From positions 1 to 29,532 of the IMG/VR virus record IMGVR_UViG_3300037246_001850: 29,532 bases of DNA, one strand, 5' to 3'. Source of the DNA: a virus. Made by a program: the position numbers and the translations under genes. The notes under the pieces were generated by a model that was not told where the DNA came from, searched no databases, and saw only the letters and a program-made list of their open reading frames with translations. Shown piece after piece: positions 1 through 29,532 of this stretch (positions are counted from its first letter, which is position 1; each line of letters opens with the position of its first letter).

Positions 1-1
1 T

Positions 2-190
2 GCGAGCTTGTCGCTTTCGCCCAGCGCTTCGGTATCGCCGAGTGCTAGCGTCTCACTGTCGATTAGCCCATCCGCATCGGTTAGTCCTTCGGCAAGTGCA
101 AGTGCGTCACGCTCGCCTAGTGCTTCGGTTAGTCCGAGCGCGTCGATCAGTCCCTCTGGGAGCATCTCGGCTAGCCCGTCGCCATCGATC
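2..190 (+). repeat. Ser/Pro/Ala hexapeptide-repeat coding region
   Basis: The repeat encodes SPSASx units. Serine is written with both TCN and AGY codons mixed along the array, so the DNA repeat is much less regular than the protein repeat. It continues beyond the left edge of the window. Confidence 0.85.
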
Positions 191-367
191 CCGTGGATCC
201 CAATCGCGCAACCGGACTTCGCGGACTATGGTGCCACGGTCGTTTGCTCGATTACATCAGGGGACCTTACCCCATCACTTTACAGTGCATCGATCACCTG
301 TGCACTTACCGCGGGAGTGATTGCAGCTTCCAAGAACTCGGCTCACGCCACTGCTGTATGGAGTTAA
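2..367 (+). CDS. C-terminal part of a Ser/Pro-repeat fibre-like protein (5' end outside window)
   Basis: The reading frame is open from the left edge, so this is the 3' end of a longer gene; the first TTG (position 8) is simply a Leu codon inside the repeat. The visible N-terminal part is a low-complexity array of six-residue units of the type [12 protein letters not shown], ending near SPSPSIPW. It is followed by about 57 residues of ordinary sequence (AQPDFADYGATVVCSITSG onwards, two Cys). A second gene of the same design lies at 23537-24991. Its place just upstream of a BppU-N-like gene and its similarity to the fibre-module gene suggest an exposed tail or fibre component. This is inference from repeat type and context; no enzymatic motif is visible. 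Confidence 0.75.
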   Translation, partial: ASLSLSPSASVSPSASVSLSISPSASVSPSASASASRSPSASVSPSASISPSGSISASPSPSIPWIPIAQPDFADYGATVVCSITSGDLTPSLYSASITCALTAGVIAASKNSAHATAVWS

Positions 368-787
368 ATGATGTCTTGTGATGATGACGATCAAATCTTC
401 TACCTGAAGCGGGGCGACACTCGACCGGTTCTAGAGGTGGTACTTCGCGACCCTCCGACGTCGGGTCAGTCAGTTGGAGATGTGCACAACCTCTCGGGAG
501 CGGATAAGGTGACGCTGCATATCAGACTTGCGGATGGGATAACGGACCTCCCAAGACTGATGACGGTCACGGACGCTCCGAACGGCGTTGTTCAATACAT
601 CTGGCTCGTGACAGACTGGGAAACTGGGAACCTTGTTGTGGGTCCGGAACTGCCGTTGGACCCAGGCGAGGAAGAGCACCGGATGGAGTATGAAGTACTT
701 GGTCCGGGAGATGCCAGGCTCACGTTCCCGAACGAGTCGTATCACATTCTCCGGATCACAGAAGATAACGCAGACGCAACACCATGA
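368..787 (+). CDS. BppU N-terminal-domain-like baseplate/tail protein
   Basis: This 139-residue protein begins directly after the stop of the preceding gene, with tandem ATGs (368 and 371). The early RGDTRPVLEVVLRD, then VTLHIRLADG, GVVQYIWLVTDWETG, and the closing EYEVL...TFPNESYHILRI follow the pattern of the small beta-sandwich domain known from the N-terminus of lactococcal phage upper baseplate proteins (BppU_N). That domain also occurs alone in many phages next to fibre genes. In BppU it anchors the receptor-binding part to the tail. Here it stands alone between the Ser/Pro-repeat protein and the terminase, so it may link a fibre to the tail tip. The family assignment is from remembered pattern, with no search run. 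Its end overlaps the terminase start by 4 bases (ATGA). Confidence 0.6.
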   Translation: MMSCDDDDQIFYLKRGDTRPVLEVVLRDPPTSGQSVGDVHNLSGADKVTLHIRLADGITDLPRLMTVTDAPNGVVQYIWLVTDWETGNLVVGPELPLDPGEEEHRMEYEVLGPGDARLTFPNESYHILRITEDNADATP

Positions 788-2259
788 GCGTTGACTTCAA
801 TCCGATGGCCGCGAGAATGGAGCTTGCGGAAGAGCTCTCTGGGATCCAGAACGAGCTCCAGAAGCGGCGTTGGGCTGCGGACGGATCGGTCTGGGTTCAA
901 GAACGTTTGGGAGAGCATGTCTGGTCGAAGCAGCGGGACATCATCGACTCGGTTCGGGATTACAGACGTTCTGCCGTACACTCATGTCACGAGGCTGGGA
1001 AGTCGTTCATCGCTTCGAGGATCGCGGGTTGGTGGCTCGACACGCACAAGCCGGGCGAAGCCTTTGTCGTTACGTCAGCAACAACAGGAGACCAGGTCAA
1101 GGCCATTCTCTGGAGAGAGATCGGTCGCATGCATACGAAGGGATCGCTCGCAGGGAGAGTGAACCAGACAGAGTGGCATATTCCAGTTGTCCAGCCGAAT
1201 GATAGAGCAAGAGAAGAGCTCGTGGCGGTAGGCCGGAAGCCCTCGGAATATAACCCTGCGGCGTTCCAAGGAATCCATGCCCGATACGTTCTCGTGATCT
1301 TTGACGAGGCGGCTGGGATTCCTGGTGGATCGAAAGACAAGCCGCATTCCCTTTGGGAGTCAGCGGACTCGTTGATCGCAAACGACGACTCACGGATTCT
1401 TGTGATTGGGAATCCGGACGACCCGACAAGTGAGTTCGCAAACGTGTGTAAGCCAGGATCCGGGTGGAACGTAATTGGGATCAGCGCGTTCGATACTCCG
1501 AACTTTACAAACGAACCTGTTCCTGAAGCGATACGATATCTCCTGATCGGCAGGACCTGGGAAGAAGAGAAACGCAAGAAGTGGGGAGAAGGGAATCCTC
1601 TTTACATTTCAAAGATCCTTGGAAGGTTCCCAGAGTCGACAGCAGGAGGACTGATCCCGATCAGCTGGGTCAAGGCCGCACAGCGACGAACTCTTCCTGC
1701 GAGCGAACCGGACGAGTTCGGAGTTGATGTAGGAGCCGGAGGAGATAAGAATACCGTTGCGCATCGTCAGGGGCCCGTCGTCCGAATCATTCGGAGAGAC
1801 CAGGAGCCTGACACCATGCGGAGCTGTGGGAACCTTCTCCACGATATGCAAGCGACAGGAACGTCTGTTGCGAAAGTCGATTATATCGGAATCGGCCGGG
1901 GACTCGTTGACCGAGCACTTGAGCTGGACAAGCCGATTATCGGTGTGAACGTTGGAATGGCTGCAAAGAACAAGGAAGAGTACGAGAACATCAGAGCTGA
2001 AGGGTACTGGGCTCTCCGTGAGCGCTTTGGCGCCGGAGAGATCGATATCGATCCGGAGGACGATGACCTTGCTGCACAGCTCGTCGGGATTAGATTTAAG
2101 AGAAGTTCTCGAGGTCGTATCATCATCGAGAGCAAGGACGAGATGAAGCGGAGAGGGATGGCGAGTCCCGATGACGCAGACGCGCTTATGCTCGCGTATC
2201 TCCCGGAGCATCTCCTTGGACCGAAGCCTGTTGAAGAGGTTGAGATCCTATGGGGTTAG
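784..2259 (+). CDS. terL: Terminase large subunit (ATPase and nuclease)
   Basis: This is the 491-residue motor that cuts concatemeric phage DNA and pumps it through the portal into the prohead. The N-terminal ATPase has a Walker A-like SCHEAGKS at residues 67-74, Walker B VLVIFDEA at 169-176 with the catalytic Glu at the end, and a coupling motif ILVIGNP at 205-211. The C-terminal RNase H-like nuclease has GVDVGAGGDKNT (Asp 315), a second acidic motif VDYIGIGRGLVD (Asp 366 and Asp 376) and PDDADAL at 462-468. Length and domain order are normal for TerL. No small terminase is evident in the window, so it is probably outside or unrecognised. The start overlaps the previous stop (ATGA). Confidence 0.95.
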   Translation: MSVDFNPMAARMELAEELSGIQNELQKRRWAADGSVWVQERLGEHVWSKQRDIIDSVRDYRRSAVHSCHEAGKSFIASRIAGWWLDTHKPGEAFVVTSATTGDQVKAILWREIGRMHTKGSLAGRVNQTEWHIPVVQPNDRAREELVAVGRKPSEYNPAAFQGIHARYVLVIFDEAAGIPGGSKDKPHSLWESADSLIANDDSRILVIGNPDDPTSEFANVCKPGSGWNVIGISAFDTPNFTNEPVPEAIRYLLIGRTWEEEKRKKWGEGNPLYISKILGRFPESTAGGLIPISWVKAAQRRTLPASEPDEFGVDVGAGGDKNTVAHRQGPVVRIIRRDQEPDTMRSCGNLLHDMQATGTSVAKVDYIGIGRGLVDRALELDKPIIGVNVGMAAKNKEEYENIRAEGYWALRERFGAGEIDIDPEDDDLAAQLVGIRFKRSSRGRIIIESKDEMKRRGMASPDDADALMLAYLPEHLLGPKPVEEVEILWG

Positions 2260-2279
2260 ATATGAGAGCTAGTGCCATG

Positions 2280-2285
2280 AGGAGG
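2280..2285 (+). promoter_or_regulatory. Ribosome binding site that decides the portal start
   Basis: AGGAGG sits 7 bases before GTG 2293, but only 1 base before the alternative in-frame TTG 2287. This favours GTG as the true portal start. Confidence 0.7.
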
Positions 2286-2292
2286 ATTGAGC

Positions 2293-3903
2293 GTGCCTGT
2301 TAATACCCCTCACAAAGAATACGACGCAATGTTCCCGAAATGGGAACGTGCGCGGGATTGCTACGATGGGTCCGACGCGGTGAAAGACGAAGGCGTCAAG
2401 TACCTACCGAAGCTCGACACCCACAAGAGACTTTCCTCTGGGGGAGAAGATCAGTACAAGGAGTACGTCATGCGTGCTCTTTACTTCAACGCCACAGGAA
2501 GGACGGTCGAGGGTCTAGCTGGAGCACTGTTCCAGGTCGCCCCGTTGGTTACAGCACCGATGGCGTTAGAACCTCATCTCGAGGATATTACTCTCGCGGG
2601 GAAATCGTTCGACCTCTTCGGACTCGAAATGGTTCGGGAAGTTCTTCTGACGGGCCGCTTCGGGGTTCTCATTGACATGCCGAATCAAGAGGTAGACGCC
2701 GTAGAGGGCTTCACGAACCTCAAGGAGATTCGTCCGTACTGGATCGCGTACCGTGCGGAAGATATCATCTCGTGGAAGACGACACGACTCGAGGGGAAGC
2801 AGCTCTTGACTCGCGTCATTCTTCAAGAGAACATCGAGGAGGAAGACGGCGAAGATCCATACGTTCCGAAGGAAGTTGAGCAGTGGAGAGTCCTGGAGCT
2901 CGTGAACGGAGTCTACACACAGTTCATCTTTCGACAGGACACGGAGAAGGAAGACACATTCATTCTCACAGACACCATTGTTCCAACACGACGTGGAGAG
3001 AAGATGCCGTTCCTTCCGTTCACGTTTGTTGGTCCGACGTCAACGTCACCGGAAGTTCAAAAGCCTCCGCTCCTGGACATGATCGATGTGAACCTATCAC
3101 ATTATAGGACAAGCGCCGATCTCGAGCACGGTCGGCACAAGGTCGCTCTTCCGACTCCGTGGGTTGCAGGAGCAATAGGCTCGAAGCACGGACCGCTCGT
3201 GATTGGATCCGGAGCAGCCTGGATGTTGGAGAAGGACGGTCGAGCTGGGATGTTGGAGTTCACCGGACAGGGTCTCGGTGCTCTAGAAAAGGCCACAGCC
3301 GACAAACAGAAGATGATGGGAACGCTCGGAGCTCGGTTGCTCGAGGAGCAGTCCGGTGCTGCGGAGACGGCAACTGCTGTGAACATGCGCCATGCTGGGG
3401 AGAGCGCGACGCTTCGTACGATTGCGCAGACAGCAGGGTTCGCGTTGACGCAGGCGTTGAGGGTTCATTCCTGGTGGCTCGGGACTCACGCCACGCCGTC
3501 TGACCTTCGACAGATTCAGTGTGATCTGAACAAGGAATTCTTTACGACCCGTCTGAAGCCACAGGAGCTCCAGGTTCTGATCATGGCGTTGCAATCGGAT
3601 ACTATCTCGATGGAGACCTTCTACGCGAATCTCCAACGTGGAGAGATCGCACGTCCGGGCGTTACGTTGGACGAGGAGATGGCTGACATTGCCGCGAGGT
3701 TCGATGGTGATGTACTTCCTGGTGAAGGTGGAGAAGACGAGGGCGAGGGAGGATCGTTCACAGTTGAAGAGAGAGATGGCAAGTATGTCGTCCTAGACAA
3801 GGACGGGAAGGTTCAGGGAACGTTCGATACGGAGGAAGAGGCGAACAAGAAGAAGGACGAGCTCTCGAAGAAGAAGCCTGCAGAAGAGGATCAGAATGCC
3901 TAA
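2293..3903 (+). CDS. Portal protein (DUF4055 type)
   Basis: Portal proteins form the dodecameric ring at the capsid vertex that conducts DNA and nucleates head assembly. The N-terminal half (YVMRALYFNATGRTVEGLAGALF..., then LLTGRFGVLIDMPNQ) has the pattern of the DUF4055 portal-like family, and the position after TerL fits. A TTG at 2287 is in frame, but AGGAGG at 2280-2285 lies only 1 base from it and 7 bases from the GTG at 2293, so GTG 2293 (MPVNTPHK..., 536 residues) is the better start. The C-terminal 50 residues (EERDGKYVVLDKDGKVQGTFDTEEEANKKKDEL) form a small charged module after an acidic Gly-rich linker and end in a Lys/Glu tail. The last codons overlap the next start. Confidence 0.85.
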   Translation: MPVNTPHKEYDAMFPKWERARDCYDGSDAVKDEGVKYLPKLDTHKRLSSGGEDQYKEYVMRALYFNATGRTVEGLAGALFQVAPLVTAPMALEPHLEDITLAGKSFDLFGLEMVREVLLTGRFGVLIDMPNQEVDAVEGFTNLKEIRPYWIAYRAEDIISWKTTRLEGKQLLTRVILQENIEEEDGEDPYVPKEVEQWRVLELVNGVYTQFIFRQDTEKEDTFILTDTIVPTRRGEKMPFLPFTFVGPTSTSPEVQKPPLLDMIDVNLSHYRTSADLEHGRHKVALPTPWVAGAIGSKHGPLVIGSGAAWMLEKDGRAGMLEFTGQGLGALEKATADKQKMMGTLGARLLEEQSGAAETATAVNMRHAGESATLRTIAQTAGFALTQALRVHSWWLGTHATPSDLRQIQCDLNKEFFTTRLKPQELQVLIMALQSDTISMETFYANLQRGEIARPGVTLDEEMADIAARFDGDVLPGEGGEDEGEGGSFTVEERDGKYVVLDKDGKVQGTFDTEEEANKKKDELSKKKPAEEDQNA

Positions 3904-4192
3904 GACGATAAAGAAAGGACATCCATTCTACGGGAATCAGTATGTGACAGTTTCGCAGAGGAACCTGTCGAAAGGAGTTAGGCGTAAGGCATTGAAGTTC
4001 GCTGCATCGAAGAAGATGAAAATGTCCAAGTCTCTACGTAGGGGTCTCCTGAGATCCGCCGCAGCACCGGGTCCGGCTACAATGACTACTGGTCTACGTC
4101 GAGGTCTTTTGAAATTCGCCGCATCGAAGAGTGTAGCAACTATGTCCAAGTCACTGACGGTTCGCTCTCTTCGATTCGCCGCGAGGATATAA
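3896..4192 (+). CDS. Basic tandem-repeat protein with an N-terminal GHPFYGNQYV motif
   Basis: This 98-residue protein has about 24 Lys/Arg and no Asp/Glu. The motif GHPFYGNQYVTVSQRN occupies residues 8-23, right after the start. It is shared with five genes at 9288-10906, where it is at or near the C-terminus or mid-protein. Residues 29-98 are three and a half imperfect repeats of about 20 residues (RRGLLKFAASKSVATMSKSL type), each an Arg pair followed by a hydrophobic LLKFAA-like stretch and a Ser/Thr-Lys segment. It overlaps the end of the portal gene and the start of the next gene, inside the head module. A role as an internal or DNA-binding head protein is inferred only from charge and position. 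I do not recognise a named family. Confidence 0.7.
   Translation: MPKTIKKGHPFYGNQYVTVSQRNLSKGVRRKALKFAASKKMKMSKSLRRGLLRSAAAPGPATMTTGLRRGLLKFAASKSVATMSKSLTVRSLRFAARI
3980..4189 (+). repeat. About 60-bp imperfect tandem repeats (3.5 copies)
   Basis: The units encode residues 29-47, 48-67, 68-87 and 88-98 of the basic protein. The shared segments read roughly RR-G-LLKFAASK...MSKSL, and copies differ at many third codon positions. Confidence 0.75.
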
Positions 4193-4455
4193 TGCCAAAA
4201 CAGCTCCATACGGTTCTCGTCGATGCCGCGGACAGACGTGAGGCCCGTTTCCGTCGTGCGTTCATCAAGTCCTCGAAACAGCTCCAGGCGGACTTTCCTC
4301 TCGAGGAGATGACGAGGATCCTGGAGACGGGGAGCCTACAAAAGGCGATCGCGTTCGTCGACGCTATGGATCTGGAGACCGTACTTGGTCCTGTCGTTGG
4401 GATCACGAAGGATACGTTTGTCAAGGGCGGTAAGGAAGGAGCGAAAGTCCTCTAG
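4192..4455 (+). CDS. Small head protein, probably equivalent to the N-terminal segment of MuF-type proteins
   Basis: This is an 87-residue, mostly helical-looking protein. Features include RREARFRRAFIKSSKQLQADF, a LETGSLQKAIAFVDAM stretch and a final VGITKDTFVKGGKEGAKVL. In many phages, a segment of about this size and character forms the N-terminus of the Mu-F-type minor head protein, just before the part that here begins in the next gene. The start ATG overlaps the previous stop (ATAATG), and the stop overlaps the next GTG start by one base (TAGTG), so translation is probably coupled. No slippery sequence was seen at the junction, so I read this as a genuinely split gene. The family comparison is from memory and moderately uncertain. 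Confidence 0.6.
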   Translation: MPKQLHTVLVDAADRREARFRRAFIKSSKQLQADFPLEEMTRILETGSLQKAIAFVDAMDLETVLGPVVGITKDTFVKGGKEGAKVL

Positions 4456-5819
4456 TGCCACACGACGTTAAATTCGGGTTCAAGGCTCGGAACGAGACGG
4501 CTATCGCCGCTGCGGAGAATAATGCAGCTCGTATGGTGAAGAATGTCTCTGACGAGACAAGACGCGCGATCCGCGGGATCGTTGTACGATCGATCCGCGA
4601 CGGGATTCCACCACGCGACGCCGCGAAGATGATCCGGGGATCAATTGGTATGGATTCGAGACAGACTGCCGGAGCCTCGAACTACCGAGCAGAGCTCAGG
4701 ACTTCGGGTCTGTCCGAGGAACGTATCGACAAGGCGTATGAGTTCTACACCGCAAAGAAGATCCGACAAAGGGCAACACGTATCGCTCGGACTGAAGTCA
4801 TGGGCGCGCTTAACGCTGGATCGTTGGAGAGCTGGAAACAGGCTCAACGTGATGGGCTGCTCCCCGCGAACGCGAAGAAGAAGTGGATCGTGACGAAGGA
4901 CGACGCCCTCTGTCCTGTCTGCCGACCGATGAAGGAACAGGAGCAGTCGTTTGGAAAGAAGTTTATCCTTCCGAACGGAAAGAAGGTCATGTTCCCACCA
5001 GCGCATCCTGACTGCCGGTGTACAATGGGCGACCCGTCGGCATTCAAGGCCCGGAAGGAGATGTACAACTTCGTTCGAGGATTCCTCCCTCCTCTCGCTC
5101 GGAAGTTGAAGGAAGTGAACATCCTTGCGCCCGACGATTTTATGGACGGTGGTGTTGCGGATCCGTTTACTAGGTTCGGTGAGAAATACTACCAGTCAAA
5201 CAACTTCGGTTTTACTAACATGAGACGAGCATACGTTCAGATGGACTCGATGCTCCGAGCAGGGCGAATGCTTGAGAAGACGGGCTATCTCCTATCCGAG
5301 AAGATCGGGCTTATGCCTCATCCTGCTTGGGAGCCGGCTCTCTTTGCAGAAGCGATGTGGGGTGCGAAGCCGATACGTACTATCGTTACGAACCTCTCGA
5401 GTCCCGCATGGTCGTACCGCCCGAGACTCCGAGCCCTTGATGTTGTTGGCTCACCAATAATCGCCAAGATGAAAGAACATGGTCCAGAGTATATCCTCCT
5501 TCATGAGTATGGACATATGTCCTGGGGACTGGATAAGTCAGACTTCTGGGGTGGGACGGAGACGGACTGGAATAGCCGTCCTCTAACTGAAGCGCTAGAG
5601 CGACTGGGTACGAATCCTCCGATGGCAAGGCTTCGTGCGACTATGGAAGTGTCACCATATGCAGGGACGAATCTTCAGGAGTTCGTTGCAGAGGTCTTTG
5701 CACGGAACGTCATAAGCAAGTTTGTATACGGCAAGAGCGTCTTGAGTGAGTGGAGTCCTCTTAACCTGCCACGACTCCTAGCTGAGCTTTATGATTGGGT
5801 GGGAGGACCTAAGCTATGA
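4455..5819 (+). CDS. Mu-F-like minor head protein fused to a putative zinc metallopeptidase domain
   Basis: This 454-residue protein starts at GTG. Residues 1-195 are a Phage_Mu_F domain: DETRRAIRGIVVRSIRDG, the signature ARTEVMGALNAGS (111-123), CPVC (153-156) and PPAHPDCRC (181-189). Such proteins sit inside the head near the portal and may be ejected with the DNA. Residues about 220-454 form an extra domain with HEYGH at 350-354 (HExxH zinc motif) and TNLQEFVAEVF at 405-415, which could supply the third ligand Glu. This is the pattern of gluzincins such as anthrax lethal factor (HExxH followed by an EFFAEAF-like motif). MuF proteins with C-terminal toxins or enzymes are known. Here the domain could act as an injected effector or a maturation protease. 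The MuF call is strong and the zincin call good; the target is unknown. Confidence 0.85.
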   Translation: MPHDVKFGFKARNETAIAAAENNAARMVKNVSDETRRAIRGIVVRSIRDGIPPRDAAKMIRGSIGMDSRQTAGASNYRAELRTSGLSEERIDKAYEFYTAKKIRQRATRIARTEVMGALNAGSLESWKQAQRDGLLPANAKKKWIVTKDDALCPVCRPMKEQEQSFGKKFILPNGKKVMFPPAHPDCRCTMGDPSAFKARKEMYNFVRGFLPPLARKLKEVNILAPDDFMDGGVADPFTRFGEKYYQSNNFGFTNMRRAYVQMDSMLRAGRMLEKTGYLLSEKIGLMPHPAWEPALFAEAMWGAKPIRTIVTNLSSPAWSYRPRLRALDVVGSPIIAKMKEHGPEYILLHEYGHMSWGLDKSDFWGGTETDWNSRPLTEALERLGTNPPMARLRATMEVSPYAGTNLQEFVAEVFARNVISKFVYGKSVLSEWSPLNLPRLLAELYDWVGGPKL

Positions 5820-6118
5820 CCGGAGCACAGTGCGAGACTTGCACCCACTTTCGACTGCATACTGATAGGCTGCCAACATGTGCAGCTTTTCCAAAAGGAG
5901 TTCCGAGTGAAATCATCCTCGGGAAGAAGAATCATAGGAGGGAGATTCCCGGAGATCATGGGATCGTCTGGGAGCCAAAGAAACAGGCAGAGTACTTGAT
6001 CGAACCTGAGAGTGAAGAAGATGTAATGGGCGATCCTAGGAAAGCCCTTGGTGGTGTTGAACCTGCAGATAGCTCCGGAGGGGCGAACCCCGGTGGGGCG
6101 GAAAGGGACGTATCATGA
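5816..6118 (+). CDS. Small Cys-containing phage protein
   Basis: A 100-residue protein with three N-terminal cysteines, CETC at 6-9 and Cys 22, followed by AAFPKGVPSEIILGKKNHRREIPGDHGIVWEP. This C-x2-C...C-AFP-G-(I/V)P-EI...H...PGD-GI pattern is common in small phage proteins of unknown function encoded near MuF and capsid genes. The cysteines, with His 40 or His 48, may bind a metal ion. The C-terminal third (residues 66-100) is Glu/Gly-rich and probably disordered. The start overlaps the MuF stop (ATGA), and the stop overlaps the scaffold start (ATGA). No function can be assigned. Confidence 0.7.
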   Translation: MTGAQCETCTHFRLHTDRLPTCAAFPKGVPSEIILGKKNHRREIPGDHGIVWEPKKQAEYLIEPESEEDVMGDPRKALGGVEPADSSGGANPGGAERDVS

Positions 6119-6861
6119 AAGTTGTAATCGCGACGTTGACAGATGTGCCAGAGGCACTACACAGTGAGTACGCGAAGCAGAGTGACGGAACGTTCCGTCT
6201 CAAGGTCGAAGGCGACATTCCCGAACTGACGGAGTACAAAACTAAGGTCACAGAGTTCCGGGACAAGAACATCAAGCTCATGAAGGATGCGGAAGAGCAA
6301 GACAAGAAGCTGAAGACGTACGAAGGGATCGACCCTTCCGAGCACACCAAGATGAAGGCACGACTCGAAGCGCTCGAGAAGAAGGGTGGGAGCGATGCAG
6401 ACAACGACGCTCGGATGAGAGCTGCGGTTGCAGCGGAGACCGGGCCGTTGAAGGAGCAGATCAACACAGAACGCACGGCGCGTGAGACAGCGGAGCTGAA
6501 GCTCAAACGACGCGATCTCGAAGGGAAGCTTCGAACAGTCGGAACCACGATCAAGGTCGCGGACAGCGCGATGAAGGACTTCCTCTCTCGAGGAATGAGT
6601 GTCTTCAACTTGGAAGGCGTTGCGATGGACGGAGAGACCTCTCTCTACAGCAAGGAGAAGCCGACGGAACTCCTGGGAATGGAAGAGTGGGGGAATCTCC
6701 TCTTCGTAGAAGCACCGCATCTCTTCACCCCGTCGAAGGGTGGAGGGGCAGATCCCCGTGTTGGACAACATGGGAAGAGGACAATGGACGGATCGAACCC
6801 GGTCGAGCTCGGCCGGAATCTCGAGGCGATTGCGAAGGGCGAGATCATCGTCAACCAGTAA
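6115..6861 (+). CDS. Capsid scaffolding protein
   Basis: A 248-residue protein rich in Glu, Lys and Ala. It starts with the typical scaffold opening ALHSEYAKQSDGTFRLKVEG, followed by long charged helices (residues about 40-145, including EYKTKVTEFRDKNIKLMKD and ERTARETAELKLKRRDLEG) that read as coiled coil. The C-terminal 100 residues are more mixed (FNLEGVAMDGETSLY, LLGMEEWGNLLFVEAPHLF), followed by a Gly-rich linker and a final ELGRNLEAIAKGEIIVNQ. It lies directly before the coat gene, the usual place for a scaffold, which shapes the prohead and then leaves or is degraded. It is coupled to the upstream gene by an ATGA overlap. The assignment is strong by pattern and position. Confidence 0.8.
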   Translation: MKVVIATLTDVPEALHSEYAKQSDGTFRLKVEGDIPELTEYKTKVTEFRDKNIKLMKDAEEQDKKLKTYEGIDPSEHTKMKARLEALEKKGGSDADNDARMRAAVAAETGPLKEQINTERTARETAELKLKRRDLEGKLRTVGTTIKVADSAMKDFLSRGMSVFNLEGVAMDGETSLYSKEKPTELLGMEEWGNLLFVEAPHLFTPSKGGGADPRVGQHGKRTMDGSNPVELGRNLEAIAKGEIIVNQ

Positions 6862-6894
6862 TCGTCTTTGCATCGGAAAGAAAGGAGTAACGCG

Positions 6895-6916
6895 GGCGAC
6901 TCACGCCGAAGTCGCC
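6895..6916 (+). promoter_or_regulatory. Stem-loop in the coat-gene leader
   Basis: GGCGACT (6895-6901) pairs perfectly with AGTCGCC (6910-6916) around an 8-base loop, within the 135-base gap 6862-6996, the longest in the window. A second small palindrome, CCCC-GGA-GGGG, lies at 6947-6957. There is no T-run, so it is not a classical terminator. It may stabilise or process the coat mRNA, or it may be chance. I saw no convincing promoter in this gap. Confidence 0.35.
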
Positions 6917-6996
6917 AGACCGATTCGTTCAGAGAACACGGTCAAGCCCCGGAGGGGTCGCATTTCACGGCTCTTGATTAGAAACGGAGATTTACA

Positions 6997-8121
6997 TTGG
7001 CAGCAAATGATCTGACGAACGTCATTCCTCAACTACTCGCCCAGGGTCTGATGGCCCTGCGTGAGCAGGCGATCATGGCGCGTGTCGTGAACCGGGGCTA
7101 CGAAGCGATGGCGGGCGGGAAGGGGTCGACAATCGACATTCCGATCCCCTCCGCAATCGCCGTGCAGGCCGTGACTCCGGGAGAAGTGCCTCCCGCCACG
7201 GAAGGGGTGACCCCGACGACAGTCGCGATCGCTCTCGACCAGTGGTACGAGGCGCCGTTCTACCTGACGGACAAGGACATGCACGAGGCGATGGAGGGGA
7301 CGATCCCCATGCAGGCCTCGGAAGCAGTCAAGGCGATCGCGAACCAGATCGACGGAGACATCCTGGCGGAGTACGTCAACATCTATGGGTACGCGGGCGT
7401 CGCCGGTTCCACCCCGTTGGCTGCGGACCTGCAGGAGTACCTGGACGCGAGAGTCGTGCTCGCGAACCAGCTCGCTCCGATGGATCCTCGGTTCATGATC
7501 CTCGACGCGACGGCAGAGGGGAACGCACTCGGTCTGAGAGCGTTCCAGGATGCCTCGTTCAGAGGTGACACGGCCGGCATCATCAATGGCCAGATCGGTA
7601 CCAAGCTCGGTGCCCTCTGGGCCATGGACCAGAACATCCCGACACACACCAAGGGGACGGAAGACGGGGCGTACACCACGGACGCAAGCGGCTACGCCAT
7701 TGGCGTAGAGACGCTCACCACGCTCACAGGGTCTGGTACCATCGTTGTCGGCGACATCTTCACGATCGCAGGCGACGACCAGACCTACACCTGCACGACG
7801 ATAATGGGTGCACCGGGTGCACTCGCATTCCAGCCCCCACTCAAGGTGGCGATCACGACGTCGGCTACGGACATCACCGTGAAGGATTCGCACGTCGTCA
7901 ACCTGCTCCTGCATCGTGACGCGTTCGCTCTGGCGATGCGTCCGTTCGCAGGCGTCGATCCGATGAACCTCGGGAACTTCTCGAGCATGGTGGACCCGGT
8001 CTCCGGGCTCGTCCTGCGCCTGGAGGTCACGCGTGAGCACAAGCGGACCCGCTTCTCGTACGACGTTCTGTACGGGGTCGGGACGCCGCGTCCGGAGCTC
8101 GCCACTCGTATGGCGGGTTAG
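6997..8121 (+). CDS. Major capsid protein (P22 coat family)
   Basis: This 374-residue protein starts at TTG 6997 (MAANDLTNVIPQLLAQGL), with GGAG at 6986-6989 spaced 7 bases away. The P22-type coat pattern is clear: an N-terminal helix with ALREQAIMARVVNRGYE, then STIDIPIP, the VTPTTVAIALDQWYEAPFYLTDKD segment, and a characteristic end with HRDAFALAMRP..., DPVSGLVLRLEVTREHKR, DVLYGVGTPRPELATRMAG. Residues about 225-290 (GDIFTIAGDDQTYTCTTI) fit the beta-rich inserted domain of this family. It assembles on the scaffold into the icosahedral shell. Codon choice is richer in C/G-ending codons than in neighbours, as expected for the most expressed gene. A hairpin terminator follows. Confidence 0.9.
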   Translation: MAANDLTNVIPQLLAQGLMALREQAIMARVVNRGYEAMAGGKGSTIDIPIPSAIAVQAVTPGEVPPATEGVTPTTVAIALDQWYEAPFYLTDKDMHEAMEGTIPMQASEAVKAIANQIDGDILAEYVNIYGYAGVAGSTPLAADLQEYLDARVVLANQLAPMDPRFMILDATAEGNALGLRAFQDASFRGDTAGIINGQIGTKLGALWAMDQNIPTHTKGTEDGAYTTDASGYAIGVETLTTLTGSGTIVVGDIFTIAGDDQTYTCTTIMGAPGALAFQPPLKVAITTSATDITVKDSHVVNLLLHRDAFALAMRPFAGVDPMNLGNFSSMVDPVSGLVLRLEVTREHKRTRFSYDVLYGVGTPRPELATRMAG

Positions 8122-8131
8122 TCGTTTCACT

Positions 8132-8172
8132 GAGCGAGGGGGAGGGCTTCGGCCCTCCTCGCTCCTCCTTTT
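8132..8172 (+). terminator. Hairpin terminator after the coat gene
   Basis: GAGCGAG...GAGGGC (8132-8147) pairs with GCCCTCCTCGCTC (8152-8164) around a TTCG tetraloop, giving 13 base pairs with a 3-G bulge on the left arm. CTCC and TTTT (8169-8172) follow. The short T-run suggests partial termination, which would lower transcription of the minor genes relative to coat. Confidence 0.8.
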
Positions 8173-8190
8173 AAGGGTAAGGAGAACAAG

Positions 8191-8505
8191 ATGTCAAGTG
8201 TGATCGTTCACGAGGCGAAGAAGAGCAGCAACCTGCGGATGGCTGCAGGGTCGCACACGACAGTCGCTGCTTCGGACGAGATCGCAACAGGGCTGAAGAA
8301 GGTCTTGTATGCGGTCGCGAACTTCGAGTCGGCACCGGTCGACGGAGCACAGGTCGCGAAAGCGGTCGTTGGTGATCAGGCTGGGACTCCTGCGTCTGGG
8401 AGTATCCTGATCGAGAGCTGGAAGGCAACCGCGACAGCCGATACCGCTGTGGTCGTGGGAACGACGTTCACCAAGCTCGTCAGCTGGATCGCCGTCGGAT
8501 ACTGA
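8191..8505 (+). CDS. Small protein after coat; capsid decoration candidate
   Basis: A 104-residue protein, ATG at 8191 with AAGGAG 6 bases upstream, directly after the coat terminator. It is Ala/Thr/Val-rich and predicted mostly beta: GSHTTVAASDEIATGLKKVLYAVANFESAPVDGAQ, GDQAGTPASGSILIESWKAT, TTFTKLVSWIAVGY. Similar small proteins with VATG/LESAPV-like and SWIAVG endings are often found downstream of capsid or in fibre regions of phages, without a proven role. The position immediately after coat is the usual place for a decoration (cement) protein. That is an inference from position only. Confidence 0.6.
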   Translation: MSSVIVHEAKKSSNLRMAAGSHTTVAASDEIATGLKKVLYAVANFESAPVDGAQVAKAVVGDQAGTPASGSILIESWKATATADTAVVVGTTFTKLVSWIAVGY

Positions 8506-8518
8506 GGAAGGAGGTAAC

Positions 8519-8746
8519 TTGAGCATTCTCAAGACCGTAAAAGTCAAGCTGGTCAAGGGCGGGAACGCGTGCATCATCAATGAGTCGGACTTCAATCCCG
8601 AGCTTCACACCAAGGTCGCCGGGACCAGTGTGAAGTCAGCTCCGGCTCCCAGCATCGACGAGAGGAAGAGGGCCGCTGCTAATGCGGCTGGCAAGGCAGA
8701 TGCCGAGGCGAAGGCCAAGGCTGAGGCCGCAAAGAAGAAGGGATAA
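8519..8746 (+). CDS. Small Ala/Lys-rich protein
   Basis: A 75-residue protein starting at TTG 8519, with the strong site AAGGAGGT (8508-8515) just upstream and no better start nearby. The first 40 residues (MSILKTVKVKLVKGGNACIINESDFNPELHTKVAG) read as a small beta unit. The remainder (SIDERKRAAANAAGKADAEAKAKAEAAKKKG) is a low-complexity charged helix. Short proteins of this design, with an INESDF-like N-terminus and an Ala/Lys/Glu tail, occur between capsid and connector genes in many phages, with unknown function. The position suggests a head-related role. Confidence 0.6.
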   Translation: MSILKTVKVKLVKGGNACIINESDFNPELHTKVAGTSVKSAPAPSIDERKRAAANAAGKADAEAKAKAEAAKKKG

Positions 8747-8758
8747 GGAGGCGTAACC

Positions 8759-9274
8759 ATGCCGACGGTCATTGTAACGCCTGGCGCGGTAGATGCGAAC
8801 AGCTACGCGACTGTCGCTGAGGCAGACCTGTATCATACGACGCACTTGTACGCGTCAGACTGGACAGGAGCGTCTCAGACAACGAAAGAGACAGCTCTGA
8901 TTATGGCAACGCGCTTGCTCGACCACCACTACATCTGGAACGAGTGGCCTAGCACTATCGAACAGGTGTTGCAATGGCCGCGGGATGGCGTCATCGCATT
9001 CAACCAGAGGGACTGGGTTGACGTAGACGAGATTCCAATCCAGTTGAAGAACGCAACTGCGGAGTACGCGAGACAGCTTATCGCGGAGGATCGGACCGCA
9101 GACAGCTCGATCGAGACACAAGGGATCACCGCGATAACAGCCGGATCAGTTTCGCTCTCGTTCAAGAGCTCGGTCATTGCGAAGGTGATTCCGGATGCCG
9201 TAAACGATTTAATTCCCCATTGGTGGGGGTATCCTGCTGATAGTACAGGGACCAGGGAACTGATCCGTTCGTAG
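8759..9274 (+). CDS. Head-tail connector/adaptor, DnaT-like
   Basis: A 171-residue protein, ATG at 8759 preceded by AAGGAGG. The sequence follows the phage family labelled DnaT-like ssDNA-binding protein, now usually read as a gp6-type head-tail adaptor: SYATVAEADLYH at 15-26, ALIMATRLLDHHYIWNEW at 46-63, LQWPRDG at 71-77, IPIQLKNATAEYARQLI at 92-108, and a C-terminal segment with SVSLSFKSS and IPDAVNDLIPHWW. Adaptors of this type bind the portal ring after packaging and extend the DNA channel. Position between coat and neck genes agrees. The gene after it starts the basic GHPFYGNQYV cluster. Confidence 0.75.
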   Translation: MPTVIVTPGAVDANSYATVAEADLYHTTHLYASDWTGASQTTKETALIMATRLLDHHYIWNEWPSTIEQVLQWPRDGVIAFNQRDWVDVDEIPIQLKNATAEYARQLIAEDRTADSSIETQGITAITAGSVSLSFKSSVIAKVIPDAVNDLIPHWWGYPADSTGTRELIRS

Positions 9275-9287
9275 GAAAGGAGAGAAG

Positions 9288-9593
9288 ATGCCAAGACGAT
9301 TTAGTCGCCTATCCGGTGTCGGACGGATCGGCCTGGGCAGTACCAGCATTGCAGCGGGCATTGCAAAGATAGGGATCGGAGGAATGAGCGCCAGTCGTGG
9401 GTTCGTAGCGGGTGAGGGACTGCGAGTCGGGAAGGGCTTAATGGCTGTCCACTCAGGAGCGAAGACGATCCGGTCTGGAGCGAGACACGTTCGTGCAGGC
9501 ATACGAGGAGCTCGCGGACAGAAGGGTCATCCGTTTTACGGGAATCAGTATGTTCGAGTTTCGTCCCGGAACAAAGCACGGAGGGTTCGATAG
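9288..9593 (+). CDS. Basic Gly-rich protein with a C-terminal GHPFYGNQYV motif (cluster member 1)
   Basis: A 101-residue protein, ATG at 9288 after a strong GGAAAGGAGAG site. It has a single acidic residue (Glu 43) against many Arg/Lys. Residues 9-58 are glycine-rich and semi-hydrophobic (VGRIGLGSTSIAAGIAKIGI and GEGLRVGKGLMAVHSGAKT), like a glycine-zipper or amphipathic membrane-active helix. Residues 59-78 are Arg-rich. The tag GHPFYGNQYVRVSSRNKARR is at 80-99, ending two residues from the C-terminus. The stop overlaps the next GTG start (TAGTG). The Gly-rich body resembles that of the 10200 gene, while other cluster members have different bodies but the same tag. Function unknown; I infer a head-associated or ejected protein. 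Confidence 0.7.
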   Translation: MPRRFSRLSGVGRIGLGSTSIAAGIAKIGIGGMSASRGFVAGEGLRVGKGLMAVHSGAKTIRSGARHVRAGIRGARGQKGHPFYGNQYVRVSSRNKARRVR

Positions 9594-9778
9594 TGCCAAG
9601 ACGAGGAGGCCGGAACTCCGGGGGCCGGAACAGTGGTGGGAGGAGGAGCGGAGGCCGTCGGAGCGGTGGACGACGACTTACCAGTGGGAGGAGATCTACC
9701 AGGACAGCCCAAGGTCATCCTTTCTACGGGAACCAGTACGTACAGGTTTCGAGCCGGAACAAGGCAAGGAGAGCGTAG
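9593..9778 (+). CDS. RGG-repeat-like basic protein with a C-terminal GHPFYGNQYV motif (cluster member 2)
   Basis: A 61-residue protein, GTG start overlapping the previous stop. It contains 16 Arg, one Lys and no Asp/Glu. Residues 4-34 are tandem Gly-Gly-Arg units (RNSGG and RRSGG), like the RGG repeats of nucleic-acid-binding proteins, then GHPFYGNQYVQVSSRNKARR at 41-60 and a final Ala. The composition is protamine-like, and electrostatic binding to the packaged DNA is a reasonable inference. Its TAG stop is immediately followed by the in-frame ATG of the next gene. The motif and its exact coupling to neighbours argue that it is a real gene despite the low complexity. Confidence 0.65.
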   Translation: MPRRGGRNSGGRNSGGRRSGGRRSGGRRLTSGRRSTRTAQGHPFYGNQYVQVSSRNKARRA

Positions 9779-10192
9779 ATGCCTGTTACAAAGCGTCTTC
9801 GTGCTGCAGCGAGCCTGATTGGTCGGAGAAGGTTCTCGTCTCGGGCTCGCGCTCCTGGTCGGAAGAAGCTTCGACAAAAGGCGTCAGCGAAAGGACATGT
9901 CTTTTACGGGAATCAATATGTTCAGGTCTCAACACGGAACAAGGCAAGGAAGACAACGTCCCAACCCACGACTCATGCAACACCTACTCCTGCTCAGACG
10001 ACTGCAGTGAATAGGCTTCTAGCACGAAAACGAACCAATCCACTAGAACGGCCTCGTGTAGGATCCCGGATGACTAGTACTGAGTATGCGGCGATCCAGA
10101 AGAAGCTCGGGACTAGCAGTAAGAAGCCTAAGCTAACAATGGAGCAGGCATTCGTAAAGGGCTTTCTCAAGGGGTTTTTCGCTAAGGACTAG
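9779..10192 (+). CDS. Basic protein with an internal GHVFYGNQYV motif and a C-terminal extension (cluster member 3)
   Basis: A 137-residue protein, ATG directly after the previous TAG in the same frame. Residues 1-37 are Arg/Lys-rich (GRRRFSSRARAPGRKKLRQK). The tag GHVFYGNQYVQVSTRNKARK is at 39-58, with Val in place of Pro. Unlike its neighbours it then continues through a Thr/Pro linker (SQPTTHATPTPAQTT) into a second unit with TSTEYAAIQKKLGT and a C-terminal MEQAFVKGFLKGFFAKD, which looks like an amphipathic helix. The tag can therefore be internal and need not be the terminus. Function unknown; the context is the head-tail connector region. Confidence 0.7.
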   Translation: MPVTKRLRAAASLIGRRRFSSRARAPGRKKLRQKASAKGHVFYGNQYVQVSTRNKARKTTSQPTTHATPTPAQTTAVNRLLARKRTNPLERPRVGSRMTSTEYAAIQKKLGTSSKKPKLTMEQAFVKGFLKGFFAKD

Positions 10193-10199
10193 GGAGAGA

Positions 10200-10487
10200 A
10201 TGATGGGTGGACGACGAAGAGTCTCGAAGACGTCTCGAGCACGTGGAATCGGAAGGATTGCATACGGCGGAGCTCAGTCGTTCGTTGGCTTCGCCGGACT
10301 CTCAGTTGGTCATATCGGGGGATTGATCTTTAGTGGTGCTGGGGCGAGGAACGTCGTGAAAGGCGGAAGGCAAGTATTCGCTCGGACGGGTCGGGGATCC
10401 GGGTCCGGTGGGAGACAGAAAGGACATCCGTTCTACGGGAACCAATACGTAAAGGTGTCCTCGAGGAACAGAGCGAGGAAACGATAA
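10200..10487 (+). CDS. Basic Gly-rich hydrophobic protein with a C-terminal GHPFYGNQYV motif (cluster member 4)
   Basis: A 95-residue protein with two possible ATGs (10200 and 10203); AGGGAGAG upstream fits the second slightly better. It has about 20 Arg/Lys and no Asp/Glu. Residues 19-50 contain a hydrophobic glycine-zipper-like stretch (AYGGAQSFVGFAGLSVGHIG then GLIFSGAGAR), long enough to span or insert into a membrane, flanked by Arg clusters. A Gly/Ser/Arg linker precedes GHPFYGNQYVKVSSRNRARK at 75-94. The stop overlaps the next ATG (ATAATG). The body resembles the 9288 protein. A membrane-active ejected protein is one possible reading, and a DNA-associated protein another. Confidence 0.7.
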   Translation: MMGGRRRVSKTSRARGIGRIAYGGAQSFVGFAGLSVGHIGGLIFSGAGARNVVKGGRQVFARTGRGSGSGGRQKGHPFYGNQYVKVSSRNRARKR

Positions 10488-10906
10488 TGGGAAGGGCGTT
10501 CGGTGGAAAGACAAAGTGGAAGAACCCTTTCTCTGGTCTCTTCACGAAGAAGAAGAAGAAGAGCTCATTCATCGGAAGGCGTCAGCGGACACTCGGAGAA
10601 CGTGCTCATGCCGCAGTGAAGAGCGGAGCGAGGATCATCCATCTGGGTAGGACGATAGGAGGACGAGTTCAGCTCGCTTCTGACGTCGGACTACTCAGGA
10701 CTAGACGTACCTCATTTCTCGGAGGGAAGGGAGGAGGCCAGTCACATGCGAAGCCTCCGGTTCGACGAACGAACATACTGGGACAGAAGAAGAAGACTGT
10801 ATACATTCCACGCTTCTGGGGGAACCAGTATATTAAGATCGGTGAAGGTGGTCGTGTGGCGAAGAAGTCTCCCGGGAAAAAGGCTTCTCTGGTAGGGAGG
10901 AAGTAA
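10487..10906 (+). CDS. Basic protein with a diverged FWGNQYIKI motif (cluster member 5)
   Basis: A 139-residue protein. Residues 8-33 are Lys-rich (KTKWKNPFSGLF then a run of five Lys), followed by RRQRTLGERAHAAVKSGARI, resembling the Gly/Arg segments of the 9288 and 10200 proteins, and LLRTRRTSFLGGKGGGQSH. At 108-118 PRFWGNQYIKI keeps F-x-GNQY of the family tag but has lost GHP. A Gly/Lys-rich tail follows. It sits last in the cluster and overlaps both neighbours by 1 base. The remnant tag suggests common descent with the other members, or selection on a smaller core (F-GNQY). I do not recognise the family. Confidence 0.65.
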   Translation: MGRAFGGKTKWKNPFSGLFTKKKKKSSFIGRRQRTLGERAHAAVKSGARIIHLGRTIGGRVQLASDVGLLRTRRTSFLGGKGGGQSHAKPPVRRTNILGQKKKTVYIPRFWGNQYIKIGEGGRVAKKSPGKKASLVGRK

Positions 10907-11295
10907 TGGCACTGGACGACGTACTCCGATCAGGCATCGCGACGATCAACAAGGTGACGAAGAGTCTTCAGGTGAACGTCCAGCACCGAGCCTGGGTCAA
11001 AGCGAAGGGCGATGGAGAGGACAAACTTGATCCTCCTATCTTGCGTCCGGCGATTGTGGAGTATAAGAGGAGAATGGTTCGGACAGCGACTGGAGACGTT
11101 GTCCAACAGAACGCATCGATCCTCTTCGTAGAGCTCATCGAGCCGAACGGAGCTCCAGGACGACGAGAACCGATCGATCCGAGAGACGAGATCACGTTGC
11201 CTGATGGGCACTGCGGTCCGATTCTAATGGTTGTTGGTCCACCGACAGATCCAGACACGAGTCGTCCTTACATGCTCGAGGTGAGTCTTGGCTGA
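10906..11295 (+). CDS. Neck/head-closure protein
   Basis: A 129-residue protein, ATG overlapping the previous stop (TAATGG). It is mostly beta: QVNVQHRAWVKAKGDGEDK, AIVEYKRRMVRTATGDVVQQ, ASILFVELIEPNG, then DEITLPDGHCGPILMVVGPPTDPDTSRPYMLEVSLG. The closing pattern LPDG-x-x-GPIL-x-V...T-RPY-x-EV-LG is typical of the stopper or head-closure proteins of siphoviruses, which plug the portal channel and dock the tail. Its place directly before the gp10-like and terminator genes supports this. It is the first gene after the basic GHPFYGNQYV cluster. Family assignment is from pattern memory. Confidence 0.65.
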   Translation: MALDDVLRSGIATINKVTKSLQVNVQHRAWVKAKGDGEDKLDPPILRPAIVEYKRRMVRTATGDVVQQNASILFVELIEPNGAPGRREPIDPRDEITLPDGHCGPILMVVGPPTDPDTSRPYMLEVSLG

Positions 11296-11671
11296 GTGGG
11301 AAGGGCAACGCGAGCTCCAGAAGAAGCTCAAGGCCTTGGGCACGGTACTTCTCTTAGAGACCGGGCCTGCTCTGTTCACGGAGGCGGTCGAGATCGAACA
11401 GGCATCGAGGAAGAGGACGCCTGTCGATACTGGAGCGTTGCGCGCGTCGCATGAAACGGAACGTCCAGTCGTCCAACGAAACAGCGTTTCAGTAACGATC
11501 TCGGTCGGTGGACCAGCAGCACCGTATGCTATAAAGGTCCACGAGATGGTTGAGGTCCCGCATCGAGTCGGAGAGGCGAAGTTCCTTGAGAAGTCGGTTC
11601 TCGAAGCTGCGCCCGGACTCAATGCGCGGATTGCGAGGAGGATCGATTTGAACAGGGTGGCAAAGAAATGA
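11288..11671 (+). CDS. HK97-gp10-like tail component
   Basis: A 127-residue protein. The likely start is TTG 11288 (MAEWEGQRELQKKLKALG), inside the end of the previous gene. The segment RTPVDTGALRASHE at 43-56 is the hallmark of HK97 gp10-like proteins, and it is followed by VSVTISVGGPAAPYAIKVHE. These proteins act at the head-tail junction in tail completion. Downstream VPHRVGEAKFLEKSVLEAAP is also typical, with the conserved aromatic/Glu-Lys-helix arrangement. The stop overlaps the next start by 4 bases (ATGA). Confidence 0.85.
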   Translation: MAEWEGQRELQKKLKALGTVLLLETGPALFTEAVEIEQASRKRTPVDTGALRASHETERPVVQRNSVSVTISVGGPAAPYAIKVHEMVEVPHRVGEAKFLEKSVLEAAPGLNARIARRIDLNRVAKK

Positions 11672-12069
11672 GTGTTTCTGACGAGATCATTACTCTCCTC
11701 GCAGCGAACAGTATCGGGGTATACGAAGTCGATCTGTTCAAGAACCGGATGCCCGAGACTCCGAACGCATGTGGATGTGTCTTCGACACTGCTGGATCCG
11801 CTCCACAAGCAGGATTCGGGTACGCCGGGATCCAGCATGAGACTCCTGGGGTTCAGATCCGGTTCCGGGGAGAGAAGAGGCAGTCGGCTGAGCCATTCGC
11901 GAAGGCGCAATCGGCATACCGACTACTCATGGAGAACTGGGGTGCCGTTCTGAGCAACACTCAGTACCTTACTTTGAAACCGCTCCAGGCTCCGTTCATC
12001 ATGGACCGAGACGGGAATGAACGTGTCGTCTGGGTGTTCAACGCCCTACTCGAGAAGGAGCTTTCATAG
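11668..12069 (+). CDS. Tail terminator (minor capsid protein type)
   Basis: A 133-residue protein with the features of the small minor-capsid/tail-terminator family: DLFKNRMPETPNACGCVFDT, TPGVQIRFRGEKRQSAEPFAKAQ at the centre, YLTLKPLQAPFIMDRDGNER and a final VWVFNALLEKELS. Terminators cap the tail tube at the head-proximal end and bind the neck. Order (neck, gp10-like, terminator, tube) is standard for siphoviruses. The start overlaps the gp10-like stop (ATGA), and the stop overlaps the next GTG. Confidence 0.75.
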   Translation: MSVSDEIITLLAANSIGVYEVDLFKNRMPETPNACGCVFDTAGSAPQAGFGYAGIQHETPGVQIRFRGEKRQSAEPFAKAQSAYRLLMENWGAVLSNTQYLTLKPLQAPFIMDRDGNERVVWVFNALLEKELS

Positions 12070-12254
12070 TGGATAACTCATCTCTTGTTGACGCGAATGG
12101 TCAACAGCTCTTATCCGGAAATTGTAAGAACTGTGGTGCCCCGGATTCGGAACAGCAGTCATTGAAGTCGTTCGGAGGACACCACAGAGTCGTGTGTAAG
12201 AAGTGTGGTCACGAACTTAACCGTTGGAGGGAGGATCATGTCGAAAAAGTGTAA
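12069..12254 (+). CDS. Small zinc-ribbon protein
   Basis: A 61-residue protein starting at GTG 12069, which overlaps the previous stop (TAGTG). Two CxxCG knuckles, CKNCG with Cys 19/22 and CKKCG with Cys 43/46, are separated by 20 residues. This is a typical zinc-ribbon arrangement that should bind one zinc ion. The ends are short and polar. It sits between the terminator and tail tube genes, where many phages encode small accessory proteins. Whether it binds nucleic acid or protein cannot be told. Its last 17 bases overlap the next gene. Confidence 0.65.
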   Translation: MDNSSLVDANGQQLLSGNCKNCGAPDSEQQSLKSFGGHHRVVCKKCGHELNRWREDHVEKV

Positions 12255-12573
12255 AGTCCTACGTAGCGGTATCCGACAGCGAGACGGGAAGGGTGGTTGG
12301 AAGACCCTGCTAGTTGGAGCAACTGTCGAGCTGTCGGATGCGGTTGCAGCCGACTTCGCTTCGGCAAGTCCTCCCATGGTTGAAGTCGTGGGAGCAGCAG
12401 AGAAGAAGGTCGAGGAGAAAGTCGAGAAGAAGAAGTCGAAGTTCAAGTTCAAGAAGAAGGAAGAAGCCGTCGAGGAAAAGGCTGCGGCTGACGAGGTCGC
12501 GAGGGAAAAGGATCTGGAGTCAGACGCTCCAGAAACCCCTCCCTCCAAAGCAAGTGAGGAGGATGGCGAATGA
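12238..12573 (+). CDS. Small charged protein with a Lys/Glu-rich tail
   Basis: The start is ATG 12238 (MSKKCKVLRSGIRQRDGKGGW), because GGAGGGAGG lies just upstream at 12226-12234; an in-frame GTG at 12205 lacks such a site. The product is 111 residues. Residues 1-50 form a small beta-like unit with LLVGATVELSDAVAADFASA, a pattern seen in short phage proteins with an L-x-G-x-x-V-x-L motif. Residues 55-111 are low-complexity Lys/Glu/Ala (KKVEEKVEKKKSKFKFKKKE). It overlaps the major tail tube gene by 4 bases (ATGA). Function unknown. Confidence 0.6.
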   Translation: MSKKCKVLRSGIRQRDGKGGWKTLLVGATVELSDAVAADFASASPPMVEVVGAAEKKVEEKVEKKKSKFKFKKKEEAVEEKAAADEVAREKDLESDAPETPPSKASEEDGE

Positions 12574-13532
12574 GCGTATTCGGACCGGCATCGGCATTCC
12601 TACTCGTCGGAGGGAGGAACATCAGCAGCGATACGTTCGTCCTCGACGAGACATTGGAGAATCTGTTCGAAGAGACTCACGGTCTCGGGGACTCGTGGGA
12701 AGAGCATCTTCCTGTCGGGATCGGAAAGATTCTTCTCGAGGCGTCAGGCGGGATCTACGATGATGCAACGGATCGTATCGTCGATGCCCTTCAGGAGAAG
12801 GGTGAGACGAAGCAGATGGTTGCGTACGGGTTCTCGGATCCAACCGGGGGCAGGGACTGCGTCCTGCTCGACGGGACGTACGCAGCGACGTGGAAGCGCA
12901 TGGCGTCGAGAACAGGCCTGACGAAGGCTCATGCGATTCACATGATCAACTCGGAGTACCGTCGGGGGTTGATCATCCATGGACTGACAGCGGAAGGTGC
13001 AGACGGGACATCAGCGAGCGTCGATCTGAACAACCTGAACCGTCCTGACTATCCGATCACAGCATCGAGTATCGCCAACCCAACAGAGATTTCGTTACCA
13101 GCGGCTCATGGCCTGACAACTGGAGACGTCGTTCTGATCTCGAACCATGTAGGCTCGACGCCGAGCATCAATGGTGGGGACGGCTATCCCATCACCGTTA
13201 CAGGGCTGGATACGTTCACCATCTTGGAAGACGTGACGGTCGGCGGAACTCTCGGAACGTACAAAGTCGTCTCGTTGCGTGGAGCGGAGGGACACCTTCA
13301 CATCCCCGCGATCACGCTCGGTGGGTATACTGACCTCACGGTCGACATCGAGGATTCGGCTGATGACACGACATTCGCTCCGTACGTTGCGTTCTCAGCG
13401 GCGACAGCCGTTGGAGCGGAGAAGGTAGTCGAGGCAACAGTCTGTAACCGCTTTCTCCAGATCAACTGGACCTGGGGTGGAGCGGGGTCGGGTCAGTCCG
13501 TGATTCCGTTCGTCGGGATCGCAGAGACGTAG
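12570..13532 (+). CDS. Major tail tube protein, long form, with an inserted domain
   Basis: A 320-residue protein. GLGDSWEEHLPVGIGK at 38-53 and GGIYDD at 60-65 match the tail tube pattern, and the same block recurs in the 13733 gene. The core continues to about residue 140. Residues about 150-235 (ITASSIANPTEISLPAAHGL, TTGDVVLISNHVG, GGDGYPITVTGLDTFTI) match the widespread small beta domain with AHGL-TGD-V...T-x-DTFT that decorates tail proteins. Residues 236-320 (LGGYTDLTVDIEDSADDTTF, VCNRFLQINWTW) have the usual tube C-terminal pattern. It probably polymerises, alone or with its smaller paralog, into the tail tube, with the extra domain on the outside. Confidence 0.75.
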   Translation: MSVFGPASAFLLVGGRNISSDTFVLDETLENLFEETHGLGDSWEEHLPVGIGKILLEASGGIYDDATDRIVDALQEKGETKQMVAYGFSDPTGGRDCVLLDGTYAATWKRMASRTGLTKAHAIHMINSEYRRGLIIHGLTAEGADGTSASVDLNNLNRPDYPITASSIANPTEISLPAAHGLTTGDVVLISNHVGSTPSINGGDGYPITVTGLDTFTILEDVTVGGTLGTYKVVSLRGAEGHLHIPAITLGGYTDLTVDIEDSADDTTFAPYVAFSAATAVGAEKVVEATVCNRFLQINWTWGGAGSGQSVIPFVGIAET

Positions 13533-13533
13533 A

Positions 13534-13728
13534 ATGGAAACAGCTGAGGATACACTCACGGCGGATCTCACGCTTCGTATTGCGCGAGGCCGAAAGGCGA
13601 TCCGTGTTGTGGAGCGTCTGGCGTACCGCCTTGTATCTGATGCTGTCGGGCCGGAAGACATAGAAGAGGCCAGGAGCGTGCTTCGGCTCGCAATCGGTCT
13701 ACGCCGTAAACTAGACGCTTGGAGGTAA
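13534..13728 (+). CDS. Small helical protein between the two tail tube genes
   Basis: A 64-residue protein, ATG one base after the previous stop. It is helical throughout and rich in Arg, Leu, Ala and Glu (TADLTLRIARGRKAIRVVER, VGPEDIEEARSVLRLAIG, LRRKLDAWR). The coding frame is compact, and the stop falls within the ribosome binding region of the next gene (GGAGG at 13721-13725). No family is recognised. Being wedged between paralogous tail genes suggests a tail-related or regulatory small protein, but the sequence gives no further clue. Confidence 0.55.
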   Translation: METAEDTLTADLTLRIARGRKAIRVVERLAYRLVSDAVGPEDIEEARSVLRLAIGLRRKLDAWR

Positions 13729-13732
13729 GGGC

Positions 13733-14155
13733 ATGGCTTATAGCAGCCCATCCGAAGTCAAGATCGAGTACGACAACGTAGGAGGGACACCAGTCGACAT
13801 TTCGCAGTATGTCCAGACGATCAACGATGTCGACATCGAGTCGGTGACGGAGGAGGTCGGGTCGTTCGGAGACTCCTGGGAAGAGCACCTGCCAATCGGG
13901 ATCGGCAAACTACCGATCATCGAGCTCGGTGGGATCTACGATGACATTGTGACCGTAGGTCCGGACGCTCTCTTCGCGGATCGTGCACCGGAGAACCCGA
14001 ACACGGACTCGCGGACGCTCATCATCACCTGGAGGACGGGCAAGACCACGACATTCGAGACGTACCTGGTGTCGTACCGTCGTGCGGCCGATCGCAACGC
14101 GCTGACGCAGTACACGGCGCGCCTGCAGCCGACCGGAGCCGTAGTCGAGGCGTAA
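13733..14155 (+). CDS. Second tail tube protein (short paralog)
   Basis: A 140-residue protein, ATG at 13733 with GGAGG 7 bases upstream. GGTPVDISQYVQTINDVDIE then SFGDSWEEHLPIGIGK at 44-59 and GGIYDD at 66-71 are a clear tail tube pattern. The second block is nearly identical to residues 38-65 of the 12570 protein. The end (TTTFETYLVSYRRAADRN, ALTQYTARLQPTGAVV) is the standard tube C-terminus. Its length is normal for a siphovirus tube protein, so this may be the main tube subunit and the longer one a variant subunit, or the reverse. It is followed by a strong stem-loop before the chaperone genes. Confidence 0.75.
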   Translation: MAYSSPSEVKIEYDNVGGTPVDISQYVQTINDVDIESVTEEVGSFGDSWEEHLPIGIGKLPIIELGGIYDDIVTVGPDALFADRAPENPNTDSRTLIITWRTGKTTTFETYLVSYRRAADRNALTQYTARLQPTGAVVEA

Positions 14156-14169
14156 AAGGCAGTTAACCC

Positions 14170-14220
14170 GGTGGTGTGGTTTCGTCTTCGGATGAACCCC
14201 GAAGAGCCTCCCACACCACC
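14170..14220 (+). promoter_or_regulatory. Two-tier stem-loop between tail tube and chaperone genes
   Basis: GGTGGTGTGG (14170-14179) pairs perfectly with CCACACCACC (14211-14220). Inside it, TCTTCGG (14185-14191) pairs perfectly with CCGAAGA (14199-14205) around a 7-base loop. The Shine-Dalgarno AAGGAGG of the next gene begins right at the base of the stem. There is no T-run. Likely roles are mRNA stabilisation of the tube transcript, processing, or damping of chaperone translation. Confidence 0.65.
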
Positions 14221-14234
14221 AAGGAGGATGTACG

Positions 14235-14666
14235 ATGTTTACGAAGAAGATCACAAAGGAAGTCGTAATCGAGGAAGACGGAAAGACCACCGGAACCGTC
14301 ATCATTCGAAAGCTCTCGGCGAAGTCTCTCGGGAAGGTACGAGAGCAGAAGCAGATCGCTTCGTTCCAGCTCACGTCGAAGATGGGTTCGGACATGATCA
14401 AAGCCTTCCGGCAGACTGCAATGGAACGTGAAGAGCTGGACAAGCACGCGGCGCAGGCCGAAGACCCGACCCCAGAGGACAGGTACTCACAGTACGATCG
14501 TGACTCGACACTCGAGAAGGGAATCGTCTCATGGTCGTTCGAAGAGAAGCTCCGGGAAGGTCTCGAGGACATGGATGAGCCGTCCTCCGAGCATCTGTTC
14601 CACGAGATCATCGACCTGTCCGATCCTCCTCCGTCGGAGAAGATAGCGGAGGGAAAAGCCGATTAA
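14235..14666 (+). CDS. Tail assembly chaperone, upstream frame (gpG-like)
   Basis: A 143-residue acidic/helical protein, ATG at 14235 with GGAGG 8 bases upstream. It lies between tail tube and tape measure, the invariant position of the lambda G-type tail assembly chaperone, which coats the tape measure during tail assembly. Content: EVVIEEDGKTTGTVIIRKLS, then LSAKSLGKVREQKQIA, a helical middle, YSQYDRDSTLEKGIVSWSFE and EHLFHEIIDLSDPPP. Four codons before the stop it contains the heptamer G GGA AAA in the correct frame for -1 slippage, and the -1 frame is open into the next gene. Normal termination gives this 143-residue form. Confidence 0.8.
   Translation: MFTKKITKEVVIEEDGKTTGTVIIRKLSAKSLGKVREQKQIASFQLTSKMGSDMIKAFRQTAMEREELDKHAAQAEDPTPEDRYSQYDRDSTLEKGIVSWSFEEKLREGLEDMDEPSSEHLFHEIIDLSDPPPSEKIAEGKAD
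14651..14657 (+). other. Programmed -1 ribosomal frameshift site (GGGAAAA)
   Basis: In the chaperone frame the heptamer reads G GGA AAA, an exact X XXY YYZ slippery site, close to lambda GGGAAAG. After slipping, the frame runs through AGC CGA TTA AGA TCC with no stop into the 14672-15013 frame. The joined product would be about 259 residues (14235-15013). A possible downstream hairpin pairs ATCCT 14668-14672 with AGGAT 14691-14695 and CCAG 14677-14680 with CTGG 14684-14687. Confidence 0.85.
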
Positions 14667-14671
14667 GATCC

Positions 14672-15013
14672 TTGCACCAGCTTCTGGATGAGGATACTCC
14701 GGATGACCCAGATGTTGCACGGATCATACTCATCGCAAGGATCGCGGAAACGTTCCATCAGTTGCCAACGGTGGTTGCTCGGGACCTAGATAATGATCCC
14801 GGGCAACTATCGGTGGCATGCCTCATGGTTCTCCAGTACTCGGAAGCGTACGCAGCGGAGAAACGGGCGAAGTCGGATGATGACATGAAGGCATGGAAGG
14901 GCTCGAAGGTGATGGAAAACGTGCTCAGGAACAAGTTCGACCTGTTCACAGAACATCGGGAAGCAAGGGAAGCAAAGAGAGTAGAGGAAGAGGCCAATGG
15001 CAGGAGTAATTAA
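14672..15013 (+). CDS. Tail assembly chaperone, downstream frame (gpT-like, made by frameshift)
   Basis: This is the -1 frame continuation of the chaperone gene. It begins formally at TTG 14672 but has no convincing ribosome binding site, so it is most likely expressed only as the G-T-type fusion. The segment is helical (DPDVARIILIARIAETFHQL, PGQLSVACLMVLQYSEAYA) and ends in a charged tail (EHREAREAKRVEEEANGRSN). In lambda the T part of the fusion recruits tail tube subunits to the chaperone-coated tape measure. Its 3' end overlaps the tape measure start by 17 bases. The order G, G-T, tape measure is conserved in siphoviruses. Confidence 0.8.
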   Translation: MHQLLDEDTPDDPDVARIILIARIAETFHQLPTVVARDLDNDPGQLSVACLMVLQYSEAYAAEKRAKSDDDMKAWKGSKVMENVLRNKFDLFTEHREAREAKRVEEEANGRSN

Positions 15014-18000
15014 TCTCGGAGCTCTCAGAACGACGCTGTCGGTATTCGACGATGTGTCTCCTACGCTCCTGCGTATGGGTCAGACCTTCGACGATACTGG
15101 GAGGCACGTCGACTCTCTAAGCGTGAAAATCGCGAAGTTCGGCATGGAGATTGGACGGGCAACCGCAGAGAACGTTGAGATCCTGAACGATCGGATGGCG
15201 AGTCTCGGGAAGAAAGCCCTGATCGCTGCTGCCGCGATTCCGATTGTGGGAGCAGGGTTCGCTCGGACAGCAGTCCAGTTGAACAGTTCGATTGCGAACG
15301 TCACATCTCTGCTCGGGGAGCTCTCGGAAGTAGAGATGGCGGAGACCGTCGATGGTATGAGAGAGGCGATTCAACGTCTCGCTCTAGAGACGGGGTCTTC
15401 GACACAGGGCGTTACAGACGGCCTGTACGAAGTCGTGTCAGCTCTCGAGTTCACGGAAGATTCGTTCACTCAGCTAGAGCTCGCAACGAAGTCGGGAGTC
15501 GCAGGTCTATCAACGACACAACAGAGCTTCCAGCTCTTGTCGGCAGTCACGAAGGCGTATGGAGATACGAGCGCAGCAGCGTTTACGAAGGTCTCGGATC
15601 TCGCATTCCAGACGGTCAAGTTGGGCCAGACCACGTATCCAGAACTCGCAGCAAGCATCGGTCAGGTCGCTCCAATTGCGAACGCGATGAGTGTCTCGAT
15701 GGAAGAGATGTTCGCGATCACAGCGGCCGTCGCAGGACAGACAGGCAGCACGTCCATGGCCATGACACAGATGGCTTCGGCGCTCGCTGGACTGTCATCG
15801 CCAACGGACGACTTGAAGAAGGTGTTTAAGGAGCTCGGGGTAGAAAGCGGAAAGGCAGCGATCGAACAATTCGGCTTTGCGAAGACCTTGGACATGGTCG
15901 TAGCGAAGGCGAACAAGATGGGCGTCTCGGTTAAGGACCTCCTCGGACGGAAAGAGGCTTGGCTCCTGACGACAGGTCTTGCCGGGGACAAGATGGTCGA
16001 GTTCGGGAAGAAGATGGACGGGATGACCAAAGCGGCGGCCGCTGGAGGAAGTGTCCTGCAGGAAGCATTTGACAGGCAGACCGATGGAGTGAACAAAGTC
16101 GGGTTCGCCTGGATCAGGTTGACGGGGTCGATTAAGATTGCGTCCGAGAAGATCGGGGAGCTCCTTCTCCCTCTCTTCGGATTCATCATCGCCATTTTCC
16201 AAAAGGCCATGGACATATTCAATGCGTTTATGGATGTCCTTGGAAAGATTCCGAATATCGTAAGAACGGTCATCGTCGGATTCATATCACTCGCTGCGAC
16301 GTTCGGAGGGCTGCTCCTCTCGTTCAGCTCGATGATCAAGCTGGCCCTTCTCCTAGCCGCGGCCCTCGGGAAGCTCTCGATTCACGTACTTGTGTTCGGG
16401 GGGATTAAGACAGCTCTTACCCTTCTCGGTGCTGCGATCGGGGGTCAGATCGGTGGCTGGCTCGTCTGGACAGCCGGAGTGAAGACCGCCTCAGCTGCAA
16501 TGTGGGGGTTACAGAAAGCATCAGCCGCGTTCATGGGGACGACGGCAGGAATGACTCTCGGCGTACTCGCAGCCGCAGCCGCAGGAGCAAAGCTCGGTTC
16601 CGCCCTGCTCGAGGCCGGGGATAATATTCAGGGGACGAACGATCATACCCGACAGGCAATTCGAGAGGTCGGACTTCTTGAAGGAGCCTGGGCCTTGCTC
16701 GGAGATGCACTCTCAGGGTTCGGTCCGCTCTTGGACCGCATCGGACAGTTCTTCGAGGACTTGCTCGGACCAGTCGGGAAGGTGTTCTCAGCGATTACGT
16801 CATATGTGAAGTTCCTCGGGAAAGGAGCTCTCTCGCTTGTTTCCATCTTTGGAGACGCGATCAATGCACTCGGGAACACTCTGTACGCCGTTGACGAAGC
16901 TCAGAGACAGGCTACAGAGGGTCTATCTGAATGGGCAGCTGAGATGCGGAAGGTTCATGAGGAGGTTCAGAAGAGAGAGGCTGATGCCGTTGCCGAGCAA
17001 GCGCGTCTGATTAAGCTCGGGAAGAAGGACGTAACGATCGAAGACCTCGTTCAGAAGTCGTCCTCTGAGGAGACGATCAAGAAGGCACAGGATATCGTCG
17101 GCGAGACGATGAAGATTCTTGACCTTGCAACGGCGTATAGGGTCTTGGCAATTGCAGAGGCCAAGCGCGCGGTGATCGCGAAGGAACAGGAAGCGGCAGT
17201 CGAGGCGATCACTGGGCTTAAGGCGAAGGAGAAAGCAAAGAAGCTTGCGGAGGAAGCGGCTGAAGCAACGAAGAAGCATGCAGCGGCCGTACGAGACCTC
17301 GCAGACGCGTTCCGTGGAATGCCGGATCTCGATACGATAGCAATGACGCTCGAAGCTCTGGGTCAGGTAGACCTTCGGAACATGCAGCCAGCACAGATCG
17401 AGGCCTTGGCGAAAGCCTTCATGGAATGGGAGAAGGCTGGAGTCGCGGTTACGGCCGAGATGGAGGAAGTGATCCAGGCCTGGTTGCTTGCGGATGCGGA
17501 GGCACAGGCCCTTGCACTCTCGATCGAGACGGTGAATCTCGAGCTAGCAGAGCAAGCGAGGATTGCAGGATTGCTCGGACCGGGTCTCGAAGGACTGAAG
17601 CAAAGCTTCGCTGATATTGGGTCCGCTGTAGGAGGCGAGGGCGGGATCGAGATCATTGACAATGTCAAGTTGATGGAGTCGATTCGTCAACTCGACGAGC
17701 TCTCGAAGGTCGCAGAGGCGAATAACGTAGAGATCGAGGGTCTTGGCAGGCTCTCTCTGGAACTGCTCTCTGAGGCTGCGAAGCGTGGACTCGACCTAGA
17801 AGGAGTCTTCGAACGGGTCGCGGACGAGGTCGAGGAAGGAGCGAACCAGATCTCCAAGATGGAAGGGGCGATGATGGGGATCTCGTTCCTCGCCGGAGCC
17901 GTAGGAGGACAGTTCGGAGAGATGCTCCAGGCAGTCGATGGCATCGCGTCGGGCTTCGACGATTGGAACGATAAGCTCACGACCTCGTCGGATAAGTTCA

Positions 18001-19313
18001 ACATGATTGCTGGAGCCGTCGGACAGATCGGCGGAGTCATTGGAGGGACCGCAGGTTCCACGCTCTCTGGAGCAGCCGGTGGAGCGATGACCGGATTCGC
18101 GGTTGGAGGACCGATCGGAGCAGTCGTCGGTGGAGTCATCGGCGGCGTAATGGGGTTCATGAAGGGGAAGAAGCAGAAGGAAGAGGAACGACAGAAGCAG
18201 ATTCAGGACTCGCTGACCCTCCTCGGGGATACTGCCTCGCAGATCGAGGACCTGATCAACGAGAAGCTCGCTGCGGGAGTGTCGGGACTGTCTTCGATGT
18301 TTGGAAGACTTGCTATGGATACGAATCTCACGCAAGAGCGTTTGGACAACATGGGAATAATCGGAGTCGCCATGTTCCAGACGTTGAGAGACGAAGGGTA
18401 CTCGGTCGTCGAAGCAATGATGGCGATCGGAGATTCGCTCGATCAGGCACTCGCGACAGCAGAGGAGCAAGGCCTCGCGTTGACAGGAGTCTTCGGACAG
18501 CTCGCCCAGTTCCGGAATCTTGTCATGGACAATCAGGAGCTTGTTGCAGGGGTCGAAGGGATGAGTGCCGTGTTCGAGGCGCTCCGTGCGACAGGGAACC
18601 TGACACAAGAGACGTTCAACGCCTTACGCAACGAGATGATCATGGGCTACGACGACATGATCGAAGCTGGGTTCACGGCGGATCAAGCACTTGCGCTCAT
18701 GGCACCGACGCTCTTGCAAATCCGGAATGCGGCGAGGGACGGACAGATCGCAATCGACGCAGAGACGCAGGCATTGATCGATCAGGCAGAGACGGCAGGG
18801 CTCTTCGAAGGACTCGAGGACCCAATGGAGAAGCTCGTCGAGTTGCAAGAGCTCATGTTGTTGACCGTCTCCGCACTTGTAGATGTATTCGGAGGACAGT
18901 TGCCTGCGGCAGTTCAGACGTACATCGATTCGATTAATAGGATTCCACCCGTTCCGACTCCTCCGGGTGGAGTTCCGGGTGGGGCGCCTGATGGAGCAGC
19001 ACCGCCGAATCCTCCTTCGATTCCGCGGGATGAGTATAATCCAGACTTCGAGGCACAGAGTGGATTCTTCTCCGGGTCGATGCCTGTTGGGCCAAGGCCA
19101 GGAGGAGGGACCGATCTTCGAGTGCATCCAGGTGAGCGTGTTTCGGTTATGCCTGAAGGTGCAGGAGCAGCTCCTATCGTCAACTTGCATATCAACGAGA
19201 ACCCGATGCAGACGGCTGAGACGACGCAACGCATGAGAGAGTTCACGGTTGAGACAGTTGATCGGAAACTCGCAACGCACCTTGCGGAGCTTGTTGCCGC
19301 GGGGGAGGCGTAA
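14997..19313 (+). CDS. Tape measure protein
   Basis: At 1438 residues this is the longest gene in the window. It follows the chaperones, as expected for the protein that sets tail length and is ejected with the DNA. The N-terminal region (about 100-360) fits the minor tail/tape measure domain: VTSLLGELSEVEMAETVDGM, ALETGSSTQGVTDGLYEVVS, LGQTTYPELAASIGQVAP, AAVAGQTGSTSMAMTQMASAL. Hydrophobic segments occur near 73-94 and from about 384 to 500 (LFGFIIAIFQKAMDIF, IVGFISLAATFGGLLLSF), and a glycine-zipper stretch at about 1008-1060. Long Ala/Glu/Lys helices fill 640-980. The C-terminus has a Pro/Gly-rich linker and a VHPGERVSVMPEG motif common in tape measures. By the rule of about 0.15 nm per residue the tail would be about 0.2 micrometres. 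Confidence 0.92.
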   Translation: MAGVINLGALRTTLSVFDDVSPTLLRMGQTFDDTGRHVDSLSVKIAKFGMEIGRATAENVEILNDRMASLGKKALIAAAAIPIVGAGFARTAVQLNSSIANVTSLLGELSEVEMAETVDGMREAIQRLALETGSSTQGVTDGLYEVVSALEFTEDSFTQLELATKSGVAGLSTTQQSFQLLSAVTKAYGDTSAAAFTKVSDLAFQTVKLGQTTYPELAASIGQVAPIANAMSVSMEEMFAITAAVAGQTGSTSMAMTQMASALAGLSSPTDDLKKVFKELGVESGKAAIEQFGFAKTLDMVVAKANKMGVSVKDLLGRKEAWLLTTGLAGDKMVEFGKKMDGMTKAAAAGGSVLQEAFDRQTDGVNKVGFAWIRLTGSIKIASEKIGELLLPLFGFIIAIFQKAMDIFNAFMDVLGKIPNIVRTVIVGFISLAATFGGLLLSFSSMIKLALLLAAALGKLSIHVLVFGGIKTALTLLGAAIGGQIGGWLVWTAGVKTASAAMWGLQKASAAFMGTTAGMTLGVLAAAAAGAKLGSALLEAGDNIQGTNDHTRQAIREVGLLEGAWALLGDALSGFGPLLDRIGQFFEDLLGPVGKVFSAITSYVKFLGKGALSLVSIFGDAINALGNTLYAVDEAQRQATEGLSEWAAEMRKVHEEVQKREADAVAEQARLIKLGKKDVTIEDLVQKSSSEETIKKAQDIVGETMKILDLATAYRVLAIAEAKRAVIAKEQEAAVEAITGLKAKEKAKKLAEEAAEATKKHAAAVRDLADAFRGMPDLDTIAMTLEALGQVDLRNMQPAQIEALAKAFMEWEKAGVAVTAEMEEVIQAWLLADAEAQALALSIETVNLELAEQARIAGLLGPGLEGLKQSFADIGSAVGGEGGIEIIDNVKLMESIRQLDELSKVAEANNVEIEGLGRLSLELLSEAAKRGLDLEGVFERVADEVEEGANQISKMEGAMMGISFLAGAVGGQFGEMLQAVDGIASGFDDWNDKLTTSSDKFNMIAGAVGQIGGVIGGTAGSTLSGAAGGAMTGFAVGGPIGAVVGGVIGGVMGFMKGKKQKEEERQKQIQDSLTLLGDTASQIEDLINEKLAAGVSGLSSMFGRLAMDTNLTQERLDNMGIIGVAMFQTLRDEGYSVVEAMMAIGDSLDQALATAEEQGLALTGVFGQLAQFRNLVMDNQELVAGVEGMSAVFEALRATGNLTQETFNALRNEMIMGYDDMIEAGFTADQALALMAPTLLQIRNAARDGQIAIDAETQALIDQAETAGLFEGLEDPMEKLVELQELMLLTVSALVDVFGGQLPAAVQTYIDSINRIPPVPTPPGGVPGGAPDGAAPPNPPSIPRDEYNPDFEAQSGFFSGSMPVGPRPGGGTDLRVHPGERVSVMPEGAGAAPIVNLHINENPMQTAETTQRMREFTVETVDRKLATHLAELVAAGEA

Positions 19314-20672
19314 ATGCAATCAGCAGCGTTGGTAGAGGCACGACGGAAAGGCTCAGAGGTGTATCCGGTCCTTGACGTTGTCTGGGACGTCCGAGGATAT
19401 ACTCCAGCAGCACGAGGCGTGTATTCGCCTTCGGCTCGGGATACAGACATCGGACATGTCACGGCAGTGACACGGCCAGGAGGCTGGGCAGAGATTGCAT
19501 ACGGCTCTGGGATCAGGAAAGGCAAGCTCGACGCAGTCACGACAGAAGTCTCGATCTCAGACATTGATCGGACGTTGATCGATATGCTCGAGACGTACGA
19601 TCCTCGAGGGAGTGCTGCGAACATTCGTTGGGCGTCTCCAGGATTGGTCTCGGCCGATTGGGAACCAGTCTTCGTAGGGATCGTGTCGGACTGGGCCAGA
19701 GAGGGTCTGTACACCAAGCTCGAGTTGAAGACAGATGATACGGTCCTTCGTACGATCGTGCCTTCAGCAGTCTTCTCGAGGACGGAATGGCCTTCGACGT
19801 TTGAGGGAACGATCTTCGGAACGCACATGCCTTTAGTTACTGGGATCCATGACGCGTTTCTTCTAACAGCACGAGGAATGCTCCCTGCGGTGAACATCCG
19901 GTATGACAAGGACATCGGGTACTGGTACCTGGCGTCCCTCGGAAACCTCGTTGACATACGACGGATCTACTACGACGGGGATGCCATAGACGCCAGCGCC
20001 TGGACGATTCGCCGTGGCACCTGGGGTGCGAACAACATTACGATCATCGAGATCCTCGATGGGTTCCAGCCAGACGAAGGAGTCGTCGTTGCGTTCGATT
20101 GTGAGGGACCCGATGCCGACGGCCTCGCGGTTGGACCGACGTTGCTAGGTCCGGTAGAGCAGCTCAGGATGATTCTCCAAGAGTACGTGTATCGGGATCC
20201 ACCTCTCATGGGGTGGGTTGGAGATCATCCGATCATCGACGATGCGTCGTGGGACGAGGCGGCTGCGTTCTTCAACGCCCGAGGATATGACTGTGGACGA
20301 CGCTTCGGCGGATCGCAGAATGCAGAGTCAGCAGCTCAGGTTGTTCAGTCGTTCTTGGACGCGTATCCGTTTACACGGATCTGGTGGACACCTCTCGGAA
20401 CACTCGCGCTCGGGGTTATAGACCCGGATGACGTGGATCCTGACGATTCGCTCTGGTTCGATCTACAGACACACGGGGAAGGTGGACAAGTCCCGTTTAA
20501 GCCCGGGGATCGAAGAGAGGTGTATACGCACCTCAAACAACCGTACATGTTCTCGAGCGCGGACCAGAAGTATGAGTCCGCGTATGAAGCACATGACGTT
20601 GCAGCGTTGCCCGAGAAGGTGATTCTGAACATTGATAACCCGTGGACTCAGGCGAGGTTCAATAACGAATGA
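19314..20672 (+). CDS. Tail tip/distal tail or hub protein
   Basis: A 452-residue protein, ATG directly after the tape measure stop. Position (first gene after tape measure) is that of the distal tail/hub proteins. Visible segments: EVYPVLDVVWDVRGYTPAAR, the KGKLDAVTTEVSISDIDRTLI and WEPVFVGIVSDWAREGLYTK pattern that recalls hub-type beta domains, ILDGFQPDEGVVVAFDCEGP and SFLDAYPFTRIWWTPLGTLA. Two Cys are present (DCEGP and YDCGRR). I cannot place it in a named family with confidence. The gene overlaps the next start by 4 bases (ATGA), which fits a tail-tip operon. Confidence 0.65.
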   Translation: MQSAALVEARRKGSEVYPVLDVVWDVRGYTPAARGVYSPSARDTDIGHVTAVTRPGGWAEIAYGSGIRKGKLDAVTTEVSISDIDRTLIDMLETYDPRGSAANIRWASPGLVSADWEPVFVGIVSDWAREGLYTKLELKTDDTVLRTIVPSAVFSRTEWPSTFEGTIFGTHMPLVTGIHDAFLLTARGMLPAVNIRYDKDIGYWYLASLGNLVDIRRIYYDGDAIDASAWTIRRGTWGANNITIIEILDGFQPDEGVVVAFDCEGPDADGLAVGPTLLGPVEQLRMILQEYVYRDPPLMGWVGDHPIIDDASWDEAAAFFNARGYDCGRRFGGSQNAESAAQVVQSFLDAYPFTRIWWTPLGTLALGVIDPDDVDPDDSLWFDLQTHGEGGQVPFKPGDRREVYTHLKQPYMFSSADQKYESAYEAHDVAALPEKVILNIDNPWTQARFNNE

Positions 20673-22948
20673 AACGCCAGATTGATCTACCAGCAGCAGC
20701 ACAGACCGTTCTTACTGGCGGCTCGACAGTGTTCCCTGGGTCGTCCGGGTATATTAACCAGAACACTCCGAAGCAGAACCTCGCGGTTGCGTGGAGCGAC
20801 GGTATAAACTCGACGTACTGGGCCTCGGCCGCAGTCTTCGGACCTACGACAGGCCGTGTCTCGTTCGCTCCAGCACCGACGCTCGTTACGTTCACGAAGA
20901 TCACTCTCCGGACAGCGTGGGACTATGGACAGGGTGGAGCGAACAGTTGGTTCTTCCCTCCACAGAACAACCACGGGCCGATCCTGACGATGCACATGCT
21001 CGGACGTGCAGGCGCGCAGATCAACGGTCCGTCACACCAGATTTCAGGATCGGACATTGGCGGGATGAACGTGAACTTCAACACGAATCCTGGAGTGTGG
21101 AAGCTACATGCAATGGAGTGGGAGCTCCTCTCGCATCCTGAGGGCGGACCGTTTACACTTGACGATATCAATGCGTTACAGACAGGAGTTTCTCTACAGA
21201 CGCATTCGATCCGGATTGCGGATGGAAGTAAGAAGAGGCCGTTTCAGCCTACCGGCTTTGAGCAGTGCCGCGTGCCATACTTCCAGGTCCTGATCGATGT
21301 GATTGATCTTGGAGGGTTTATTGAGAATGTCAGGAACAGTACGTCGACCTCACTCCGTTGGTTCCGTCGAGCAAGGAATGCGATAGAGCCCGAGTCGTTT
21401 GCGGACAGGGCGATTGGGAACGTGGGGTCACGCGTTTACCTCTCGCATCCTCGAGGACCATCTGTCGGAGGGAACGGCTGGGGGAAGAGACGTCTCGAGC
21501 GCAGGTCAGGACTTCTTCTCAAGAGAAAGATCCTTCCGGAGTCGTTCAAGATCCGGGATGAGATTTTCGATCTCCGTGCGTACCAGTGTCTCGGCTGGGC
21601 AGCATACAGGATTGATGGGGCGTGGAGTCCAGAGATCCAAGGTCTCGCACTCGTGGACAAGGGAGAGGGGTATACCCATACTCGAGACCAGGATGGTTGG
21701 TCACAGCGTCCTGGAGACGGGGTTCTCATGCGGGTGATTGAGAATTATCCGAACGTTTCGTTCCACGGGCTTGCAGCTCAGGGTGGAGGGGATGATTCGA
21801 TCTGCTTCCGGAACTACACAGTGATAGAATCCGGATGGTCGACCGTAGCGTCGAGCGGAGAGTATACGGCGACGACCGAGGCGAAGGTCTATCTCGTTGA
21901 GGAACAGGGATTCGTACAGAGCGCGAAGCTCGTGTATGGACCAGCGGGTGGACAAGGAGGACAGGAGCAGAATATAGGAACGCTTCCTTTCGCATCTGGA
22001 GACTTCCTACACCTCAGGATCATCATTAAGAACACGTCGGTTCCGACACCCGGCTCGCAGAATGCGGAGTGGGGGCTACGCCGAGAAGGAGGAGGACTTG
22101 GATCACCACAATGGTGGGACGACGCGACGCGGACCTGGACTACCGAGACAAATAATGCTATACCGTCAGATGCACCGTTTGGAGAAGTTGTGGTTGACGC
22201 AATTCCTCTCGACGCAGGAGGAGCGTCTTCGGACCCTACGTACCATGTTAGGATTGGACGGTTCTCGGCAGACCTCCTCGACGTCACATTCAACGCCGCG
22301 CTCGTAGATATACAGCACACGGATTCGACAACTGCTGGGGCGAGGACTCCAATCATTACGCTCGATGCTCCGGTTACGAGAGTCGAAGACGTACATCGTA
22401 TGGTCAATGGAACGGGCGATAACCAACTCTGGGACTATACAAGAGGAGTCGCAGTTGTAGAGATCCAACCGTTCTGGAGAGCAGATGATCTGCCGACTGA
22501 TCAGGTCAGGCCGTTGATTCACGCGTTCCATGAAACGGACTCGTACGACGCGATCCAGTTTGTTGCGAAGACCGGGTCGGATGATTTCATTCGCTTCGAG
22601 CGGGCAGTTTCTGGAGAAGCTACGTTCACCCTCGACTCTCCGATTCCGTCGCTCGACATTACACGAGCGCACGTTCTTCGGGCGTGGGCACGATGGCTCG
22701 GAGCTGACGGCTGGACTGAATATGCACCGTGGAGCGTCGAGGTTGGATGGGCAGTCCTTCTAGAGACAGACGGATCGCTCGTCGCAACAGGCTCCGCTCT
22801 CGGAGTGTTCACGTTCCAGGGAGATGTGTCAGCTCGCGACTGGATCGGAATAGGAAGCGACTCGACACGGTTCCTCGACGCCTACGTTCGGATGTGGGAG
22901 ACGCGTCGGAATCCCATTGACGGACTCGAAGCAATCTGGAGGATTTGA
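20669..22948 (+). CDS. Large minor tail protein (tail tip)
   Basis: A 759-residue protein coupled to the previous gene by ATGA. It is almost entirely beta-type, Trp- and Gly-rich sequence. An early segment has GGFSS-like turns (GGSTVFPGSSGYINQN). Residues about 150-220 contain FTLDDINALQTGVSLQTHSI and FEQCRVPYFQVLIDVIDLGG, a pattern of small beta-sandwich lectin-like domains repeated in phage tail proteins. The middle (about 370-480) and the end (SWRADDLPTDQ-like, then VLRAWARWLGADGWTEYAP) again look like jelly-roll or concanavalin-type folds. No enzymatic motif is seen. A structural tail-tip or receptor-contact role is inferred from position and fold character. Confidence 0.65.
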   Translation: MKRQIDLPAAAQTVLTGGSTVFPGSSGYINQNTPKQNLAVAWSDGINSTYWASAAVFGPTTGRVSFAPAPTLVTFTKITLRTAWDYGQGGANSWFFPPQNNHGPILTMHMLGRAGAQINGPSHQISGSDIGGMNVNFNTNPGVWKLHAMEWELLSHPEGGPFTLDDINALQTGVSLQTHSIRIADGSKKRPFQPTGFEQCRVPYFQVLIDVIDLGGFIENVRNSTSTSLRWFRRARNAIEPESFADRAIGNVGSRVYLSHPRGPSVGGNGWGKRRLERRSGLLLKRKILPESFKIRDEIFDLRAYQCLGWAAYRIDGAWSPEIQGLALVDKGEGYTHTRDQDGWSQRPGDGVLMRVIENYPNVSFHGLAAQGGGDDSICFRNYTVIESGWSTVASSGEYTATTEAKVYLVEEQGFVQSAKLVYGPAGGQGGQEQNIGTLPFASGDFLHLRIIIKNTSVPTPGSQNAEWGLRREGGGLGSPQWWDDATRTWTTETNNAIPSDAPFGEVVVDAIPLDAGGASSDPTYHVRIGRFSADLLDVTFNAALVDIQHTDSTTAGARTPIITLDAPVTRVEDVHRMVNGTGDNQLWDYTRGVAVVEIQPFWRADDLPTDQVRPLIHAFHETDSYDAIQFVAKTGSDDFIRFERAVSGEATFTLDSPIPSLDITRAHVLRAWARWLGADGWTEYAPWSVEVGWAVLLETDGSLVATGSALGVFTFQGDVSARDWIGIGSDSTRFLDAYVRMWETRRNPIDGLEAIWRI

Positions 22949-23535
22949 TGGCGATAACAGCAAGAGATATCGACGCAATCTACAACGCGATCAGGCCTCG
23001 TCTACAGAAGCTGGGGACCGCGGGGTCGAGCGCAAGTGGTGGAGGCGGAGTCAAACCGCATACCCATTCGACTGTAGCTCCGCACGGACACGCGGCGTCT
23101 GAGATCAGCTTTGATCCAGCCGTGAACATAGCGTCGACGAACGTCCAGACGGGCATGCAAGAGCTAGACACGGAGAATCTGGCTCGAGATGGAACGCAGC
23201 CCATGCTCGGGAATCTGAACATGAACTCGTTCCAGATTTACCAGATCCTCAACCTCCTGATGAACGGGGGAGTCGGGAACGCACAGCTCGATCAGGTTCG
23301 CCGGATCATCATGACCGGGGACTATGCGGCGGATGGTGAAGCGCACCTTTCAGGTACCGAGAGAATTACGTTTAACCACAGGGTCAGGGAATCGATCATT
23401 GATATTCTTTCTCGGATCCATTTCAACACAGACGTGACACCTGACACGCATTATACGAAAGCCGTGGGTCGTATGTCCTGGAGTACGTTGGAGAAGACAA
23501 TGGTGCTTCACGTAGCGTCTGGACCAGGGAGCTAG
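22948..23535 (+). CDS. Tail fibre-type protein with a collar-like repeat motif
   Basis: The best start is ATG 22948, with GGAGG at 22938-22942 and a TGATG overlap with the previous stop; a TTG three bases upstream is possible. The product is 195 residues. After an N-terminal helix ([18 protein letters not shown]) and a Gly/Ser linker come [18 protein letters not shown] and [20 protein letters not shown], then [20 protein letters not shown]. These T-N-VQ-x-x-x-xEL and G-x-L-x-MN segments are common in trimeric fibre/spike shafts. The rest ([20 protein letters not shown]) continues the beta pattern. It opens the fibre module. Likely a structural adaptor or fibre stem. Confidence 0.7.
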
Positions 23536-23536
23536 A

Positions 23537-24991
23537 ATGCCTCCTTCCCCAAGTCTTTCACCTAGCGCGAGTATCAGTCCTTCCGCGTCGGAGTCGTTTA
23601 GCGTTTCACCATCTGCTTCTATTAGCCCATCTGCTTCTATTAGCCCGTCTGCTTCAGCGTCTGCGAGTGAGAGCTTCTCGCTCTCGCCTTCTGCATCGGT
23701 CTCGGCCTCGAAATCGGCCTCGCTAAGTCCGAGCCCGTCGTCCTCGCCTTCGATCTCGCCGTCGGCTTCCGTGTCGCCCAGCATCTCTCCATCGGCTAGC
23801 GCTTCCCCGAGCGTCTCGCCCTCCGCCAGCGACTCCCCGAGCGTCTCTCCGAGCGCGTCGATTAGCCCCTCGATCTCTCCCTCCGCCAGCAAGAGCCCGA
23901 GCCTGTCTCCGAGCGCATCAATCTCGCCCTCGTCGAGCGTGTCTCTATCGCCATCAGCCTCGGTAAGTCCCTCGGCCTCGCAGTCGATCTCGCCAAGCCA
24001 ATCGCTCTCTCCCAGCCCGTCGGCGTCTGCCAGCGTGTCCCCGAGCTCGAGTACGTCGGCATCGCTGTCGCCCAGCGCCTCCGTGTCTGGGAGTGGATCG
24101 TTGTCTGTGTCGCCGTCCGCGTCGGAGTCGATTTCGCCGAGCGCGTCTGTGAGTCCGAGCGCTTCGTTGAGCCCGTCAGCGAGTCCGAGTCCAAGTCCAG
24201 ATGAGGACGTTGCCACGATCGCTCATGGTTGGGTTTCGAGACAAACGAAGGCGGACAGCGAGGGAACTGGTGGCGTACCGCCTGTGCCGGCCGGTAACCG
24301 TCTGATGAGCTACGGGCAGGGCGCGTTTCTTGAAGAGAATTTCATGGGGCACTACCCCGCCGCCACTCACCAAGACCTCCTCGTGGCGCACGTGAAGTGG
24401 TTGATGGGTGGGCAGTCGACAGGACTCGTTCTTGTCTCGGACGTTCACGTAGACCTCAGCTTCTTCGATGAGGACGCGGTATCCGTTATCGAGGTTGGAA
24501 CCACCGCTCGTGAAGCGCTTACGGACGCCGGCTTCACGATCAGCGCCAGTTCGGACGACGAGCAGAAGATCACCTATCCGGAATTCGACGTTGCTATCAT
24601 TGGGATCGACCATACGTTCGCGACGGACCTCACGAACAACGACAAGCAGGACATGCTCTACGATTTCATCTTCGCCGGCGGCGCTCTCATCACCACCAGC
24701 ATCAGTCAGCCCTACATGACCAACCGCTTTTACACGAAGGTTCCTATCAGCCTCGGGCACTCCACGCCCAGCGTGAATCCGGGCGAAGACTTCGTGAGCC
24801 TCACTGATGCGACGGCGAAGAACGCGACCATCTTTCCCCCCGGCATGTCGATGCACCGGAAGCTGTCGGGATGGGTGAACCTGAACGACATCTTCGAAGA
24901 CGCCAATCACCAGCTCTATCCGGCGGACGACGGGTTCGGCCCCGTTCATACCAACCGGTTCGCAACTTTCTCGGGACACGGTGACGCCTAA
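23537..24991 (+). CDS. Ser/Pro-repeat protein with a C-terminal Rossmann-like globular domain
   Basis: A 484-residue protein, ATG at 23537 one base after the previous stop. Residues 1 to about 221 are an almost pure Ser/Pro/Ala array of SPSASx units with occasional Lys, Glu, Gln or Gly. Residues 222-484 are globular: an N-terminal [12 protein letters not shown]-like region, [50 protein letters not shown] and [14 protein letters not shown]. The alternating strands and helices with a G-G-A-L-I-T turn resemble glutamine-amidotransferase-like or ThuA-like Rossmann folds; this is inference. A stretched rod with a terminal binding head is a plausible model. The globular part uses more GC-ending codons than the tail module. 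Confidence 0.75.
23540..24200 (+). repeat. Ser/Pro/Ala hexapeptide-repeat coding region
   Basis: About 660 bases encode SPSASx units. Two 18-base units (23609-23626 and 23627-23644, encoding PSASIS) are identical direct copies, a sign of recent tandem duplication. Elsewhere serine alternates between TCN and AGY codons. Confidence 0.9.
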
Positions 24992-25551
24992 TGGCTGATA
25001 TTCCTAAGTTTACCGTCGTGAAGACCACCGGCGCCACCGGCCGCCTTACGACCGTTCAGGCATACGACCCGACCGAGGACGTGGCACCCGCGATCTCGAT
25101 TGGTAACAAGATTCTCGGCGTGACGCTCACGCCCTCGAACGACCCCGAGGTGACGGCGGTGCTACGGGATGGATACATCCGTGGAGTGAACAGCACGACC
25201 CTCACCGGATGGGAGCCCTCGCTCGGTGCACAGATATGGTGCGGTCCTAACGGGAAGCCGACGACGACTCGTCCGGCGACAGGCGTCCTCGTGCTGGTCG
25301 GAACGTACATGGGACAGGGCGACGTCGATGTCCACGTGCGAGTGCTTCCCTCCATCGGCGAACTGTCCTTCGTGAAGCGCGAGATACCGGAGCAGTCGGA
25401 CGTCTTCGTCTTCGACGTGGCAGAGGGCCTCTTCGTTCCGAGGATACTAGATCACGGTAACGACCTCGTCGGACTCGAGGATGACGACCATTCACAGTAC
25501 AGTTTAGAGTCAGACCTGACGAACCTCTTTCTCTTCATGGGAGCGAATTAG
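24991..25551 (+). CDS. Short fibre-type protein with a D-D-D-H-x-Q-Y motif
   Basis: A 186-residue protein, ATG overlapping the previous stop (TAATGG). The first 140 residues are beta-rich (KTTGATGRLTTVQAYDPTED, KILGVTLTPSNDPEVTAVLR, VLVLVGTYMGQGDVDVHVRV). The C-terminal DHGNDLVGLEDDDHSQYSLE is a familiar motif of phage fibre proteins (D-H-x-x-L-x-G-L-x-D-D-D-H-x-Q-Y), often found at joints between fibre segments. The last residues (LTNLFLFMGAN) are hydrophobic. It probably forms an adaptor in the same fibre complex as the Ser/Pro protein. Confidence 0.7.
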   Translation: MADIPKFTVVKTTGATGRLTTVQAYDPTEDVAPAISIGNKILGVTLTPSNDPEVTAVLRDGYIRGVNSTTLTGWEPSLGAQIWCGPNGKPTTTRPATGVLVLVGTYMGQGDVDVHVRVLPSIGELSFVKREIPEQSDVFVFDVAEGLFVPRILDHGNDLVGLEDDDHSQYSLESDLTNLFLFMGAN

Positions 25552-25881
25552 ATGCCTATCGAGTATAAGGTACTGGCACAGAGTACGCCGGGCGCAACTA
25601 CTGTCACGGATATCTATACCGTTCCCGCGGATACGACAGCGATCATCTCGTCGATCGTGGTCTGTAATAGAGCCGCCGTGCCGAAGACGTTCCGAATCTC
25701 GATTGCTCCAGCTGGCGCGGCGGATACGATCGTCCATTACATTGCGTATGATGTTACGATTCCGGCGAATGACGTTGTCTATATTCAGATCGGGATTACG
25801 CTCGCGGCGACGGACGTTATTAGAGCGTATGTCGAGTCCGCGGATATTTCGATCAACGTCTTCGGGTTGGAGAATTCGTAA
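25552..25881 (+). CDS. Small beta-sandwich phage protein
   Basis: A 109-residue protein beginning directly after the previous stop. The pattern YKVLAQSTPGATTVTDIYTV, PADTTAIISSIVVCNRAAVP, TFRISIAPAGAADTIVHYIA, YDVTIPANDVVYIQIGITLA, TDVIRAYVESADISINVFGL is that of a widespread small protein of fibre and tail-tip regions (VP-x-T-x-A-x-x-SS-x-x-x-CN...G-x-x-L-x-x-TDVI). It is often annotated only as hypothetical. The alternating hydrophobic strands suggest a compact beta-sandwich, perhaps a capping or trimerisation module. Function unproven. Confidence 0.7.
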   Translation: MPIEYKVLAQSTPGATTVTDIYTVPADTTAIISSIVVCNRAAVPKTFRISIAPAGAADTIVHYIAYDVTIPANDVVYIQIGITLAATDVIRAYVESADISINVFGLENS

Positions 25882-26912
25882 TGGGAATGCAGAAGCTGTC
25901 CCAGCAGATCATCGGCGGCGGCGGCGCCGGAGGGGATCACGCCCTAGACACCCATCTCGATGCGACCGACATCACCGACAACGATGTTTCGATCTCCGCA
26001 CATGGCCTGACACCGAAGCTCTCAGACGTCGTAACACAGTTCCTGAACGGAGAGGGCGCGTGGACTGTTCCAGCTGGAGGCTCTGGCGGCGACCCTGGAG
26101 GCTCGACCACAGAGGTTCAGTTCAACGACGCAGGCGGCTTCGGGGGCGCGGTTCATGCAGTGGTGGACGGCGACGACTTTCTAAAGGTGCTCGGCGGGAC
26201 GAGCGACAACCCCCACCATCTTCAGCGCGCGATCTGGCAGGGGAGCCTCTGGATTCTGAATGTCAACTATACGAACGCCTCCCTCGGGATCGGGATGGCG
26301 ACAGGTCAACAGGGCGGGCAGCAGACCGGCAAAGCGCTCTCCACCACGAACATCCTCCGGTCGATGCCTGCGCTCGTGAGATGGCCGGGCACAGCAGCGG
26401 GGCTCTCGTGGGTGGGCTCCGCCCAGCGCGCCTTCTGGCGGGGCGATGCCGCCGGCCTCGGTGGATTCTGGTTTGCGGCTCGTGTTGGATACGACGCCGA
26501 CAACGATACCGAAGCGCTACGGCGCTTTGCCGGCGTTCTGCAAAACCCCGCCTCGGTGTCACAGTTCAACACCGCGTTCGTCAACTGCGCGGGCTTCTCG
26601 CATGAGGACACCGGCGAGTCCAACTGGATGTTCCGCCACAACGACGGGAGCGGAAGCCCGACGGCCGTGGACACGGGCCTCGCCCACGCGGGGAACAAGG
26701 TCTACGACATGCGGATCTTCTGCCCGCCGAACGGGAGCACGATCTACTGGTGGATTCAAGAGGTGAACGGATCGTCTGCGTCGGGCTCGGTCACGACCGA
26801 CCTTCCCACCAATACGGTTCTCATGTACGGACTCTGCTGGTGTCGGAAGGACAGCGCGTCCCTCCGCGGGAATTTCCATATCATCGGCGCGATGGCCCAC
26901 AGCGCAACGTAG
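25881..26912 (+). CDS. Tail fibre / receptor-binding candidate
   Basis: A 343-residue protein, ATG overlapping the previous stop (TAATGG). N-terminal elements are typical fibre linkers: AHGLTPKLSDVVTQFLNG with GEGAWTVPAGG, and GDPGGSTTEVQFNDAGGFGG, a motif common in phage fibre proteins. Residues about 100-343 form a globular, Trp/Gly/Asn-rich domain with several Cys (FVNCAGF, RIFCPPNG, GLCWCRKDS) that is likely the distal, receptor-facing part. The domain's codons are clearly richer in C/G at third positions than in the tape measure gene, suggesting separate acquisition. Receptor binding is inferred from position and architecture. Confidence 0.7.
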   Translation: MGMQKLSQQIIGGGGAGGDHALDTHLDATDITDNDVSISAHGLTPKLSDVVTQFLNGEGAWTVPAGGSGGDPGGSTTEVQFNDAGGFGGAVHAVVDGDDFLKVLGGTSDNPHHLQRAIWQGSLWILNVNYTNASLGIGMATGQQGGQQTGKALSTTNILRSMPALVRWPGTAAGLSWVGSAQRAFWRGDAAGLGGFWFAARVGYDADNDTEALRRFAGVLQNPASVSQFNTAFVNCAGFSHEDTGESNWMFRHNDGSGSPTAVDTGLAHAGNKVYDMRIFCPPNGSTIYWWIQEVNGSSASGSVTTDLPTNTVLMYGLCWCRKDSASLRGNFHIIGAMAHSAT

Positions 26913-26927
26913 GAGAAGGAGAAAAGT

Positions 26928-28181
26928 ATGCCTGTCGTATGGCAGTATTCGATCGGGAACCTCGCGAAGAGAGCACCTGCGGCTCCAGAGGGGGTTGCTC
27001 CTGCAACGGAGGACGCCCTTCTCCCGTTCGTGAATCTCGCAACGGGGTTTCCGGACGAGCAGGGAGGCTTTGCGTGGCGCTCGGACGGGGTCTACGATGT
27101 AGACTTCGATCTGAACCTACTCGCGATCACGTCTGCGAAGGCCGATGCACCGACAGGGTGGTCTGATCTCCTGAACGTTGTAGCGGGCACGCCGGGGCTA
27201 CCAGCGAATGCACCGGACTGGGGAGGGTACGGATCTCGATCGAGTGTGCTTCGCTTCTACCAGCCCACGATGCAAGACATCGAGGTCATGCCGGGAGAAG
27301 ACTTTACGCTCGGGATCGGACTCTACTTTCCATCGACAGCATCAGGCTCGACAGGTACGCGCGTGCGAGTAGTTGACCTCTGGTCGGGGAAGGGATGGAA
27401 TGGATCAGCGTGGGTAGATGGAGGGATCGTCCTGACTCAGTCGTCGACAGATGCATGGTCGGATGTGGCGGAAGAGATCATCGCGGATGTGGGCAGGACG
27501 GAACGTTCGACGTACCGAATCATCGTCGAGCCGATCGCAGCATCGTTCGATACGACAACGTTTGGGTATGCGTCAGGGAACGGTGTGGATGGATCTCCAG
27601 CTCTGATCGGAGAGGCGGATGTCATGGCCGTTATTGGACATAACATTCCGGACGACGCAGTCGTCGCACTTGGAGCTACGTCAATGACTCCGGCGCCCCC
27701 ATCGTTCTACGCAGCTGATACATCGGTTTACACGCAGACATGGAGACTGTCGATTGACATGCCCTCGGGGAATCAGGTACGGCCGGTCATCGGCGAAGTG
27801 TGGATCGGAAAGCTCCGGACATTCGCAGAGAGGCCACAGCTCCCGACTTCCTTGCTGGAGGGGGATCCTACCCAGATCAGGGTTGAAGGGGCAAGGGGGC
27901 GTGTTGAGATTCTTTCCGATATCGGACGGTATCCAACCACGATACTGAGTTTCCGGTTTAAGATTGCAACTGATGTTCCGTACATTCAAACACGGGACGA
28001 GCTGACAAGAGGAACGAAGTTCGGGGTTGAGCCGCTTTTGTTCCTCCCGGACAGCACGTTCGAGGGATCAGGAAAACTCTATCACGGGCGATTTGGGAAG
28101 GACGTTACGTACACCCGCATTCACAACGGCTGGCGTGAGTTCGGTCTTCCTTTCATAGAATCGCCTCTCGCTGGTCTGTAG
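26928..28181 (+). CDS. Last tail/fibre protein of the structural module, unknown fold
   Basis: A 417-residue protein, ATG at 26928 after the strong site AGGAGAAGGAG. It is beta-rich throughout: WQYSIGNLAKRAPAAPEG, GFAWRSDGVYDVDFDLNLLA, VLRFYQPTMQDIEVMPGEDF, TLGIGLYFPSTASG, TYRIIVEPIAASFDTTTFGY, TWRLSIDMPSGNQVRPVIGE and a final YTRIHNGWREFGLPFIESPL. No catalytic motif or known family stands out. The last 60 bases overlap the 3' end of a convergent minus-strand gene. It marks the end of the plus-strand structural block. Confidence 0.65.
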   Translation: MPVVWQYSIGNLAKRAPAAPEGVAPATEDALLPFVNLATGFPDEQGGFAWRSDGVYDVDFDLNLLAITSAKADAPTGWSDLLNVVAGTPGLPANAPDWGGYGSRSSVLRFYQPTMQDIEVMPGEDFTLGIGLYFPSTASGSTGTRVRVVDLWSGKGWNGSAWVDGGIVLTQSSTDAWSDVAEEIIADVGRTERSTYRIIVEPIAASFDTTTFGYASGNGVDGSPALIGEADVMAVIGHNIPDDAVVALGATSMTPAPPSFYAADTSVYTQTWRLSIDMPSGNQVRPVIGEVWIGKLRTFAERPQLPTSLLEGDPTQIRVEGARGRVEILSDIGRYPTTILSFRFKIATDVPYIQTRDELTRGTKFGVEPLLFLPDSTFEGSGKLYHGRFGKDVTYTRIHNGWREFGLPFIESPLAGL

Positions 28182-28465
28182 GGACCGAGCAGCTCTCCGG
28201 CGCGTTTGAAGTTGCCGGTTCCGAGCGCCCTGCGGACTTCGTTCAGGTCGATGCTCGAGTGCCGTTTCACGCTGGGCCGAGGCCGTTTCTCGTCCTTCCG
28301 ATGACAATCCCAGTCGCAGAGAATACGTCGTGGGATCTCTTGTCGCGTAACGTGTGAGTGCTCCCGGCAGACCGGCTGGTCACACATCGAGCACAGGCCG
28401 ATGACGATCGTACTCTTACACCATCGGCAGATACGGAGACTCGGTCTTACTCTGGTTTCTTGCAT
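28121..28465 (-). CDS. Small Cys/His-rich protein (zinc-finger-like)
   Basis: The start at 28465 (MQETRVRPSLRICRWC, 114 residues) is supported by AGGAGGT 6-7 bases upstream on the minus strand; a longer in-frame version to 28552 lacks this. CRWC (13-16), CSMC (25-28), CREHSH (33-38) and CDWDCH (50-55) form a pattern with at least eight Cys/His, as in cross-brace zinc fingers that often bind protein or nucleic acid. The tail is Arg-rich with one predicted helix (IDLNEVRRALGTGNFKRAGE). It is the last gene of the minus operon, overlapping the previous gene by 19 bases, and converges on the plus-strand structural block with a 61-base overlap. Confidence 0.65.
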   Translation of the reverse strand: MQETRVRPSLRICRWCKSTIVIGLCSMCDQPVCREHSHVTRQEIPRRILCDWDCHRKDEKRPRPSVKRHSSIDLNEVRRALGTGNFKRAGELLGPYRPARGDSMKGRPNSRQPL

Positions 28466-28647
28466 CCGTGTACCTCCTGCCACTCTTTCATGTCTCGGGC
28501 GACCTGACGGACCTCCTCCGTTCGATCCGTATTCACACCGTGCATTGTGCACTGGATCGCGTAGAGGTTTACGACGACTGGAGCGAGGAGGTCTGACGCC
28601 CGGAGAGTGAAGACGGGTTCCCCGTCGGCGACGTCTATCATTTTCAA
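28447..28647 (-). CDS. Small phage protein of unknown function
   Basis: A 66-residue protein. TTG 28647 has GGGAGG 7 bases upstream on the minus strand, and an ATG six bases later (28641) is the alternative. DGEPVFTLRASDLLAPVVVN followed by EEVRQVARDMKEWQEVHG is a pattern I recall from small early-region phage proteins (E-P-V-F-x-L-R-A-x-D...A-R-x-M-x-x-W), with no known role. The start overlaps the stop of the 58-residue gene upstream (TTGA), and the end overlaps the zinc-finger-like gene, so the four genes are translationally coupled. Confidence 0.6.
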   Translation of the reverse strand: MKMIDVADGEPVFTLRASDLLAPVVVNLYAIQCTMHGVNTDRTEEVRQVARDMKEWQEVHGCKKPE

Positions 28648-28820
28648 TGAAATGCCTCCCTGATGGTTTTGTTAACTTCCTTCCGGTCTTCAGGCGATGC
28701 CAGGATCGCCTTGACCTCCTTGTTTGATAAGGGAAGAGGATAGCCCATGCTCTTCAGATCGGGATAGGCCTTTTGCAGCCAGTCAACGTCTCGCCTACGT
28801 AGAGCTCTTCTTAGCCGCAT
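28644..28820 (-). CDS. 58-residue small protein
   Basis: Translating the minus strand from the ATG at 28820 gives a 58-residue protein beginning MRLRRALRRRDVDWLQKAYP, continuing DLKSMGYPLPLSNKEVKAIL and ending KEVNKTIREAFH. It overlaps the upstream HTH gene by 26 bases and ends in a TGA that overlaps the TTG start of the downstream gene (TTGA). An AAAGGA lies upstream of the ATG. It fills the otherwise unexplained gap between two coupled genes. The Arg-rich N-terminus and helical character suggest nucleic-acid or protein binding, but no family is recognised. Confidence 0.6.
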   Translation of the reverse strand: MRLRRALRRRDVDWLQKAYPDLKSMGYPLPLSNKEVKAILASPEDRKEVNKTIREAFH

Positions 28821-29154
28821 CGTTTTCCTTTCTCAGTTTCCGGGCTCTCTTGTAGACAGCGGAGTATGAGAACTCAAGCTGTTCGGATACTTTCACCGCC
28901 CCGTGTTCGTCTACGAGGGCGAGAAGGTCGTCATCGGGCGGCCAGCGGGGATCTCTCTTCCGATTGGCTCCGCCACGAGGACGTAGTGGGATCTTGACTC
29001 GGCGTAGAGCGTCGCGTACAGCACTGTGACTTGATCCGAAGCGGTCTGCAAGGATGTTGATCGAGAAATGCTTTCCGAGGTAGAGATCCGTCCACATGTG
29101 CAGTTCGCTTTCGTAGCCGAGCCGCTTTGCGACGGTCGACCAATCGATCATCAT
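28795..29154 (-). CDS. Helix-turn-helix DNA-binding protein (two HTH units)
   Basis: A 119-residue basic protein starting with tandem ATGs at 29154/29151. Residues about 20-60 (MWTDLYLGKHFSINILADRF, GSSHSAVRDALRRVKIPLRP, RGG) form an HTH of the homeodomain-like phage type, with the R-x-GGAN-x-K-R tail that often follows. Residues 73-108 (PDDDLLALVDEHGAVKVSEQ, LEFSYSAVYKRARKLR) are a second HTH with the same spacing, so the protein may be a tandem DNA binder. The start overlaps the upstream stop (ATGA). A transcription-regulatory role for the phage is plausible but only inferred. Confidence 0.7.
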   Translation of the reverse strand: MMIDWSTVAKRLGYESELHMWTDLYLGKHFSINILADRFGSSHSAVRDALRRVKIPLRPRGGANRKRDPRWPPDDDLLALVDEHGAVKVSEQLEFSYSAVYKRARKLRKENDAAKKSST

Positions 29155-29532
29155 GCGAGGAGTCCTCGGAGGAACTCGATGTTGTGCTTGACCGTGTCGT
29201 CCTGTTCTTTTGTTATTCCCGTTAGACCGAGGAGGTCCTTCGACGCGATCGGAGCAGCGCGGAGAGACTTGATGTCACCATTCGTGAACGCTCGTCCGAG
29301 CAACCCCCATTTGATCGGCTTTGATGTGTCAACGGAGAACGTAATAGCTTCCAGCCGAGGATCGTCTGCAAGCCAGCGCCAACCGAGGAGCTCGTGGAAG
29401 GAGGACATGCCGAGGAGATGGATTCGAGTCCATCCCGGAAGCTGTTCGAGGTACCACGTCAGACGGCTTCTCCGGTATGGCAAGCAGAGCATCGCCGCGG
29501 GACGCACCTTCTCGATAAAGGCGAGCCGGTCT
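29151..29532 (-). CDS. C-terminal part of a TGT/DpdA-like protein (5' end outside window)
   Basis: The frame is open to the right edge (upstream of GTG 29507 it reads DRLAFIEKV), so the gene is truncated by the window. Segments LPYRRSRLTWYLEQLPGW, IHLLGMSSFHELLGWRWL and EAITFSVDTSKPIKWGLLG recall phage proteins of the tRNA-guanine-transglycosylase-like (DpdA) family, where an HLLG strand and a later (I/V)-x-S-(I/V)-DTS-x-P motif line the TIM barrel. In phages these enzymes put 7-deazaguanines into DNA and so block host restriction. The end (KHNIEFLRGLLA) fits too. The call is from memory of motifs on a partial protein and is tentative. Confidence 0.45.
   Translation of the reverse strand, partial: DRLAFIEKVRPAAMLCLPYRRSRLTWYLEQLPGWTRIHLLGMSSFHELLGWRWLADDPRLEAITFSVDTSKPIKWGLLGRAFTNGDIKSLRAAPIASKDLLGLTGITKEQDDTVKHNIEFLRGLLA

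Follow-up and report, generated by a model that had tools for sequence, protein, structure and literature searches.

In phage T4, a capsid-targeting sequence (CTS) of about 10 amino acids is known to encapsidate virtually any protein and to be removed thereafter (PMC7697877). In phage P1, the first 30 residues of DarB target a reporter to the capsid (PMC9024508), and complexes of DarA and Hdf, which are located on the inner capsid surface and touch the DNA, are absent from contracted, DNA-less particles (PMC12810830). Closely related in domain repertoire and head context are the polyvalent proteins and the MuF/portal effector fusions (Iyer et al. 2017, PMC5512222), the description of which contains neither the string GNQ nor the word linker. 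Here, we describe a peptide with the core GHxFxGNQ[YW] that recurs within and between phages on proteins with unrelated bodies and probably serves as an address label, unnamed until now, by which proteins are loaded into phage heads.

The stretch of DNA analyzed (the window) is a 29.5-kb IMG/VR virus record (29,532 nucleotides), in which Pfam and PHROG scans revealed a conventional head module (Table 1). A sequence-only reading had placed a cluster of five basic mini-proteins, b1 to b5, between the connector and the neck genes, and this placement proved right. The gene directly downstream of the cluster, after which neck and connector proteins follow, encodes a product with no PHROG or Pfam match. 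The MuF open reading frame (ORF) carries its zincin-like HEYGH motif at 5502-5516, outside any Pfam match, and may possibly encode a MuF-metallopeptidase fusion. Ser-Pro-Ala repeat proteins are found at both ends of the record (2-367 on the left and 23537-24991 near the right).

Table 1. Head-module genes, basic mini-proteins, and tag copies in the window (nucleotide positions).
Feature	Position	Strand	Remarks
Terminase large subunit	784-2259		
Portal	2287-3903		phrog_145
Sixth tagged basic protein, 98 aa	3896..4192	+	directly behind portal gene; tag near N terminus
Tag copy in sixth protein	3914..3964	+	KGHPFYGNQYVTVSQRN
MuF head protein	4455..5819	+	C-terminal HEYGH motif
Scaffolding protein	6115..6861	+	phrog_206
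P22-type major capsid protein (coat)	6997..8121	+	
Head-tail adaptor Ad1 (connector)	8759..9274	+	phrog_477; upstream border of basic cluster
Basic mini-protein cluster b1-b5	9288-10906		between Ad1 and neck genes
b1, 101 aa	9288..9593	+	basic; AAAGGAG upstream, ribosome-binding-site-like
Tag copy in b1	9522..9581	+	KGHPFYGNQYVRVSSRNKAR
b2, 61 aa	9593..9778	+	RGG/RSGG-repeat body; GTG start
Tag copy in b2	9710..9769	+	QGHPFYGNQYVQVSSRNKAR
b3, 137 aa	9779..10192	+	Lys/Arg-rich; tag internal
Tag copy in b3	9890..9949	+	KGHVFYGNQYVQVSTRNKAR
b4, 95 aa	10200..10487	+	b1 paralogue; hydrophobic Gly-rich segment
Tag copy in b4	10419..10478	+	KGHPFYGNQYVKVSSRNRAR
b5, 139 aa	10487..10906	+	basic; degenerate tag only
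Degenerate tag in b5	10814..10840	+	FWGNQYIKI
Conserved protein downstream of cluster	10906..11295	+	head-closure-like by position only
Neck protein	11288-11671		phrog_5

The shared-tag cluster itself is real. Four of its five genes, and the sixth gene behind the portal, encode the peptide GH[PV]FYGNQYVxVS[SQT]RN at positions ranging from amino acid 8 to near the C terminus, while b5 retains only the degenerate remnant FWGNQYIKI. The extreme Arg/Lys excess was likewise borne out, with 17-36 Lys plus Arg against 0-4 Asp plus Glu in b1 to b5, and all six window proteins are strongly basic (predicted pI of about 12), as is seen in internal basic DNA-binding virion proteins. Two details of the sequence-only reading held in part: some gene pairs indeed overlap, by one base, whereas others abut or stand 7 bases apart, and the bodies of b2, b3, and the sixth protein do differ, whereas b1 and b4 are full-length paralogues with homologues in two related loci (L013 and L038). 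Nothing significant was found for the six proteins in Pfam and PHROG scans. In an AlphaFold2 model of b1 (mean pLDDT of 66, built from only 6 sequences), the body forms two long helices (residues 5-41 and 44-76), and the tag, modelled with low confidence as coil, separates them from a third helix; a linear motif would be accessible in such a state.

Four or five proteins with differing bodies are identical over nine residues, and the tag DNA pattern matches five times in the window against none for the reversed control, which excludes chance. Pairwise codon comparison of the four full window tags (20 codons, pooled) gave a pS of 0.77, i. e., saturation, against a pN of 0.091; the resulting ratio of 0.12 is far from the dN/dS near 1 that the sequence-only reading had named as contrary evidence, and it falls to 0.056 for the 11-codon core including the sixth copy. 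The same holds for within-contig tag pairs with unrelated flanks (pS of 0.83 vs pN of 0.11). As silent sites are saturated while residues are kept, the tag is selected as protein. The peptide thus did not spread by recent copying of DNA, nor is it neutral, and neither recent duplication nor gene conversion explains its sharing among the window genes.

Relatives of the window phage link this local tag to a wider family of peptides. In L009 (64 % identity in the major capsid protein, MCP), a 47-aa basic protein ending in GDKPGHPFRGNQYS / VGDKPGHPFRGNQYS is encoded between Ad1 and the head-closure homologue, and the same slot holds three tagged basic proteins in L038 and at least one in L013, which additionally encodes an untagged basic 131-aa protein behind the portal. 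L081 (MCP 65 %) has three proteins starting with MGDxxGHxFRGNQ; in L127 (MCP 63 %), a small ORF encodes MGDKPGHVFHGNQH, and an ORF directly behind the terminase encodes MGDGQFHGNQYTG. A single clade (L009, L038, L013, L081, and L127) therefore shows F[YRH] variants as well as N-terminal, internal, and C-terminal placement, and thus forms the bridge between the window tag and the broad motif. In L127 and L130, no such cluster separates Ad1 from the gene that follows. Such patchy occurrence and the b1/b4 paralogy might be taken to mean that the cluster is merely an expanded family of basic genes in which the tag was inherited without a function of its own, but this is extremely improbable given the preservation of residues at saturated silent sites and the presence of the same tag on unrelated proteins elsewhere.

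The window tag represents, in its local form, the broader motif [VI]xKGDxxGHxFxGNQ[YW]Tx, for which position counts over 261 tag contexts yielded the consensus x[VI]xKGD[VL]xGH[PE]F[HRY]GNQ[YW][TSV]xG. The exact string GHPFYGNQYV occurs in no other IMG/VR contig, so that a relaxed pattern was needed to find relatives; GHxFxGNQY occurs at no fewer than 120 IMG/VR loci, and 173 non-redundant tagged ORFs were derived from those listed. At the DNA level, 241 copies were counted in 28 IMG/VR records (reversed control: 0), with up to 25 per genome. Placement is N-terminal in 84 copies, internal in 158, and C-terminal in 5, one of the latter (L080) being likely due to chance, and many copies are followed by a Gly-rich stretch. 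Variable tag positions are more similar within contigs (0.424) than between contigs (0.326; 0 of 500 label permutations), even where flanks are unrelated, and although silent sites are close to saturation. Such phage-specific dialects fit a common phage-encoded reader, and could also be a product of shared ancestry.

A search of 257 Gb of cellular genomes gave no more than 88 stretches with the pattern, most of which were rejected as chance-like matches in short or antisense frames. Flavobacteriia low-complexity proteins, however, carry the motif without obvious phage context, which counts against a role as cargo label; these are proteins of about 280 aa with GHPFFGNQYTSG (L147 at 1464-2342, L159, L212, and others), the one from L147 also having RDSQGRF motifs. 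In addition, genomes of Bacillota, Chloroflexi, and Actinobacteria encode proteins of about 160-175 aa that start with MGxPxGHPFFGNQYTDGGY or close variants (L160, L162, L169, L176, L201, and L213), with a further hydrophobic segment and a Cys-rich end in L160 and L176. Among cultured phages, tblastn with the short tag gave one convincing match, a protein of Xanthomonas phage Rb1 annotated as 'internal head protein' with DarA_N and InPase domains; weak matches in Enterococcus phages (E of about 5) were treated as chance. The short-tag search found nothing in plasmids, and no match to the tags was present in the PDB. A description of the motif was not found in the literature searched, which was thin on subscription journals, so that this absence is no proof of novelty.

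Tagged proteins fall on a head side and an effector side. In a Pfam tally of 129 tagged proteins, the former comprised Portal_Mu, Phage_portal_3, MuF, DUF2213, S78_2 (XkdF-type), and the Mu-like I protease, and the latter ART-PolyVal, zeta toxin, PBECR1/3, and HipA; 2'-5' RNA ligase was also present. The PHROGs of the same proteins were dominated by head and packaging, the label 'head maturation protease' being loose because some such PHROGs match MuF regions. In portal, MuF, and capsid-protease proteins, the tag lies where domains meet; in six large ORFs examined with Pfam, it was found within a MuF protein and just ahead of ART, DRAT, GNAT, HipA/PI3-4-kinase-like, and KptA domains, and it also precedes PBECR nuclease and zeta-toxin domains. 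Stand-alone tagged proteins measure about 90-280 aa. Shared leaders, MSGFTTNELLYPLTKGD for example, precede their tag, which begins after roughly 15-40 aa, and their genes often lie in tandem arrays, as in the window. Clusters of strongly basic tagged proteins were only found in the window phage's own clade. A small, basic, DNA-binding nature, which had been suspected for tagged genes, is thus not a general rule and was discarded, as the median net charge per residue is -0.012 and lengths reach about 2100 aa.

The expectation that the tag lies near head genes in other phages was supported. Since the terminase landmark (phrog_2) was present in only 7 of 23 records, near and far ORFs were compared instead. 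Untagged ORFs within 5 kb of tags match head families (portal, minor head, head morphogenesis, protease, and major head). Far ORFs on the same contigs instead match tail, endolysin/lysis, WhiB and other regulatory, and metabolism families, with no head family among the top 25 listed; the far controls were 20-kb samples of incomplete contigs in which capsid loci were covered in part. Exonuclease and other non-head families were also found near tags.

Taken together, the reading that best accounts for the head context, the effector cargo, and the position independence is a label for head cargo, and we assign a probability of roughly 55 % to GHxFxGNQ[YW] being a modular address label, independent of position, on proteins that are assembled into the prohead or along with it and are ejected. 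In this reading, one of the components at hand while the head is built (scaffold, portal, MuF, or coat) would bind the unstructured tag, upon which the tagged module would be co-assembled with the prohead, kept with the DNA, and ejected along with it. What we infer from this pattern is that tagged proteins are present in the virion, are recognized by a component of the prohead, bind DNA, and are ejected. In the window phage, the label would sit on Arg/Lys-rich proteins that probably coat or condense the packaged DNA or help it to exit the virion.

The polyproteins, which reach 2096 aa, have one tag per domain at a spacing like the lengths of stand-alone tagged proteins. This exceeds the need of a single targeting event and counts against a cargo label, and it would suit a processing site, at or near which a head protease would cut to free effector domains from polyproteins and portal/MuF carriers. 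Tags directly after protease domains in fused ORFs (L067 and L007; ClpP-like in L182), protease families in about half of the tagged records (S78_2 in 12 of 26), and the removal of the T4 targeting sequence itself by the head protease (PMC7697877) point in the same direction. However, in L009, L068, and L071 the protein ends within 5 residues after the tag core, where cutting frees nothing, and the window, whose head module has a P22-type coat plus scaffold, yielded no S78, S78_2, or DUF2213 protease; an unrecognized protease or the HEYGH domain of the MuF protein is a candidate for this function. Because tags can end a protein and the window contains no canonical prohead protease, a pure cleavage site fits less well and appears unlikely, while cargo label and cleavage site could coexist in one tag, as they do in T4.

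The Gly-rich stretches, the low-confidence coil in the b1 model, and hybrids with GGPGSG linkers might also suggest that the tag has no specific partner and is a flexible, unfoldable hinge or linker by which domains can thread through portal and tail. In linkers, however, purifying selection rarely maintains G, H, F, G, N, Q, and an aromatic residue at fixed distances from each other, and terminal tags join nothing, so that we give this explanation little credence. Even less probable is that the tag, once injected, has a partner in the host (a chaperone, ribosome, membrane, or nucleoid component, for instance): effector-type domains bear it and some cellular Bacteroidota proteins contain it, but so do portal, MuF, and head-protease proteins of the phages, and copies from one phage resemble one another more than they resemble copies from other phages.

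Two further peptides, GGPGSGNFGHAGRPGEVGGS and HPRDxxGRFA, share the head and effector loci of the tag but have cores unlike GHxFxGNQ. They recur in proteins of the L121, L105, L093, L107, and L016 loci, and a 1740-aa protein of L121 combines all three motifs, with hybrids KGGPGSGAQPGHPFNGNQYTGG. A string search found no paper on either peptide in a literature coverage that was thin on subscription journals. Both may be functional equivalents of the tag. More tentatively, and with the odds somewhat against it, one may envisage a general head-loading code, in which one position-independent peptide with phage-specific dialects directs as many as about 25 modules per genome to the capsid in uncultivated tailed phages, and a small set of interchangeable peptides (GHxFxGNQ, GHxGRPGxVGGS, and RDxxGRFA) does the same job in different phages. 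If a head-loading label is indeed at work, packaging and injection of any tag-bearing protein would be predictable from sequence alone, the injected arsenals of uncultivated phages would be revealed, and laboratory systems would gain a short handle with which to load proteins of choice into phage heads. The selection of internal proteins in phages without T4-like machinery would become testable as well; in P1, work on this question had turned up no common signal and left it open.

The analogy to the T4 targeting peptide drawn in the sequence-only reading fits; the motif is selected, it is linked to head genes, to head-protein fusions, and to effector-type domains, and it marks proteins of the kind that are packaged and ejected. 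Like the CTS of IPI-III, the tag is a short peptide common to several proteins of one phage and reused on unrelated bodies, and many stand-alone tagged proteins also start with a shared leader. Its sequence is unrelated to the capsid-targeting sequences of T4 and P1. Unlike the CTS, it is not strictly N-terminal but position-independent, occurs many times per polypeptide and in structural proteins too, and can be C-terminal. With the polyvalent proteins and MuF/portal effector fusions (PMC5512222), tagged proteins have ART, PBECR, peptidases, MuF and portal fusions, and head context in common; many tagged relatives are in fact multi-domain effector proteins encoded with head genes, whereas the basic window proteins, which belong to no significant family, are not, and the tag is an extra feature that is also found on single-domain and basic proteins. 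As to P1, a DarA_N protein bears the tag in phage Rb1, but the N termini of the P1 Dar proteins have no common consensus (PMC9024508), in contrast to the single genome-wide consensus observed here. By analogy, the DarA-Hdf complexes of P1 are a plausible model for the basic proteins of the window phage.
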